Source: Saprospiraceae bacterium
GTDB lineage: Bacteria; Bacteroidota; Bacteroidia; Chitinophagales; Saprospiraceae
Direction of reading: 5' to 3'
Assembly: GCA_028285545.1 (NCBI GenBank)
Contig: JANQPA010000050.1
Location: 62,001 to 126,000 of the forward strand
Length of the DNA stretch: 64,000 nucleotides
Part shown: one piece after another, positions 1-64,000 of the stretch
Numbering within the stretch: the stretch's first letter is position 1
Layout: each line of letters begins with the position of its first letter
The notes under the pieces: generated by a model
Told to the model about the DNA's origin: nothing
Seen by the model: only the letters and a program-made list of their open reading frames with translations
Databases searched by the model: none
Translations under genes and position numbers: made by a program

Positions 1-870
1 CTTTTGAACAGAAGCTGCAAGGTCTTTATGATGTTGACTCAATGGTTCTCCTTTTTTTCGGAGGGGACCAAATTTTTCAATAAAAAGATCTGTAAAAATA
101 GGGTCTACAGTTGGAGCCCCCCCTTCCCAACTCATGTTGACTCCCTCCTTAAAGTGCCGAAAATATTTGCCATTCAATTCAAAGAGTCCATTTTTTTTAA
201 AATGGATGATCTCGTTTTTGATTTTATCAACCAGGCTTGGCTGACCATAAGGCGAAAGCCCCATCACTTTGTATTCATCCCCATAATGAGGAAAGCCTAG
301 ATATTGAGTGAAAGTGGTATATAAAATACCAAGGGAATGAGGATAAGAAACACTATCTATGACTTTAATTTTGAGATCTTTTCCGGTACCTCTCATAGTG
401 GAGGTAAAATCTCCCATTCCATCAATAGAAAGTATGGCAGCTTCTTCAAAAGGAGAAATATGAAAGGCGGAAGCCATATGACTCCGATGATGTTCTATGA
501 ATTTGATGCTGGCTTTAATTTTTTCGGGGTCATACCCCAGGCTCTCAGCGATATCTTTTTTGATGTTATTAATTTTCAGAGAATTGGCACCTCTATTGAG
601 CACTGCTTTCACAGAAACCATATTTTTCAAGGTATGGAAGATCTTTTTTTCGATCTTGGCCAGAGGATTACGAGATACAGTAATATAATCTACCTCTTCC
701 AGGCTGATGCCAGCTTCACGGAGACAAAAAGCCATAGCTTCAGTGGGCAAACCTGCCCAATGTTTTATTCTTCGAAAGCGTTCTTCTTCAGAAGCGGCAA
801 TCAGTTCATTGTCTTTATAAATACAGGCGGAGGAGTCGCCGTGATAAGCGTTAATGCCAAGTAGGTACAT
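1..870 (-). CDS. Carbamoyltransferase, NodU/CmcH family (C-terminus beyond window)
   Basis: The reading frame is open from an ATG at 870 to base 1 (290 codons), so only the N-terminal part is present. The protein starts MYLLGINAYHGDSSACIY, followed by SEEERFRRIKH, and near residue 140 has EHHRSHMASAF and then SIDGMGDF. These are the metal-binding HxxxH and DGxGD motifs of the N-terminal domain of NodU/CmcH/TobZ O-carbamoyltransferases, which use carbamoyl phosphate and ATP to carbamoylate a sugar hydroxyl. Full members are about 550-600 residues. It starts 6 bp after the stop of the glycosyltransferase gene at 877-2013, so it belongs to the same operon and probably decorates the glycan. A run of seven G on the coding strand near 115-121 stays in frame. 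Family call is firm; substrate is unknown. Confidence 0.9.
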   Translation of the reverse strand, partial: MYLLGINAYHGDSSACIYKDNELIAASEEERFRRIKHWAGLPTEAMAFCLREAGISLEEVDYITVSRNPLAKIEKKIFHTLKNMVSVKAVLNRGANSLKINNIKKDIAESLGYDPEKIKASIKFIEHHRSHMASAFHISPFEEAAILSIDGMGDFTSTMRGTGKDLKIKVIDSVSYPHSLGILYTTFTQYLGFPHYGDEYKVMGLSPYGQPSLVDKIKNEIIHFKKNGLFELNGKYFRHFKEGVNMSWEGGAPTVDPIFTDLFIEKFGPLRKKGEPLSQHHKDLAASVQK

Positions 871-876
871 AAATCC

Positions 877-2013
877 TTAATCTTTTTGGGAAAATAATTC
901 GATGTATTGTTGTTTGATATTTGATTGATCAATAAAGTCTTTGGCATAATGCCAGGCAGATTGCGACCATTGGTTGTAAGTGGATTGAGTCATTGTAGCC
1001 GCCTTTTCAATTGCATTTACAATCTTATCTTGATTTGACAAGGGTAGATCCCAACCCGCTTTTTGAGTTTCCAGGTCTTGCCAGGGAGTCTGATCACTTA
1101 TAATAACCGGCAATCCTTTTGCAAAAGCCTCAAAGATAGCATGACCAAAATTTTCTCCCTGAGTTGGAAGAATAAAAAAATGATGTTTTTGGAGAATTTT
1201 ATTTAGCTCTGGATGAGGTACTTCACTAAGATCTTCCACATGAATGCGAGGAGGTAATTCATTTATTAACTTCTGGCAGCTTTTCCAATAGGCCAGATCT
1301 TCTTTATTTCCGATGATACTTAGATGGAGTGGGGCACTTACTTTTTGTAGACATTTCAAAAGTAAGGCCAGACCTTTAATTGGGTGGATTCGACCTACAA
1401 AAATGAAACGGAGAGGCGTTTTAAATGGTTTAGGATTCCATCTGCCAATAGGGGAGGGTAGATTGTTGATCACGGTTATTTTACTGTTGATCCCAAAAAC
1501 ATCGATAATGGATTGGGCTTCCGCTTGCGTGGTGGCATGGAAGTGAAGTTTTTGAGGCAACCTTAGTCGTTTCAGTAATTGTAGAAAGATCTTTTTTTTA
1601 TGCCTTTTGAACTGGAGGGCACTTTTTTTGAGCATGCCTCTTGGGGCCAAAACGACTGGACATGATATTTGGCCTTCGAGTAAAATTCTGAGAGGGAAGG
1701 TGGTGAAAACTTTTGAGAACATACTATTTAGATAGATGCAATCCGGATTGATTTGTGTAATGATGGTTTTTACAGCTTTGATGTTTTGATTTACTTTGGA
1801 ACTATAAAATACTTGGATATTTTGATCGTAGGTAATCCATTGGTCACTTATAATATTTTGAAGCGGCTGACTGGTTTGGTGGTCTCGATCTCCAGTGAAA
1901 ACCCAGATGCTAAATTCAGATTTTAAGGCTTTTGATAGATTAACAACGGAGCGGATGGGGCCACCTGCTTTGTAAGCGGGATCGAACCAGTCGGTGAAGA
2001 GGAGGAGGATCAA
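877..2013 (-). CDS. Glycosyltransferase, GT4-like
   Basis: 378 residues. The N-terminus ILLLFTDWFDPAYKAGGPIRS has the glycine-rich acceptor loop of GT-B enzymes. The C-terminal half has FIFVGRIHPIKGL near residue 200 and FFILPTQGENFGHAIFEAFAKGLPVI near 280, the EX7E-type donor-binding region of family GT4. It would transfer one sugar of the repeat unit from a nucleotide donor in the cytoplasm. The start is a TTG (2013-2011) that overlaps the TGA stop of the upstream polymerase gene as TTGA, indicating translational coupling. Donor and linkage cannot be read from sequence. Confidence 0.88.
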   Translation of the reverse strand: MILLLFTDWFDPAYKAGGPIRSVVNLSKALKSEFSIWVFTGDRDHQTSQPLQNIISDQWITYDQNIQVFYSSKVNQNIKAVKTIITQINPDCIYLNSMFSKVFTTFPLRILLEGQISCPVVLAPRGMLKKSALQFKRHKKKIFLQLLKRLRLPQKLHFHATTQAEAQSIIDVFGINSKITVINNLPSPIGRWNPKPFKTPLRFIFVGRIHPIKGLALLLKCLQKVSAPLHLSIIGNKEDLAYWKSCQKLINELPPRIHVEDLSEVPHPELNKILQKHHFFILPTQGENFGHAIFEAFAKGLPVIISDQTPWQDLETQKAGWDLPLSNQDKIVNAIEKAATMTQSTYNQWSQSAWHYAKDFIDQSNIKQQYIELFSQKD

Positions 2014-3416
2014 GAGTGATTGGAACTAGTTAGTTTTTTCTTAGAATATAGTTTTCTTCTTTCAAATATTAGAAAATAGAGGAGAACTAGAATGCCAACT
2101 TTGACCATCCAGTTAGCAATAATATAGAATTCATTCCCAGCACGCATTACGTAAAAGAAAATTAAAGGAATCCAAAGAAGTAGGGTAGGTCTATTGATAG
2201 ACCAAAGTATCATTCGTTTATAAAATAGGCTAACAAATAATCCAAATGAAAAACAAAAAGCAATCCCACCTAATGGTCCAAAATTACCATATCCATCACC
2301 CATAATCCCAACATTCATCATGGTTTTATTACTTAATCTCCACCCAGCAAAATATTCAAATTTTTTTCGATCTCCTACAACAGGTTTATCTGGGTATACA
2401 AATCTAGGTAATGCAATACCAAGAAGTTCTCTATAGAAATATTGTCCATTGACGAAGGGTCTTTGATTAGGTATATTTTCTAAAATATACGAAAGAATAA
2501 ATCCCTGATTTAATCTTTGTGTCAAAACAGAGAAGTTTAAAATAAAGGTGGATTGATCAATTGAATTAACTTGATCGGCTACCAATTTACCAAATGTTTC
2601 GAGTCTTGTATTTTCGATTTTCCCTTTATTTTCCCAGACAATTTTCCTGTATTGGTGCTTGGTAACCTGGATAATTGTTCCTAAAAAAATTAAGCCTGCT
2701 ACTCCCACAATCTTGAAAGTCATGCTATATCTTTTATTTAAGATTAGGTAGGAGCCTAAAAAGAACGTCCAGATAACAAGGTTGATAAAAACGCTACTCA
2801 CAAAAGTTGTTAAAATAAACGGAACCATTATCACAAAGATGCCTATTTTTTGATAACGACTTTTACAAGCAATTAGATAAAATAGTCCGATAAATTTAAA
2901 AAAAGAGAAAAGTAGCAGAATGAAATTTATTCCGCCTATATTAACAAGCGATTTTAATGCAGTGCTGATAACACCTAAAATTATTAACAAAATTCCAACC
3001 TTTTCAATTTTGGCTGTATTATCTTGGATCTTTGCCATTCCTTGTTCAATAAAAATGTTAATATTATTTCTATTATAAGGAAGATAAGTTCCTAAAACGA
3101 AAAAAATTGTTGCAGGTAGTGTAAAATCAAAATAGGTTTTTTCATCAGTTACCATGAAAGAGATCCATTCCTGGCTCTCTAAAAATCGAGGGTAAAAATA
3201 GAATTCTATTGCAGGAGTATAGAGCATTTGGAGTACCATAAAGAAAACGGCCAGTTCTACGATGGGTACTGTTTTTCCAACACTTTTCAATAAGTCAATG
3301 AATGTATAAAGTGTTATAGATGAGATCATAGCAAAAATTGGATTTTGCCCAAGTCCAATATTACAGATAATATAAGATACCAGTAAAAATAACAATATGT
3401 TGAACCCTGATCTCAC
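2010..3416 (-). CDS. Polytopic membrane protein, Wzy-like oligosaccharide polymerase (or O-antigen ligase)
   Basis: 468 residues with about ten to twelve hydrophobic segments spread along the whole length. A large soluble loop (about residues 245-370) contains RPFVNGQYFYRELLG, ALPRFVYPDKP and then NVGIMGDGYGNFGPLGG. A long periplasmic loop followed by a GxGYxxFGxxG-type motif is common in Wzy-type repeat-unit polymerases of the O-antigen polymerase clan. The start is GTG, overlapping the upstream stop as GTGA. Sequence in this clan is poorly conserved, so polymerase versus ligase is undecided. It is odd beside an ABC exporter (24,858-27,044), because ABC-exported glycans are usually polymerised inside the cell. 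Confidence 0.72.
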   Translation of the reverse strand: MRSGFNILLFLLVSYIICNIGLGQNPIFAMISSITLYTFIDLLKSVGKTVPIVELAVFFMVLQMLYTPAIEFYFYPRFLESQEWISFMVTDEKTYFDFTLPATIFFVLGTYLPYNRNNINIFIEQGMAKIQDNTAKIEKVGILLIILGVISTALKSLVNIGGINFILLLFSFFKFIGLFYLIACKSRYQKIGIFVIMVPFILTTFVSSVFINLVIWTFFLGSYLILNKRYSMTFKIVGVAGLIFLGTIIQVTKHQYRKIVWENKGKIENTRLETFGKLVADQVNSIDQSTFILNFSVLTQRLNQGFILSYILENIPNQRPFVNGQYFYRELLGIALPRFVYPDKPVVGDRKKFEYFAGWRLSNKTMMNVGIMGDGYGNFGPLGGIAFCFSFGLFVSLFYKRMILWSINRPTLLLWIPLIFFYVMRAGNEFYIIANWMVKVGILVLLYFLIFERRKLYSKKKLTSSNHS

Positions 3417-4546
3417 TGACTAATATTTCGAAGGAAAAGTATATGTTTTTCTTTGAATTTATTATAAGAAAAATGCGCCTTTACAATTTGAGATGTATTT
3501 TGTTTTTTTTCATTAAGCAATTCTGGATTTTGAATTAATTTTAAAATCTTTGTTTTATGAGTACTCAGGTCAAATGGATCAATAATAAATCCATTTTTTT
3601 CATCAAAGACAGCTTCTTGTGACCCATCTTGATTGCCGACAATTATGGGGATTCCACAAGCCATTGCTTCTAACGGAGTAAGAGGAATTCCTTCTCCTCT
3701 ATTTTTCCCTCTGTCACTTACTAAAGAAAATACATGAGCAGCAGAATATACTTTGGCCATATCTTCATCAGCAATCATACCTGTGAAATAAACCTTTTCA
3801 ACCAGTCCCTCTTTTTTAGCCAGATTTTTCAATTCCTGGCTATAATCTCCTTTCCCTGCGAAGATAAGCCTAGCCTTATCTTCAACCTTTGCTACCTCTT
3901 TGAATACCTGAATTAATCGCTCATATCCTTTATGTCTGGCCGAATATGCTAATCTTCCTAAAGTAAGAATATTAAAATATTTATTTGGATCTGGAATGCG
4001 ATATTTTTTGAGCATTAAATGATGATTCTTCTGAGGTTGAAAAACATCAAGGTTTACACAATCCCAGATTACGGTTGTAGTTCCCGGTATCCTTAGTCCC
4101 TCACTTTCTAAATACCTTGAAGTAAAATGGCAGTCGGAAATTACGTAATTTGAGTTCTTTAATCCCCAGGCTGAATCTTTTGAAAGCCCACTCCAAACTT
4201 CAAGCCCATAAGTATTTAACACACTTTTTGCTCCAGATATAATAGCTACAAAATGTGCCAATCCGCTTAAGTTTACATGAGCACACAAAATAATATCTGG
4301 TCTCCATGAAATTCCTTTTACAAAGGTTTTAATTGCGAATGCTATTTTGTCAGAGAACTTAATTCCATTAGCGGACCAATTGACTTTAAAATCTTCTTTG
4401 AATCCATCTTTTTCTTTACCTAATAAAGAATAAACTACTACGTTATCCTGGCCAACAATTTCACGTAGTGATTGAATTTGGTAGCGATTATACCGACTAA
4501 TCCCTCCCATGTCAAAACAACCTGGACTTAAATAAAGAATTTTCAT
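3413..4546 (-). CDS. Glycosyltransferase, GT4
   Basis: 377 residues. The N-terminus MKILYLSPGCFDMGGISRY carries the GG acceptor loop. Later come NILTLGRLAYSARHKGYERL near 195, LIFAGKGDY near 225, and the donor site GEGIPLTPLEAMACGIPIIVG near 285-305, with the E-x7-E pattern of GT4 enzymes. It overlaps the previous gene by ATGA at the start and the next gene by GTGA at the end, so it lies deep in a translationally coupled operon. Sugar specificity is unknown. Confidence 0.9.
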   Translation of the reverse strand: MKILYLSPGCFDMGGISRYNRYQIQSLREIVGQDNVVVYSLLGKEKDGFKEDFKVNWSANGIKFSDKIAFAIKTFVKGISWRPDIILCAHVNLSGLAHFVAIISGAKSVLNTYGLEVWSGLSKDSAWGLKNSNYVISDCHFTSRYLESEGLRIPGTTTVIWDCVNLDVFQPQKNHHLMLKKYRIPDPNKYFNILTLGRLAYSARHKGYERLIQVFKEVAKVEDKARLIFAGKGDYSQELKNLAKKEGLVEKVYFTGMIADEDMAKVYSAAHVFSLVSDRGKNRGEGIPLTPLEAMACGIPIIVGNQDGSQEAVFDEKNGFIIDPFDLSTHKTKILKLIQNPELLNEKKQNTSQIVKAHFSYNKFKEKHILFLRNISQ

Positions 4547-5529
4547 TTTAATTGATCGAGTACATTTAAAATATGCTGCAACCTTTTTTCGTATGTGTGT
4601 TCATTAATGGCTCTTTGATATCCTGCTTCTCTAATCGCTTCAGCAGCCTTATAGTCCATCTTAATCTCATCTATTACTGATACCAATTCTTCAAAAGTAT
4701 CAAAAACTATTACCTCTTTCCCTGGCTCAAAACATGAAGATATTATTGGCCGATTTTCCATAATGTGCAAACCACCGGCTCCTGCAATTTCGAAGGCTCT
4801 GCAATTTATAGAATTTCCTTCAGTCATTGAGGTAGTATTTAAACATGCTAGCCCTGCACCAAAGACTTTACTTTTTTCATCTTTTGTAACATATTTTCCG
4901 CTATGGATTTTTTTGATAGATGAATCGGCCCAAATGGACGGTGTCTGACCATATATTTCAATTCCAATATTTTTTTGGATAAGCTTTCGGATGAAATAAT
5001 GTCTATAATTATATATAGAGCCAGCAATGATGATATTATCATTAGTTCTTTTTGAAAGAGGCTTATGCCAGGCAGGATTCATAGCTTCGTGAAGAAGTTG
5101 AGCGTTTAGACCCACTCTACTTAGTTTATTGACAGCATGTGGATCTTTAACAAAGATTACATCCCATCCTTCACATAAAAGACTTTGGTCTTTCATATTT
5201 CCAGGCGGATCTCCCCACCAAACCGAGGTTTGTATTTTATTTTTCTTTAATTCAAATAATGTTTCTTCGCTTAGAGCCTGGGTTAGAGTTAGAACAATGT
5301 CTGGTTTGAAAGATTTAATTTGTCTTAATAGCCAAACTTCCTGAGGAGGGATATATTTAGAGTTAAGTTTTTGATTTGCTTTAATCCATATTCTCCGAAA
5401 TGGTGAATTCATCCAATTAATGGAAATGATTGGCATGGTTAATACTTCGTGTCCCATTTCCCTCAGCGTATAGGAGACATTATCAACAAAAGAATCAGGT
5501 GGATTATTATTAGGTACTATTATTCTCAT
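4543..5529 (-). CDS. CgeB-like glycosyltransferase
   Basis: 328 residues. The N-terminal half has KPDIVLTLTQALSEE and VWWGDPPGNMKD, as in the DUF3880/CgeB group (SVWWxxDPP-like). The C-terminal half has CRAFEIAGAGGLHIMENR near 240-260, FEPGKEVIVFDTFEEL near 270-285 and ending EHTYEKRLQHIL, which is the Glyco_trans_1_2 signature. CgeB-type proteins are GT-B transferases of spore-coat and surface glycans. It starts at ATG 5529, 3 bp after the upstream stop, and overlaps the downstream gene by ATGA. Confidence 0.8.
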   Translation of the reverse strand: MRIIVPNNNPPDSFVDNVSYTLREMGHEVLTMPIISINWMNSPFRRIWIKANQKLNSKYIPPQEVWLLRQIKSFKPDIVLTLTQALSEETLFELKKNKIQTSVWWGDPPGNMKDQSLLCEGWDVIFVKDPHAVNKLSRVGLNAQLLHEAMNPAWHKPLSKRTNDNIIIAGSIYNYRHYFIRKLIQKNIGIEIYGQTPSIWADSSIKKIHSGKYVTKDEKSKVFGAGLACLNTTSMTEGNSINCRAFEIAGAGGLHIMENRPIISSCFEPGKEVIVFDTFEELVSVIDEIKMDYKAAEAIREAGYQRAINEHTYEKRLQHILNVLDQLK

Positions 5530-5532
5530 TCT

Positions 5533-6657
5533 CTATTCCTTCAATTTATTGGTAAGATGGGGTAAAACTTCCTCACAAAAATAGGTGCTTGGTTTATAAT
5601 TGAGATGCTGCCGGTCTATAGCACTTCTCCAGTTAAAATTGTCGAGGTCTCGAAAATTAACCTTTAAAATTTTGGGATAGGAGTTATCTCTTTCATACGG
5701 ATAACTACTAATAAGATCAGAAGAAAACCAAACATCTAAATCGCAGGCAAAATATTCAAATAATTTGTTAGGGGCATTATAAGTGTAGTTTAATGATTTG
5801 CCATTATAAATGATTAATCCAACATGATAGTCACGCAAAACTTCTGGTAATTTATCATAAGAAACTCCACCTTTAAAATTTATGAATTTACATTGCAATT
5901 TATGGAGATAATCAAAAACATCCTCCTTAATATTAATAGAAAAAACATCAAGCAAAACTTCTCCTTTTTGCTTGCTAATCCAACTGAATAATTCTTTAGT
6001 GTACATATTATGAGTTGATAGTGCACCAACATAGACAAGCTTTAAAGGAGAAGAACTATTCATTTTAGATTTAATAGAAGTATGATTCTTCCAAGCTTTT
6101 GGGGGAAAATTTGGAAGATCATGAAGTTTATCAGAATTGGATTCCAATTGATTATCCTTCATAAACAATCTTAACCTATCTTGATTAGTATGTGAAATCC
6201 AATATGCTGTTTTATATAAATAAGACTCTCTCTTATGGAAGAATTGCTCTAGCTTCATCACCTTATTGTAATGGCTTGGTGAAAAGTATTCGTGATAGTG
6301 GATAAAAATAGGAGCCTTTGACCTAAAAATTTTTTTTATTAAAAAAACTGGGAAGGAAGAAATAGTTTGAAAGTATATAATTTTATCTGGTCTTGTTAAT
6401 AAAAGGGAGAAAGTCGTATATAAGTTAAATTGTATGTAGTTAAAAAGTCTTTTCCATTTTGGTAAATTATCTGAGAGAATAATGTGCCTATAGCTTTTTT
6501 TTATCTCATAAGAATTTTCTTGTAACCCTTTTATTTTTCGTTTTGTCGAATACAAAAAAATCTCAATTTCTTTCTCTTCAGCGGAGAGGAAATTGAGTAG
6601 GTTGTGAATAGGCGGATATAACTCAATAGGTCGAAAATGAATTATGGCAACTCTCAC
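5533..6657 (-). CDS. Putative glycosyltransferase, GT-B fold
   Basis: 374 residues, GTG start at 6657. I see FIHYHEYFSPSHY near 135 (the acceptor or histidine region of GT4-like enzymes), KLVYVGALSTHNMYTKEL near 205, and LIIYNGKSLNYTYNAPNKLFEYFACDLDVW near 275-300, where KLFEYFA matches the donor-binding helix of GT4-like transferases. The usual second glutamate motif is weak, so the subfamily is unclear. It lies 6 bp downstream of the previous gene and 3 bp upstream of the CgeB-like gene, in the same transcript. Confidence 0.75.
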   Translation of the reverse strand: MRVAIIHFRPIELYPPIHNLLNFLSAEEKEIEIFLYSTKRKIKGLQENSYEIKKSYRHIILSDNLPKWKRLFNYIQFNLYTTFSLLLTRPDKIIYFQTISSFPVFLIKKIFRSKAPIFIHYHEYFSPSHYNKVMKLEQFFHKRESYLYKTAYWISHTNQDRLRLFMKDNQLESNSDKLHDLPNFPPKAWKNHTSIKSKMNSSSPLKLVYVGALSTHNMYTKELFSWISKQKGEVLLDVFSINIKEDVFDYLHKLQCKFINFKGGVSYDKLPEVLRDYHVGLIIYNGKSLNYTYNAPNKLFEYFACDLDVWFSSDLISSYPYERDNSYPKILKVNFRDLDNFNWRSAIDRQHLNYKPSTYFCEEVLPHLTNKLKE

Positions 6658-6663
6658 AAGTAA

Positions 6664-7812
6664 TTAATTGGCAGAATTATTTATTATTGATTCATTAATT
6701 AGGGTTGAAATTTTATTACCTGTTTTTTCCCATGTAAAGTTTTCTAACTGGAATCGCCTTACCTTTTTCTTCAACTCATGATAGGTTAGAGTATCCATTT
6801 TTAAAAGAGTATCCATATAGCTGGCCAATTCAAGTGTGTCATCAGGATTATTTAATAAAAATCCTGTTTCATCATGCTTTACCAATTCTTTAATGGCATA
6901 TATATTAGAGGTAATGGCAGGGACTCCATAGTATCCAGCTTCTGTCAATACTAAAGGACTGGTATCTTTTTTTGTTGGATGGACTAAAGCAATTGCATTT
7001 GATAATAAGGATAGATATTCTTTAAGTTCATTTTTATTCTTTTTATCAAATGCCCCTTTGAAAAAAACACCGGGAATATTTAAAAAAGCCTCGGGGGGCT
7101 TTCCGCCTACTATAAAAAGTTGAGTATTTGGATGGGGTTTCATTATTTTTTTAAAAGCATCAACAACCGTTGGGCCACCCTTTCCTAAAAAATCGAAAGC
7201 AATAAAAATAAAGTAAGGTTCTATTATTTCGTCAAAAGCAATCTCAGAATCTTTCGGAATTTCAATTGCCCCACCTCGCATGGTTGCGTGAAAATTTGAA
7301 GATGGGATATTATAATGTTTAATGGTTTCATTCAAAGCCCATTCAGAGCGAAAAAATACATGAGTTGCTTTTTGAAGAAATGATTTTTCCAGGTCTACTA
7401 TTCTCTTTACATCTTTTGATGAGAAATTTGATCTATCATGATTGGTTTCAAGATAGCTTAAAAAGCAAGCATCAATATGCAGACCATATGGTTTTTTGGG
7501 CTGAAGCATTACCCATGGAGTAGCTCCATGAAAAAATAGATAATCAGCAGATTCGTAGTGATGAGATTGAACAAGTTGAGCAATTTGTTCTAACCTTTTA
7601 TTTGAAAAAAAATAGAAATTTCTCGGGAATTGTAAGAGTTTTTGAATCTTCGAAAAGATAGATTGATGAAGAATTCCTGGCGGGTTTATAGGAGCGAATA
7701 CTTCTAAAGAAAAGTGTTTTTTCAATTCAAAAAGCGTCATAGCATTTACACTAGTTCCTCCACCAATTTTTACATCTTCAGATAAATTCGAAAAATAATT
7801 AAGCTTTATCAT
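6664..7812 (-). CDS. Glycosyltransferase, GT4
   Basis: 382 residues from the ATG at 7812. That start gives MIKLNYFSNLSEDVKIGGGTS, a normal first beta strand and glycine loop. A TTG at 7848 would add 12 residues and sits 3 bp from the upstream stop, so it is possible. Further motifs are YGLHIDACFLSYLE near 135, FIFIAFDFLGKGGPTVVDAF near 205 and the donor site HPTKKDTSPLVLTEAGYYGVPAITS near 280-300, typical of GT4 (PLVLTEAxxYGxP). Sugar specificity is unknown. Confidence 0.85.
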   Translation of the reverse strand: MIKLNYFSNLSEDVKIGGGTSVNAMTLFELKKHFSLEVFAPINPPGILHQSIFSKIQKLLQFPRNFYFFSNKRLEQIAQLVQSHHYESADYLFFHGATPWVMLQPKKPYGLHIDACFLSYLETNHDRSNFSSKDVKRIVDLEKSFLQKATHVFFRSEWALNETIKHYNIPSSNFHATMRGGAIEIPKDSEIAFDEIIEPYFIFIAFDFLGKGGPTVVDAFKKIMKPHPNTQLFIVGGKPPEAFLNIPGVFFKGAFDKKNKNELKEYLSLLSNAIALVHPTKKDTSPLVLTEAGYYGVPAITSNIYAIKELVKHDETGFLLNNPDDTLELASYMDTLLKMDTLTYHELKKKVRRFQLENFTWEKTGNKISTLINESIINNSAN

Positions 7813-7851
7813 ATTTGCAGGATACTCATAAAATATATCTGTTGTCAAGGT

Positions 7852-8514
7852 TTAAATATTTTTTAATTTTTGAGCACTGGGAGAACCATATATGGCTTTA
7901 GAATCAATACCTTTTCCAACAATATAACTGTTTACGCCAAGCCAGGTCCCATCCTTTATATGTGTACCAGGAAGAACTACGCTATTGAGACCAACAGCTG
8001 TTTTAGCCCCAATCACAACAGGGCTTGATATTAAGAATTGTTCTTCATCAGAAACCATTGGGGTAAAACAGTATTGTTCATCATCTTGTTTGTCATTTAA
8101 GTTTCTATAGTGATGGGAAAGTGTGTAAATTTTTGCACCAGAGGCAACACCTGTTTTTTCTTTAATATACATACCACCGTGAGACTGTAAAACAACAAAC
8201 TCTGCTATATGAGTTTCCTTTTCAATATGCAATTCTCCCTCTTTATATGGGAATTCAGAATTAGTTTTTTTGAGATAGTTTCTTGAGGGAGAAGGAGCTC
8301 CAGCTAGGAGGATTGCATATTTATCAATCCAAACATTTTCTCCGAGAAAAACGTTTTTGGGAGATGTGATAATTACCCCTTCACTAATTCTTACTCCTTT
8401 ACCACAAGCTCCCAGCCTGTTTTTATAATACCAGAACCTGATTTTAATTCCTAATGGGCCTCCGATATTTCTTATTAGACTCTCAATTAAGGGGAAAAAT
8501 ATTTTCCTAAGCAT
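7852..8514 (-). CDS. Left-handed beta-helix (hexapeptide) acyltransferase
   Basis: 220 residues. After an N-terminal helix the sequence shows isoleucine- and valine-rich hexapeptide turns: GVRISEGVIITSPKNVFLGENVWI, ELHIEKETHIAEFVVL, YIKEKTGVASGAKIYTLSHH and PVVIGAKTAVGLNSVVLPG. SHHYRN supplies a candidate catalytic histidine, as in WcaF/NodL/MaaT-like O-acetyltransferases. An inserted loop (about 75-100) interrupts the helix. It probably acetylates a sugar hydroxyl or amino group. It sits between the DegT aminotransferase gene and a glycosyltransferase, so it could N-acylate the product of that aminotransferase. Substrate not proven. Confidence 0.8.
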   Translation of the reverse strand: MLRKIFFPLIESLIRNIGGPLGIKIRFWYYKNRLGACGKGVRISEGVIITSPKNVFLGENVWIDKYAILLAGAPSPSRNYLKKTNSEFPYKEGELHIEKETHIAEFVVLQSHGGMYIKEKTGVASGAKIYTLSHHYRNLNDKQDDEQYCFTPMVSDEEQFLISSPVVIGAKTAVGLNSVVLPGTHIKDGTWLGVNSYIVGKGIDSKAIYGSPSAQKLKNI

Positions 8515-8538
8515 AGTTATTTGTTTACAAATCTCAAA

Positions 8539-9681
8539 CTAGTGATTTGGATTGTTAGGAGTTAGTTGTGCTTTTAAAAAAGGCTTATACTTTTCTTTTA
8601 AAGTGGATGAGATATATTCAATATCTGATTCGGTAAGATCAAAGTAAGTAGGTAAATTAATTCCCCTTTCTGATATTCTATGGCATATGGGAGTAAAAAT
8701 TTGTTGGTTAATATAAGGCATATCAGATACTGGATAAAAAAATGGTCGCGAATCAACCCCTGATTTCTTAAGGCTAACCATTAATTCTTCTCTAGATTTT
8801 TCATTTAGACCGTCAATTTCTGCACAAATAATCCAATAAATATTATTAGCCCAATCATTTGTCCTATTGAGGGAAATAAATTGCTCTTCAATTAGATATT
8901 TTTGATACGTTTCAAAAATCCATTTACGCTGTGCAGTCAACTCTTCTGCTCTTTCTAATTGGGCACAACCTAAAGCAGCCTGAAGATTAGTCATCCTATA
9001 ATTAAAGCCTAGAGTTTCATGCCAATATCTTTTATTTTTACTCATAGCATGATCTCGTAGTAATCTTAGTTCATGGTATAGCGATTCGTCATCTGTAGTA
9101 ATCATACCTCCTTCCCCAGTAGTAATATTTTTATTACCATAAAAACTAAAAGTGGCGCAATGCCCCCAACTGCCTGTTTTTTTATCTCCTATAGATGCAC
9201 CATGTGCCTCGGCTGCGTCTTCTATTACAAATAGACCATACTTTTTGGCAACTTGATTAATATGTCGCATATCGGCGGGGTGACCATAAAGGTGTACTGG
9301 AATTATTGCTTTAGTTCGCGAAGTAATTAAGCTTTCAATTTGGTTCGGATCTATACATAAATTATATGGGTCGATATCACAAACGACTGGTTTTGCTCCG
9401 GCATAAATTACGGCATTAGCAGTAGCAATAAATGTAAGATCGGGAATGATCACTTCGTCTCCTTCTCCAATTCCCAAGGCAACTAAAGCAAGATGAATGG
9501 CAACAGTGCCATTGCAAGTAGTAACTGCATATTTTGAACCGCAATACTCGGCAAAATCTTTTTCAAACTGATCTATATACTTTCCTAATGATGAAACCCA
9601 TGTGGATGAAACAGCATCTGTTACGTAATCTATTTCTTTATTAGTTATCGATGGTTGTGAAATAGGGAAAAACTTTTTCAT
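8539..9681 (-). CDS. DegT/DnrJ/EryC1 PLP sugar aminotransferase (perosamine-synthase-like)
   Basis: 380 residues, the normal family length. It starts KKFFPISQPSITNKEIDYV, the opening typical of GDP-perosamine synthase and PglE/PseC-like enzymes. CNGTVAIHLAL near 56-66, VIEDAAEAHGA near 152-162 and FSFYGNKNITTGEGGMI with the PLP lysine near 184 are all present. It transfers an amino group from glutamate to a 4-keto nucleotide sugar. The adjacent hexapeptide acyltransferase (7,852-8,514) could act next. No 4,6-dehydratase lies in the window to provide the keto sugar. The exact product (perosamine or another 4-amino sugar) is an inference. Confidence 0.87.
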   Translation of the reverse strand: MKKFFPISQPSITNKEIDYVTDAVSSTWVSSLGKYIDQFEKDFAEYCGSKYAVTTCNGTVAIHLALVALGIGEGDEVIIPDLTFIATANAVIYAGAKPVVCDIDPYNLCIDPNQIESLITSRTKAIIPVHLYGHPADMRHINQVAKKYGLFVIEDAAEAHGASIGDKKTGSWGHCATFSFYGNKNITTGEGGMITTDDESLYHELRLLRDHAMSKNKRYWHETLGFNYRMTNLQAALGCAQLERAEELTAQRKWIFETYQKYLIEEQFISLNRTNDWANNIYWIICAEIDGLNEKSREELMVSLKKSGVDSRPFFYPVSDMPYINQQIFTPICHRISERGINLPTYFDLTESDIEYISSTLKEKYKPFLKAQLTPNNPNH

Positions 9682-9729
9682 GTATCTAAATATATGTTAA
9701 TGGGGATAAATTAAAGTTGAAATTAAATA

Positions 9730-10866
9730 CTAAATCAATTCTTGTTCGTTCAATATTTTTTCAATTTTTCTTAACTGATTTTCATATGAGTGATTGATTG
9801 CATATGTGAGTCTGGATTCTTTTTTTTCAGGTGTATTGAGTTCTATCCAATTGCATAATGCTTTTTTAAATAATAAAGGTAGATTTTTATTAGAATAGTC
9901 ATCTGGCATATTCAATAACTCTAATCCATTATAAACACTTAAGAAATTACTTATAACAATCTTTCCGGTGCTTAGATATTCCATGATTTTATGAGAATTA
10001 TCAGCATTATAATATTTGTTTTTTTTGTAGATGGCTAAATATGCTTGAATAATGTTATTGTACTGGGTAATTTCTTCTTGGGAAATTAATCCATACAGTT
10101 TTACATTTTGTGCATTTTTTAAAAAGGAAATAAATGTTTTTAAGGGCTTATTCCTTTTTTCAGACCTATTTAACTCATATGGGCCAAAAAAATGAAAGGT
10201 CAAATGAATGTTTTCTCGAATTATTTGGCTTAACACTTCTCGGTCTATTGAACCATTTTTCAGATTTCCAATGTAGCCAATTTGATTAATTTCAATTTTC
10301 TCAGAATGATTATTCGCTGTTAACTTATTATATTCTCCTTTGGCTATTTCCAAGTAAGTCTCACATAAACCATGATTTATATAAAAGGTGGGAATCTTTA
10401 AGTGGCTGTGAGTATTTAAAATTATGTTTGAAACCGAAAAAATGATATCCGGCTTTTTTTCTATAGGTACTTTATCTCCTTGATCTACTGGATGGAAAAT
10501 ATTTAATTTTGCCTGGAACGGAGCCAAACTTTTGAATAAAAAATTACAATCAAAATCCCAAACAATATCAATTGGCTTATCAATGGCTCGACCAATTCTT
10601 ATCGCATGCCAATTCATGAATCTTTGAAACAGGGAGGGCCACTTAAATTTTAAAAAATAAGGTATTAATATGTTGAAGTGAACAAAATATAAATTTTTAT
10701 ATTTTGTACTTGCTGTAATTCTGATTTGAGTACTTATACCTTGAGTAGAAGGGGAAAGGAAATATACTCTATTGTTCCGTTTAGCTAATTCAATGGCATA
10801 GTAGTGTTTAGAGAGTTTCATTTTTCCCCAAGGCTGTGGAGAAAGAATGAGAATATTTTTATTAAT
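9730..10866 (-). CDS. GT-B glycosyltransferase, tandem paralogue; probable ATT start
   Basis: The first ATG (10821) gives 363 residues starting MKLSKHYYAIELAKRNN. That lacks the first beta strand that the neighbouring paralogue (10,866-11,999) has. The frame remains open upstream as I-NKNILILSPQPWGK before this Met, matching the paralogue's N-terminus NKTILVISPQRWGKM almost residue for residue. The only start candidate at the right place is ATT at 10866-10864, overlapping the last base of the upstream TAA; it gives 378 residues against 377 in the paralogue. Shared motifs are the FHPVD box, INHGLC, IGYIGNLKNG and HKIMEYLSTGKIVISN. These are GT4-like, resembling teichuronic-acid TuaH-type transferases. 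If ATG is the true start, the Rossmann strand would be lost. Confidence 0.8.
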   Translation of the reverse strand: MNKNILILSPQPWGKMKLSKHYYAIELAKRNNRVYFLSPSTQGISTQIRITASTKYKNLYFVHFNILIPYFLKFKWPSLFQRFMNWHAIRIGRAIDKPIDIVWDFDCNFLFKSLAPFQAKLNIFHPVDQGDKVPIEKKPDIIFSVSNIILNTHSHLKIPTFYINHGLCETYLEIAKGEYNKLTANNHSEKIEINQIGYIGNLKNGSIDREVLSQIIRENIHLTFHFFGPYELNRSEKRNKPLKTFISFLKNAQNVKLYGLISQEEITQYNNIIQAYLAIYKKNKYYNADNSHKIMEYLSTGKIVISNFLSVYNGLELLNMPDDYSNKNLPLLFKKALCNWIELNTPEKKESRLTYAINHSYENQLRKIEKILNEQELI

Positions 10867-11999
10867 TAAACTTCTAATTGAGAAAGAATTTTTTCTATCC
10901 TACTAATCTGTAATTTATAGGTGTTTTCAAGTGCAAAATCTCTTCGAGTTTGCATGGCTTTTGGGCTATTGTATTCCTTTAGATTATCAATGGTCTCCTT
11001 GAATAGCTTAGGTAATTGATCATTATTATCTCTTTCAAGTACCATTCGAATCAACTCCGGGTGTTTACTGAAAGTAGTAACATTGTTGGAAATGATGACT
11101 TTTCCAGTACTTAGGTATTCCATTATTTTATGGTAATTAGTTCCTTTACTTTGATCTTTTTGAACATCGTAACAGATCAAAAACGCATCCATTTGATGCA
11201 GACATTTGGCTAATTCAGGAGGAGGTTTCGGTCCATGAAGAATTACATTTGGTTGAATTTTTAAAAATTCGATGAATCGATTGTTACTAAAATTTCCACC
11301 TATATTCGATTGTTTAGTATTGTAAGTTCCCCAAAATTCAAAAATTAAATTTGGATGATTTGTGATGATTGATTCGAATGTATCAGTATCTATTTCTGGT
11401 CGGAGTAAATTACCTATATACCCAATCCTAGTATTGGTATTGGAATAGACTTGTTGCTTCAAGCCTTCTTTTACAAAATAATTACTTAAGCCATGATGTA
11501 CATGGACTTTTTTTATTTTTAAATGATCAAAATTAGATAGGATTTCATTAGTGACGGAAAAAATAATATCTGCAGTTTTTCCGGTCTGAATTTGATAAGG
11601 ATAAATGACTTCATCCACAGGGTGAAATATGGTAAATCTGGCTTTAAAACATTTTAAATTTGAATATAGATTAGGCTCAAAGCTCCAAACAATATCCAAT
11701 GGATGTCCTAATTTTTTTATTACTTTTCTTATTTCAAATCTTACGAGAAAATCATATAGCCACCTTAATTGAAAACGAATGAAATATGGGAATGAGGGCT
11801 TGTAAGTAATTATCTGTACATTCTCAGCATTACCTTGCTCAATTTTAAATTTTTCGGCTGCATTTTTGTGGGGTGGATTCAAGAAATAAACTTTGTTTCC
11901 GAGCTTAGCTAATTCAAGTGCGTAATGTTGTTTTGACAAGTGCATTTTCCCCCATCTTTGCGGAGAAATAACCAGAATAGTCTTATTTTTTAAATTCAT
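10866..11999 (-). CDS. GT-B glycosyltransferase, tandem paralogue
   Basis: 377 residues. The N-terminus is MNLKNKTILVISPQRWGKMHLSK. Later come IVWSFEPNLYSNL near 125, FTIFHPVDEV near 140, HHGLSNYFV near 178, RIGYIGNLLRPEIDTD near 200 and YHKIMEYLSTGKVIISNNV near 300, the donor-binding helix. It is colinear with the next gene downstream, a clear tandem duplication with diverged sequence, so the two enzymes may add related sugars in sequence. Its ATG overlaps the upstream aminotransferase stop as ATGA. The family resembles TuaH-like GT4 transferases; donor unknown. Confidence 0.85.
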   Translation of the reverse strand: MNLKNKTILVISPQRWGKMHLSKQHYALELAKLGNKVYFLNPPHKNAAEKFKIEQGNAENVQIITYKPSFPYFIRFQLRWLYDFLVRFEIRKVIKKLGHPLDIVWSFEPNLYSNLKCFKARFTIFHPVDEVIYPYQIQTGKTADIIFSVTNEILSNFDHLKIKKVHVHHGLSNYFVKEGLKQQVYSNTNTRIGYIGNLLRPEIDTDTFESIITNHPNLIFEFWGTYNTKQSNIGGNFSNNRFIEFLKIQPNVILHGPKPPPELAKCLHQMDAFLICYDVQKDQSKGTNYHKIMEYLSTGKVIISNNVTTFSKHPELIRMVLERDNNDQLPKLFKETIDNLKEYNSPKAMQTRRDFALENTYKLQISRIEKILSQLEV

Positions 12000-13099
12000 G
12001 GGGTGTAGAATATCTTTATCTGTTCTGCCACATAATCCATCATTTCAAAAGTTAATTCAGGAAACATTGGAATAGATAATATTTCCTTTTGTGCTTGGGC
12101 TATCTTCGGAAAGTCTTTCTCATTTTTATTTAAATAACCATAGGCTTTCAAAAAGGGGAGTGGAGTAGGGTAATGAATGGCAACACCAATCCCCTTTTGT
12201 TCTAAAAACGCTTTTAATTCATCTCTTTTTTGTGCTCGGATAACATAAAGATGATAGGTATGTTTTGTCCCTTGTCTTACCTTAGGAATTTCTACGTCTT
12301 TAACATCCGACAAGATTTGATCATAATATCTGGCATTGTTAATTCTTTTTTCAGTCCATTCTAAAATAGAGGGCAACTTTGCTGATAAAATAGCAGCTTG
12401 AAGTCCATCAAGTCTACTATTCATGCCTTCTATTTCATGGAAATGTTTTTTCAAGGCTCCATGATTAGCGAACATTCTCATTTTGTTTGCTAACTCATTG
12501 TTATTTGTTAAAATACAACCTGCATCCCCATATGCTCCGAGATTTTTACCAGGGAAAAAGCTAAATGTCCCTGCTTCTCCCCAGGCTCCTGCTCTTTTTT
12601 CCTGATATTCAGAAAAGTGTGATTGGGCACAGTCTTCTAATAAATAGAGGTTATATTTTTTACATAATTCGGTAAGCCCTTTCATGTCTGACATTTGACC
12701 ATAAATATGGACAGGGATGATGGCCTTGGTATTTTCAGTAATCTTTTCTTCAATTTTGTCAACATCAATGGTGAAAAATTCATCTATATCGACAAAGACA
12801 GGTTGGGCTCCTGTTTGAGTAATCATTTCAGAAGTGGCAATCCAACTATGAGCACTAGTGATGACCTCGTCTCCGAGACCAATATTCAACATTTTTAAAG
12901 CAATAAAGATAGCATCCGTGCCATTTCCTACGCCAATACAATGTTCAACACCATAAATTTCCCTGAAGGCATTTTCAAAGTCATTAACATACTTTCCTTT
13001 AATGAAAGCGGTATCATTAATAACATTTTGAATGGCCTGATCAATTTCAGGTTTGATAGATAAATATTGACTCTTTAAATCAACAAAGGGGATTTGCAT
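11996..13099 (-). CDS. DegT/DnrJ/EryC1 3-keto-sugar aminotransferase, WbpE/FdtB-like
   Basis: 367 residues. The N-terminus MQIPFVDLKSQYLSIKPEID is the opening of the 3-keto-sugar aminotransferase group (WbpE, FdtB, DesV). VGNGTDAIFIAL near 57-68, LLEDCAQSH near 153-161 and FSFFPGKNLGAYGDAG with the PLP lysine near 185 are all present. It follows directly an acetyltransferase and a WlbA-like dehydrogenase gene (13,103-14,570). This is the same set of three activities as WbpB, WbpD and WbpE, which convert UDP-GlcNAcA to UDP-2,3-diacetamido-uronic acid. A dTDP-3-amino-sugar product is an alternative. A second WbpE-like gene lies at 37,953-39,080. Confidence 0.87.
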   Translation of the reverse strand: MQIPFVDLKSQYLSIKPEIDQAIQNVINDTAFIKGKYVNDFENAFREIYGVEHCIGVGNGTDAIFIALKMLNIGLGDEVITSAHSWIATSEMITQTGAQPVFVDIDEFFTIDVDKIEEKITENTKAIIPVHIYGQMSDMKGLTELCKKYNLYLLEDCAQSHFSEYQEKRAGAWGEAGTFSFFPGKNLGAYGDAGCILTNNNELANKMRMFANHGALKKHFHEIEGMNSRLDGLQAAILSAKLPSILEWTEKRINNARYYDQILSDVKDVEIPKVRQGTKHTYHLYVIRAQKRDELKAFLEQKGIGVAIHYPTPLPFLKAYGYLNKNEKDFPKIAQAQKEILSIPMFPELTFEMMDYVAEQIKIFYTP

Positions 13100-13102
13100 G
13101 AA

Positions 13103-13567
13103 TTATAGCTTTCGGATCATTTCGGCAGGATTGCCAGCATATATTCCTGATACAGTAATATCTTTTGTTACTACTGCCCCAGCACCAATTACTACTTTAT
13201 TACAAATTTCAACGGGCAAAATAGTTGCATTGGAACCGATACAAACCTCATTACCAATCGTCGTTTTTTGCCATAAAGATTGATCTCCTTTCGCAGGGCC
13301 TCCAATTTGAAAGAGATCATTAATAAACATAACTCCATGAGCAATAACACAATCGTCTCCAATGACCACAAGTTCACATATAAATGAATGAGACTGAATT
13401 TTACATCTTTTACCTATGGCGACTCCTTTTTGGATTTCTACGAATGGGCCAATAAAGGAATCATCTCCAATACTGCATTCATATAGGTTGCTAGGTTGAA
13501 CGACTTTTACATTCTCTCCAAACGAAACATCTCTGATTCCTACCTTATATAATTTGGGGTGCGGCAT
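13103..13567 (-). CDS. Hexapeptide N-acetyltransferase, WbpD/WlbB-like
   Basis: 154 residues from ATG 13567 (MPHPKLYKVGIRDVSFGEN). A TTG at 13594 would add nine residues; both overlap the 3' end of the dehydrogenase gene (stop at 13545). Left-handed beta-helix repeats run throughout: NLYECSIGDDSFIGPFVEI, GVAIGKRCKI, FICELVVIGDDCVI, TTIGNEVCIGSNATI and KVVIGAGAVVTKDI, ending YAGNPAEMIRKL. It fits an acetyl-CoA-dependent N-acetyltransferase acting on the 3-amino group made by the next gene, and is shorter than the WbpD copy at 28,028-28,606. Confidence 0.85.
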   Translation of the reverse strand: MPHPKLYKVGIRDVSFGENVKVVQPSNLYECSIGDDSFIGPFVEIQKGVAIGKRCKIQSHSFICELVVIGDDCVIAHGVMFINDLFQIGGPAKGDQSLWQKTTIGNEVCIGSNATILPVEICNKVVIGAGAVVTKDITVSGIYAGNPAEMIRKL

Positions 13568-14570
13568 AAACGGCAGCTCTATAAATTTTGTCAATAATTT
13601 CTACAGTTTTTAAACCTTCATAAGCATTGGTCATAATGGAAGCTCCCTGGGTTAACACATTCACCACATTTTCATAAACCTTATCATGATTGGACATAGA
13701 GCCTTGATAATGACCATATTGATTAGGAGGATTTCCTTTTGGAAGATCTTTAATTTCGTAATCTTTGATATTCTGATATTCCAATTCATTTAAGTATTGT
13801 CCTCCTATTTTTATGGTTCCATTTTCTGCAAATATGGTTAGGGATCCTTCCATATTTTTATCATAGCTATTAACCGTATAATTAATAGTTCCGATTGCTC
13901 CATTATAAAACTCTAGTATCGCTGCACCGGTATCCTCAAATTCAATTATTCCTTCATGAGAATAGTTTTTTCGAATAGCCTGCACATATTTAACGTCTCC
14001 AATTAACCAATATAATAAATCAATAAAGTGACTGAATTGAGTAAAAAGGGTGCCACCATCCTGTTTTGCTGTCCCTTTCCAAGAATTTTCATAATATTTT
14101 TCGTTACGATTCCAAAAGCAACTGAGTTGGATAGAATAGATTTTTCCAAGCGTACCATTATCAATTAGCTCTTTAATTTTAGCAACTGGCGGATTAAATC
14201 TATTTTGTTTTACAATAAACAACCTTTTATTCTTTCTTTCTGCTGTTTTGATCATTTCTCCACAATCTTGTACTGAGATAGCCATGGGCTTTTCACACAG
14301 TACATTAAAACCTGCATTGAGACACATAATACTATGAGAGGCATGGAGTCCATTGGGGGTGCAAATTGCTATCAAGTCAAGATTATCAACTTCTGATAAT
14401 AGGTCGCTCAAATTATAGAACGCAGTTGCTCCATATTTTTCACAAAGAGACTTTGATTTTTCGGGAATGATATCACAGACCGCCTTTAGAACTCCAAATT
14501 TCTGAATGTGTTCAGCGTGCCTTTTACCAATTCGGCCACAGCCTATGATAGCAAAGTTTAGTGATTTCAT
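13545..14570 (-). CDS. Gfo/Idh/MocA NAD-dependent sugar 3-dehydrogenase, WlbA-like
   Basis: 341 residues. NAD-binding FAIIGCGRIGKRHAEHI at 6-22 and the EKP motif NVLCEKPMAI near 95-104 are clear. Then come LFIVKQNRFNPP near 127, FWNRNEKYYENSWKGT near 160, DGGTLFTQFSHFIDLLYW near 180-196 and NMEGSLTIFAENGTIKIGG near 255. From memory this is the pattern of the Chromobacterium violaceum WlbA type, which oxidises C3 of UDP-GlcNAcA. The paralogue at 27,045-28,031 is of the Pseudomonas WbpB/Bordetella WlbA type. It is the first gene of a dehydrogenase, acetyltransferase, aminotransferase trio. Confidence 0.85.
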   Translation of the reverse strand: MKSLNFAIIGCGRIGKRHAEHIQKFGVLKAVCDIIPEKSKSLCEKYGATAFYNLSDLLSEVDNLDLIAICTPNGLHASHSIMCLNAGFNVLCEKPMAISVQDCGEMIKTAERKNKRLFIVKQNRFNPPVAKIKELIDNGTLGKIYSIQLSCFWNRNEKYYENSWKGTAKQDGGTLFTQFSHFIDLLYWLIGDVKYVQAIRKNYSHEGIIEFEDTGAAILEFYNGAIGTINYTVNSYDKNMEGSLTIFAENGTIKIGGQYLNELEYQNIKDYEIKDLPKGNPPNQYGHYQGSMSNHDKVYENVVNVLTQGASIMTNAYEGLKTVEIIDKIYRAAVYAAPQII

Positions 14571-14599
14571 ATAGTTTAATAAATGTTAACAGGTAATCT

Positions 14600-15751
14600 T
14601 TATTTATCAAAATTGGCAAATGCAGCGAAAAAATCATCTGTCAATTCAATATCAGTATCTTTATTAATCCAATATGGTTGATCAGGGTTTAACTCTTCGC
14701 CACTTATATAATAATGATATTTTAATCCAATTTGGTTACTTAAAATCCAAAAGCAGGGAATAACAAATGAAGGGGAAAAAATATCCATTATCTTGGCACC
14801 TTTATCACAAAAAACAATATTGGACAGTCCTCCTCCATGAGGTCCAATGACATGGGTAGCATTATAGAATAATTTAACTTGCTCCTGAAGTGATAGTTTG
14901 GAATTAGTAATTACTTCATATCCTCTTCTTTTTAACTCTTCTAGTAATTTTTCTTCGTTCACAATTCTTCTTATACCTGCATCTTTCCTAGAAATGTATA
15001 TTTTTTTTGGACTATTTGGGTCCTTTTGCATATTTGAACTAAAAATTGATCTTAAATAATTACAAGACCACTTATTTACTGTACCAAGAACAGAAGGAAG
15101 GGATGGAACGAATAATTGGCTAGCCTCAATATGAAAGTGAAATTGCGAGCAATACAGAATTTTATCTTCAGAAATACCGGCCCTTTTTATGCTTTCCTTT
15201 TGAAATGGCTTGCTGAGTGGAGGTAGAATGAAAAAATCGATATCTTCAAATACGCCCACTTCTTTTAGCAAATGAATCCTTGGGAGTATATCAAAAAGCC
15301 AGTGATAATAAACATTGGATCCAGCAGTTACCAATACGGCAACATTTCCATCAATGATTTTTTTTTTTCGAAGATGAAGTTGTTTCATTAGAGAATGAGG
15401 TTGCTGACTATATTCTCTACTTAGGTCGGAAAGAATGACATTTTCTTTGGTGACAACAGCTCCTTTTGTCCCAATGACTTTTCCTTTTTGAAGTATTATA
15501 GTAAATGTTGTCGGAGTTATTCTTTTAGTTAATGATTTGAATTTCCAGCTTACTGAATTTTCTTTTAAATTAATTGGTAAGGGTTCTTCTATTACATGAG
15601 CACTATGAATTGGAATTAATGGGGGACTATAAGATCTAAAATATTTACCTAAATATTCTTGAACACTTATTTCTACATTCGGAACACCATAGACAAATTG
15701 AGGAATTCCTGTTAAATGTATAATGCTTTTTATTAAGGCTTTTGGGCTCAA
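14600..15751 (-). CDS. Glycosyltransferase family 61 (DUF563) protein
   Basis: 383 residues. Motifs are GSNVYYHWLFDILPRIHLL near 140-158, KKIYISRKDAGIRRIVNEE near 250, ATHVIGPHGGGLSNIVFC near 300-317 and a final YYISGEEL. The HW(L/Y)xxxLPR and GxHGAGLxN-like blocks define GT61, found in capsule loci. The start is a TTG at 15751 overlapping the TGA stop of the upstream wbpG as TTGA; there is no internal ATG that would keep the domain. It is likely to add a sugar, perhaps the amidinated uronic acid made by its neighbours, but that link is only positional. Confidence 0.85.
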   Translation of the reverse strand: MSPKALIKSIIHLTGIPQFVYGVPNVEISVQEYLGKYFRSYSPPLIPIHSAHVIEEPLPINLKENSVSWKFKSLTKRITPTTFTIILQKGKVIGTKGAVVTKENVILSDLSREYSQQPHSLMKQLHLRKKKIIDGNVAVLVTAGSNVYYHWLFDILPRIHLLKEVGVFEDIDFFILPPLSKPFQKESIKRAGISEDKILYCSQFHFHIEASQLFVPSLPSVLGTVNKWSCNYLRSIFSSNMQKDPNSPKKIYISRKDAGIRRIVNEEKLLEELKRRGYEVITNSKLSLQEQVKLFYNATHVIGPHGGGLSNIVFCDKGAKIMDIFSPSFVIPCFWILSNQIGLKYHYYISGEELNPDQPYWINKDTDIELTDDFFAAFANFDK

Positions 15752-16932
15752 CGCTTAACGATTTTATTTATCAGAAAACTAAATGGTTTCAAAACAGGAA
15801 ACTTTTTAGAGAGGGCCTGCTCTACCGGAAAATAGGCGTGCTCAACTCTTGGGGCTTTCATTATTTGATCGAACTCATTCTCTGAGAATTGTAACTTTTT
15901 TAATACATACTCTTTTTCTTCGCGAAATGTTTGTTGATTGTATAAAGGCTGTTGGATTTCTACAACTGCTTCGTTTAGAGTCAATTGCTTGGAGAAAATA
16001 AGATTTGATAAATGAGCTTTTCGTTTATCTATGTTAAATTTTTTTGGAAGAATATAAGCTTGGTAAAATTTTGTGAAAAGCGATTCATAATGTTTTCCTC
16101 CATAATCCCTCCATCCAAGTTTTTCTTTAATTTCTTCTTTGGCCCTGGCTTTGTTGAAATCCAGTAAATTTAATGGCTTTATGTATTTAATTCCTTTTAG
16201 TCTAGCGTTAAAAAACTTAAGTTTAGTATTAAATAGCGGATAAGTTTTAAGGGGAATGGCTCCATATTTATTATGGATAGCTTTTAGATTTACATGATCT
16301 GATTTATTAAAGATCCAAGATGGTGGAAGAATTTCTTCGGTTACAACATTGCTTCCACTTAACATGTATTTTATTCCATGTTTTTGAGCTAATCGGAATA
16401 GGGTTCCTGCAATAGCATGATCTGTTGGTACTTCAATATCTACAACAGAGGCTTTAATATATGATCTTTGAAGATCTCTAAATTCTTCCCAATTTACTAC
16501 ATAGGTAAATAAATCGATTCCTAAGGTTTTGATAATATTCTCGATATTATTATTTGCAAGCTCAGAATTCCATCCATTGTCAAAATGTACAATTAGTGGT
16601 CTAAGCCCCCATTCTACTGCTTTCATTATGCAGTAGGTACTATCCACTCCACCACTAATGCCTGCAATACAATCATACTTCTTGTTTTTTCCCTCAGTCT
16701 TTACTTCCTTAACCATTTGTTGGATAGCCCTTTCCCCTTCAAGCCCTTTTTTCACTCTATTCTTTTCAGCTTGCAGATATTTGTTATAATAATTACAAAC
16801 ACCGGTTTCATCAAAAGTGATATCTGGATCTGCAATAGTATCCATCAAACTTATCGAGCATCTCTGATAAGGTCGACCTCTATTAATTTCAATATCCTGT
16901 TCTAGAACCTTTTGATCGTAGATCACTTCCAT
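15748..16932 (-). CDS. wbpG: N-acetyl sugar amidotransferase, WbpG/PseA family
   Basis: 394 residues. The N-terminus has RCSISLMDTIADPDITFD and GVCNYYNKY, the family lead-in. YDCIAGISGGVDSTYCIMKA contains the PP-loop SGGVDS at 93-98 that binds ATP. HFDNGWNSELA near 115 and YMLSGSNVVTEEILPPSW near 205 are typical of the family. With HisH2 (ammonia from glutamine) and HisF2 it converts an N-acetyl into an acetamidino group; in Pseudomonas aeruginosa O5 the product is ManNAc(3NAm)A. Two of the four cysteines in the usual CxxC...CxxC pair are tyrosine here (YQRC, CNYY). It follows hisF2 by 2 bp. Confidence 0.9.
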   Translation of the reverse strand: MEVIYDQKVLEQDIEINRGRPYQRCSISLMDTIADPDITFDETGVCNYYNKYLQAEKNRVKKGLEGERAIQQMVKEVKTEGKNKKYDCIAGISGGVDSTYCIMKAVEWGLRPLIVHFDNGWNSELANNNIENIIKTLGIDLFTYVVNWEEFRDLQRSYIKASVVDIEVPTDHAIAGTLFRLAQKHGIKYMLSGSNVVTEEILPPSWIFNKSDHVNLKAIHNKYGAIPLKTYPLFNTKLKFFNARLKGIKYIKPLNLLDFNKARAKEEIKEKLGWRDYGGKHYESLFTKFYQAYILPKKFNIDKRKAHLSNLIFSKQLTLNEAVVEIQQPLYNQQTFREEKEYVLKKLQFSENEFDQIMKAPRVEHAYFPVEQALSKKFPVLKPFSFLINKIVKR

Positions 16933-16934
16933 TA

Positions 16935-17705
16935 TTACAAATGATTAAAAAGTTTTGTCTTTAGTTCTTCTTGTGAGGGATAGCTAATTAAAACTGCGCG
17001 ATGTGGTCCATTAAAAACAAACATACTTCCGGCAGCAATGGCGGATGATTCTGTTTCTTTGATTACTGGCAAAAAATCATCTGTTGATTTTGCTCCTCCA
17101 CAGGCAATTACCGGGATATTGACGGCCATAGATACTTTTTTTATCAAATCAAGATCAAATCCTTGGAAGGTACCGTCTCGGTCAATTGAATTGAGAAAAA
17201 TTTCTCCTGCTCCCAAATCCTCAACTTTTTTGGCAAAATCTAGGATTTTATAGGGGGTTTTTTGCTTCCCTCCATGGCTATATATTTGGTAATGTCCCAG
17301 CCAGTTTTTTTTGACATCAATGGAAACAATAATGCTTTGACTGCCGAACTGTTTGGCCCCTTCAGAGATTAAGCTAGGCTTATTAAATGAATTTGTGTTG
17401 ATTACAATCTTTTCTACGCCTTCGAAGAGAAGTTGTTTAATTTGATTCAGAGTACTTATCCCTCCCCCATATGCTAGTGGCATAAAAGCTTCACTAGCTA
17501 TTTCTTTGATTTGATCAATATTGGGAGGGCGTTTCTGTACTGTTGCTTCTATGTCAAGAATAACAATTTCATCTACTTCTTTATCATTAAAGATTTTAAC
17601 GGTGTTGATGGGATCTCCAACATATTTATAATTTTTGAACTTAACAGATTTCACCAAACCTCCATTTTGGACTAACAGAACCGGTATGACTCGAATTCTA
17701 CGCAT
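16935..17705 (-). CDS. hisF2: HisF-like amidotransferase partner (HisF2) of sugar amidination
   Basis: 256 residues, a (beta-alpha)8 barrel. The opening RVIPVLLVQNGGLVKSVKFKN and KYVGDPINTVKIFNDKEVDE match the HisF2 type that accompanies WbpG. True HisF has CLD at the start of the barrel; here the catalytic Asp11 position is Leu (VLLV), so histidine synthesis is unlikely. The second barrel Asp is kept (VSIDVKK near 130). It overlaps hisH2 by 8 bp upstream and precedes wbpG by 2 bp. No other his gene is nearby. Confidence 0.92.
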   Translation of the reverse strand: MRRIRVIPVLLVQNGGLVKSVKFKNYKYVGDPINTVKIFNDKEVDEIVILDIEATVQKRPPNIDQIKEIASEAFMPLAYGGGISTLNQIKQLLFEGVEKIVINTNSFNKPSLISEGAKQFGSQSIIVSIDVKKNWLGHYQIYSHGGKQKTPYKILDFAKKVEDLGAGEIFLNSIDRDGTFQGFDLDLIKKVSMAVNIPVIACGGAKSTDDFLPVIKETESSAIAAGSMFVFNGPHRAVLISYPSQEELKTKLFNHL

Positions 17706-18333
17706 GTACTTTAGCCATTGCTACAAAATTTTTCAATAATTGCATCCCAAACTTATGGCTTTTTTCTGGGTGAAATTGTACGCCCATAATGTTGTCTTTA
17801 GCTATTCCTGCAACAAAATCATATCCATGATTGGCCGTAAACAGGATGTCTTCTGCCCTATCACATATAATATGATAAGAGTGAACGAAATAAAAACGAG
17901 GATCTAATGTATTTAAATTTTTTGTTAAAGGGTGGTCCTTCTTTATAGATACATCACACCATCCCATATTAGGAATTTTCAAGTTGGGATCTAATCGAAC
18001 CCTATCAAATTTTATGGTTTTACTAGGTATCCATCCCAGGCCTTTTGCATCTCCTTCTTCACTATGTTCCGTCAGAAGTTGTGCACCAAGGCAAATGCCT
18101 AGAACTGGAATTTTTTCCTTAAGAACGCGCTCATTTAATGCATCAAAATATGGAGCACTTCTTAATTGTTGCATACCATAATCGAATGCTCCAACACCAG
18201 GCAAGATTAGTTGGTCAGCAGAGTGGATATCCTCTACCTTATCTGAAATAATGGCATCGAAATGGCCAATTTTTTTCAGCATGTTTTTGATAGAATTGAG
18301 ATTCCCGACCCCGTAGTCAATTATTGTGAGCAT
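17698..18333 (-). CDS. hisH2: HisH-like glutaminase (HisH2) of sugar amidination
   Basis: 211 residues, a class I glutamine amidotransferase. It has MLTIIDYGVGNLNSIKNML at the start, the nucleophile in PVLGICLGAQLL (Cys near 81) and the His-Glu pair in MGVQFHPEKSHKFG near 190. It would release ammonia and pass it through the HisF2 barrel to WbpG. It is the first gene of the hisH2-hisF2-wbpG unit, 15 bp after the stop of the upstream glycosyltransferase gene. Confidence 0.92.
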   Translation of the reverse strand: MLTIIDYGVGNLNSIKNMLKKIGHFDAIISDKVEDIHSADQLILPGVGAFDYGMQQLRSAPYFDALNERVLKEKIPVLGICLGAQLLTEHSEEGDAKGLGWIPSKTIKFDRVRLDPNLKIPNMGWCDVSIKKDHPLTKNLNTLDPRFYFVHSYHIICDRAEDILFTANHGYDFVAGIAKDNIMGVQFHPEKSHKFGMQLLKNFVAMAKVHA

Positions 18334-18348
18334 GTTGGTTAGCTTTAT

Positions 18349-19581
18349 TTAGAGATTTATTAATAGATGCGCTAGGCTTTCTGCATTTTTAAAGGCGTTG
18401 TATTTTTCATCATAAGTTCGGAAGGCTGAATCTCTCAGTTCAGAGATAGCAGATGAAGGCATGTCGTGAAAGGCCAGGATGTTTTTAGCAAGTTCTTTTG
18501 GATTTATGTCTTTAGATAATAACTTACCATTTGTTTCATTAACGATTTCTGATGTTCCACCAACATCCGTTGCCAACACTGGTATTCCTGCCGACATTGC
18601 CTCCATTATAGATACTGGCACTCCTTCCGTTTCACTAACGTTAATAAAGAGATCTACAGGTTGATCAATATAGAACTTCATTACTTCTTCAGTATCTATC
18701 CAACCTGGAAAATTAGTAATAATGTTTGATCCAAGTTTTTCTGTTTTTTTCTTGATTTTATCTAATAAAGGTCCATCGCCTATGTGTGTCCATTCCAAAG
18801 AGATGTTAGCATCAAGATAGTAAAGAGAATCGGCAATCAAATTGATTCTTTTTAAAGGAATTACCGAAGAACAGGAGATAATCCTAAAAATTTGGTTTTT
18901 ACTACTTTTAGCTTTTCCCTTGCTGCAGGTACCCAGGCGAAGAACTTCCATTTTTTGTAATGCATTTGGGTACAATTTAGATAAGTAATTTTTTCCATCA
19001 GTAGAGATAAGGAGTATTTTATTTGTTTGCCTTACCAATTCATTTTGAAAAGGCAAATATGGAGGCTGATATCGATATTGATAAAGATCAAATCCATGAA
19101 AGCGCGTTACTTTTTTAACATTGGAATTTTTAATAAAAGGAATAATTTCTGCGCTTTTTTTACTCCAGAAAAAATAGGCTATGGTAGGGGTGACTGCATT
19201 AATTAATTCTGCTTTAACCACAGGATGCTTTCTGAGTCTTTCAAGTAAATGTGCATTTAATATCCATCTTCTCAATTTGCGTCGATCTGTCCAAACTTTT
19301 TTTAAGATTAATTCTTTGAGATAAAAGAATATTTTTTTTGATAAAAATATTTCAGCTAAAGCCATTAGTAAAGAATGATCCTGATACTTTGTAAAAAGTG
19401 GATCTTTGTATTTTATCCCAGGTAGAAAAGACTTAGGATGATCTGGGTTTCCGCCATAATCAAAGGGGATTACTGTAATATCATTGAAATGGTTCTTTAA
19501 AACTAATAATTCATGTCTTTTCCATTGTTCACCAATACCATAAGGGTAGGATAAAGTAAAATATAAAAGTCTTTTACTCAT
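18349..19581 (-). CDS. Glycosyltransferase, GT4
   Basis: 410 residues. The N-terminus is LLYFTLSYPYGIGEQWKRHEL. KVTRFHGFDLYQYRYQPPY near 180 is the HGFDLY block of GT4 enzymes that read WcaL/AmsK-like acceptors. FRIISCSSVIPLKRINLIADSL near 265 and the donor site INVSETEGVPVSIMEAMSAGIPVLATDVGGTSEIV near 345-370 are clear. It overlaps the preceding GT2 gene by 8 bp and precedes hisH2 by 15 bp. Donor unknown. Confidence 0.9.
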   Translation of the reverse strand: MSKRLLYFTLSYPYGIGEQWKRHELLVLKNHFNDITVIPFDYGGNPDHPKSFLPGIKYKDPLFTKYQDHSLLMALAEIFLSKKIFFYLKELILKKVWTDRRKLRRWILNAHLLERLRKHPVVKAELINAVTPTIAYFFWSKKSAEIIPFIKNSNVKKVTRFHGFDLYQYRYQPPYLPFQNELVRQTNKILLISTDGKNYLSKLYPNALQKMEVLRLGTCSKGKAKSSKNQIFRIISCSSVIPLKRINLIADSLYYLDANISLEWTHIGDGPLLDKIKKKTEKLGSNIITNFPGWIDTEEVMKFYIDQPVDLFINVSETEGVPVSIMEAMSAGIPVLATDVGGTSEIVNETNGKLLSKDINPKELAKNILAFHDMPSSAISELRDSAFRTYDEKYNAFKNAESLAHLLINL

Positions 19582-20524
19582 TTAAGCGCTTTTGAATACT
19601 AATAAATTTTGCATCAATCCATTTATAGAATACCCTGATTTTTAGAAGAAAGAGTAAACCTCTTTGCCCAAAAAAAAACCAAATTTGAATGACTAGCTGG
19701 TCGAATAATGATTTAGGACTTTCATTATCAATTAATAGGTTCAAATATCCTTTTACAAATGACTGATGGCTTTTAACTTTTAACGCATCACTGGCCATAT
19801 TTAGACAATAATTGATTAGAGTCTTAATAGGTACTAATTGACTATATTTTTGCATCACCAATAAACAAGATGGGTGATGAATGTTTTTAGTGATACTAGG
19901 CGAATTACTTGAAATGTGCAATTTTACACTTGCTTTAGGAATACAACAAAATCTGTTTGAAAACTGATAATGAAATCTAATTACCAGATCATAGTCTTGA
20001 TGTTGGAAAAGGTTAGGATTAAATTGAATCTTATTAAATGCATGTTTTCGAAAAAACAAGGTGGATGTTTGAGCTTTACAACGACCACTTAATAAATAAG
20101 AAAGTATTCCTTCTCCTGGATTTAGGGATCTTACGGTAGGACTCCCTTTTCTTTTCCCATCCTTATATATTTCCACTGCACCATAGGACCCCAGACAATA
20201 AGGATTTTCATTCATATGGTTGATTCTATATTCGAGATGATCTGGCATCCATTCATCGTCTGAATCAAGAAAAGCTATAAACTCTCCTTTAGCTACTTTT
20301 GCACCAGTATTACGAGCTGCTGCAGCATGTAAATTGGAAGAATGACGAATTAGTTTTATACGTTGATCTTTAAATTCATTTATAAAAGGTTCTGGATCGG
20401 TATGGGAATTATCGTCAACCACAATAACTTCAAAGGATTGAACAGTTTGTTTTAGAATACTTCTTAAAGCACGCTGTAACTCTATGGTACGGTTATGATT
20501 TGGTATGATAGCCGAGATTAACAT
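19574..20524 (-). CDS. Glycosyltransferase family 2
   Basis: 316 residues with a GT-A fold. It starts LISAIIPNHNRTIELQRALRS. FEVIVVDDNSHTDPE near 35 is the nucleotide-binding strand, AAARNTGAKVAKGEFIAFLDSDDEW near 78-98 includes the metal-binding DSD, and a QHQDYDLVIRFHYQF block near 195 holds the candidate catalytic acid (ED/QD-type). C-terminal hydrophobic stretches (about 285-300) suggest membrane contact. It starts 34 bp after the upstream GT2 gene. Confidence 0.9.
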   Translation of the reverse strand: MLISAIIPNHNRTIELQRALRSILKQTVQSFEVIVVDDNSHTDPEPFINEFKDQRIKLIRHSSNLHAAAARNTGAKVAKGEFIAFLDSDDEWMPDHLEYRINHMNENPYCLGSYGAVEIYKDGKRKGSPTVRSLNPGEGILSYLLSGRCKAQTSTLFFRKHAFNKIQFNPNLFQHQDYDLVIRFHYQFSNRFCCIPKASVKLHISSNSPSITKNIHHPSCLLVMQKYSQLVPIKTLINYCLNMASDALKVKSHQSFVKGYLNLLIDNESPKSLFDQLVIQIWFFFGQRGLLFLLKIRVFYKWIDAKFISIQKRLNE

Positions 20525-20558
20525 CTGAACTAGAAAGCTATTTATAATGTAATTTCAA

Positions 20559-21479
20559 TTAACGTAAATAATGTGGCCCCTTCTTTTTATTGATATTTCG
20601 ACTTTTGGTTATTGCTGGAATTAATGAACGTAATAATTTTCTTTTTTTCCATAACGTTTTTGCTTTTTTGAAATTAAAGCCAATGCTTGCAATTAACCAT
20701 CTTTTAAACAAGCCTTTTACCATTTTATTTGGCAATGAGATGTCAACTAAATTTATGTCTGCGAGCTTACTCAATAAGTTTCGTTTGTAATTATACTCTG
20801 GATTAGATTGAATAAGACTGTCTTCCCTGTCTTCTCTATCGTGAAAAACAAAAGCAGAAGGGACAATACCTGTTTTGAATCCGTGAAAAGTCATTCGTTG
20901 AATATAATTATTATCTTCCCCATAGTGGAAAAAAATTGGATCAAAACCGCCGATATTTATAATAGCTTTTTTAGGAATAAGCCATGCGGCAGCATTTATA
21001 AAAGCAATGGGATAGACACTTTTTAAAGGCTTGGAAAGTATAATATCTGAAATATAATTTGGGCAACTATCTGGTTCTATATAGGTAGAAAATAAATAAT
21101 CTAATTTGGTTCCTTTCCCATTAAGATGAACAGGACTAAGTATTCCATAATTAGGATTGTTCTGAGAAACTTTTACTAAATGTTCAAGAGTATCATTTTT
21201 TATCCAGGCATCTTGATTTAATAAAAAAATGTAATCAAAATTGCGTTCTAATGCTTTCTTTATTCCAAGATTATTTCCCTGACCAAATCCAAGGTTTTTT
21301 TTACTTTTGATTAAATGGACTTTTGGAAAATTTTGCTCAATAATTAGAGGCGTCCCATCTGTGGAACCATTATCTATAATAATAATATTTGATTTTAGAG
21401 AAGACTTTTCTAAACAATGTAAACATTTGTTTATCCATAAACCACCATTGTAAGTTACAATTATGGTAGTAATATTCAT
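20559..21479 (-). CDS. Glycosyltransferase family 2, rhamnosyltransferase-like
   Basis: 306 residues. It starts MNITTIIVTYNGGLWINKCL, has NIIIIDNGSTDGTPLIIEQ near 32-50, LGFGQGNNLGIKKALE near 63, IFLLNQDAWIKND near 86-97 (the DxD-like NQDAW of rhamnosyltransferase-type enzymes) and FHYGEDNNYIQRMTFHGFK near 185. Rhamnosyltransferases such as RfbN/WbbL share the NQD and GED(N)ND motifs, so a 6-deoxyhexose donor is plausible but not shown. ATGA overlap with the upstream gene. Confidence 0.87.
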   Translation of the reverse strand: MNITTIIVTYNGGLWINKCLHCLEKSSLKSNIIIIDNGSTDGTPLIIEQNFPKVHLIKSKKNLGFGQGNNLGIKKALERNFDYIFLLNQDAWIKNDTLEHLVKVSQNNPNYGILSPVHLNGKGTKLDYLFSTYIEPDSCPNYISDIILSKPLKSVYPIAFINAAAWLIPKKAIINIGGFDPIFFHYGEDNNYIQRMTFHGFKTGIVPSAFVFHDREDREDSLIQSNPEYNYKRNLLSKLADINLVDISLPNKMVKGLFKRWLIASIGFNFKKAKTLWKKRKLLRSLIPAITKSRNINKKKGPHYLR

Positions 21480-22465
21480 GAATTTTTGGACTTTGAATTC
21501 AGGGAAAAGGAGCTTTTAATTCGACTTTTTATTTGTGTTGTAAGGAGCTTTAAAAGTTTTCGAATTGACTTGGAATCATTTTTTAACTCTCTTACTTTTA
21601 AAAGATTCTCAAATAATAGACGAGTTACTGGAATTGGAAATGAACTTAAGTCTTCAATAATAATTTCTCGCTCATTTTCAGTACATTCAAAGAAAATATT
21701 AGTGCTGCTATGTATAAATCTTTTTAACAATTCATAATAAGCTTCATTATTTTGATTTGATAAGTCCATTAAAATTGCCTTTCGAGCTTTCAAACCTTTC
21801 AGTCTTTTATATTTATCATCTTTTGATGACCAGTTTGAGCTGGAGTGTATTCGATAAATTGCCATTGGTTCTGGGAAATAAAAAATTTTACCAAATTGTG
21901 CATTCATGACATGGAGGTATAAATCTCCTAGAGGGCTAGTATAAATATTGGTAAACGGAATTTTATCTAAATTATTTCTGAAAACACAGGAAGGGGTATG
22001 AATATAATTAGGCCGAGAAACTAAATCTTTTATTGTTGTTATTTGTGAGGGAACATTAGAAATATTGTCTTCTTTTAATTCTTTATTTTCAAGTAACTTC
22101 ACTTTATGAAAACAAATTGAAAATTCTTTATTCTCTTCTAAAAAATCGACTTGCTTTTGTAATTTATATGGATCTGTCCAATAATCATCACCCTCACAAA
22201 AAGCAATATAATTTCCTTTACATGCCTTTAGTGTTTTCACAAAATTAGGAATCATGCCAAGATTTTTACTTCTTTTATATAACTTAATTTTTCGAGGATG
22301 TTGGTCTTTGTATTCTTCACAAATACTTCTTGTTTTATCCGTGGAACAGTCTTCACCAATAATTATCTCAATTTCGTAGCTACATCTTTGGTTCAATATA
22401 CTTTCAATTGCTTGCCTAATAAATTTTTCATGATTATAAGTTATTATGCATACACTAATACTCAT
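21476..22465 (-). CDS. Glycosyltransferase family 2
   Basis: 329 residues. It starts ISVCIITYNHEKFIRQAIESIL, continues with EIIIGEDCSTDKTRSICEEY near 35-53 and GNYIAFCEGDDYWTDPYKLQKQVDFLE near 83-108, where EGDDYW is the metal and donor site. This EGDDYWTDP variant is common in Bacteroidota capsule and O-antigen loci. The C-terminal 100 residues are lysine-rich helix. ATG overlaps the upstream stop as ATGA. Confidence 0.9.
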   Translation of the reverse strand: MSISVCIITYNHEKFIRQAIESILNQRCSYEIEIIIGEDCSTDKTRSICEEYKDQHPRKIKLYKRSKNLGMIPNFVKTLKACKGNYIAFCEGDDYWTDPYKLQKQVDFLEENKEFSICFHKVKLLENKELKEDNISNVPSQITTIKDLVSRPNYIHTPSCVFRNNLDKIPFTNIYTSPLGDLYLHVMNAQFGKIFYFPEPMAIYRIHSSSNWSSKDDKYKRLKGLKARKAILMDLSNQNNEAYYELLKRFIHSSTNIFFECTENEREIIIEDLSSFPIPVTRLLFENLLKVRELKNDSKSIRKLLKLLTTQIKSRIKSSFSLNSKSKNS

Positions 22466-23133
22466 GGTAAAGTTTTTTCGCCAAATTCTCTTTTCCTGAT
22501 AACTTTAGCTGGAACACCATATGCAAGAACATTATCTTCAATATTTTTAGTAACCAAAGCCCCTGCCCCAATAAATGAGTTTTCTCCAATAGATACACGA
22601 TCAAGTGCTTTTGATCCCAGCCCCATTGTAGAAAAACTTCCAAGGCTAAAATGCCCACCAGTAATTACTCCAGGTGACAACGTAGAAAAATCCTTTATCT
22701 CACTATCATGCTCCAAAACACTAGAAGTGTTTAATAAACAGAAATTAGAAACTTTTGTATTTGCATTAATTATAACACCAGGCATAATAATGCATCCTTT
22801 TCCAACTTTTACTCCTTTTGAAATTACTGACATAGGATGAATTATCGAAAGAAAATTGAAGTTTGGCGAGTGTTTAATAATTTCTTTTACAATTTGATAT
22901 CTTAAAAAATTATCACCAAGAGAAACAACACCTCCTTCTAAATTAAATTGGTCAACAATCCGAATAATTTCAGATTGGTTACCTAATATTGGATATGAAA
23001 AATAAGATTCGCCAGGTTGTTTCTTAGTATCTAAAAAACCAATTATTTCGAAATTCCCGGCTTTTTCAGCAGCATCCGCTACACATTTCCCGTTATTCCC
23101 GGCTCCAATTATAACGATTCGTTTTTTACCCAC
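22462..23133 (-). CDS. NeuD/PglD-type sugar N-acetyltransferase (VioB-like)
   Basis: 223 residues. The N-terminal PglD domain opens KKRIVIIGAGNNGKCVADAA and has IIGFLDTKK near 33-41. The left-handed beta-helix follows: SVISKGVKVGKGCIIMPGVIIN near 100, CLLNTSSVLEHDSEIKDFSTLSPGV near 130-155 (the His in EHD is the expected base), then SIGENSFIGAGALV and a final VPAKVIRKR. Enzymes of this fold acetylate 4-amino-6-deoxy nucleotide sugars. The adjoining VioA-like aminotransferase gene (8 bp overlap) makes VioB the best analogue. GTG start. Confidence 0.87.
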   Translation of the reverse strand: MGKKRIVIIGAGNNGKCVADAAEKAGNFEIIGFLDTKKQPGESYFSYPILGNQSEIIRIVDQFNLEGGVVSLGDNFLRYQIVKEIIKHSPNFNFLSIIHPMSVISKGVKVGKGCIIMPGVIINANTKVSNFCLLNTSSVLEHDSEIKDFSTLSPGVITGGHFSLGSFSTMGLGSKALDRVSIGENSFIGAGALVTKNIEDNVLAYGVPAKVIRKREFGEKTLP

Positions 23134-24208
23134 TATAACACTCTTTAGATATTATCCCACAAATCATGTCTTGTTCTTCAACACTTAAGGTATGATATAA
23201 GGGTAAACACAAAATAGTGCTTGCAAGACGCTCCGATTTTTTTCTTGATACGTTTTTTATGTAGGGTAATTTATTTAGAGAAGGGTAAAAATATCTGCGG
23301 GAATAAATCAAATGTTTTTCTAATTCCTTTTTTACTTTAAGAAGTTCTCTTTCTGATTCAAAAACTATAGGGAAATAAGCATAATTGTAGGTTCCTTGTT
23401 CATTCAATTTTTGGAATTTAACTTTTCCATTTTCTAATGACTTCTTATAATACTCCCATTGTCTTTTTCTAGTTTCTAAGATTGAATTGGCGAACTCAAT
23501 ATTGCACAACCCCATAGCAGCATGAACTTCTGAGTTTTTACCGTTTATGCCCAAACCAAAAAAATCTTCTTGTCCGTTATGGCCAAAATTTCGCAAATAC
23601 CTTGTTTTATGAGCTAATGTTGAATTTGATGTGAAAATAGCTCCCCCTTCAATCGTATGAAACATTTTTGTTGCATGAAAACTAGATGTACTGATATTTC
23701 CATAAGAAAAAATTGACTTCCCTTTGTAAAATGTGCCAAAACAATGAGCGGCATCATAAATTATTTTTAAATTATATTTTTTAGAAATCTTTTCGAGTTT
23801 TTCAATATCACATGGATTTCCAAAGCAATGAGTTGCTAAAATCGCGCTAGTATTTTTAGAGATGTAATTTGGGATAGAGTCAGGAGATATATTAAATGAA
23901 TCTTCATCTATTTCAGCAAAAATCGGTTTGCAGTTTTCCCAATAAATTGTTGAGGTAGTTGCTACATACGAAAAGGGAGTGGTAATGATTTCTCCTGTTA
24001 ACTTTAATGCTTTAATCGCAATTTGAAGAGCAATAGTTCCATTGGAAAGGAAAATTGCATGACGTAGATCAAAGTATTGTTTTAATTTTGTTTCTAATTC
24101 ATTAACAAGAGGGCCATTATTGGTAAGCCAATTTCGTCTCCAAATACCTTGAAGATACTTATCAAAATTTTCTTTGGGAGGCTGAAATGGTTTCGTTACA
24201 GTGATCAT
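23126..24208 (-). CDS. DegT aminotransferase, VioA-like (4-amino-4,6-dideoxy sugar)
   Basis: 360 residues. It starts MITVTKPFQPPKENFDKYLQ and has WLTNNGPLVNELE at 27-39, the VioA/FdtB-like opening in which the N-terminus contacts the substrate. FLSNGTIALQIA near 53-64, IIYDAAHCFGTFYKG near 149-163 and SSFHATKMFHTIEGGA with the PLP lysine near 181 follow; SFHATK differs from the SFYPSK form of the WbpE-like paralogues. Together with the downstream PglD-like acetyltransferase it would give dTDP-4-acetamido-4,6-dideoxyglucose (Qui4NAc) or an epimer. RmlA (34,772) makes the dTDP-glucose; no RmlB lies in the window. Confidence 0.87.
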   Translation of the reverse strand: MITVTKPFQPPKENFDKYLQGIWRRNWLTNNGPLVNELETKLKQYFDLRHAIFLSNGTIALQIAIKALKLTGEIITTPFSYVATTSTIYWENCKPIFAEIDEDSFNISPDSIPNYISKNTSAILATHCFGNPCDIEKLEKISKKYNLKIIYDAAHCFGTFYKGKSIFSYGNISTSSFHATKMFHTIEGGAIFTSNSTLAHKTRYLRNFGHNGQEDFFGLGINGKNSEVHAAMGLCNIEFANSILETRKRQWEYYKKSLENGKVKFQKLNEQGTYNYAYFPIVFESERELLKVKKELEKHLIYSRRYFYPSLNKLPYIKNVSRKKSERLASTILCLPLYHTLSVEEQDMICGIISKECYSG

Positions 24209-24858
24209 TTTTTAATTGATGTAGTTTTATTCATCCAGGGGAAATAAGAAGATTTAGGTGGTCTATCTAAAAAATCACATAGCCTGAAATAATCAGAATC
24301 AACAGAGACATTAACTTCAATAAACTTCTCCGGTAAATATCTAAAATAATCCCTTACGGTTTTATTGTGCCTTAAATAATACTTAATAAGGATATCTTTA
24401 TTATATAGGTTGTGATCGGGAGTATTAAACATTCCCTTAATTATTTTAAAGGGCATTCCTTTTTCAATATAATTGGCTTCTTTTAAATCACTTTTATTAG
24501 GAATTCTTACTCCATTAGCCCAGAGTTTTGAGTGGAATTTTGAAATAGATTGGTACCATTGTTCGGCATCATCTCTTTTTGTTAAAATGAATTTTGAATT
24601 GGGAAAATGCTGGTCTAAGACTAGAAAAGTATAAGGAAGGCTAAAGGGAATATCCTGAAAAGCTTCAGCAGTATAACAGTGTTTAAGTATTTTTGAAAAG
24701 TTTCTATGTTTCCAATAATTAAATAACAATTCACCTTCTCTTTGATTTCCTAATTTATACCCGAGTTCGGATAAAGCCTTTTCAATAGAAGTTGTTCCGG
24801 TCTTATTTAATCCTACACAGAACACTTTTTTTTGTTTTCTTTTTTGTTTAACAATCAT
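24205..24858 (-). CDS. Sulfotransferase-like P-loop protein
   Basis: 217 residues. KVFCVGLNKTGTTSIEKALSEL at 11-31 is the PAPS-binding loop typical of the bacterial sulfotransferase family 4 type (GxxKTGTTS). FILTKRDDAEQWYQSISKF near 105-123 is the 3'-phosphate-binding R...S element. The C-terminal NKTVRDYFRYLPEKFIEVNV carries the usual late block. It would move sulfate from PAPS to the glycan or a lipid-linked intermediate. It starts 1 bp inside the wzt stop and overlaps the VioA-like gene by ATGA. Substrate not proven. Confidence 0.8.
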   Translation of the reverse strand: MIVKQKRKQKKVFCVGLNKTGTTSIEKALSELGYKLGNQREGELLFNYWKHRNFSKILKHCYTAEAFQDIPFSLPYTFLVLDQHFPNSKFILTKRDDAEQWYQSISKFHSKLWANGVRIPNKSDLKEANYIEKGMPFKIIKGMFNTPDHNLYNKDILIKYYLRHNKTVRDYFRYLPEKFIEVNVSVDSDYFRLCDFLDRPPKSSYFPWMNKTTSIKK

Positions 24859-26144
24859 CAGCTATCTGATTTTTTATACACCCAATCGAGCTTTGGAAGA
24901 AGAACTCCTCTTACTCTTCCCATCCAGGACCCATAGGAGGCTTCTTTAGGAAGGATAGTAAATGAAAGTATACTTTCATATTTGGCAATTAATACTTTTT
25001 GATTTCTAATAATTAAAAGATTCATTTCAAAAACTCCCTGGTTGAAAAAATTAGGAGGTATTTTGCAACAGAATTTTAATTTCCCAACGGTATAAAAGTC
25101 ATTTTGTACTTCTTTTAGCCAAATAGCTGAGCTAGAGGGGAAAACCACTTTTCCTTCTTCATCTTTAAACTGTAAAGTGATATCTAATCTATCATTGGAC
25201 GATAATTTTCTAACACACTCTATTATTATCTCAATAGAAGAATCCATAGATAGAGGGTGGGAATAACTTTTATTCTTTTCTCTAATTCCAACTAATTGTA
25301 TCTCAATTTCAGGGTGTGATAAAGCTACCTTTTTATGGTTTAAATTTGGTTGCGCCCCTCCCAAATATTTACTTACAGCTTCATTTGGCATTCCATTAAA
25401 TGAAAGATTTCCATCTTTTAATAAAATACAGCGAGAGCAAAAAGATTTTATTGAGGTCATATTATGGCTTACGAACAATACCGTCCTCCCACTTTTTTGA
25501 CTCACTTCTTCCATTTTTCCAATTGCTTTCTTTTGAAATTCTGCATCACCAACAGCCAAAACCTCATCTACAATTAAAATTTCCGGTTCTAGATGCGCAG
25601 CTATAGCAAATCCTAACCGAACGGTCATACCTGAAGAGTAACGTTTAACAGGAGTGTCTAAATATCGTTCGATGCCCGCAAAAGCAACTATTTCATCTAA
25701 TTTATGATTAACTTCATGTTTTGTCATACCAAGAATAGTACCATTGAGGTATATATTCTCTCTTCCTGTAAGCTCAGGATGAAATCCAGTTCCAACTTCT
25801 AACAGAGAAGCTATCCGTCCTCTTGCACATATCTTACCCTTAGATGGGGCCGTAACTTTACTTAAGAGCTTTAGCAAGGTACTTTTACCAGCCCCATTTT
25901 TACCAATAATTCCTAAAACTTCACCTTGCTTTACTTCAAAGTTGATATCCTGAAGGGCCCAAACATATTTACTATTTCCTTTTTCCGCTCGATTATTCAC
26001 TTCGCCTATCTTAAGATAGGGATCTTCCTTTCCTCTTATTAGATGCCACCACCGATTAAGATCATGAGAAAGAGTCCCCGTTCCAACTAATCCTAATCGG
26101 TATTGCTTAGAAAGATTTTCAACTTTAATTACAGTATTTGACAT
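24858..26144 (-). CDS. wzt: Polysaccharide ABC exporter ATPase, Wzt type
   Basis: 428 residues. The ATPase domain has Walker A GIIGKNGAGKSTLL near 78-91, signature YSSGMTVRLGFAIA near 168-181 and Walker B EILIVDEVLAVGDAEFQKKA near 188-207. The lead-in LSKQYRLG plus the RWWHLIRG insertion is typical of O-antigen/teichoic exporters. The C-terminal 150 residues (about 275-420) form the beta-rich Wzt carbohydrate-recognition domain that selects the finished glycan. It pairs with Wzm immediately upstream (30 bp gap) at the inner membrane. Confidence 0.95.
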   Translation of the reverse strand: MSNTVIKVENLSKQYRLGLVGTGTLSHDLNRWWHLIRGKEDPYLKIGEVNNRAEKGNSKYVWALQDINFEVKQGEVLGIIGKNGAGKSTLLKLLSKVTAPSKGKICARGRIASLLEVGTGFHPELTGRENIYLNGTILGMTKHEVNHKLDEIVAFAGIERYLDTPVKRYSSGMTVRLGFAIAAHLEPEILIVDEVLAVGDAEFQKKAIGKMEEVSQKSGRTVLFVSHNMTSIKSFCSRCILLKDGNLSFNGMPNEAVSKYLGGAQPNLNHKKVALSHPEIEIQLVGIREKNKSYSHPLSMDSSIEIIIECVRKLSSNDRLDITLQFKDEEGKVVFPSSSAIWLKEVQNDFYTVGKLKFCCKIPPNFFNQGVFEMNLLIIRNQKVLIAKYESILSFTILPKEASYGSWMGRVRGVLLPKLDWVYKKSDS

Positions 26145-26174
26145 GATAGATCACCTTTGAGGTCATTAAGTGTT

Positions 26175-27044
26175 TTAAACCGTATCCATAAAATTTTTTT
26201 CAGTTTTATTAAATATAGCAATACCTAAAAAGAGCATCACAATCATAAAACTAAAACTGTATGCGAGATAAGTCCAAGAAAATGTACCTTGTCCTAAAAA
26301 TCCATATTTAAAAGTTTCAATAACAGCTGTCATAGGGTTAAGCACTGCAATCCATTGATATCTTTCAGGGATTTGGCTTAAGGGATAAATAACAGGTGTA
26401 GCATACATGGCTAACTGGATCCCAAATTGAAGCAAAAAAACAAGATCACGATATTTAGTAGTTAAAGAGGTAATGACAAGCCCAAATCCCAGCCCTAATC
26501 CAGCCAGTAATATTACTAAAATTGGAAAGAATAAAGCATACATATTTATCTGAGCTGCCGAACCTGATAGGGCAAAATAAATGTAAAAACCAAAAAATAG
26601 AAGCAATTGGATCCCATATTGAATCATGTTAGAGATTACAATGCTTAGTGGCGTAACCAATCTAGGAAAATAGACTTTCCCAAAGATGCCTTGGTTGGTT
26701 CTAAAGGTTGTTGCGACTTTACTCAAGCAGACAGCAAAATAATTCCAATTAGTAATTCCCGCCAGATAAAATAACATCGGAGGCAAGCCATCAGTTGGAA
26801 TTTTGGCAATTCGTCCAAAAACAATTGTAAACATAATAGTGGTCAGGATAGGCTGGATGAAATACCATAAAGGACCAAGGATGGTTTGCTTGTATTGTGC
26901 TACAATATCTCTGCGAACGAATAAAAACAATAAGTCTTTATATTGCCAAACCTCTTTTAATTTTAACTCAAATAGAGGCTTTTTTGGGGTAATGATGATG
27001 TCCCATTTTTCTTCGACACCTGGTTTGGTAGATATTTTATTCAT
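26175..27044 (-). CDS. wzm: Polysaccharide ABC exporter permease, Wzm type
   Basis: 289 residues with six hydrophobic segments. It starts with a cytoplasmic KPLFELKLKEVWQYKDLLFLFVRRDIVAQYKQTILGPLWYF block, the standard Wzm/TagG opening, and has FGRIAKIPTDGLPPMLFYLAGI near 80 and ATPVIYPLSQIPERYQWIAVLNPMTAVIE near 220-248, the conserved final helices. It moves the completed or lipid-linked glycan across the inner membrane with Wzt. Its ATG abuts the wbpB stop. Confidence 0.95.
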   Translation of the reverse strand: MNKISTKPGVEEKWDIIITPKKPLFELKLKEVWQYKDLLFLFVRRDIVAQYKQTILGPLWYFIQPILTTIMFTIVFGRIAKIPTDGLPPMLFYLAGITNWNYFAVCLSKVATTFRTNQGIFGKVYFPRLVTPLSIVISNMIQYGIQLLLFFGFYIYFALSGSAAQINMYALFFPILVILLAGLGLGFGLVITSLTTKYRDLVFLLQFGIQLAMYATPVIYPLSQIPERYQWIAVLNPMTAVIETFKYGFLGQGTFSWTYLAYSFSFMIVMLFLGIAIFNKTEKNFMDTV

Positions 27045-28031
27045 TTAGGCTCTAGTACTATTTTTTAATGATCCAAAAGGGTGAGGTGCTTCAGGGGTTT
27101 TGGTTAAGGGGTGATGATTATCTTTTGGTTCTGTAAGTGAGACATGTCTGATATCATGGACTAGCTGAATCGCCTTTTTTGACTTCTCTAAAGAAAAACC
27201 TTCCCCTTGAAGAATTTTTTCATAGGAATGGGTATGTAATTCATGAAAACCACTACTAAATTCAAATTCCTGTCCTTCTATTTTTAATGAGCGAAAGGTT
27301 TGAGCTCCCTTAGTCTGTATTGCTGAGGGAATGACATCAGAATTTATACTCAAAAACCATTTGACCTTGGCTTTTTCCAATATGAGATAACCAGCGGCAC
27401 GGTCATGAGTTCGAACATGTACAATATTTTCTTTTACATTTCCAAAGATCCAACATAACATATCAAAGAAATGTATTCCAATATTTGTAGCAATTCCTCC
27501 TGATTTACTTATATCTCCTTTCCAGGAGGTATAATACCAATGGCCTCTAGAAGTTAAATAAGTCAAATCAACATCATAAACCTCATTAGTTGGACCAGTA
27601 TCAACTTTCTTTTTTAGCTCTATCACACTTGGATGAAGGCGTAATTGTAATATAGTGTAAACTTTTCCCTCACTACTCTTTTCGATTTCTTCTAAGGCTT
27701 TCAGGTTCCACGGGTTTAAAACAAGGGGTTTTTCGCAAATTACATTAGCTCCAAGTCTTAATCCGAAACGGATATGTGCATCGTGAAGATAATTGGGAGA
27801 GCATACGCTTATGTAATCAATTTTAGTTCCCTGACGTTTCAATTTTTCTAAATGCCGATCAAAACGTTCAAACTCTACAAAAAAATCAGCTTTTGGGAAA
27901 AAACTATCCAAAATGCCAACGGAATCAAATTTATCGAGAGCTGCAATTAATTGATTCCCGGTATCCTTAATGGCTTTCATATGCCGAGGGGCAACGTAAC
28001 CAGCAGCTCCTATTAATGCAAAATTTTTCAT
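27045..28031 (-). CDS. wbpB: UDP-GlcNAcA 3-dehydrogenase, WbpB type
   Basis: 328 residues, closely following P. aeruginosa WbpB and Bordetella WlbA as I recall them: [24 protein letters not shown] at the NAD site, [16 protein letters not shown] near 75, [13 protein letters not shown] near 94, [16 protein letters not shown] near 120, [18 protein letters not shown] near 145 and [20 protein letters not shown] near 168. It oxidises C3 of UDP-GlcNAcA. From memory of studies on this enzyme type, bound NADH is re-oxidised by 2-oxoglutarate, giving 2-hydroxyglutarate. The adjacent wbpD (ATGA overlap) and the wbpE/lhgO pair at 37,953-40,311 complete the route. Confidence 0.95.
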
Positions 28032-28606
28032 TTTCTAAACTTGCTTACCCTGTTGTTTTGTAACATATATTTTGCTCTCGATACCTGGCAATATGCAACT
28101 CCTTCAGAATTAAAACTTAAACGACAACCCTTTTCACTCATCCAACCTATTTGTTTTCCAGGATTGCCTAAGACTAAGGCATAATCAGGCACGTCTTTAG
28201 TAATTACTGTACCTGCACCAATAAAGGCATATTGACCAATCGTATTTCCACAGATAATAGTGGCATTAGCTCCAATAGTTGCTCCTTTTTTCACAAGAGT
28301 TTTTTGGTATTGATTTTTTCTATTAACCTGAGCCCTAGGGTTAATAACATTGGTAAATACCATAGAAGGCCCTAAAAAAACCTCATCTTCGCAGATTACT
28401 CCTTCATAAATGGAGACATTATTTTGTACCTTGACTCCATTTCCGAGTATGGCATTATTTGCAACAAATACATTTTGCCCCAATGTACAATTTTGTCCAA
28501 TAATCGCTTGGGGCATCAAATGGCAGAAATGCCAAATCTTAGTACCTGAGCCGATTTGAACACCTTTATCAATTATAGCGGTTGGGTGTGAATAAATATC
28601 ATGCAT
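28028..28606 (-). CDS. wbpD: UDP-GlcNAc3NA N-acetyltransferase, WbpD type
   Basis: 192 residues from the ATG at 28606 ([15 protein letters not shown]); a TTG two codons upstream is less likely. Beta-helix repeats are continuous: [71 protein letters not shown] and [24 protein letters not shown] and [10 protein letters not shown] are hallmarks of WbpD/WlbB, which acetylates the 3-amino group of UDP-GlcNAc(3NH2)A. It overlaps wbpB by ATGA. Confidence 0.95.
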
Positions 28607-28684
28607 AAACAAATAACAAGTAAGTGCCTCTTCTATAATTACAAGAAGATTTATAGATAGACTTGTTACAAAACATAATTAATT

Positions 28685-29461
28685 TTAAGTTGGAATGATA
28701 TTGGTTTTTTTGTTTAATTTTTCAAAAAATGAATCTTTAGGTTTGAAAGGAATGCCAAAAAAATGAAACATTCTTTCAAATTCCTCAATATCATTTAATT
28801 TATCCAAAGAAGTCTCAAATACTTTAATGTTAGGGTATTTAATTTTGAATTCTTTTCCTAAGGCATAAGTCTCTTCTACATACCATTCTAAAAACTTAAG
28901 TTCTTTAGATTTAAATAGGTTAAGCTTTTGAGTCCAGAAGCGTAACAAGTTAAACCTGCTACGAAGGAATCGATTCAAACTATAATGTAATGGAGACATA
29001 AATATTAAATAAAATAATTTATCATACTGACTAATTGGGATTATTGGGTTTTTTTTCAAAGGATTAATCAGCCAAGCTAACCCTGAAGGTGTCATTGGTG
29101 TACAGCTAATTTTTTTATAGCTTTTCGCAATAGCTTTTTTGTCTCTTTTTAAAAAAATAACTCCCATATTTTCTTGAGGAATATATTGGGGTAATAGCCA
29201 ACCAAACCCCTTAATAAAAGTATGATTCGTTTCAGCATAAATGGTATTAGGTTTGTGGAGGAGAGAGATAGATTCTAGCTTTTCTTCAATCATTTTACTC
29301 ATTAATACAGGATTGCTATCCATGTATTCTTTCATAGCTTCTCCATTCATTATTGGATGCGGTTCATGAAATGAAGAAATGCTTTCAAATTCTGCTAATA
29401 TATTTGATAAGTAATGAGATCCAGAACGCCCAGTATTTATTGAAAATATGTACTTAATCAT
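28685..29461 (-). CDS. Sulfotransferase-like protein
   Basis: 258 residues. YIFSINTGRSGSHYLSNIL at 4-22 is a PAPS-binding P-loop (TGRSGSHYL) as in sulfotransferase families. SFHEPHPIMNG near 34 and VIFLKRDKKAIAKSYKKI near 130-147 (KRDxxxxxxS, the 3'-phosphate site) follow, and EFKIKYPNIKVFETSLDKL near 208 is the late block. It lies between the Wzc-like gene (85 bp) and wbpD (79 bp), a looser spacing than its neighbours. Together with the gene at 24,205-24,858 it suggests a sulfated glycan. Confidence 0.8.
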   Translation of the reverse strand: MIKYIFSINTGRSGSHYLSNILAEFESISSFHEPHPIMNGEAMKEYMDSNPVLMSKMIEEKLESISLLHKPNTIYAETNHTFIKGFGWLLPQYIPQENMGVIFLKRDKKAIAKSYKKISCTPMTPSGLAWLINPLKKNPIIPISQYDKLFYLIFMSPLHYSLNRFLRSRFNLLRFWTQKLNLFKSKELKFLEWYVEETYALGKEFKIKYPNIKVFETSLDKLNDIEEFERMFHFFGIPFKPKDSFFEKLNKKTNIIPT

Positions 29462-29545
29462 ATAAAATCCTGCATAATGAATTAACCTGAATAATATTTT
29501 GATAAAGCAGTTTAATCTTATAATTTATCCTTATTATAAATAAAA

Positions 29546-31930
29546 TTAATTTCGTTGTAAGATTCCCCATCTACGCTTTCTCTTCTTATCATCATCATAA
29601 TACCCATACCCGTATCCATACCCGTATCCATACCCGTATCCATACCCGTATCCATATCCACTTCGTTTTTTGACTCCATTGAGTACTATCCCCATTTTAG
29701 GCAGTTTACTCTTTTGATAAATGTCATCAATCATCTTTATTAGCCCTTTTTTAGTTTTTCCAGATCGTACGACGATAATTGATTTGTCTACCATGTTTTT
29801 AAATAATAAGGCATCTGTAACAAGGCCAACTGGAGGTGTATCAATTAAAATGCGATCGTACCGTTGTTTTAAATACTGAATTAATTCTTGTGTTTGAGGC
29901 ATCATAATCAATTCTGCAGGATTTGGAGGAATGGCACCACAGCTGATAAAGTCTATGTTTTCGTAATTAGGACAAGGACGAACGATTTCTGAAATATCTA
30001 CACCTCCTACTAAATAATGTGTCAACCCTGTTCCCTCTCTGCTTCCCGTTAAATACTGGGCTAATTTGGGTTTTCTAAGATCAAAGCCTAATAAAATGGT
30101 TTTTTTGCCAGAAAGTGCTTCACTTAAGCCCAGATTTATAGTAATAAAGCTCTTTCCCTCACCACTTACAGATGAGGTTACAAGAATGGTCTGCTGATTT
30201 TCATCCTCTGTTTTTATGTATTGCAAATTTGTTCTTAACAATCGAAACATCTCAGCAATAGAAGAACGACTACTTTTTTGAATAACTATGGGCTGATTTT
30301 TATTAGATTGACCAATAGATCCTAAATAAGGGGTTCTTGTTAAAGATTCGAGATCTTGCCGACTATAAATGTTATTGTCTAAAAAGAATAATCCTAGGAT
30401 AATAAAAGAAGGAAGTGAAATTCCCAAAAATATGCCTAACAAATAATATCGTTGTCGATTGGGAGACACAATCCCGCTACTGATAACGGGCTCTAAAACC
30501 CTTAAATTAGACACTTGTGCAGCAATTGAAAGTGCTGTTTCTTCTCTTTTTTGCAATAAGTAAAGAAATAGCGATTCTTTTATTTGCTGTTGCCGCATAA
30601 TTTGTAACAGTTCTCTTTCGTTTTTTGGAATTAAATTGATAATGCTTTCTAGTGGCGTGACTCTTTCTTGGATGGCTACTCTTTTTTGTTTAATCTCATT
30701 TAGCAATGTTTCAATACCTAAAAGGATATTCTCTCTTAAAAAATCCAAACGCTCACCATAAGTTATATAGGCAGGATTTTCATTTGTAGCATTCTCAAGA
30801 AAGTTATCCCTTTCAAATATAGTTTGATTAAAACTTTTAATATTTTCCAGCATTAACCCAGAAATTAATCCTGAAGTAACGGGTAATAATGCAAATTCGT
30901 TAGAATCAGCTTTAATATAGCTTTTTAGATTATCCAATAATTCTTCATTTAACATTAAAACATTCAATTGCTCATCAGCTACATTTACTTTATTTAGGTA
31001 TTCTCTAGCTCGAATATTAATATCTACCGGGAAATTAAAGCTTTGTTTAAACCCTTCAACTTCTTTTTCTACATCGTATAGTTCACGAGTGATGAAGTCC
31101 AACCGTTCATCTATAAAAGCCAATGTTTTTTTACCGGATTCATTCTTCTTTTCGATTACGCTAGAATTATAAACACCTATTAAAGTACTTATTATATCAA
31201 TGGCTTTCCTAGGGTTTTCATCTCGCATGCTAATAGCAATAACATTAGAAGTTCCAATGCTGCTCATTTCTAATTTTCGGGCATACCTCCTTGCAACAGC
31301 TGATGGCCTTTGAATTCGGAGCAAATAGGTTTCTCCTGGAAGCACGTTAAAACGAGGACTTAATACGAAATTTAATTGTTGGTATTCAAAAGGAATATCA
31401 AAATACTGCACTATTGTATCCTTTTCTCCAGACAAAAGGATAAATTTATCATTATCTATAGTTTTTATTTTTAGAGATTTCCCGTAAGCTCTTTGCTTGG
31501 GGTATACCTCAGAAATGACAAAGGGACAAGAATGGTAAGCATCTGAGGTTTTTATTCTTCCCTCCTGAAAATAAGAATATTGTAGATCTAGTGAATCAAT
31601 TACTTTAATCATCATGGAACTTGAACCAAAAATTTGAAGTTCATTTTCCATCATTGAATTACCTGGAGTAAAGCCTAATTCCTGAGCAATAATATTTTCC
31701 GAAATAGGTTGTTGTGAATCTTCATTAACAAGTACTCTTCCTGATATCGAATAAATATTAGGGGTATATCTTAAAATAGTCCAGGCAACTGAATAACTTA
31801 CCAATAATCCTAGTAAAATCCAATACCATTTATTCAATAATAAAAATAAAATACGCTTAAAATCTAACTCCTGTGTAGGTGCTGGATTTTCAATATGTCC
31901 ATTCACGCCATTCACTAATTCAGTTCCCAT
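29546..31930 (-). CDS. Wzc-like polysaccharide co-polymerase with tyrosine autokinase domain
   Basis: 794 residues. An N-terminal Wzz domain lies between two membrane helices (about 35-55 and 505-525), with a long coiled-coil region about 280-470. The BY-kinase domain has Walker A TSSVSGEGKSF at 585-595, Walker A' ILLGFDLRKPKL near 612-623 and Walker B RILIDTPPVGLV near 693-704. The tail has ten Gly-Tyr dipeptides and one more Tyr (about 758-778), followed by a basic DDDKKRKRRW end; this replaces the usual tyrosine cluster that is autophosphorylated and reset by the CpsB-type phosphatase at 32,765-33,511. It would control chain length and export with the Wza-like protein upstream. Confidence 0.93.
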   Translation of the reverse strand: MGTELVNGVNGHIENPAPTQELDFKRILFLLLNKWYWILLGLLVSYSVAWTILRYTPNIYSISGRVLVNEDSQQPISENIIAQELGFTPGNSMMENELQIFGSSSMMIKVIDSLDLQYSYFQEGRIKTSDAYHSCPFVISEVYPKQRAYGKSLKIKTIDNDKFILLSGEKDTIVQYFDIPFEYQQLNFVLSPRFNVLPGETYLLRIQRPSAVARRYARKLEMSSIGTSNVIAISMRDENPRKAIDIISTLIGVYNSSVIEKKNESGKKTLAFIDERLDFITRELYDVEKEVEGFKQSFNFPVDINIRAREYLNKVNVADEQLNVLMLNEELLDNLKSYIKADSNEFALLPVTSGLISGLMLENIKSFNQTIFERDNFLENATNENPAYITYGERLDFLRENILLGIETLLNEIKQKRVAIQERVTPLESIINLIPKNERELLQIMRQQQIKESLFLYLLQKREETALSIAAQVSNLRVLEPVISSGIVSPNRQRYYLLGIFLGISLPSFIILGLFFLDNNIYSRQDLESLTRTPYLGSIGQSNKNQPIVIQKSSRSSIAEMFRLLRTNLQYIKTEDENQQTILVTSSVSGEGKSFITINLGLSEALSGKKTILLGFDLRKPKLAQYLTGSREGTGLTHYLVGGVDISEIVRPCPNYENIDFISCGAIPPNPAELIMMPQTQELIQYLKQRYDRILIDTPPVGLVTDALLFKNMVDKSIIVVRSGKTKKGLIKMIDDIYQKSKLPKMGIVLNGVKKRSGYGYGYGYGYGYGYGYGYGYYDDDKKRKRRWGILQRN
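29601..29660 (-). repeat. 12-bp tandem repeat encoding the Gly-Tyr tail of the Wzc-like kinase
   Basis: On the coding strand the unit GGATACGGGTAT occurs about four times in a row, with degenerate half units on each side, giving ten Gly-Tyr pairs. The unit is a multiple of three, so gain or loss by slippage would change the number of tyrosines without a frameshift. Confidence 0.9.
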
Positions 31931-31941
31931 AATTTTTATAA

Positions 31942-32739
31942 TTATCTAGTTACTAATGTGACAATAATGGTAACCAATGAAAGGGCTGCAGACCCAAATG
32001 AAAGGGCTCTAGAAAAGGGATCTGCAACAGTTGCCACGCGAGCCTTGATGGGTTCTACATAAACATAATCATTCTGTTGTAAATAGAAGTAAGGAGATTG
32101 AAAAATGTCAGAGGATTGTAGGTTAAGTCGGGCATGTTTTCTAACTCCTTCTTCCTCTCTCGTAACTAGTACATTTGCTCTATTCGCATAATTAGTGAAA
32201 TCACCAGACAATCCAATAGCTTCTAAGATAGTGATCCTTTGACTAGGAACATTTACTGTACCAGGTCTGTTGACTTCACCAGATACAGTAACTTTAAAAT
32301 TAAGAATTCGTACGTTGATAACAGGATCTTTTAAATAAGGTTGTATTTTTTCGGAAATTATCTTTTTTATTTCTCGAGTAGTGCGACCTGCAATATTTAG
32401 TTTGCCAAGTGTTGGGAAATCAATGTTTCCTTCATTATCCACTAAGTAACCAGTAAAAAGTCCAATGTTTTGAGTGTTTTGAATAAAACCTGCATTATTT
32501 CCTATTCCTTGATCTAAATTAAAGGGAGCTGCTGCCTCTGGAGGAAAGGAAGAAACCTTAATACTCAATAAATCCTGAGGAGCAATTTTCAAATCCACAA
32601 AATTGTTAATCGCCTCCGGAGGAATAGAATCATTAATCGGCGCAAAAGACACCAACTCCGGATACCGCACACATGAATTCATTGACAAAGTGGCGAGTAA
32701 AAATCCAAGCAAACAGATCGGGTAAATATGTTTTCTCAT
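31942..32739 (-). CDS. Wza-like outer-membrane polysaccharide export lipoprotein
   Basis: 265 residues. A signal sequence ends in the lipobox LSMNSC with the modified Cys near 23. The polysaccharide export domain has VDLKIAPQDLLSIKVSSF near 47, GYLVDNEGNIDFPTLGKLNIAGRTTREI near 98-125 and YLKDPVINVRIL near 138. One SLBB-type segment follows: KVTVSGEVNRPGTVNVPSQRITILEAIGLSGDF near 150-182. A C-terminal hydrophobic segment (about 240-263) replaces the amphipathic helix of E. coli Wza. It partners the Wzc-like protein 11 bp downstream. Confidence 0.93.
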   Translation of the reverse strand: MRKHIYPICLLGFLLATLSMNSCVRYPELVSFAPINDSIPPEAINNFVDLKIAPQDLLSIKVSSFPPEAAAPFNLDQGIGNNAGFIQNTQNIGLFTGYLVDNEGNIDFPTLGKLNIAGRTTREIKKIISEKIQPYLKDPVINVRILNFKVTVSGEVNRPGTVNVPSQRITILEAIGLSGDFTNYANRANVLVTREEEGVRKHARLNLQSSDIFQSPYFYLQQNDYVYVEPIKARVATVADPFSRALSFGSAALSLVTIIVTLVTR

Positions 32740-32764
32740 TCGTTATAGTAATTCTTGATTGGAT

Positions 32765-33511
32765 TTAATTTGTTTCACTAAAAAGCGCTTTATTCTTAAA
32801 TGGGTAGTCGTCGAGTAATTTAGCTATCCTTTTGTCCTTTAGTGCGTATTGCAGATGCTCAGCGTGATTGTCATGATGTAGATCGGTACCCAGAAAATCA
32901 ATTAAACCTTCCTTGATTAAATTCCTTGCATTTTGCTGTACTGCTCGGTCGTAATATCCCGTCAAAGATAAGAGGTTTAATTGTAAGAGGCAGCCTAATT
33001 CCTTGATCCTGTGATATTTTTCTATATTCCCTTTGTAGTATAAGTATCTTTCCGGATGGGCCATAATGGGCTGGTATCCCTTAATTTGCATCTGAAAAAG
33101 AAGATTTTCGAGTTCTTGAGGTGGGCTAAAAAAAGACATTTCTACTAATACATAATTATCTTTTAAAGTCAACAATTCTTTACGATCTAGTAATTCGGCA
33201 AAATGCTCATCCATAAAATACTCGGCTGCTGCATCTATTTCGATAGGAATGTTTTCTTTCTCAATGGCTTTTTTCAACTTTCCCAGTCCTAAAATGATGT
33301 CCTTTTTAGTGTTGGGGTAAAATTCTTGATATACATGAGGAGTGGTAATAAGCTTTTTGTACCCCATGGCTACCATCTTTTTAATCAATTCTAATGCATG
33401 CTCCATATCTGGTGCTCCATCATCAATCCCAGGAATCAAATGGGAGTGGATGTCTACTTCCAGGACAGAGTAGTCGATTTGAGGAATGGTTTTTTTGAAG
33501 AGGTTGAGCAT
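32765..33511 (-). CDS. PHP-type tyrosine-protein phosphatase, CpsB/YwqE family
   Basis: 248 residues. Metal-binding motifs are VDIHSHLIPGIDDGAPDME at 19-37, LITTPHVYQEFY near 54, EIDAAAEYFMDEHF near 91-105, PIMAHPERYLYYK near 152 and IDFLGTDLHHDNH near 202. In Gram-positive and Bacteroidota systems this enzyme dephosphorylates the tyrosine-rich tail of the BY-kinase, here the Gly-Tyr tail. The three genes phosphatase, Wza-like and Wzc-like lie in order. Confidence 0.93.
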   Translation of the reverse strand: MLNLFKKTIPQIDYSVLEVDIHSHLIPGIDDGAPDMEHALELIKKMVAMGYKKLITTPHVYQEFYPNTKKDIILGLGKLKKAIEKENIPIEIDAAAEYFMDEHFAELLDRKELLTLKDNYVLVEMSFFSPPQELENLLFQMQIKGYQPIMAHPERYLYYKGNIEKYHRIKELGCLLQLNLLSLTGYYDRAVQQNARNLIKEGLIDFLGTDLHHDNHAEHLQYALKDKRIAKLLDDYPFKNKALFSETN

Positions 33512-33514
33512 GGA

Positions 33515-33543
33515 TTAGTAGTCTAGTAGTCTGGTAGTCTGGA
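33515..33543. repeat. Short tandem repeat (TAGTCTGG-like, 8 bp)
   Basis: Three imperfect copies of the 8-mer TAGTCTGG lie just upstream of the phosphatase gene, in the 120-bp gap after the epimerase gene. No clear promoter or terminator is seen in this gap. Confidence 0.6.
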
Positions 33544-33631
33544 ATTTAGGGATTGCTAATTATTTATGGTTTTCGTAGCCTTAAAATGTATTGTTTACGC
33601 AAATTTCGCAGATTCCAGAGATCAACTTTTA

Positions 33632-34711
33632 TTATAAAATACTTTTTTGAAAAGAGACTCTTCTTTCATAATACTTCAAATACCAATCAATAAATGCTTC
33701 TAATCCTTTTCGCAGGGGAGTATTGGGATGGTAATTAAAATTATTTCGCAGACCACCCACATCTGCATAAGTAGATTCCACATCTCCTGGTTGCATCGGC
33801 ATCATTTCTTTTTGTGCTTCTTTTCCTAATATGTCTTCTATGGTGGAAATAAAATCCAATAATTTAGTAGGTTGATTATTTCCAATATTGTAAATGCGAT
33901 AAGGAGCAGAGGAACTTGATGGGTCGGGGTGTTCGCCCGTCCACTGATTATTTGATGAGGGTGGGGTAGGGATGATGTTCAAAATCCCATTTATTATGTC
34001 ATCAATATAAGTGAAGTCCCTACTCATCTTGCCATGGTTGAATACTTTAATAGGTTTATTGTTTAAAATGGCATTGGTAAACAGAAAATAAGCCATATCC
34101 GGGCGCCCCCAGGGGCCGTAGACCGTGAAAAAACGAAGACCTGTAGTGGGTATGCCAAATAAATGACTGTAGGTGTGGGCCATTAATTCATTGCTCTTTT
34201 TAGTGGCCGCATATAATGAAACAGGATGGTCTACATTATCCTCTGTTGAAAATGGGATTTTTCTATTTAATCCATATACACTTGAACTACTGGCATATAC
34301 CAAATGCTTGACAGGATAATTGCGACAGCATTCCAGAAGATTTGAGAAGCCTATGATATTACTATTAATGTAGGCTTTAGGGTTTTTGATGCTGTAACGG
34401 ACGCCTGCCTGTGCTGCCAGATGACAAACTACATCAAACTCTTCTTGTCGGAAAATTTTGTCCAGCGCCTGATGATCTTCTAGTCTTACCTGGATAAACC
34501 GATAATTGGGATGGCGTTCACTTGTCACCATTTCTTTATAGGCTACAAAACGTCTGTTGATGCCAGCATTTTCTAATCGGTCAATTTTAAGACTCACATC
34601 ATAATAGTTGTTAATGCTGTCCAGGCCTACTACTTCATGTCCTTCTATTAGCAAGCGGTTGACTAAATGGTAGCCAATGAATCCTGCTGTTCCGGTGACG
34701 AGTATTTTCAT
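33632..34711 (-). CDS. NAD-dependent nucleotide-sugar epimerase (UDP-glucuronate 4-epimerase-like)
   Basis: 359 residues, extended SDR fold. NAD-binding VTGTAGFIGYHLVNRLL at 5-21, DSINNYYDVSLKIDRL near 32-47 (the NxYYD block of CapI/GAE-type uronate 4-epimerases), LAAQAGVRYSIKNP near 98, YASSSSVYGLN near 140 and catalytic YAATKKSNE near 167 are present. CapI-type enzymes interconvert UDP-GlcA and UDP-GalA; WbgU-like GlcNAcA/GalNAcA epimerases look similar. It could also epimerise the amino-uronic acids of this locus. 61 bp separate it from rmlA. Confidence 0.85.
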   Translation of the reverse strand: MKILVTGTAGFIGYHLVNRLLIEGHEVVGLDSINNYYDVSLKIDRLENAGINRRFVAYKEMVTSERHPNYRFIQVRLEDHQALDKIFRQEEFDVVCHLAAQAGVRYSIKNPKAYINSNIIGFSNLLECCRNYPVKHLVYASSSSVYGLNRKIPFSTEDNVDHPVSLYAATKKSNELMAHTYSHLFGIPTTGLRFFTVYGPWGRPDMAYFLFTNAILNNKPIKVFNHGKMSRDFTYIDDIINGILNIIPTPPSSNNQWTGEHPDPSSSSAPYRIYNIGNNQPTKLLDFISTIEDILGKEAQKEMMPMQPGDVESTYADVGGLRNNFNYHPNTPLRKGLEAFIDWYLKYYERRVSFQKSIL

Positions 34712-34723
34712 TTATTATTTTAT

Positions 34724-34760
34724 ACAGTCTGAAGACTGTTTTCCGGACACCGTAAACGGT
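34724..34760. other. Two small hairpins between rmlA and the epimerase gene
   Basis: ACAGTC-TGAA-GACTGT (34724-34739) and ACCGT-AA-ACGGT (34749-34760) lie in the 60-bp gap. Neither is followed by a T-run on the minus strand, so these may be mRNA processing or pausing sites rather than terminators. Confidence 0.4.
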
Positions 34761-34771
34761 ATAGTCCAGTT

Positions 34772-35632
34772 TTATTGAATTAAATTAATAAGATATTGCC
34801 CATAACCACTCTTCATCAGTGGTTCTGCTATTTCTTCCAGTTTATCAGAGCTGATGAATCCTTTTCTGTAAGCAGTGGCTTCCGGGCAACCAATCTTTAT
34901 TCCTTGTCGATTTTCGATGGCCTGAATAAACTGAGAAGCTTGCATTAAAGAATCAATTGTACCGGTATCCAGCCAGGCCGTTCCTCGTTCTAATACTCCT
35001 ACTTTTAGCTTTCCTGCTTCTAGATAATGTTTGTTTACATCTGTAATTTCGAGTTCTCCTCTGGCAGATGGTTTTATGGATTTAGCGACATCCACCACAC
35101 TATTGTCATAGAAATAGAGTCCTGGTACTGCATATTTTGACTTAGGTTTTGGAGGCTTTTCTTCAATGGAAATGGCGTTTAGATCTTTATCAAATTCAAC
35201 TACACCATATCTATGCGGATCAGAAACCTCGTAGGCAAAGATTACTCCTCCCAAAGGATTATTGTTCTCCAAAAGGGTTTGTTCTAGGCCTGCCCCATAA
35301 AAGATATTATCCCCCAGAATCAGTGCAGCTTTTTCTGTCCCCAGAAAATGTTCCCCCAAAATAAAAGCCTGTGCAAGGCCATCAGGTGAAGGCTGTTCTA
35401 TATAATCGAATTCACAGCCCCATTGACTACCATCTTTAAGGAGTTCTTTAAACTTAGGTAAATCTCTAGGACTGGATATGATAAGGATTTCCCGGATATT
35501 TGCCATCATCAAAATAGATAATGGATAATAAATCATCGGCTTATCATAGACTGGCATTAATTGTTTACTAACTGCTAATGTCAGTGGGAACAGCCTTGTT
35601 CCTAGTCCACCCGCTAATATGATTCCTTTCAT
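34772..35632 (-). CDS. rmlA: Glucose-1-phosphate thymidylyltransferase
   Basis: 286 residues, the short RmlA length. [17 protein letters not shown] at 2-18, [18 protein letters not shown] at 23-40, [12 protein letters not shown] near 79-90, [11 protein letters not shown] near 104-114, [20 protein letters not shown] near 160-180 and [10 protein letters not shown] near 217-226 are all intact. It makes dTDP-glucose, the entry to dTDP-4-amino-6-deoxy sugars (VioA/VioB-like genes) and dTDP-rhamnose. RmlB, C and D are not in the window. Confidence 0.95.
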
Positions 35633-35839
35633 CTACTTTGTAATTATTGAAATACTCAATACCTGATACCCATTACTCGATACTATCAAAAAGGCATACG
35701 GCTTCGCCTCTGAAAAGTCGCAAGCCTTTTCACCATACTTAAACCGGCCTTGAAAAATAGACGTCAACGTTTAGTCTAAATCTATTGTTTTGGGTATAAT
35801 CCAGCCATTATACAAATGGCTTTAAAATCAAATAGTTAT

Positions 35840-35865
35840 ATTCTTTTTTCTTGATAAAAAAGAAT
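35840..35865. repeat. Perfect 10-bp inverted repeat
   Basis: ATTCTTTTTT and AAAAAAGAAT are separated by 6 bases. CTTGAT in the loop also pairs with ATCAAG at 35872-35877, so two alternative hairpins are possible. The arrangement resembles AT-rich palindromic repeats I have seen between genes in other Bacteroidota, which is a recollection and not a match. Confidence 0.65.
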
Positions 35866-35881
35866 CAAAAAATCAAGACTG

Positions 35882-36005
35882 TATTCAAATCTTAGCGCTA
35901 TTTCAATATCTAAAAGGCTAAAATGAATAAACTCGTCTCCTTTGTCGACTCAAACAGTATTCATTTTTTAATCCCTTTTAGCCATCGAAATAGCTAATTT
36001 GAATA
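35882..36005. repeat. Long imperfect inverted repeat, 48-bp arms
   Basis: The arms 35882-35929 and 35958-36005 both begin or end with TATTCAAAT and TGAATA at their outer and inner edges, with matching CTATTTC, CTAAAAGG and TAAAA blocks and a few small indels. The loop is 28 bases. It lies just downstream of the NusG-like antiterminator gene and upstream of rmlA, so it could form an mRNA hairpin or be a small mobile palindrome. Confidence 0.75.
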
Positions 36006-36064
36006 ATGTCAAAACTCCTCAGCATTTATAGAGCAAAGCTTCCTAAAAAAAGGGCTTTGTACTA

Positions 36065-36610
36065 TTATTTTTTTGTTTTTCTCAACATTTTAGGATCCAC
36101 CTGCATATATAGGCTATAGCCTAATCGTTCCAGGGCGATCACAAAATTTTTATTACTTCTTTGTTCCAAAAGCTGGCCTTTCAATCCTACCAAACGGCCG
36201 GAGATGATTTCTACCCAGTCTCCCGTTTCAAGCTTATTGCCCTGAACCAATTCCATGTCAACCTGTTCTCCCACAACCTGTCTGAGTATGTTGATCTCAT
36301 GTTCAGGAATAGAAATCAGGTTTTTAGAAATTTTTACAAAGTTCACAACATCAGAAGTCTCCAATACTGGAACATATTGGTCTTTGATAATTTTCACAAA
36401 GACATAGCAGCTGATTAATGGCAGCTCTAGATGTTTTATTTTTCTAGTGTAATAGCGTGTTACTTTCTGTAATGGCAAAAAGCAGTGAATGCCTTTATCT
36501 GTCAACTGTTTATGAACGATCTTTTCTCGTTTATATTTGGTATAAACGGCAAACCATCTTTCTTCGTGTTTATCTAAGTGATTTTCTTGTGCTATCGCCT
36601 TTGTATTCAT
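36065..36610 (-). CDS. NusG-family specialised antiterminator, UpxY/RfaH-like
   Basis: 181 residues. The NGN domain has RWFAVYTKYKREKIVHKQL near 18-36, FLPLQKVTRYYTRKIKHLELPLISCYVFV near 44-72. The KOW motif is GDWVEIISGRLVGLKGQLLE near 128-147. In Bacteroides, UpxY proteins from the start of each capsule operon prevent early termination in their own operon; LoaP and RfaH act likewise. It sits among the first genes of the locus and upstream of the 432-bp gap with its large hairpin, so action on the rest of the 36-kb transcript is likely. Confidence 0.9.
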   Translation of the reverse strand: MNTKAIAQENHLDKHEERWFAVYTKYKREKIVHKQLTDKGIHCFLPLQKVTRYYTRKIKHLELPLISCYVFVKIIKDQYVPVLETSDVVNFVKISKNLISIPEHEINILRQVVGEQVDMELVQGNKLETGDWVEIISGRLVGLKGQLLEQRSNKNFVIALERLGYSLYMQVDPKMLRKTKK

Positions 36611-36644
36611 AATTTTGGTTTTTGAGATATATAAAAACTAAGGC

Positions 36645-37946
36645 TTATAATCTCCAATAGAGCATGCCATTTTCATTTTGGGGTCTTTCATAAATACCTT
36701 TGATGTCCATCAATAATGGCTCCTCTTTCATAATGGATTTGTAATAATCAAAATCGAGCTTCAAGTATTCATTATGGCTAACCGCAATTATTACAGCATC
36801 ATAGTCATTAGAGGGATTATCAATTAAGGTCAAGCCATATTCATGGGCAACTTCGTTGGGAGAAGCATGAGGGTCCACAACGTGTACATTAATTGAATAC
36901 TGCATTAATTCTCTTATGAGGTCTGCGACTTTAGAGTTGCGAATATCGGATACATTTTCTTTAAAGGTGATTCCCATGACCAGGATTTTGGCATCGCCTG
37001 GGCTTTTTTCCCTTTGTATGAGAATTTGGACCAATTTTTTTGCGATAAAAGAGGGCATGCTGTCGTTAATTCGCCTACCACTTAATATCACCTGAGGATC
37101 ATAACCAATTTGCTTGGATTTATGTAGCAAATAATAAGGATCTACACTAATACAATGCCCGCCTACCAATCCAGGATAAAATTTCAAAAAATTCCATTTG
37201 GTGCTGGCTGCTGCTAAGACCTCACGAGTATCTATATTCAGTTTGTCAAAAATGATGGATAATTCATTCATTAGGGAGATATTCAAATCCCTTTGTGTAT
37301 TTTCGATAACTTTGGCAGCTTCCGCTACTTTAATGGAAGAGGCTTTATGGATACCCGCAGTTATGACACTTCCGTATACTTTTGCAATTACATCTAGGGC
37401 TTCCTCATCACTACCGGATACAACTTTGACGATTGTGGCCAGCGTTTTGACCTTATCTCCCGGGACAATTCGTTCGGGTGAATAGCCAATTTTGAAGTCC
37501 CGACCTACCTTTAAGCCAGATTTTTCTTCCAGAATAGGTAAACAATCTTCCTCTGTACAACCTGGATAAACGGTTGATTCATAAACTACATAATCACCCC
37601 GTTTTAGGTATGTTCCAATTGTTTGGGAAGCCTTAAAAACAGGTGTTAGGTTAGGTACTTTGTGCTCATCTACTGGTGTTGGAACGGCCACAATATGAAA
37701 GTGGGCCTGAGCAAGATCTGTTGGATCAGAAGTAAATAAAATATCTTTATTTTCAAAGGCAGATGATTCTAATTCATTGGAAGGGTCGATATTCTTTTTC
37801 ATCAATTCGACTCTTTCAATATTGATATCAAAGCCAATAACGCTAAACTTTTTAGCCAATTCCAAAGCTAAAGGCAAGCCAACATATCCTAATCCGGTAA
37901 CGGAAATTTTCTTCTTTTTTTCGAGTAGATCTTGGTACACTTTCAA
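36645..37946 (-). CDS. UDP-N-acetylhexosamine 6-dehydrogenase, TviB/WbpO (WbpA role)
   Basis: 433 residues. VTGLGYVGLPLALELAKKF near 16-34 is the NAD site. FDINIERVELMKKNIDPSNE near 39-58 is typical of the TviB/WbpO group. VAVPTPVDEHKVPNLTPV near 87-104, YESTVYPGCTEEDCLPIL near 122-139, GYSPERIVPGD near 153-163 and GGHCISVDPYYL near 262-273 hold the catalytic Cys. It oxidises C6 of UDP-GlcNAc (or GalNAc) to the uronic acid, the first step before WbpB. The start is TTG at 37946; a GTG two codons on is also possible. It lies 6 bp after wbpE. Confidence 0.9.
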   Translation of the reverse strand: MKVYQDLLEKKKKISVTGLGYVGLPLALELAKKFSVIGFDINIERVELMKKNIDPSNELESSAFENKDILFTSDPTDLAQAHFHIVAVPTPVDEHKVPNLTPVFKASQTIGTYLKRGDYVVYESTVYPGCTEEDCLPILEEKSGLKVGRDFKIGYSPERIVPGDKVKTLATIVKVVSGSDEEALDVIAKVYGSVITAGIHKASSIKVAEAAKVIENTQRDLNISLMNELSIIFDKLNIDTREVLAAASTKWNFLKFYPGLVGGHCISVDPYYLLHKSKQIGYDPQVILSGRRINDSMPSFIAKKLVQILIQREKSPGDAKILVMGITFKENVSDIRNSKVADLIRELMQYSINVHVVDPHASPNEVAHEYGLTLIDNPSNDYDAVIIAVSHNEYLKLDFDYYKSIMKEEPLLMDIKGIYERPQNENGMLYWRL

Positions 37947-37952
37947 TGTTTT

Positions 37953-39080
37953 TTATTTGAAAAATCCTTTTACAGTATCTGTAATATAATTCAGCATTTC
38001 GTCTGTTAACTCAGTATGCATGGGCAAAGAAATTACCGTTTTGCATAAATAATCGGTAACTGGTAATTTTTCTATTCCTTTAGAGGATTCCTTATAGGCT
38101 TCCTGCTCATAGAGAGGAACAGGGTAATAAATCATGGAGGGAATTCCATTTTCTTTTAGATATGCTTGAAGAGCATCTCTATCACCTTCTTTAACCACCA
38201 ATGTGTATTGATGAAAAACATGGCTTGAAAAGCCACTTCTCAATGGTGTTTGTAGTTGAGGAGTCTCAGCAAAAGCCTGATCATAAAAATCTGCTGCCTT
38301 TCGTCGAGCTGCAGCAAATTCATCCAAATGTTTAAGCTTAATATTCAGAATCGCAGCCTGGATAGAATCCAATCTGGAATTAACACCCACATATTTATGA
38401 TAGTATCTTTTGTTCTGGCCATGATTAGCTACCATTCTGATCATATTAGCTAATTCATCATCATTAGTTGAAATAGCTCCTGCATCCCCATATGCACCGA
38501 GATTTTTGGATGGATAAAAGGAAGTACATCCTATATGTCCAATTGTCCCCGTTTTTTGATTAGTTCCTTCACTAGTTTTATAGTCAGCTCCTATTGCCTG
38601 AGCATTATCCTCTACTACAAATAAATTGTGTTTTCGGGCTAAACTCATAATCGGTTCCATATCGCAACTTTGACCAAAAAGGTGAACAGGAACAATGGCT
38701 TTTGTTTTCGAAGTTATGGCTGGTTCAATAAGCTCTGAAGTGACGTTGAATGATTTAGGATCAACATCTACCATGACAGGTTTTAACTGAAGCAATGCGA
38801 TAACTTCAGCTGTTGCTACATAGGTAAAAGCGGGAACAATCACTTCATCGCCTGGTTGTAATCCAAGAGCCATTAACGCGATTTGAAGGGCATCTGTTCC
38901 ATTTGCACAGGGAATAACATGCTTAGCATCTAAATAACTCTCCATAGATGCTTGGAAAGCTTTTACTGCAGGACCATTAATATAAGCTGTAGAACCTAGG
39001 ACCTCTAAAACAGCGGCATCAATTTCCTTTTGAAACCTTAAATATTGTGTTTTGAGGTCTACCATTTGTATATTCTGCAT
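37953..39080 (-). CDS. wbpE: UDP-2-acetamido-2-deoxy-3-oxo-glucuronate aminotransferase, WbpE type
   Basis: 375 residues from ATG 39080 (MQNIQMVDLKTQYLRFQKEID); an ATG at 39116 would add 12 residues and overlap lhgO by 23 bp. CANGTDALQIALMALGLQPGDEV, FGQSCDMEPIM, VVEDNAQAIGADY and CTSFYPSKNLGAYGDAGA with the PLP lysine near 192 follow WbpE closely. GQNKRYYHKYVGVNSRLDSIQAA is also characteristic. It adds the 3-amino group from glutamate, releasing 2-oxoglutarate that WbpB can use. The neighbours lhgO and the WbpA-type dehydrogenase belong to the same pathway. Confidence 0.93.
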   Translation of the reverse strand: MQNIQMVDLKTQYLRFQKEIDAAVLEVLGSTAYINGPAVKAFQASMESYLDAKHVIPCANGTDALQIALMALGLQPGDEVIVPAFTYVATAEVIALLQLKPVMVDVDPKSFNVTSELIEPAITSKTKAIVPVHLFGQSCDMEPIMSLARKHNLFVVEDNAQAIGADYKTSEGTNQKTGTIGHIGCTSFYPSKNLGAYGDAGAISTNDDELANMIRMVANHGQNKRYYHKYVGVNSRLDSIQAAILNIKLKHLDEFAAARRKAADFYDQAFAETPQLQTPLRSGFSSHVFHQYTLVVKEGDRDALQAYLKENGIPSMIYYPVPLYEQEAYKESSKGIEKLPVTDYLCKTVISLPMHTELTDEMLNYITDTVKGFFK

Positions 39081-39093
39081 TCCCTTAGATTTT

Positions 39094-40311
39094 TTATGCG
39101 GGCTTAATGTATTCATGAATATGTTTTATTGCTTTTTCGGTAATGGTTTCTCCAATGGCTAAAGAAGAGGTAGCAGCTGGAGACGGAGCATTACACACAT
39201 TAATCATTCTTTTTTGCTCTAAAATGACATAATCATCTACCAATTCACCATCCGGAGCACAAGCCATAGCCCTCACCCCGGATCCTCCTCTTTTCAGATC
39301 ATCCATACCAACCTCAGGAATTAAATGTTGCAAAGCTGATACGAAAGCCTTTTTAGAATAAGACCTATATAATTCATCTAAGCCTTGTCTCCAATATTTA
39401 TAGGCTAAGCGATGGAAACCACTATATGATAAAACTTCAGTTAGTTCTTTTAAATTAAAATCCCAACGGCTATATCCTTCTCTACTAAAGGCCAAAACAG
39501 CATTAGGTCCAGCCTCTATCCCTCCTTCAATCATTCGGGTATAGTGAACCCCTAGAAAAGGGAAATTAGGATTCGGAACTGGGTAAATCAGGTTATTCAC
39601 CAAATTTTGTTTTTCTTCTGCTAACTCATAGTATTCGCCTCTAAACGGTAGGATTTTAATCTTATTATCAGGCATTGTCATTTTGGCAATCTTGTCTGAG
39701 TATAAACCTGCACAATTTATCACCAATTTAGCACGGATCTCTTTGTTATTAGTTACAACAATAACTTCTCCCTGATTAGATTTAATATCAATGACCTTAT
39801 GGCCTAATAAAATATTCTGACCTTTGTCAAGAATATTTTTTTTATAGGCATTGGCTACTGATTTATAATTAATAATACCAGCTTGAGGTACCCAAATGGA
39901 TTCTATTGCATTAACATGGGGTTCGATTTCCAGGGTTTCATCTTTAGAAATTTTTCGAATACCCTCTAAACCATTGGCCAGGCCATGTTTTAAAATCTTG
40001 TCTAAAGCAGGTTTTTCTTCTTCTTTTGTAGCAACAATAACTTTACCGCAAATTTCATTTGGAATATCATTTTGCTCACAAAAGGGAAGCAGTAATTCAT
40101 AACCTCTGCGACAATTTAAAGCCTTCAGGCTACCCGGTTTATAATAGATTCCTGAGTGAATAACCCCACTATTATGTCCTGTTTGATGCTGAGCAACCTC
40201 CAATTCTTTATCCAATATGATCACCCTGATATCATTTTGCTTTTCAAGCAATTGATAAGCTGTTGCTAATCCTACAATTCCGGCCCCTATGATGCAAACA
40301 TCTGCCTCCAT
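39094..40311 (-). CDS. lhgO: L-2-hydroxyglutarate oxidase (dehydrogenase), FAD-dependent
   Basis: 405 residues. ADVCIIGAGIVGLATAYQLLE at 3-23 is the FAD site. QHQTGHNSGVIHSGIYYKPGSLKA near 41-64 is the LhgO signature, with GIINYKSVANAY near 145, INCAGLYSDKIAKM near 200 and SGVRAMACAPDGELVDDYVI near 345-365. It oxidises L-2-hydroxyglutarate to 2-oxoglutarate, passing electrons to the respiratory chain. It is the second gene of the polysaccharide operon, directly before wbpE, which makes a housekeeping role less likely and recycling of the WbpB by-product plausible. Confidence 0.92.
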   Translation of the reverse strand: MEADVCIIGAGIVGLATAYQLLEKQNDIRVIILDKELEVAQHQTGHNSGVIHSGIYYKPGSLKALNCRRGYELLLPFCEQNDIPNEICGKVIVATKEEEKPALDKILKHGLANGLEGIRKISKDETLEIEPHVNAIESIWVPQAGIINYKSVANAYKKNILDKGQNILLGHKVIDIKSNQGEVIVVTNNKEIRAKLVINCAGLYSDKIAKMTMPDNKIKILPFRGEYYELAEEKQNLVNNLIYPVPNPNFPFLGVHYTRMIEGGIEAGPNAVLAFSREGYSRWDFNLKELTEVLSYSGFHRLAYKYWRQGLDELYRSYSKKAFVSALQHLIPEVGMDDLKRGGSGVRAMACAPDGELVDDYVILEQKRMINVCNAPSPAATSSLAIGETITEKAIKHIHEYIKPA

Positions 40312-40320
40312 ATTATATGA

Positions 40321-40854
40321 CTATGTTTTTGACCAAAGTAACAATGGATCTGGCTCAAACATGGATTTGTCCAAATCGTCAAATTCTTCATTATTATAGA
40401 TCAAATACCTGATTTTTCGATTAATAATATCCTCTGCCTTACTTATTAAATTCAAGAGGTATCCTCTATCTATATCACCAATAAAAATTAAATCTATGAT
40501 AGAGCTATCTATCCCTCTAGAAAAGTCACCAGTAACCAATACCTGCTCTATATCTCCTAATCTGTTGATTACATTTTCAATAATGCTATCCAAACCAACA
40601 TGTTTGAGTAGAATATTGTGTAATTCATTAAATAAAGGATGGTTGGTATTGGCCTGAAAGATTTTTTTATTGCCAATCAATTTGGATGTCAACATACCTG
40701 CCTTTTCTAATCGGTTGAGCTCAACTCGGATTGCATTGGAAGAATCCCCAAATTCGCTTTCCAGGCTGCGAAGATAGGCAGTAGTACTACTATTGAGGAA
40801 AAACTTCAGTAGTAACTTAATTCTAGTTTTTGAGGATATGATTGCTTCTATCAT
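40321..40854 (-). CDS. Winged-helix regulator fused to a nucleotidyltransferase-like domain
   Basis: 177 residues from ATG 40854 (MIEAIISSKTRIKLLLKFFLN). A TTG at 40875 would add seven residues but lies inside a palindrome. The first 70 residues form an ArsR/MarR-like winged helix: TRIKLLLKFFL, LRSLESEFGDSSNAIRVELNRLEKAGML and a KLIGNKKIFQANTNHPL wing. Residues 95-177 resemble a minimal nucleotidyltransferase fold (EQVLVTGDFSRGIDSSIIDLIFIG) with a worn catalytic motif. It is the first gene of the 40-kb operon, with an operator-like palindrome at its start. Role as local regulator is inferred. Confidence 0.8.
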   Translation of the reverse strand: MIEAIISSKTRIKLLLKFFLNSSTTAYLRSLESEFGDSSNAIRVELNRLEKAGMLTSKLIGNKKIFQANTNHPLFNELHNILLKHVGLDSIIENVINRLGDIEQVLVTGDFSRGIDSSIIDLIFIGDIDRGYLLNLISKAEDIINRKIRYLIYNNEEFDDLDKSMFEPDPLLLWSKT

Positions 40855-40875
40855 TTGAGTAAAAAAATTACTCAA
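40855..40875. promoter_or_regulatory. Operator-like palindrome before the regulator gene
   Basis: TTGAGTAA and TTACTCAA are perfect 8-bp inverted arms with a 5-bp A spacer, ending right at the ATG at 40854. It overlaps the ribosome-binding area and lies about 110 bp downstream of the predicted promoter. Autoregulation by the winged-helix protein is the simplest reading. Confidence 0.7.
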
Positions 40876-40992
40876 TTTTAAAATAACATTTTAACTGTCA
40901 GGACTTAACCTATTGGTAGTTCCTGTAAAAAAAACAGCTAAAAATGAGTTTTTGGAATAAAAAATTGAATAAAAACTTCAATTTAAGCAGCC

Positions 40993-41023
40993 CAAAGGTA
41001 AAACTCCCATGGATATTTGCAAA
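40993..41023 (-). promoter_or_regulatory. Bacteroidota-type promoter of the polysaccharide operon
   Basis: On the minus strand, TTTG (41023-41020), a 19-bp spacer and TACCTTTG (41000-40993) match the sigma-ABfr consensus TTTG-N19-21-TAnnTTTG exactly. Transcription would start near 40986, giving a leader of about 130 nt before the regulator ATG. Confidence 0.75.
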
Positions 41024-41097
41024 ATTTTCTCAAAAGATTGACAAAAAATTTTACCTAAAGTTAAGCAGGTATATTTGTTTATTTCGAATTATTAAAC

Positions 41098-41559
41098 TTA
41101 ATATATCCACTCAAATAGATAATGTTCTTCATATTCAATGCCTTGGGTATTAAGAATTGCTACATATTCATTTTTAAAAGATGTGTTTTTGTGATGAAAT
41201 TCTTGATTTTCGATATACCTTCTCAATTGAGGAATGCGCGAATGGTCTACTGAAAAGGCACCGTACCCTCTTTGCCATGCAAATTTATGAGGTAGTATAC
41301 CTTGTTGGTTTAACCACCTGGAAGAATTGGCCTTTATTTGACACATAAGGACAGATATATTTGCAGAAGGCTTTATTCGGAAAAGAAGGTGAATATGGTC
41401 AGGCATTCCGTTAATTTTTAAAGGGACCTGGCCTTCATTCCTGATTATGCCCCCTATGTATTGATATAAACCTTGGGATATCGATTTTGGTATTATAGCT
41501 TGACGGTATTTAACTGCAAATACGGCATGGATGTAAATTTGTGTGTAGGTGTTAGCCAT
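41098..41559 (-). CDS. REP-associated tyrosine transposase (Y1/HUH, IS200/IS605-like)
   Basis: 153 residues from ATG 41559 (MANTYTQIYIHAVFAVKYRQ). A longer frame to 41646 runs through palindromes and is unlikely. The HUH motif is MPDHIHLLF (His 55 and 57) and the catalytic Tyr is in LRRYIENQEFHH near 115. PHKFAWQRGYGAFSVDHS near 90-107 is typical. No TnpB is present and no insertion-sequence ends were found around it; REP-like hairpins cluster just upstream, as expected for a RAYT. It lies at the outer end of the polysaccharide locus, convergent on nothing. It appears intact. Confidence 0.9.
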   Translation of the reverse strand: MANTYTQIYIHAVFAVKYRQAIIPKSISQGLYQYIGGIIRNEGQVPLKINGMPDHIHLLFRIKPSANISVLMCQIKANSSRWLNQQGILPHKFAWQRGYGAFSVDHSRIPQLRRYIENQEFHHKNTSFKNEYVAILNTQGIEYEEHYLFEWIY

Positions 41560-41595
41560 GATGTTTTTTGGTTTATGATGATTGTTTCTTGTGTC

Positions 41596-41674
41596 GCCGC
41601 TATGCGGCTGTATGTGATGATCTTTTAGGCCTTTGGCTTGCGCCAAAGGTTTGAGTATTTCGCCGTTACACGGC
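41596..41674. repeat. REP-like palindromes, group 1
   Basis: Three hairpins in 79 bp: GCCGC-TAT-GCGGC (41596-41608), CCTTTGGC-TTGC-GCCAAAGG (41630-41649) and GCCG-TTACA-CGGC (41662-41674). They are GC-rich in AT-rich DNA and lie directly upstream of the RAYT start. Confidence 0.8.
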
Positions 41675-41918
41675 TTTATTATTTGGGGTAACCTTCATTT
41701 TACTCTCTCTAATCATATGCTAATACCTATCTTAGAGTATGCAGTGTTTGCAAACAAAGTCAAGTATCAAAAGCTGGCTTAGGCGTAGTAACAAATTTCT
41801 TTATATCAAGTCCATGTATCCAAAGCAAAGGAAAGGCAGTGTCATGACCATGCTTGGAGGTATGCTTTTTCATAAGGCGATGTCAAGCTTCAAAACCTTG
41901 TGGTAGCTTTATAGTGAT

Positions 41919-42006
41919 CTCCTAAGTCGCATCGCGGCTAAGGAGTATAACGTAGGGCGTCAGCCCTACGCCGGAGGAAACATAAAGATAAAAGCCGCAT
42001 CGCGGC
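41919..42006. repeat. REP-like palindromes, group 2
   Basis: Three hairpins in 88 bp: CTCCTAAGTCGC-ATC-GCGGCTAAGGAG (41919-41945, one mismatch and one wobble), CGTAGGGC-GTCA-GCCCTACG (41951-41970, perfect) and GCCGC-ATC-GCGGC (41994-42006). The GCCGC-N3-GCGGC core is shared with group 1 and with the hairpin at 53363-53399. The last one ends 4 bp from the stop of the T9SS gene and could serve as its 3' end. Confidence 0.8.
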
Positions 42007-42010
42007 GACA

Positions 42011-43135
42011 CTACTGCTTCAAAAACCTTCGAACTATCCTTTCTTGTCTGGTTTGTAAAATCATAAGATAAAACCCTGGATTTAAGTCACCAACCTCTAT
42101 ATGATGCCTACTCTCGAAATCCTTAAATGGAGCCTGAATTAAACTATTACCATTCATGTCATTAATAGAAATGAAACCCTTGGTAATATCCTGTGCCCCT
42201 GAACGGATATATAATTTATTCTGAACAATGGTTGGATAGATCTCTAAATCGAAGGAAGGCAAGAAGTCAATGGCTATTACCTCAGAATAAACTTCTGTTC
42301 CATCGAAATCTACCTGGCGCAGCCGATAATAATTGATACCAGAGGCAGGAAAAGCATCGATTAATGTATATTCCTTTCTCTTTTGACTATTACCCTGGCC
42401 TGAAACCCGATCTATCTCCTCAAAGTCATTATAACTGGTTTTTCGTTCAACAATGAAATGAGCATTATTCTGTTCGGAGGCTGTAGCCCAGGAAAGCCAA
42501 ATCTTATCTCCTTTGATTTGCCCCGACCAATTTATTAAGGATACAGGAAGAAGTACTGATCCCATAATAATTACATTATCAATACGCATGCTAGCTGCCT
42601 GTGCTGCAATATTTTGTCGGTATGGGTATATCCTGAATGTTATGGTACCGCCAGGAGCACTTTGAGCATTAAAACTATAAGATTGATTCCTACAGGAGCT
42701 TATTGAATTAGAGCCCGAACCCAAATAATGGCTGTTAGAACCAAAACCGTCTATGCTATAATACACATCAAATCTTCTTGCTCCATTTACTGAGGAAATA
42801 TTAGAATTAAAAGAAAAACCACTTACAATCAAATCATATCCGTTACGAGCTGTAGCCTCAAATTCCAAAAAACTTCCACTCTGGCTATAATCACTGATAG
42901 GCCAAAAATTTGTTGACCAGCTTTCAGCCCCCGAACATTCGTCAGGACTTCCATTATTATTGCCACCACTGATAGAGGCTTTTGCAGTACTTACTTTCCA
43001 GGAGTGTGAAGATGCTGAAATAGGAGTGGAGGGAACAGCAGAGGAAATGTTTTCAAATGTCCAGTTTGCTATGCTCTGCGAGGTTAATCCCAGGCAAAAA
43101 AAGGCCTGGAAAAAGAATATACTTATCTTTTTCAT
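42011..43135 (-). CDS. Secreted protein with T9SS type A sorting domain
   Basis: 374 residues. A signal peptide covers about 1-22 (KKISIFFFQAFFCLGLTSQS). Residues about 25-195 form a beta-rich domain with serine- and asparagine-rich stretches, no recognised family. LPVSLINWSGQIKGDKIWLSWATASEQNN near 195-222 and INYYRLRQVDFDGTEVYSE near 265 are the fibronectin-like lead-in common before sorting domains. The last 75 residues (LEIYPTIVQNKLYI to GFYLMILQTRQERIVRRFLKQ) are a standard T9SS C-terminal signal. It would be exported across the outer membrane and anchored or released. Function unknown. Confidence 0.88.
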   Translation of the reverse strand: MKKISIFFFQAFFCLGLTSQSIANWTFENISSAVPSTPISASSHSWKVSTAKASISGGNNNGSPDECSGAESWSTNFWPISDYSQSGSFLEFEATARNGYDLIVSGFSFNSNISSVNGARRFDVYYSIDGFGSNSHYLGSGSNSISSCRNQSYSFNAQSAPGGTITFRIYPYRQNIAAQAASMRIDNVIIMGSVLLPVSLINWSGQIKGDKIWLSWATASEQNNAHFIVERKTSYNDFEEIDRVSGQGNSQKRKEYTLIDAFPASGINYYRLRQVDFDGTEVYSEVIAIDFLPSFDLEIYPTIVQNKLYIRSGAQDITKGFISINDMNGNSLIQAPFKDFESRHHIEVGDLNPGFYLMILQTRQERIVRRFLKQ

Positions 43136-43346
43136 TTTTGGTTCTTGGAGTTCTCGCTAATATCGGTTGGAAAGCTAGGATATGTAAATTGCACCACACA
43201 TCAAATGGTAGAACAATTGAATTCAATGTATAAGTTTTTAAATAAATAATCAAACTTTGGAGGGGAAAAAAGGGTAGGTGAGCGTACCTTATATTTATAT
43301 TAGATTAGAGTATAAGAATGTGATGTTTTCACGGATTCACGGATTC

Positions 43347-43372
43347 ACGGATTCACGAACCCGTGAATCCGT
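43347..43372 (-). terminator. Hairpin downstream of metH, within an 8-bp tandem repeat
   Basis: ACGGATTCACG and CGTGAATCCGT form a perfect 11-bp stem with a 4-base loop, 8 bp after the metH stop. The CACGGATT unit is repeated three times (43331-43354), giving alternative stems. There is no T-run, so a processing or Rho-linked 3' end is as likely as intrinsic termination. Confidence 0.5.
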
Positions 43373-43379
43373 ATAAACT

Positions 43380-46300
43380 TTAGGCTTCATAGTTTAATAC
43401 CGACATCAACCACCTTTCAGCTTCTCCACTACTCATTCCTTTTCTTTTAGCATAATCCTCCACTTGATCTTTACTAATTTGGCCCAGGCCAAAATATTTA
43501 GCATCAGGATGGGCAAAATACCAGCCGCTAACTGCTGCTGTGGGATACATAGCAAAGTTTTCGGTAAGAGTAATTCCAGTATTTGCTTCTACATCAAGGA
43601 GATTCCAAAGAGTAGCTTTTTCAGTATGCTCAGGACAGGCAGGATAGCCGGGTGCAGGTCGGATGCCTCTATATCTTTCTGCTATTAATTCTTCGTTGGT
43701 AAAACTCTCTTGGGCTCCATAACCCCAAATTTCTTTACGCACCCGCTCATGCATACATTCAGCAAGGGCTTCGGCCAATCGATCAGCAAGGGCTTTTAAC
43801 ATGATCGCCTGGTAATCATCATGCTGCTCTTCGAAGTGTTTTATCCATTTTTCAATGCCTATGCCTGCGGTCACGGCAAAAGCACCAATATAATCCTCTT
43901 GTCCTGAATTTTTAGGTGCGATAAAATCAGTTAAGCAGTAATTAGGCTGACCCGGTGCTTTTTGTCTTTGCTGGCGCAAATTATGGAGAACGGCCTTGAT
44001 AGCAGTACGCTCTTCATTATCATAAACCTCAATGTCATCGTCGTGAACACTATTAGCAGGGAAGATTCCAATAACTGCTCTTGCTTCCAGCCAGCCTTCA
44101 TCGATAATCCTTCTAAGCATGCTTCGAGCATCATTATACAATTTCTGTGCTTCTTCACCCACTACCTTATCCTCTAAAATGGCAGGAAATTTACCTGCTA
44201 ACTGCCAACTTGAAAAGAAAGGCGACCAATCAATATATTCAGTTAACTCTTCAATAGAATATTGATTAAAGACCTTAATCCCTGTAAAATTTGGCTTGGA
44301 AACTTCAAAAGTACTTGGTTGAAATCGATTTTGACGAGCCTGATCCAGGCTTATGTATTTTTTTCGTGCCTGCCTTCCCGCTCGTGCCTCCCTTACCCTG
44401 GCTAGTTCCGCTTTTACATCAAGAATATAATTACTTCGGGCATCTTCATTTTCGGAAAGTAAAGAACTGGCAACGGCAACGGCTTTTGATGCATCCAAAA
44501 CATGGACGATAGGACCTGAATATTGGGGCTCTATTTTGACAGCAGTATGTGTCTTCGAAGTGGTAGCTCCGCCTATTAATAAAGGCATGGTGAATCCTTG
44601 TCGCTCCATTTCTTTGGCTACCCCCACCATTTCATCAAGAGATGGAGTAATCAATCCACTAAGACCAATGATGTCTACTTGATTGGCAATTGCCTCCTTC
44701 AAAATCTTAGCAGTTGGGACCATTACCCCCAAATCTATTATCTCATAATTATTACAACCGAGGACAACTCCTACAATATTTTTTCCAATATCGTGGACAT
44801 CTCCTTTAACAGTAGCCAATAGTATTTTTCCTTTAGCTGCTCCACCAGATGCTTCCTTTTCTTTTTCAATAAATGGAGTAAGGTATGCAACTGCTTTTTT
44901 CATTACCCGAGCACTTTTTACGACCTGAGGCAGAAACATTTTGCCTGATCCAAAAAGGTCCCCAACTACATTCATGCCGTCCATTAATGGCCCTTCAATG
45001 ACGTTTATGGGTGTAGGGTAGTTTTGTCGGGCTTCTTCGGTGTCCGCTTCTATAAACTCGGTAATCCCCTTGACAAGGGCATGTGATAATCTTTTCTCTA
45101 CCGGGGCTTCTCTCCAGGAAAGGTCCTTTTTTAACTCTCGACCGCCATCTCCTTTTACCTGCTCAGCATATTCAGTAAGCCGGTCTGTAGCATCAGGACG
45201 ACGATTGAATAAAACGTCCTCTACACGCTCCAGCAAATCTTTGGGTATTTCTTCATATACTTCAACCATCCCTGCATTCACGATTCCCATATCCATCCCC
45301 GCATTGATAGCATGATAAAGAAAGGCAGAATGCATGGCTTCCCGAACTACATTATTCCCTCTGAAAGAAAAAGAAATATTACTAACACCTCCGCTAATCT
45401 TAGCTCCAGGGCATTGCTCTTTTATTTGCCTGGTGGCTTCAATAAAATTAATGGCATATTCATTATGTTCCTCAATACCTGTAGCCACTGCAAAAATATT
45501 GGGGTCAAAAATGATGTCTTGTGGTTTGAAACTTAATTCCTTAGTAAGTATATCATAGGCCCTTTTGCAAATATTGACCTTTCGTTCGATGGTTTCTGCT
45601 TGCCCCGTTTCATCAAAAGCCATGACAATTACTGCAGCTCCATAACGACGAACGATTTTGGCCTGGCGCTTAAATTCTTCTTCCCCTTCTTTTAAGGAAA
45701 TCGAATTTACAATACATTTTCCTTGCACACATTTCAGGCCTGCTTCGATGACATTAAACTTGGAAGAGTCTATCATTACAGGAAGCTTGGCAATATCTGG
45801 TTCTGACATAACCAGGTTTAAGAAATGTTGCATGGCATGTTCAGAATCCAATAGACCTTCATCCATATTAACATCTATGATCTGAGCTCCTCCTTCTACC
45901 TGATGCTGAGCTACAGAAAGAGCTTCCTGGTAATCTCCGGATTTGATCAAACGGGCAAATTTTCGAGATCCTGTGACATTGGTACGCTCTCCAACATTTA
46001 CAAAATTAGTTTCTGGCCTGATGATGAGAGGTTCCATACCGCTAAGCATGGTAAAATTGGGGACTTCTGGTATTCTTCGAGGAGGAATACCTATTACTCC
46101 CTGAGCCATTGCTCGAATATGATCCGGTGTTGTACCACAGCATCCTCCAATCAAATTGACCAATCCGCTTTGAGCAAATTCTCGTATGAAAGCTTCCATT
46201 TCCTCTGCAGTCTGATCATATTCACCAAATTCATTTGGAAGTCCTGCATTTGGGTATGCACTTACATTACAATCTGCTACTCTGGCCAGGGCCTCAAGGT

Positions 46301-47060
46301 GGGGGCGCATTTCTTTAGCTCCCAGAGCGCAATTAAAACCCACACTTAATAAAGGCATATGAGAAATGGAAATCCAGAAGGCCTCTGCTGTTTGCCCAGA
46401 CAAGGTTCTGCCACTTGCATCTGTAATGGTACCGGAAATCATGATGGGCAACTCTTCTCCTTTTTCTTCGAATAATTGATCGATAGCATAAAGGGCAGCT
46501 TTGGCATTAAGGGTATCAAAAATAGTTTCTACAAGTAATATATCTGCTCCTCCTTCCATTAAGCCCTTGGCCTGAATGTAATAGGCCTCCTTCAAATCAT
46601 CAAAACTTACATTTCGACTTCCAGGATCATTAATATCGGGAGAAATAGAAGCTGAACGGGTAGTCGGACCAAGGGCACCTGCCACATATCTTGGTTTGTC
46701 TGGTGTCATTTGAGTGTAAGCATCAGCTGCCTTTCGAGCTACCTTTGCAGCTTCCAAATTAATCTCATAAGCATATTCCTCCATTTCATAATCTGCTTGA
46801 GAGATCCCATTACCACTGAATGTATTGGTTTCTATGATATCTGCACCTGCATCGAGGTATGCTTTATGAATAGCCTCTATAATATCCGGTTGGGTTATGG
46901 ATAGAATGTCATTATTTCCCTGAATATCTCTGTGAAAATCAGCAAATCGCTCCCCTCTGTATCCTTGTTCATCTAATCTGTATTGCTGGATCATGGTACC
47001 CATTGCACCATCAATAACGAGAATCCTTTCCTGTAGCTGTGTTTGAATATTTCTTTTCAT
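43380..47060 (-). CDS. metH: Cobalamin-dependent methionine synthase
   Basis: 1226 residues, full length. Homocysteine domain 1-325 with Zn ligands in GFNCALGA (Cys 244) and [10 protein letters not shown] (Cys 307, 308). Pterin domain about 345-640 with [16 protein letters not shown] near 353. B12-binding domain about 650-895 with [12 protein letters not shown] (His 756, the cobalt ligand), [13 protein letters not shown] and [14 protein letters not shown]. The AdoMet activation domain fills the last 310 residues ([15 protein letters not shown]). It transfers a methyl group from methyltetrahydrofolate to homocysteine. It stands alone, with a TAACTTTG -7 element upstream. I see no cobalamin riboswitch. 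Confidence 0.98.
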
Positions 47061-47484
47061 TACCTCTAGACTGTTTATTGTAAATCAAGCACTTTTTGGA
47101 ATGCAAAGTTATTAAGTTCTAACAAAAAAGACTGGAAAAAGTCGAAAGGTCAATTGGACTTTTATTTTTTTTAAAAATATGGATAAGTACTCCTGCAAAA
47201 ATCCTCTCTACCCAATGGGCGTCAAATGTTAAATTCAACTGTTTTAATCACTTAATTTATAAAAAGAGGGAAAAATTGGGACTATTGAAATTATTCGAAA
47301 AATGCCTGGAACAACAAATTTAAAACTTTTGGACAAAATAATTTATATAAAAAATTTGGCGAAACCTATTTTTCTGGTTTTTAGGAACTATTGGATATAT
47401 GAACCTATTTACAAGTGTCGTTTTTTAATCATCAAATGTTTTTTGATATTGCTGCATTATTCGCGAAAACGTTTTGTTACAATT
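47061..47484. other. Divergent gap between metH and the DUF2061/cys operon
   Basis: 424 bp without a supported gene. It holds the metH -7 element (47104-47111) and an inverted repeat AAAAGTC/GACTTTT (47137-47163) just upstream of it that could be an operator. A frame reading into the DUF2061 gene starts at 47302 but is not supported by the family's N-terminus. Confidence 0.55.
47104..47111 (-). promoter_or_regulatory. Likely -7 element of metH
   Basis: TAACTTTG on the minus strand fits TAnnTTTG and lies about 45 bp upstream of the metH ATG. No good TTTG element is found 19-21 bp upstream, so support is partial. Confidence 0.45.
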
Positions 47485-47739
47485 ATGGAAAAAGAATCAA
47501 GACTAAGAAGTGTTTTGAAGGCCATCTCCTGGAGGTGTATTGCAACAATGACTACTTTTACACTGGCCTATGTCATTTTTTCTGGCTCTGGTTGTGAAGG
47601 AGCTTTAGAGAAATCCACTCTGGTTGCGGGTTTAGAGTTAGTTATTAAATTATTCATCTATTATTTTCACGAACGAATGTGGCAGGCCATTCCTAGAGGA
47701 ACCATCCGGAAAACTTTTCATTATCGGAAAGCAAAATAA
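47485..47739 (+). CDS. DUF2061 small membrane protein
   Basis: 84 residues from ATG 47485 (MEKESRLRSVLKAISWRCIA). An upstream in-frame start at 47302 would add 61 residues not seen in the family. Two hydrophobic segments are TMTTFTLAYVIFSG and AGLELVIKLFIYYFHERMW; the end WQAIPRGTIRKTF is typical. DUF2061 proteins are short inner-membrane proteins often found beside sulfate-assimilation genes, and here cysC follows 33 bp on. Function is not established. Confidence 0.85.
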   Translation: MEKESRLRSVLKAISWRCIATMTTFTLAYVIFSGSGCEGALEKSTLVAGLELVIKLFIYYFHERMWQAIPRGTIRKTFHYRKAK

Positions 47740-47743
47740 TATG

Positions 47744-47751
47744 TACTTTTG
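47744..47751 (+). promoter_or_regulatory. Possible -7 element of cysC
   Basis: TACTTTTG fits TAnnTTTG and lies 20 bp before the cysC TTG, right after the DUF2061 stop. The -33 match is poor, so this may be secondary to a promoter upstream of the DUF2061 gene. Confidence 0.35.
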
Positions 47752-47771
47752 CACTCCAAAAACTATTTCCA

Positions 47772-48368
47772 TTGGCTGAAAATATCCATCCCATCTTTGA
47801 TGAGTTGATCTCTCGAGAGAAAAGAGAGGCGCATTTACAACAAAAAAGTAAAGCACTTTGGTTTACGGGCTTATCAGGTTCTGGTAAGAGCACGATAGCT
47901 AAAAACCTGGAATATTACCTGTTTGAAAAAGGATTTTTTGCCCAGGTACTAGATGGTGATAATATTCGTTCAGGAATTAATAATAACCTGGGATTTAGCG
48001 ATGCAGACAGGCAGGAAAATATCCGGCGAATTGCCGAGGTAACTCGTCTTTATTTGCATTCTGGAATAATCACCCTCAATTCTTTTATCAGCCCTACTCA
48101 AGCCATCCGGAAAATGGCCAGAGATATTATTGGGCCTGAAGATTTTATTGAAATATACGTCAATGCACCACTGGAAGTTTGTGAGCAACGGGATGTTAAA
48201 GGCCTGTATAAAAAAGCAAGAAGTGGGGCTATTAAGGGCTTTACAGGTATTGATGCGCCATATGAAGCACCGGTGAACCCCGATTTAGAAATAAAAACCG
48301 ATAAACTAAATATTGAGGAAGCTGTAAAAAAGGTGTTTGACCTTGTCCAGCCCTATATCACTCAATAA
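47772..48368 (+). CDS. cysC: Adenylylsulfate (APS) kinase
   Basis: 198 residues. The start is a TTG (47772) giving AENIHPIFDELISREKREAH, the normal CysC opening in Bacteroidota; no ATG gives a better N-terminus. P-loop FTGLSGSGKST at 31-41, LDGDNIRSGINNNLGFSDADRQENIRRI near 59-86, ISPTQAIRKMARDIIG near 106 and FTGIDAPYEAPVNPDLEI near 158-175 are all present. It phosphorylates APS to PAPS. 13 bp separate it from cysD. Confidence 0.95.
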   Translation: MAENIHPIFDELISREKREAHLQQKSKALWFTGLSGSGKSTIAKNLEYYLFEKGFFAQVLDGDNIRSGINNNLGFSDADRQENIRRIAEVTRLYLHSGIITLNSFISPTQAIRKMARDIIGPEDFIEIYVNAPLEVCEQRDVKGLYKKARSGAIKGFTGIDAPYEAPVNPDLEIKTDKLNIEEAVKKVFDLVQPYITQ

Positions 48369-48381
48369 GAAACATTGAATA

Positions 48382-49284
48382 ATGAACTATCAAATTAATC
48401 ATCTTAAGGAACTTGAAGCAGAATCAATCTTTATACTCCGAGAAGTAGCTGCACAATTTGAAAATCCTGTATTGATGTTTTCAGGAGGGAAAGATTCGAT
48501 TTTGATGACCCACCTTGCTGTTAAAGCATTTTATCCGGCAAAAATTCCTTTCCCACTTTTACATATAGATACCGGCCATAATTTTCCGGAGACTCTCCAG
48601 TTTCGTGATGATCTGGTGAAAAAAATAGGTGCCAGACTCATTGTAGGATCTGTTGAAGAAGCCATTAAAAAAGGAATGGTAACTGAGGAAAAAGGATTTA
48701 ATGCCAGCCGAAATGCTCTTCAAACAGCTGTATTATTAGATGAATTGGAAAAAGGAAGATTCGATGCTGCTCTGGGAGGTGCTCGCCGAGATGAAGAAAA
48801 AGCCAGAGCCAAAGAGCGCTTTTTTTCGCATCGTGACGAATTTGGTCAATGGGACCCCAAAAATCAACGCCCTGAATTGTGGAATTTATTTAATGGGAAA
48901 AAACATATGGGAGAACACTTCCGGGTATTTCCTATAAGTAATTGGACAGAACTGGATGTTTGGCAGTACCTGGCCATGGAAAAAGTGCCACTTCCTTCCC
49001 TCTATTTCGCTCACAAAAGAGAGGTACTCCTAAGAGATGGACTCTTCCTTGCCGATTGTGATTATATCCTGAAAAGACCAGAAGAACAAGTTGTAGAAAT
49101 GACGGTTCGTTGTCGTACTATTGGAGATATGACCTGTACCGGAGTATGGCCATCAAAGGCTTCGAATATTGAAGATATTATTAATGAAGTGGCCACTACC
49201 CGAGTTACAGAAAGAGGCGGTCGGGCTGATGATAAACGATCCGAAACAGCTATGGAAGACCGGAAAAAGCATGGATATTTTTAA
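48382..49284 (+). CDS. cysD: Sulfate adenylyltransferase small subunit
   Basis: 300 residues. The PP-loop is FSGGKDSIL at 33-41. LHIDTGHNFPETLQFRD near 61-77, GGARRDEEKARAKERFFS near 131-148 and FPISNWTELDVWQYLA near 186-201 are conserved, as is the C-terminal RGGRADDKRSETAMEDRKKHGYF. With CysN it makes APS from ATP and sulfate. A purine-rich 84-bp spacer with GGAAGG-type repeats precedes cysN. Confidence 0.97.
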   Translation: MNYQINHLKELEAESIFILREVAAQFENPVLMFSGGKDSILMTHLAVKAFYPAKIPFPLLHIDTGHNFPETLQFRDDLVKKIGARLIVGSVEEAIKKGMVTEEKGFNASRNALQTAVLLDELEKGRFDAALGGARRDEEKARAKERFFSHRDEFGQWDPKNQRPELWNLFNGKKHMGEHFRVFPISNWTELDVWQYLAMEKVPLPSLYFAHKREVLLRDGLFLADCDYILKRPEEQVVEMTVRCRTIGDMTCTGVWPSKASNIEDIINEVATTRVTERGGRADDKRSETAMEDRKKHGYF

Positions 49285-49368
49285 GGGGGAAGGCCGAAGG
49301 CGGAAGGGGGAAACTGGAAGGTGGAAAAGGAGAATTTAGAATTTTTCAACATTTAACAAAAAACTTCA

Positions 49369-50622
49369 ATGACTCAGCATACAGAATTATTACGTTTTAC
49401 CACAGCCGGAAGTGTAGATGATGGAAAAAGTACACTCATTGGCAGGTTATTATATGATAGTAAAGCCATTTTTGAAGATCAGTTGGAGGCTGTTAGAGCC
49501 AGCTCAGAAAAAAGAGGAGAAAAAGAGGTTAATCTGGCTTTACTAACTGATGGATTGAAAGCAGAGCGAGAACAAGGCATTACCATTGATGTAGCCTATC
49601 GATATTTTGCTACTCCAAAACGAAAATTTATCATAGCCGATACTCCTGGTCATATCCAATACACCAGAAATATGGTTACTGGAGCCTCTACAGCCAATGT
49701 AGCTCTAATTTTAATTGATGCCCGAAAAGGTGTTTTGGAACAAACCAGGCGTCATGCCTTTATTGCTTCCTTATTACAAATTCCACACCTGGTGGTTTGT
49801 ATTAATAAAATGGATTTAGTGGATTATGATCAGGATCGTTATGAAGAAATCAAAGAAGAATTTGCTGGGTTTTCCCATAAATTGGATGTAAAAGATGTTC
49901 ATTTTATTCCCATTTCAGCATTAAAAGGAGATAATGTTGTTGATCGATCGGAAAAAATGTCCTGGTATGACGGCACTACTTTGCTGTATTACCTGGAAAA
50001 TGTACACATAGGCAGTGACCATAATTTTATAGACATGAGATTCCCGGTTCAGTTTGTCATTCGCCCAAATACTGATGAATTTCATGACTATAGAGGATAT
50101 GCTGGGCGTATGGCAGGAGGAGTCTTAAAAAAAGATGACAAGGTGATGTTGTTGCCTTCCGGGTTTACTAGCACTGTTCAAAAAATCGATGCTTATGATG
50201 GAGAACTGGAAGAAGCCTATGCACCAATGTCTGTGACTGTATTATTAAAGGATGATTTAGATCTCAGCAGGGGAGATATGATTGTACGGGAAAATAATGT
50301 CCCCACTGTAGGGCAGGATCTTGAAATTATGGTATGCTGGTTTAGTAATAAGCCATTACAAGCAAGAGGGAAGTATACGATTATGCATACAACTCAGGAA
50401 GTACGCTGTATCGTGAAGCAAATCCGATATAAATTAAATATAAATACCTTACATCGGGATGAAGAAGATTTAACCATTGGGATGAATGATATTTCCCGGG
50501 TAGTCATTCGCACAACCAAGCCTCTATATTATGATAGTTATCGTAAAAACAGAATTACGGGAAGTGTGATCTTTATTGATGAAGGTACCAATGAGACTAT
50601 TGGAGCAGGAATGATTATTTAA
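49369..50622 (+). CDS. cysN: Sulfate adenylyltransferase large subunit (GTPase)
   Basis: 417 residues, so there is no fused CysC domain, in keeping with the separate cysC gene. G1 TTAGSVDDGKSTLIGRLLYDS at 11-31, AEREQGITIDVAYRYF near 64-79, ADTPGHIQYTRNM near 91-103 and CINKMDLVDYD near 144-154 are the GTPase motifs. The C-terminal EF-Tu-like barrels end in GMNDISRVVIRTTKPLYYD. GTP hydrolysis drives APS formation by CysD. A strong terminator follows directly. Confidence 0.97.
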   Translation: MTQHTELLRFTTAGSVDDGKSTLIGRLLYDSKAIFEDQLEAVRASSEKRGEKEVNLALLTDGLKAEREQGITIDVAYRYFATPKRKFIIADTPGHIQYTRNMVTGASTANVALILIDARKGVLEQTRRHAFIASLLQIPHLVVCINKMDLVDYDQDRYEEIKEEFAGFSHKLDVKDVHFIPISALKGDNVVDRSEKMSWYDGTTLLYYLENVHIGSDHNFIDMRFPVQFVIRPNTDEFHDYRGYAGRMAGGVLKKDDKVMLLPSGFTSTVQKIDAYDGELEEAYAPMSVTVLLKDDLDLSRGDMIVRENNVPTVGQDLEIMVCWFSNKPLQARGKYTIMHTTQEVRCIVKQIRYKLNINTLHRDEEDLTIGMNDISRVVIRTTKPLYYDSYRKNRITGSVIFIDEGTNETIGAGMII

Positions 50623-50624
50623 AT

Positions 50625-50655
50625 AAAAAATGCTGGCCTCAGGCCAGCATTTTTT
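50625..50655. terminator. Bidirectional intrinsic terminator
   Basis: AAAAAATGCTGGCC and GGCCAGCATTTTTT form a perfect 14-bp stem with a 3-base loop, with an A-run on one side and T-run on the other. It lies between cysN (ending 50622) and the convergent YD-repeat gene (ending 50666), and would end both transcripts. Confidence 0.92.
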
Positions 50656-50665
50656 ATGATGGTAT

Positions 50666-51781
50666 TTATTTTTCTGATCCTACTTCCAAATCAGATTCAG
50701 AATAATAAATGATTTCTCTTTTAGTGATAATTTGGGGGATTTCATTTTTGAATTCTATTTTTTGAATCCAATTTCGGGAAGAATCATATTCATAAGTTTC
50801 TTTATTTCTGTAAAAATCTTTGGGACGGTGTACAATCTCCTCAATAATTAATCCGTCCTCATTGTATTTTTTCAGGGTTTCTTTATTGATCATGCCATAC
50901 ATGTCATATTCTACTGAGCGGATCAAATTCCCTTCATTGTCATAAAAATTATCAGTATGATTTCTTGTACCATACCTGGAAAGATATTCCTGCTTAACAA
51001 TTTTTCCAAGATCATTATAAATATAGGTCAGTCTTTCTTTCCAGTAATATTCTTTTTCGGTATAAAAATCTATTTGAATAGGCCTGTTGAGACTATCGTA
51101 TTCTATGGTCTTTTTTAAAGCAAGCCCATTGTGGTTAAAAACGCGAGATTCAAACTCTTTTAACTCGGCATCAAGTTTAAGCGTCCTTTTTTCAATTAGA
51201 CTGGCATCAGCACTATAATGCCCATATTCTATCCTGTTTTTATGCTTGTCATAAACATTGATTACCTTGGAAACCAGTGCTCCTTCATTATTGTATTCAC
51301 TACTTTCAATCCAATTATTATTATTGTCATACTCAAATTTGGTGGTATTGATAAGCTGTCCGAGGTTATCGAGATAATATCTTTCAATTAGATTTTGATT
51401 GTCATCATATAACTTGGTGGTTTCCTTTGTTATGCTGTTTTTTGAATCATAATCGAATATTTTGACATTTTTATTATTAACGTCATAACTCCAGGTGACT
51501 CTTCCCGTTACCTTAAAACCTTTGTTGGCGTATTGCGTTTCTTCCAAAACAAAGCCTTGCGGATCATAAACTCGGTAATAATGAGTAGGGCCTTTGGTTT
51601 TCGATCCTATTTCAATTTCCCCAAATTTTTCAACAGCAGTATATTGAAATTGCTTTACAGATTTTACTATCCCGTTTAATCCGTGATGCAAAGTAGATTC
51701 ACTTATCCAGTGTGCTTGTGAGAAGAGCGAATGACTACAAAAAATTAAAAAAAGGAGAGATAGAAAATATAATTTGTTCAT
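50666..51781 (-). CDS. Secreted YD-repeat protein
   Basis: 371 residues. A signal peptide covers about 1-21 (NKLYFLSLLFLIFCSHSLFS). From about 85 to 350 there are about ten repeats of roughly 22-25 residues of the form xxxYDxxxNxIExxxYxxxGxL (KLYDDNQNLIERYY, KFEYDNNNNWIESSEY, NVYDKHKNRIEYGHY, TYIYNDLGKIVKQEY, FYDNEGNLIRSVEY). These are Rhs/YD-like beta hairpins that may bind carbohydrate or form a shell. No toxin domain or T9SS tail is present. Function unknown. Confidence 0.75.
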   Translation of the reverse strand: MNKLYFLSLLFLIFCSHSLFSQAHWISESTLHHGLNGIVKSVKQFQYTAVEKFGEIEIGSKTKGPTHYYRVYDPQGFVLEETQYANKGFKVTGRVTWSYDVNNKNVKIFDYDSKNSITKETTKLYDDNQNLIERYYLDNLGQLINTTKFEYDNNNNWIESSEYNNEGALVSKVINVYDKHKNRIEYGHYSADASLIEKRTLKLDAELKEFESRVFNHNGLALKKTIEYDSLNRPIQIDFYTEKEYYWKERLTYIYNDLGKIVKQEYLSRYGTRNHTDNFYDNEGNLIRSVEYDMYGMINKETLKKYNEDGLIIEEIVHRPKDFYRNKETYEYDSSRNWIQKIEFKNEIPQIITKREIIYYSESDLEVGSEK

Positions 51782-51949
51782 AGCAGTGTGTTTTAGGAGC
51801 CTTATTTGACCGTTTATTATAGTTTCCTTTCATTCGCTTTACGAAAAATATATGGCAAAAGTTTCACATTTAATATGGTTTTGAAATGAATCTGTTGGCC
51901 TCGATACATTATTGTAACAAAAAAGAAATCTAATCGTCTTCAGATAAAA

Positions 51950-53359
51950 ATGAAACTTAACAGACATTTTTATCTGCTACTCTTGTTCGTCCTACAACTA
52001 AATTTCCTAGGAGCTCAAAACCCTAAAGCCAAGCAATGGAAGGAGGATTTGGATCACCTGGTCCGTTATTTTCCAGCCAATGACAGATCACTGGTGCCCA
52101 CACAGGCCTATCTTTTTGATGAGGAAGGAATTCAACTACAATATTTTCAATTGGCCAATAAGTTGGATCTCTTTTTTAAGAAAGCAGATGAATTAAGAGA
52201 AGAAATTCCCAACCTGAAGGACAATGAAATAATTGTTCGAATGGCCAATTTGGTGGCCTTAGCTGATAATGCGCATTCCAGAGTTTATTTATTGCGAAAC
52301 CGGACGGTTTTAAGTAGCCTGGCCATACGCACCTATTGGTTTGCCGACGGGCTTTATGTGATTAGGGCTTTAGAGTCAACCAAAGAAGCACTGGGGGCCA
52401 AAATAATAGCGATCAATGGTACAAAAGTGGAAGATTTAATAGAAAAAGTAGATGCCTTATATGGGGGTAATGATTCCTGGAAAAAATACAAAAGGATTTA
52501 CTACCTCAATAGTCCGGATATATTGGAAGGCCTGGGCATTATTGAAAATACTGATGAAGTAGAATTGACTTTGCGTTCTTCAGACGGAAAAGAGTTTAGG
52601 ATGAAAATTCCGGCCTTGCCCTTAGTGAAAAATAAAACTCCGAGAGAGGTAAATCGGGATCTTTCTCCATTTCACCAACAGGAGGAACAAAACTGGCTCA
52701 ACATTTTGCCAAAAACTAAAGAAGATCTGCCTCTTTTTCTTCATTTTCCCGAAAAAGCGTACTGGTATCAATATCAGGAAAAATCAGATATCCTCTACTT
52801 TCAACATAATCGTGTCCAAAATGAAAAGGAAAAGAATTTTGAGACCTTTGCGAATGAAATGATAGCAGAACTTAAACAACGAACACCTGGAAAATTTGTA
52901 ATCGATTTGCGATTCAATACCGGAGGGGATCTAACCATTACCTTGCCTTATTGGAAAAAACTAGCAGAGCAGCTACCTTCTGAAACAAAAGTTTTTGTCT
53001 TAACTACCTATCACACCTTTTCTGCTGCTATTTCAAGTGTAGTACATTATCGTCGGCTATTAGATGCACAAATAATTGGCGAACCTGTTGGAGATGATCT
53101 CACCAATTGGTCGGAGGGAGGCCGGTTTTATTTGCCTAATTCTGGTTTGGAAATAAAATATGCTAATGGATTTCACGATATGACCTTTTTCCCAAGACCA
53201 GATTTAGGAAAAATAATGTCGGATCCGGAATTTAGAAAAAAATATGAGCAGAAAATTACCCAAACACAGGTATTGAGCTTGGATAAGGAGATAAAAATGT
53301 CCTTTCAAGATTATATGGAAAAGAAGGATGTTTTGTTGGAATACGTCAAGAATTTATAA
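51950..53359 (+). CDS. Secreted S41-peptidase-like protein
   Basis: 469 residues with a signal peptide about 1-22 (ending LNFLGAQ). A PDZ-like segment EALGAKIIAINGTKVEDLIEKVDALYGG lies near 145-172. The S41 core near 315-420 has KFVIDLRFNTGGDLTITLPYW, LTTYHTFSAAISSVVHYRRL (candidate nucleophile in FSAA) and IGEPVGDDLTNWSEGG. The usual glutamate after SAAE is replaced, so activity is uncertain. No T9SS tail. It stands alone between convergent terminators. Annotation as a C-terminal-processing or tricorn-like protease family member is by motif only. Confidence 0.72.
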   Translation: MKLNRHFYLLLLFVLQLNFLGAQNPKAKQWKEDLDHLVRYFPANDRSLVPTQAYLFDEEGIQLQYFQLANKLDLFFKKADELREEIPNLKDNEIIVRMANLVALADNAHSRVYLLRNRTVLSSLAIRTYWFADGLYVIRALESTKEALGAKIIAINGTKVEDLIEKVDALYGGNDSWKKYKRIYYLNSPDILEGLGIIENTDEVELTLRSSDGKEFRMKIPALPLVKNKTPREVNRDLSPFHQQEEQNWLNILPKTKEDLPLFLHFPEKAYWYQYQEKSDILYFQHNRVQNEKEKNFETFANEMIAELKQRTPGKFVIDLRFNTGGDLTITLPYWKKLAEQLPSETKVFVLTTYHTFSAAISSVVHYRRLLDAQIIGEPVGDDLTNWSEGGRFYLPNSGLEIKYANGFHDMTFFPRPDLGKIMSDPEFRKKYEQKITQTQVLSLDKEIKMSFQDYMEKKDVLLEYVKNL

Positions 53360-53362
53360 TTT

Positions 53363-53399
53363 AAATATGATCCAGCCGCCACGCGGCTGGATCATATTT
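53363..53399 (+). terminator. Perfect 17-bp hairpin after the S41-like gene
   Basis: Arms 53363-53379 and 53383-53399 are perfectly complementary with a 3-base loop (CAC) and end in TTTT. It lies 4 bp after the stop. The inner part GCCGC-N3-GCGGC equals the core of the REP-like hairpins near 41,600-42,006, so a REP copy may have become the terminator. Confidence 0.8.
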
Positions 53400-53409
53400 T
53401 CCTAGCTGT

Positions 53410-53449
53410 AAAAAAGGCTGCCCTCAATGAAGAGGACAGCCCTTTTTTT
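53410..53449 (-). terminator. Intrinsic terminator of the first SusCD operon
   Basis: On the minus strand GGGCTGTCCTC and GAGGGCAGCC form an imperfect stem with a 6-base loop followed by a T6 run, 24 bp after the SusD-like stop. Confidence 0.8.
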
Positions 53450-53472
53450 ATAAAGCAAAGGCGAAATATCAA

Positions 53473-54819
53473 TTAGTTGATATTAGGATTCGCTCGGATT
53501 TCGATAATTGCAATTGGGAAGAAAGTTCCAGGATTCGTTACCGCATCACTGTTATTCAACCAGTATTCAGAAGGTTCGTCAAATCTGTAATGATCAGCCA
53601 ATCTTCTTCCTTGAAGGAAAAAGTTTACTCGTCTGGCATGCTTTAACATATCCAATGCGTCTATTTGTCCGGCATAATCGCTTAAGCCGTCAAGTGCACG
53701 AACATTATTAATATTTTCAGTGAAGCCATCGTTGTCACCACCTGCTAATGCATGTTCTGCTAAAATTAAATACATCTCACGTGCACTAACAATGGTATAG
53801 TCTGGATATTGAATTGCTTGAGTAAATTCCCTAATGGCCGTATAAAGAGCAGGATCCGGAATATTATCAATAGGATCCATCAGAGATACACTCGTTTCAG
53901 GAGCCGTAACATCTTTAGGCTGTTTTCCTGCATCATTTAAAACCGCATAAGTTGCAGAAATTGTTATTTCATTACGGTCATTAGTTTCAGCACCAATATC
54001 CAAACCGGCCACTGTACCACCAGCTGCTGGATCAGTTTCTAGCTTATATTTGTAATCCCCGCTCATCATAGCCAGAGCAGCTGTAGCGGAAGAAGCTGCT
54101 TCAGCGCTGCTTACTAAAGGATCAGCAGTGTTTACTGGATTTACCTTTGACCAAATTCCATTATTAAACTGTGCACGAGCTCTCAATCCCATAAGAGCAA
54201 TCTCAATATCATCGGAAATGTCCAATGCAAGAGCATTACTGATATAAGTTAAAGCAGTAGTGTACAAAGAATTCATATTAGCAGGTCCGACAGGTAAACC
54301 AGGTTCCAACTTGTTAGAAGTAAGTACAAAATCGTCATAAATATCTGCCAACATGATATACAGAGAGGATGTATATAAATAAGCTCTTCCTAATGCTTCC
54401 TCGTCACCATCCAGAAGTGTTCCTTCTGACCTGAAGGCTTCTCCTCGGCGGATTACTTCATCTCCCCACCATCTGGCTTCTGCCACATAAGGGAAAGCTC
54501 CGTCAGAGAATTCATTTAAGGGATCACCGATAAATCCAAAATTGAGCTGTTGGTAAGCATCACGAGAACCTACCCAGATCATTTCATCGGTAGAAGTATG
54601 ATAAGATGCATAAATGTTACCATGTGCTCGTACAACTGTTGCTTCCAAACCATTCACCATAGGCCCAAAGGCACGAGCATCCTCAAGATCCTGCTCCAAC
54701 AGGTTGTTGGGGTTATCTGCTTCTAAAAGATCATCACAATTGTATAAAGACAAACTTAGAAGCACAAGCAAAGCAAAGCTGCTTAACTTGATACCATATA
54801 ATTTTATATTGTTTATCAT
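53473..54819 (-). CDS. SusD/RagB-like outer-membrane lipoprotein
   Basis: 448 residues. The signal ends LLSLSLYNC with the lipid Cys near 28, followed by DDLLEADNPNNLLEQDLED. TPR-like helices follow: GRAYLYTSSLYIMLADIYDDFVLTS near 143-167 and ANMNSLYTTALTYISNALAL near 178-198. A late block is REMYLILAEHALAGGDNDGFTENINNVRALDGL near 350-380 and NFFLQGRRLADHYRF near 398-412, typical of SusD C-termini. It caps the SusC-like channel encoded 26 bp upstream. Length and sequence are divergent from classic SusD, so the ligand may not be a starch-like sugar. Confidence 0.88.
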   Translation of the reverse strand: MINNIKLYGIKLSSFALLVLLSLSLYNCDDLLEADNPNNLLEQDLEDARAFGPMVNGLEATVVRAHGNIYASYHTSTDEMIWVGSRDAYQQLNFGFIGDPLNEFSDGAFPYVAEARWWGDEVIRRGEAFRSEGTLLDGDEEALGRAYLYTSSLYIMLADIYDDFVLTSNKLEPGLPVGPANMNSLYTTALTYISNALALDISDDIEIALMGLRARAQFNNGIWSKVNPVNTADPLVSSAEAASSATAALAMMSGDYKYKLETDPAAGGTVAGLDIGAETNDRNEITISATYAVLNDAGKQPKDVTAPETSVSLMDPIDNIPDPALYTAIREFTQAIQYPDYTIVSAREMYLILAEHALAGGDNDGFTENINNVRALDGLSDYAGQIDALDMLKHARRVNFFLQGRRLADHYRFDEPSEYWLNNSDAVTNPGTFFPIAIIEIRANPNIN

Positions 54820-54845
54820 TGTTAATATCGATTTTAAGTGAATAA

Positions 54846-57800
54846 TTATAGCCCCACCTTAATGTTGAAAAGGATTTGGCGAGGAATTGGCCACCCAAAG
54901 GCTGCAATACCTTGACCAAAGTTTTGGTCATTGACATTTCCGCTTCCACGTCCTACGTATTGTATCTCGGGATCAACTCCTGAATACTTAGTAAATAAGG
55001 CTATGTTTCGACCGGAAATACCTATGGTTGCTGAACGGAAGCCCAACTTACCCAGTATACTACGTGGTAGAGAATAGTTAATACTTAATTCACGCCAACG
55101 TACGAAATCTCCTCTTTCGAAGGTATTTAAACCAGAAAATGGAGCCAGGGCGAGGGTTTCTTCAAGCCACTCTGTAAGGGCATCCAATCTAACTTCTCCT
55201 GAGTTTTGAGGGTTGAAACTAGCATCAACACCTCCGGTCTGATAATCTCTATTAACTCTTGCAGATCTTGGTAAATTCAGTCCAATAGATCCATTTGACT
55301 GACGGAAAGCATCCGTTAAATTATTGATCACATAATCTCCACCTCTGTATTCAAAAGTGGTATTTATGGAGAAGCGTTTCCACTTAAGGGTTCCACCAAA
55401 AGCACCCGTCCAGTCAGGCGTACTCTTACCTAGATAAGTGTCTAGAAAATCGCCATCGCCATCATCGTCTCTGATTAAAACACCACCTGTACCAAGTGTT
55501 CTGGGAAGACTAGCTCCACCTTCACTCGTAAGACCTGCCAGGTAGGTTATAAGAGCTTGTCTGCTATCCGGACGGCCATCACCATCAACGATATCAATAG
55601 GCAATTCAGTGGCTGGATCGTAATCTACAAATGCAGCACCAAAGTTAGCACCTGGAGGAGATCCTTCGATCAGGAAGTTACGGTAACGAGGATAAGATCC
55701 ACCTACCTTAATCGGAGGAGCACCACCCAAATCGTCTACCATTTCCTGCAGATATGCACCGTTTACATAAAGATCAAGAGTAACATCCTTACTTCTGATC
55801 ACTGTGGCATTGATTCCAATTTCCATACCATTGGCAGATAATTCTCCAATGTTAACCAGCTGAGAACCTCTAAAACCACCTGTTACAGGAAACTGGCGGG
55901 CAAAAAGAGCGTCCTCTACAACGCGATCCCAGTAAGTGAATTCAAAACCTGCACGATTATTGAAGAGTCCCATGGTAAACCCAGCTTCCCATTCTTTGGA
56001 AATCTCAGGGCTTAGATCTTCATTACCCAGGTTGTTGGGTGCAATACCAGGACCAGAACCAGAAGCCAAAGCCTGATAAGTAGTTAAGGCATCAAATGCA
56101 CCTGGTTGTAACCCTGCCCATCCGTAAGATCCACGTAATTGTAAAGAGTTGATTGGTCCAAGATCTTTCCACCATTCTGTATCAGACAATACATAAGATA
56201 GCGAAACTTTTGGATAAAACTGAGCCTGGAAATTAGCACCGAAGGCTGAGTGTGCATCCAAACGACCTCCAACTGTAATAAAGAAGTTATCATTGAATCC
56301 AATTTGTTCCTGGAAAAATAATCCAGCATTGATTACTTCCGTGAATGTTTCCGTAACACTTTGAATAGAAGCAGCTCCTGCTACCTCAAAACCAGGACCG
56401 GGGAAGTTTTGTCCAACACCTGATTGTGTTAAGGTTTCTTGCTTGATAAGCTGTCCACCAAGTACTAAGTTAGAGCTAATTGCGCTGGTGAGCTGGTGAT
56501 TTAAAGATGCTTTTAATTCTCCTGAAAGAGCGATGAAGTTCCTGTTACCATAAGCTCTCCGACCATCAACAGTGTTAGAAGAAAAGCCATCAATATTCCA
56601 CCCGAAAGGACGTAAAGAGTTAGAGTTTACATTAGAATAGTCAATACCAAATACACCATCCAGTTTCAACCACTTGGCGGGATAATAATTTAACCCTATA
56701 CTACCATTATAGTGTTTTACCTTATTACCATATGTTCTTTGAAGCGTCTCATTCACCGTTGCAAAGGCAATGGTACCGGTTCGGTTATTTTCTCTTGCTA
56801 ATTCAGGCTTACTAAATTGGGACAAAGAACCAACACCATATATGTTATTATTGTTTTCCAACGTAGTTGAAGAGCGATCTGTATAACCTGAAGTCAGACG
56901 GATATTGATTTTATCATTTGGGAAAATGTTCACATTAACATTCAACTGTCCCATTTTGTCTGTATCAGAGGCTAAGGTAGTAATTCCTGCAGGATAACCT
57001 CTTGTGGAATCATCTTCAGGACCAACAGGGCCATCTGTATTCATATAACGGGCTGATACAAAATAATTGAATAGTTCTGTACCTCCAGATACACTACCAG
57101 ATAACTGAGAAGATAATCCAGTCTCAAATAGCTCTTCTGTGAAATTTGCAGAGATCAATTCATATGGTCTGATGGTACGTCCATAAAAAGCACTCAGTTC
57201 CTGTGCTCTATCCGGATCAGTTGTAAAACCTACATTATCAGCAATTTTTCCTTTAGGGAAGTTGATAATTCCCTGAGTGAATTTAAAATCTAGCTGAGGT
57301 TTTCCACTTTTACCTTTTTTCGTAAAGATCTGGATTACTCCATTACTGGCCTCTGTACCAAATAAGGTTGCTGCAGAAGCTCCTTTTAGAATCTCAATAC
57401 GCTCAATGGCATCCGGGTTAATCTCATCCAGACGAGAAGTGGAACCACCACCTACTCCAATACCGGCATAACCACCACCATTATCTACACGAACTCCATC
57501 TACCAAAACGATAGGCTCATTAAGCTGTGAAAGAGAAGCATTTCCTCTGATACGAATAGCTGCCCCTTCCCCTGTTAAACCACTACCAGGTAAAGCTACC
57601 ATTCCGGGCTCTCTACCTTGCAGGATGTCAGAAAAGGAGTTAATCGGAAGTTCTTCCAGCTTTTTGGTGTCAATAGTACCAATAGAGTTACCGATTTTCT
57701 TTTTCTCTACCGGTCCACCTGTACCTGTTACTACAACAAGGTCAAGATCTGTTGCACTGGAAGATAAGGCAAAGTCATTATTTAAAGTTTGACCATCTAC

Positions 57801-58073
57801 AACAGTAATATCAATGGTCTGTGAGGCATAACCTGTATATGACACTATGAGTTTATAATCTCCGGCTGAAATTCCGGTAATCTCATAATTGCCGTCAAAA
57901 TCGGTAACGGAACCTTTTACGGTACCAGATACCACTACGGTCGCCCCAATTAAAGGCTCTCCATTGATGCCATCTGTTATGATCCCTTTTACTGACCCCT
58001 GGGCCAGTATAAAAGCAGGCATCAGCAGAATAAGCGCCAATGTTACTAGTGAAATGTAATTCTGATTTTTCAT
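54846..58073 (-). CDS. SusC/RagA-type TonB-dependent receptor
   Basis: 1075 residues from ATG 58073 (MKNQNYISLVTLALILLMPAF, signal peptide ending ILAQG); a start 33 codons upstream would spoil the signal. Domain order: carboxypeptidase-regulatory-like fold (GIITDGINGEPLIGATVVV), the SusC TonB-box region LDLVVVTGTG, plug domain (IGTIDTKKLEELPINSFSDILQGREPG, IRIRGNASLSQLNEPIVLVDGVRVD, RIEILKGASAATLFGTEASNGVIQI) and a large beta-barrel ending LFNIKVGL. It imports a substrate captured by the SusD-like partner with TonB energy. No regulatory or hydrolase genes lie beside it. Confidence 0.95.
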   Translation of the reverse strand: MKNQNYISLVTLALILLMPAFILAQGSVKGIITDGINGEPLIGATVVVSGTVKGSVTDFDGNYEITGISAGDYKLIVSYTGYASQTIDITVVDGQTLNNDFALSSSATDLDLVVVTGTGGPVEKKKIGNSIGTIDTKKLEELPINSFSDILQGREPGMVALPGSGLTGEGAAIRIRGNASLSQLNEPIVLVDGVRVDNGGGYAGIGVGGGSTSRLDEINPDAIERIEILKGASAATLFGTEASNGVIQIFTKKGKSGKPQLDFKFTQGIINFPKGKIADNVGFTTDPDRAQELSAFYGRTIRPYELISANFTEELFETGLSSQLSGSVSGGTELFNYFVSARYMNTDGPVGPEDDSTRGYPAGITTLASDTDKMGQLNVNVNIFPNDKINIRLTSGYTDRSSTTLENNNNIYGVGSLSQFSKPELARENNRTGTIAFATVNETLQRTYGNKVKHYNGSIGLNYYPAKWLKLDGVFGIDYSNVNSNSLRPFGWNIDGFSSNTVDGRRAYGNRNFIALSGELKASLNHQLTSAISSNLVLGGQLIKQETLTQSGVGQNFPGPGFEVAGAASIQSVTETFTEVINAGLFFQEQIGFNDNFFITVGGRLDAHSAFGANFQAQFYPKVSLSYVLSDTEWWKDLGPINSLQLRGSYGWAGLQPGAFDALTTYQALASGSGPGIAPNNLGNEDLSPEISKEWEAGFTMGLFNNRAGFEFTYWDRVVEDALFARQFPVTGGFRGSQLVNIGELSANGMEIGINATVIRSKDVTLDLYVNGAYLQEMVDDLGGAPPIKVGGSYPRYRNFLIEGSPPGANFGAAFVDYDPATELPIDIVDGDGRPDSRQALITYLAGLTSEGGASLPRTLGTGGVLIRDDDGDGDFLDTYLGKSTPDWTGAFGGTLKWKRFSINTTFEYRGGDYVINNLTDAFRQSNGSIGLNLPRSARVNRDYQTGGVDASFNPQNSGEVRLDALTEWLEETLALAPFSGLNTFERGDFVRWRELSINYSLPRSILGKLGFRSATIGISGRNIALFTKYSGVDPEIQYVGRGSGNVNDQNFGQGIAAFGWPIPRQILFNIKVGL

Positions 58074-58220
58074 ACTAATACAATTTTTAAAATGTAATGG
58101 CACAAATGTGATTATTGCAAGAAATCTCACATTTTTTAGATATTCATAGATGAAAATAGTTGTTTCGTGCAAGTTTTAAGAAAATTTTAAGAAAAAATTG
58201 AAAACTTTTTTGTTTTTCGA

Positions 58221-58230
58221 TCGTTAACGA
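58221..58230. promoter_or_regulatory. Palindrome TCGTTAACGA upstream of susC-like gene
   Basis: A perfect 10-bp palindrome about 150 bp upstream of the SusC-like ATG at 58073. GC-containing in AT-rich surroundings; a regulator site is possible. Confidence 0.35.
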
Positions 58231-58524
58231 ACGCCAATTTTTCTTTTTCAATTTTAAAAAAGAAGGTAATTTATATTGGTGAAAAAAATGCCTGGTTGGA
58301 GAAAGATACCTTGCAGTAGTGCTTGAAGATGAAGCGCTTAAATGTAAGAGTTACGGTTAAAAAAAGGATGGAAATGTAAAAAATAATGAAACACCGATAA
58401 CTCGTAAGAGTAATGTTATATTTTGTCCTCAAAAAAAAAGCAACATTTTAGGAAATCTACCAAAATGTCTTAAAAATGCTCTCCAATCGGTGTCTGAAGT
58501 TTTTTGGGTAAAATCTACCTTTCT

Positions 58525-58580
58525 AAAAAAAAACATCCCGAAAGAATAGCTTTTATGAAAAAGACTATTCCTCCAGGATG
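58525..58580 (-). terminator. Intrinsic terminator of the second SusCD operon
   Basis: On the minus strand CATCC and GAATAG pair with CTATTC and GGATG around a 15-base loop, with an internal bulge, followed directly by a run of nine T. It lies about 40 bp after the SusD-like stop. Confidence 0.85.
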
Positions 58581-58617
58581 CAAATGTTGTAGCTTTGATC
58601 TAGTCTTTAATTATGGT

Positions 58618-59970
58618 TTACTGATAAGCATTATTTTGCACTAGATTCTCATTTACATTTAACTCTGAATTCGGAATTGGAAATAATTGCCTTGAAGGAT
58701 CATTTAATTTAGCTGGATCCCCTGGTGTATTCGTTCTGGGAACACTAGAAAGAACTTCTAATGCTTTTCCGGTACGAACAAGATCAAACCACCGATGCCC
58801 CTCGAAGGCTAGTTCAATCCTGCGTTCAGCAAGAATATCATCCAATGTTACAGCAGAAAGGCTAGGAAGATTAGCACGATTTCTAACAGCATTAATATCT
58901 GCCAATGGATCGCCACTTCCGGTTTGTAAATCAGCTTCTGCTCTAATGAGATACATTTCAGCGATTCTGATCACATGAGTATTATCAATATTTCCGGCTT
59001 TGATGTATTTAATGGGGTAGGTGAAACCACCTACATCATCAAAGGCAAATAGTGCTTTGCGCTCATCAGCATCGTCGATGCTAGCGAAAAAGTCATCGTG
59101 AGCAGCCAATTCTCCTCTGCCTCCAATCGCTCCGGGAGCATACCAGAATCGAACATTACTGGTATTTTGATTATCAAATTGCATTTCGAAAACAGACTCA
59201 CTGGTATTTTTACCAGTAAAAATGCTGGTATAGTCATCTACTAATGAGAAATTGGAGTCATCAATTACCTGAGTTGCAAAGTTAGATGCCTGACTGAAAT
59301 CCTCAGTGTATAGGTAGTAACGAGCTAACAGAGCCCTTGCAGCTCCTTTTGTAGCACGCCCTCTGCCTCCGGTTTCTGGCAGCAAACTAAGCGCTTGCGT
59401 TAAATCAGCCTCTACTTGAGCATAAGTATCGCCAATAGATGGGCGAGAAGGATAAGTAGCCTCACGAGAAGGTTCCGTTGGAAGAGGTATTCCTAGTTCA
59501 TTATAAGCTCCAGGAACTCCACCCCATACTCTGGCCGCATCAAAAAAGGCAAGCCCTCTGGCAAAAAGAGCTTCTCCCTGAGCTTGGTCTTTGGCTGCCT
59601 GATTAGCATCCTCTACATTTGGAGCAGCTTCAATAATATTATTAGCCTGATTGACTACATCATAAATAGCTTCCCAAAGATCTCGTACCTCTGTATTATC
59701 AGCATTTACTACATAAGTATCCATTTCACGGTAAAAATCCCAGGTACCCACACTCTGCGCTACATCACTGGTTACATCAGCAAGAAAGAACAGATCTCCC
59801 CCATAATAGCTGCCTTGCATTTGGGAATACAATCCTGCAACGGCTGCATTTAAACCACTTTCATTAGTAATAGCGGAGGAATCGGAAATAGAAGCTTCCG
59901 GCTCCACATCAAAAACATCACATGCCATGATGCTTAGTGAAAGAATGAATATATATAATAGGTTCTTCAT
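58618..59970 (-). CDS. SusD/RagB-like outer-membrane lipoprotein
   Basis: 450 residues from ATG 59970 (MKNLLYIFILSLSIMACD, lipid Cys near 17); a start at 60042 would overlap the SusC gene and lack a signal. SGLNAAVAGLYSQMQGSYYGGD near 42-63, LWEAIYDVVNQANNIIEAAP near 95, AKDQAQGEALFARGLAFFDAARVWGGVP near 123-150 and the C-terminal RIAEMYLIRAEADLQTGSGDPLADINAVRNRANLP plus ILAERRIELAFEGHRWFDLVRTG are textbook SusD blocks. It forms the lid of the SusC transporter encoded upstream (19 bp gap). Substrate unknown. Confidence 0.95.
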   Translation of the reverse strand: MKNLLYIFILSLSIMACDVFDVEPEASISDSSAITNESGLNAAVAGLYSQMQGSYYGGDLFFLADVTSDVAQSVGTWDFYREMDTYVVNADNTEVRDLWEAIYDVVNQANNIIEAAPNVEDANQAAKDQAQGEALFARGLAFFDAARVWGGVPGAYNELGIPLPTEPSREATYPSRPSIGDTYAQVEADLTQALSLLPETGGRGRATKGAARALLARYYLYTEDFSQASNFATQVIDDSNFSLVDDYTSIFTGKNTSESVFEMQFDNQNTSNVRFWYAPGAIGGRGELAAHDDFFASIDDADERKALFAFDDVGGFTYPIKYIKAGNIDNTHVIRIAEMYLIRAEADLQTGSGDPLADINAVRNRANLPSLSAVTLDDILAERRIELAFEGHRWFDLVRTGKALEVLSSVPRTNTPGDPAKLNDPSRQLFPIPNSELNVNENLVQNNAYQ

Positions 59971-59989
59971 TTTTATTTTCTTATTTAAA

Positions 59990-62965
59990 TTAAAAATTGA
60001 GTGTGAAACCACCTGTAAGCACTCTTGCTTGTGGAAATGCATATAGTTCTATTCCTTGTACCAATTGATTATTGGCGCCCGTATTCAATTCTGGATCAAG
60101 CCCTGTATAATCTGTGATGGTAATTAGGTTTTGGGCAGAAATATAAACTCGTGCACTCCTCATACCCAATTTCTGAACCACACTCGATGGAATATTATAT
60201 CCAAGAGTGATGTTTTTAAGTCTAACATAAGAGCCATCTTCAAGAAAACGAGATGGACGAAGGCTACCAGAGTAATTGGCTGCCGTCATTCTAGGTACCA
60301 TCGTTACATCACCTGGCTGTTGCCAACGATCCAACTGACTTACATGATACTGCGTATTTCGTCCTCCACCATGTTCCTGGAAGAATCTGTTCCAATGAAG
60401 TTGATCGTTGCCAAGGCTGAATTGCCAGAACATATTAAATGTAAAACCTTTCCAGCTCAGGTCAGAAGTGAAACCACCGAATAGGTCGGGTTGTGCATCT
60501 CCTACAATAAAACGATCAGTACTTGGATTAAAGGTCTCTGATTGAGAATCTCCATTTTGAGTTCTCCAAATAGCATCACCAGTTTGGGCATCTACGCCAA
60601 GTTGCTCATGCAACCAGAAAGAAAATAGAGGAAGACCCTCCTCCAAACGTATTGGACTTCTGGTAAAGGCTTCAATAGGAGCTACTAATCTTGTAGCTAC
60701 CGCTTCATTATGTGCTAAATTGAAGTTAATATTCCACTGAACCTCTTGAGTTTGTACAGCAGCTAAGCTAAGATCAAATTCCCATCCTGTATTTTCCAGC
60801 TCTCCAAAGTTTTGGATCTGACTTGAAAATCCGGTGGTACGAGGTAGCGGTACATTTAATAATAGATCCTTAGTCACCTTTTGATAATAGTCAAAAGAAA
60901 CAGACATACGTTCATTTAGGAAGGTCATATCAACTCCAACGTTGATCTGATCTGTTGTTTCCCATTTTAAGTCAGGATTAGCTAACTGAGCAGGTGAAGT
61001 TCCTGGTGCTCCTTCATAGTTAAATCCACCGTTCCATAAACCTAGAGAAGCGAAGTTACCGATACCATTTTGGTTACCGGTGATACCCCAGCTACCACGT
61101 AGTTTTAATTCATTGAAGAAGGAATTATTTTGCATAAATGGCTCTTCAGAAATACGCCATCCAACACCTACAGATGGGAAGGTTCCCCAACGATTGGCTT
61201 CTCCAAAACGAGAAGATCCATCTCTTCGCACATTAAAGTTAACGAGGTACTTGCCGCCATAATCATAGTTAACACGGCCGAAAAATGAAGAAATGCCCCA
61301 TTCGGTACCTGCAGAAGAAGAAGTTTGAACAGCTGCTGAAGTAATTCTTCTAAAGTCATTTGATGGGAACTGCTGGCCAAAAGCTTCTGTTCTTTCGTTA
61401 TCAGAGGTTTGGATAGACTGACCTGCTAATACTGTCAGGTAGTGATTTCCACCAAGGCCTTTTTGGAAAGTCAGTACATTTTCCCATACTACATTATCAT
61501 CAACGGTAACTGTAGAACGTCCTTGTCCATTTACTGCTGCTCCTTCATTCATTTGAGTAGGCCAGTAAGCATCTTCTTTAATGCTATTATAATCTACACT
61601 TGCACTAGATCTGAAGGTTAAGTAGTCCGTGATTTCCCACTCTCCAAATAGATTGGCTAATACACGGTTGGTAATCATTTTTAGATCCTGAAATTCAGCA
61701 ACTGCAATTGGGTTTTCAAAGATGGAAAATTTAGTTAAAGAACCATCTGGCTGTCTGGCTGGAATATTAGGTGGGTTAAAGAAAGCCGCACCTAAAGCAC
61801 CGAAGATGTTGTTATCATTATCGGCTCTTGTTCTATCAGAACGAGAATATAAGACACTGGTTCCAAACTTCAATTTGTCATTCGCTTTATAATCTAAATT
61901 GACCCGTCCGGTTTGGCGCTCATAGCGGTGATTTTTCATAATACCGTCCTGAATAAAGGCATTTCCGGACACGAAATATTTAATAGCATCATTTCCACCG
62001 CTAATGCTTAGATCCACATTATACATGGGGGCATCATCTCGGAAAATGAAACTATTCCAATCAGTATTTTCTCCACTTCCTGGATTAGGATAAGGAACGG
62101 ATTGTCCTCTGTTTTGAGCAGCTTCATTACTCAATTCTTCAAAAGCTCTGGCATCAACAACCGCCTCAGAAGGATCTCTCCAGAAGTTCTGAATACCAGC
62201 AAAAGTGTTTAGGGTAACTCTGGCATTTCGGCTAGCTGTTCCACGCTTTGTGGTAATTAAGACAACTCCATTAGCTGCACGAGCACCATAAATGGCTGTA
62301 GCGGCAGCATCCTTTAAGATTTCAATAGAGGCTATATCTGCTGGGTTAATATCTGCGATTGGACTGGTTCTTTGACCACCAGTACCTTCCCTTTCTAGTG
62401 GAGCAGAAACGATGGGTATACCATCTACTACATATAGAGGATCACTACCTGCTGTAATTGAATTCGTACCTCTGATACGAACAAATATGCTTCCACCTGG
62501 CGTACCAGAATTTGAATTGATTTGAACTCCGGGAGCTCGGCCCTGCATCATTTGATCAAAGCTGGGTTGTGGTAAATTTTCAATCTCTTTGGCATCTAGC
62601 GAACTAATGGCGCTAGTTAGCACTTTTCGGCCTTGCGACCCATAACCCGTTACGACGATTTCGTCTAGCAGAGCAATATCCGAAACCATAGCAAAGTTGA
62701 TCTCTGTACGGGCACCTACCCGCTCTTCAATGGTTTTCAGTCCAGTAAAAGCTACAACTAAAATTGCATCATCATTGGGAACCTCAATAGAGTAATTACC
62801 ATCAATATCGGTTACTTCCCCCCTGGTAGTTCCTTTAATCAGGATTGTTGCACCGATGATTGTTTCGCCGTCCTCCTGGGAGGTAATGGTACCGGTTACG
62901 GTTTTTTGACCGTAGGCATAAAAGCTCAGTCCCAGGACAAAAATGGCGGTGATGAGTTTTTTCAT
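59990..62965 (-). CDS. SusC/RagA-type TonB-dependent receptor
   Basis: 991 residues. Signal peptide about 1-19 (ITAIFVLGLSFYAYGQ). The order is carboxypeptidase-regulatory-like fold (VTGTITSQEDGETIIGATILIKG), the SusC TonB-box region LDEIVVTGYGSQG, plug (ISSLDAKEIENLPQPSFDQMMQGRAPGVQI, VRIRGTNSITAGSDPLYVVDGIPI, SIEILKDAAATAIYGARAANGVVLI) and barrel ending ARVLTGGFTLNF. It transports the ligand captured by its SusD-like partner. A palindrome (63019-63043) lies in front of its start. Confidence 0.96.
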   Translation of the reverse strand: MKKLITAIFVLGLSFYAYGQKTVTGTITSQEDGETIIGATILIKGTTRGEVTDIDGNYSIEVPNDDAILVVAFTGLKTIEERVGARTEINFAMVSDIALLDEIVVTGYGSQGRKVLTSAISSLDAKEIENLPQPSFDQMMQGRAPGVQINSNSGTPGGSIFVRIRGTNSITAGSDPLYVVDGIPIVSAPLEREGTGGQRTSPIADINPADIASIEILKDAAATAIYGARAANGVVLITTKRGTASRNARVTLNTFAGIQNFWRDPSEAVVDARAFEELSNEAAQNRGQSVPYPNPGSGENTDWNSFIFRDDAPMYNVDLSISGGNDAIKYFVSGNAFIQDGIMKNHRYERQTGRVNLDYKANDKLKFGTSVLYSRSDRTRADNDNNIFGALGAAFFNPPNIPARQPDGSLTKFSIFENPIAVAEFQDLKMITNRVLANLFGEWEITDYLTFRSSASVDYNSIKEDAYWPTQMNEGAAVNGQGRSTVTVDDNVVWENVLTFQKGLGGNHYLTVLAGQSIQTSDNERTEAFGQQFPSNDFRRITSAAVQTSSSAGTEWGISSFFGRVNYDYGGKYLVNFNVRRDGSSRFGEANRWGTFPSVGVGWRISEEPFMQNNSFFNELKLRGSWGITGNQNGIGNFASLGLWNGGFNYEGAPGTSPAQLANPDLKWETTDQINVGVDMTFLNERMSVSFDYYQKVTKDLLLNVPLPRTTGFSSQIQNFGELENTGWEFDLSLAAVQTQEVQWNINFNLAHNEAVATRLVAPIEAFTRSPIRLEEGLPLFSFWLHEQLGVDAQTGDAIWRTQNGDSQSETFNPSTDRFIVGDAQPDLFGGFTSDLSWKGFTFNMFWQFSLGNDQLHWNRFFQEHGGGRNTQYHVSQLDRWQQPGDVTMVPRMTAANYSGSLRPSRFLEDGSYVRLKNITLGYNIPSSVVQKLGMRSARVYISAQNLITITDYTGLDPELNTGANNQLVQGIELYAFPQARVLTGGFTLNF

Positions 62966-63657
62966 TTTTCACAAATTTTAAAAAATATATTAATTAGTTA
63001 GATCCAATAAGTAGCAAGGTCTAGATTGACAAGCGATCTAGACAGAGCATAGCATTCCTTCCCCAAATTCAACTCATTTTGATTTGAGGGCTAAAACAAC
63101 GACTGTTTACGAGGATTAATTCAAATAATTGTTTGGCTTAAACCATTCTTAAAAGCTGACAATTGCGTTGAATCAAGTAATTAATGCGAGAAATCCATGA
63201 TAAAAATAAATGGATAGAGGTAAGCATAAACTTCCCGTGTCCAAATACCTTTACACGAATAACCGATTATTGCTCTTTATGAGCCTAATATCAGTTTAGT
63301 TAAAATCTAATTGGACAATGCCAAAGCTACAGGATGATGAGCTAACTAGGTTAATAAAAAAACATTTTGCCCTTCACTTTAAAAACAATTAACTTATATC
63401 TAATTTTTCGAGGTATTTTCCTAGCATAAACATTGTCCTAAAGTGAATCATCTGGACTAAAAAAATCCAGTTACAATTATAGTACGTTTTAGACATATTT
63501 AACGCTGCTTTAACAAAATATTTTATTTTTTTTTGTTTGATTGGAGTTTGACGGACCAAATGATTGAGGTTTCAGTATTCAGACAAAAAACCAAATGTTA
63601 ATTTTGTTTTTTTTGCAACTCGCAAGCCCAAAAGTAAGTTTTTTAAATAAAAGGCGT
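62966..63657. other. 692-bp divergent gap upstream of the second SusC gene and the lectin-like gene
   Basis: No gene supported. It holds an inverted repeat (63019-63043) and very AT-rich DNA; TAATTTTG at 63599-63606 fits a -7 element for the rightward gene, but no matching -33 element was seen. Confidence 0.6.
63019..63043. promoter_or_regulatory. Inverted repeat GTCTAGAT-N9-ATCTAGAC
   Basis: Perfect 8-bp arms spaced by 9 bp (one helical turn between centres of about 17 bp), 54 bp upstream of the SusC ATG. This is the layout of a dimeric regulator site in the leader of the operon. Confidence 0.55.
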
Positions 63658-64000
63658 ATGAAATTTGCTCTACCAAGAATCCAGTTCTTTTTAATTCTCC
63701 AAATCTTATCCTGTCAAGTCATTCTTGCACAGAATACTGTTCGTTTGTCTGATTTCTATCCTGCCGGGGATGCAATTGTCCAGGGAAGCAATTGTTTTCA
63801 ACTTACCCATGATCGCCAATGGTCTTCAGGTTCAATATGGTATAAAGAATCAATAGACCTCAGTTCTTCCTTTGATATGGAATTAGAACTAATGCTCGGC
63901 AGAAAAGATAGGGCGGGGGCAGACGGCATTGTTTTTGTTTTTCACCCACAGCGAATTAGAGTAGGATACGCCGGAGAGGGAATGGGATTTGCAGGACTGG
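63658..64000 (+). CDS. Secreted protein with L-type lectin-like domain (5' part only)
   Basis: The frame opens at ATG 63658 and runs off the window (114 complete codons). Signal peptide about 1-25 (FFLILQILSCQVILAQN). Then comes a domain with FQLTHDRQWSSGSIWYKESIDLSSSFDMELELMLG and GADGIVFVFHPQ and GYAGEGMGFAG. ADGIxFVF and G.GMGYxG are hallmarks of bacterial legume-lectin-like (L-type) domains, often at the start of very large adhesins or OmpA-like proteins in Bacteroidota. The rest lies beyond the window. Confidence 0.8.
   Translation, partial: MKFALPRIQFFLILQILSCQVILAQNTVRLSDFYPAGDAIVQGSNCFQLTHDRQWSSGSIWYKESIDLSSSFDMELELMLGRKDRAGADGIVFVFHPQRIRVGYAGEGMGFAGL

Follow-up and report, generated by a model that had tools for sequence, protein, structure and literature searches.

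Where does translation of a glycosyltransferase begin when its reading frame holds no canonical start codon at the place where homology needs one? The question is raised by GT2, the second of two tandem glycosyltransferase genes in a Saprospiraceae bacterium whose assembly (GCA_028285545.1) is a 10.2 Mb draft in 129 contigs. We analyzed a 64,000-nucleotide stretch of contig JANQPA010000050.1 (positions 62,001 to 126,000), hereafter the window, and positions are those of the window unless another locus is named.

Gene arrangement at the GT1/GT2 locus

GT1 and GT2 are minus-strand genes within a polysaccharide-biosynthesis cluster, and the two tandem paralogues are 38% identical. The upstream GT1 (10866–11999) starts with ATG, encodes 377 aa and ends in a TAA at 10866–10868. 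GT2 lies directly 3' of GT1 and encodes a TuaH-like GT-B glycosyltransferase with its stop at 9730; its best start candidate is an ATT at 10878 (gene at 9730–10878). The first ATG of GT2 comes only at 10821, and homology needs protein from 10863 at least.

Four-base overlaps of the ATGA/GTGA type, typical of translationally coupled operons, crowd the junctions of the cluster (e.g. 11996–13099 with 10866–11999, both minus strand). In stretches of the host genome totaling 362 kb, from which the genome statistics were drawn, the −4 (ATGA) overlap was the commonest (n = 11 vs. n = 3 for the −1 overlap), as it is in other prokaryotes (PMC10666635). Elsewhere in the cluster, an acetyltransferase-like ORF on the minus strand (13103–13594, first start TTG) overlaps the preceding Gfo/Idh-like gene (13545–14570) by ~50 bp, and its real start may lie further downstream.

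Absence of a canonical start codon

The nearest in-frame stop 5' of GT2 is a TAG at 10900–10902, and no ATG, GTG or TTG occurs in the GT2 frame between this stop and ATG 10821 (10899 to 10821). If codons are numbered so that the first Ile in ILILS (10854) is 0, translation of the frame gives D R K N S F S I R S L I N K N I L I L S P Q P W G K M, where the first Ile is codon −8 (ATT 10878), the Arg after it codon −7, the second Ile codon −4 (ATT 10866), and the Met codon +11 (ATG 10821). The run from stop to first start, 26 codons, is the longest among the 53 window ORFs of at least 160 aa. When 20 other window ORFs were read 5' of their first start and scanned with Pfam, no domain match began before the first canonical start, most matches stopping short of the N-terminus.

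To place GT2 within its family, we tabulated 139 loci, ~125 of them distinct. A canonical start (ATG, GTG or TTG) lies 5' of strand β1 in all of these distinct relatives, GT2 being the sole exception found. Nearly all of them start at codons −2 to −12, and five start further 5' in long open frames (L020, L027, L112, L123 and L128).

Residues upstream of the first ATG belong to the protein

Residues 2–15 of GT2, numbered with ATG 10821 as Met16, have a mean identity of 70% to 54 relatives, compared with 34% for the rest of GT2. Ser9 and Trp13 are invariant and Lys3 nearly so in an 18-sequence alignment, and in a 55-sequence alignment Trp13 is invariant and Lys3 and Ser9 nearly so. AlphaFold predicts a GT-B fold (mean pLDDT 93.7), with an N-terminal Rossmann domain that opens at β1 (residues 4–8 of P0001, NILIL; codons at 10843–10857), which lies wholly 5' of Met16. 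Foldseek matched the model to the solved GT-B enzymes glycogen synthase, MshA, BshA and PimB' with E values of 1e-10 to 1e-13. The family models named were NCBIfam NF047676 (TuaH) and Pfam PF13692/PF13524 (group 1 GT-B). Of the 55 alignment members, 34 match NF047676; GT2 itself scores 43.6 bits, far under the equivalog cut-off of 550, and is a distant relative of TuaH, not TuaH itself.

In the first-pass annotation, GT2 was said to lose its first β strand if started at its first ATG, and the residues encoded upstream were said to align with the N-terminus of the paralogue. The position of β1 in the model bears out the former; as for the latter, 14 residues of the extension, NKNILILSPQPWGK, match GT1 NKTILVISPQRWGK at 10 positions. 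A start at ATG 10821 (10819–10821), with a shorter but active enzyme, would use the earliest ATG, GTG or TTG that the frame offers, the one that gene callers will pick, but at the cost of β1 and the near-invariant Lys3, Ser9 and Trp13. In the alignment this codon encodes the conserved internal Met of a WGK-M motif that GT1 has in common with many relatives (L012 and L043 read PQPWGKM), and it is the start of no relative. Among host starts its leader ranks at the 2nd percentile, and a predicted RNA hairpin (10818–10850) includes the codon in its paired part. We consider ATG 10821 extremely improbable as the true start and dropped it. The hairpin was also considered as a regulatory device and set aside, because relatives on average pair at the same site; it is probably a by-product of coding SPxxWG.

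Because ATG 10821 is not credible, the family requires the upstream residues and the frame offers no canonical start for them, the comparison indicates that GT2 must either use a near-cognate start or have lost its start. Of the 30 alignment columns with conservation of 95% or more among relatives, GT2 keeps 29, and the gene has no internal stop, so GT2 is either still made or was lost very recently. In the event of a recent start-codon loss by substitution, GT2 would have been functional until lately and would now yield little or no full-length protein. One substitution would be enough, the intact paralogue GT1 could cushion its effect, and other family members decay (L034, L050; see below). 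No other lesion is found across 363 codons, however, so any such loss must be very recent, and we regard it as rather unlikely.

Somewhat less probable again is that the GT1/GT2 junction was miscalled or misassembled, which would hide a true canonical start at −8 or −7. That GT2 stands alone among ~125 members, that the assembly is a draft of many contigs and that one base suffices all favor an error, but no further disrupted frame was seen in GT2 or its neighbors, and consensus errors are uncommon in short-read drafts. A start lost recently, or a miscalled base, accounts for the GT2 DNA as well as initiation at a near-cognate codon does.

Position of the candidate start

The start had been placed in the first-pass annotation at ATT 10866 (10864–10866, codon −4). 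This codon is indeed in frame and shares A10866 with the GT1 TAA (10868–10866), a 1-base overlap, but the upstream extension does not begin there. The frame stays open for 11 further codons, to the TAG at 10902–10900, and holds a second in-frame ATT at codon −8 (10876–10878), from which GT2 would share 13 bases with GT1. An in-frame ATT occurs by chance in 41% of 11-codon coding stretches without ATG, GTG or TTG (362 kb of host genome), and for this reason the presence of an ATT alone proves nothing. A Leu at −5 was considered as a sign of coding 5' of 10866 and dropped, since the GT1 TAA in that register forces a hydrophobic xTA codon (Leu, Ile or Val).

We compared the two ATT codons by the start positions of relatives and by their leaders. 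In alignment A3, the start lies at −7 in 22 of 54 sequences and at −8 in 19 of 54. Several in-frame ATTs exist in GT2, and the one at −8 matches one of these two main start positions, whereas the one at −4 does not; at −7, GT2 has AGA (10873–10875), which is not a start codon. Codon −4 serves as the start in one relative only (L062, ATG), and its equivalent is an internal Ile in L146 (GTG AAA TTG ATT AAT AAA, VKLINKT) and L005 (MEFINKT). Read from ATT 10878, the protein would begin (M)RSLINKNILILSPQ, and the reading (M)RSLINKN(ILIL) conforms to the MxxLxNKT pattern common among close relatives (e.g. MSALRNKT, MANLENKT and MPDLRNKT). With a leader matrix built from 169 host ATG starts, ATT 10878 outscored 97% of internal ATTs and ranked at the 69th percentile of those host starts, whereas ATT 10866 outscored 71% and ranked at the 22nd percentile. 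A smaller matrix from 34 stricter host starts placed them at 21% and 3%, respectively, with the order unchanged and the absolute values soft. This smaller matrix has the features expected of Bacteroidota leaders, namely A at −6 and an A-rich stretch from −14 to −10 (PMC6847099).

If ribosomes terminated and reinitiated at TAATT, starting from ATT 10866, they would use a −1 overlap, a known coupling geometry (PMC10666635), at a site predicted to be unpaired (0.87), and the whole of β1 would be kept. Against this, a −4 start is almost absent among relatives, two of which have an internal Ile at the equivalent codon, and the leader falls at the 22nd percentile. We regard the use of this codon as distinctly improbable; the first-pass annotation was probably wrong by four codons, 10878 being the better fit to both relatives and leaders. 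Other near-cognate codons just inside β1, such as ATT 10854 and 10848, have A-rich leaders that rank at the 63rd and 92nd percentile, respectively, among host starts, but either would cut into residues 4–8 and give a protein shorter than any relative (shortest start −2 or −3), making their use very improbable.

Both ATT 10866 and ATT 10878 have the geometry of termination-reinitiation, with the candidate start overlapping the upstream stop or within a few bases of it, so that termination-reinitiation between GT1 and GT2 is possible on the layout of the junction. We also considered a fused GT1–GT2 protein made by a −1 slip on an A6 run close to the end of GT1 (10894–10889). From 10899 onward the −1 frame runs into GT2 without a stop, and GT–GT fusions of ~760 aa exist (L067 and L068), but the GT1 frame has no X XXY YYZ heptamer, no stimulatory structure is predicted there (z +1.37), and the linker would be far shorter than in natural fusions. 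Lacking a slippery heptamer or stimulatory structure, the frameshift fusion was dropped as scarcely credible.

Search for orthologues and family members

No close orthologue of GT2 was found in a scan of the whole of GTDB r220 or in 946 sampled genomes, the best identity being about 40–41%, and the gene is absent from the one sister genome in the genus. The relatives, the nearest at ~41% identity, use ATG, GTG or TTG rather than a conserved ATT.

The searches also returned family members with features of their own. Two matches from other genomes carry in-frame stops (TAG in L034, TGA in L050), which suggests occasional decay of family genes. A methyltransferase-like gene adjoins two loci (L067:427–2727 and L068:837–3122, minus strand) at which a pair of GT domains of the GT2 family is naturally fused in one protein of ~760 aa, whereas in the window they form a tandem gene pair. 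An ATT at −7 that overlaps an upstream TAA (TAATTTTG) and is directly followed by a TTG at −6 occurs in L043 and in L086, apparently a duplicate of it; the arrangement resembles the TAATT in the window, and TTG at −6 is the likely start. A bacterial-looking member was present in L113, a contig labeled as a Nitrososphaerales archaeon MAG, possibly through a binning error or transfer.

The host infC gene (L065, G000:C119) was considered as a precedent for an ATT start. It has no ATG before the conserved core, and a TTG-start reading, (M)AKRGKRDNRR, fits best. A non-ATG start of IF3 is also found in other bacteria. As infC appears to start with TTG, it was dropped as a precedent.

A candidate AUU start at the family position

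The reading that we put forward, possible if short of probable, is that GT2 is translated from 5' of its first ATG, that its start at the family position (−8, 10878–10876) is now ATT in place of ATG, GTG or TTG, and that initiation there is weak and perhaps coupled to GT1. Ribosomes, aided by the way GT2 overlaps the 3' end of GT1, would start at ATT 10878 with fMet and at low efficiency, giving (M)RSLINKNILILSPQPWGK...; both the use of this codon and the coupling are proposals. We further suggest that codon 10878 was once ATG, possibly within a common ATGA overlap. A single base change would then have removed both an earlier TGA of GT1 and the ATG of GT2, leaving GT1 three residues longer, to its present TAA. 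Some near-cognate initiation, with all codons taken together, appears moderately likely.

AUU and AUA starts are known in E. coli (infC and pcnB) and in S. aureus (infC, AUA; cvfC1, AUU; ccpN, AUA) (PMC13009471). GT2 resembles these genes in having no canonical start where homology needs one and, in its place, a codon that departs from ATG only in its last base (T or A). The E. coli and S. aureus starts are backed by experiments, and those of S. aureus are conserved and have extended Shine-Dalgarno motifs; the GT2 candidate, by contrast, is found in a single genome, without conservation and with a Bacteroidota-type leader that has no Shine-Dalgarno motif. With positions inside the 3' end of GT1 or adjoining it, the GT2 candidates are like the −4 (ATGA) or −1 (TAATG) reinitiation pairs (PMC10666635), but known pairs use canonical start codons and the GT2 candidate is ATT.

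The yield from such a start may be low. Natural AUU and AUA starts give ~10% of AUG at S. aureus sites with extended Shine-Dalgarno motifs (PMC13009471), and in a 64-codon test the efficiency of ATT was ~0.3% of that of ATG (Hecht 2017, as quoted in PMC10666635). It is rather unlikely, in our estimate, that a functional GT2 starts at AUU without Shine-Dalgarno pairing, rescued by an A-rich leader and coupling to GT1 and kept at a small fixed fraction of GT1. IF3 discriminates against AUU. Because reinitiation also drops when IF3 is overproduced (PMC2268962), coupling would not be an automatic rescue of an AUU start.

Implications

GT2 is plausibly a candidate instance of a known rarity, the AUU start, and involves no new mechanism; a fresh start loss or a sequencing error would instead make it an ordinary case. 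Bacteroidota ribosomes do not use Shine-Dalgarno pairing, and initiation at ATT 10878, if true, would be an AUU start in such a phylum. In contrast, the newly mapped AUU and AUA starts of S. aureus rely on extended Shine-Dalgarno motifs (PMC13009471). It would also mean that gene callers trim at least 15 residues off the catalytic domain of GT2.
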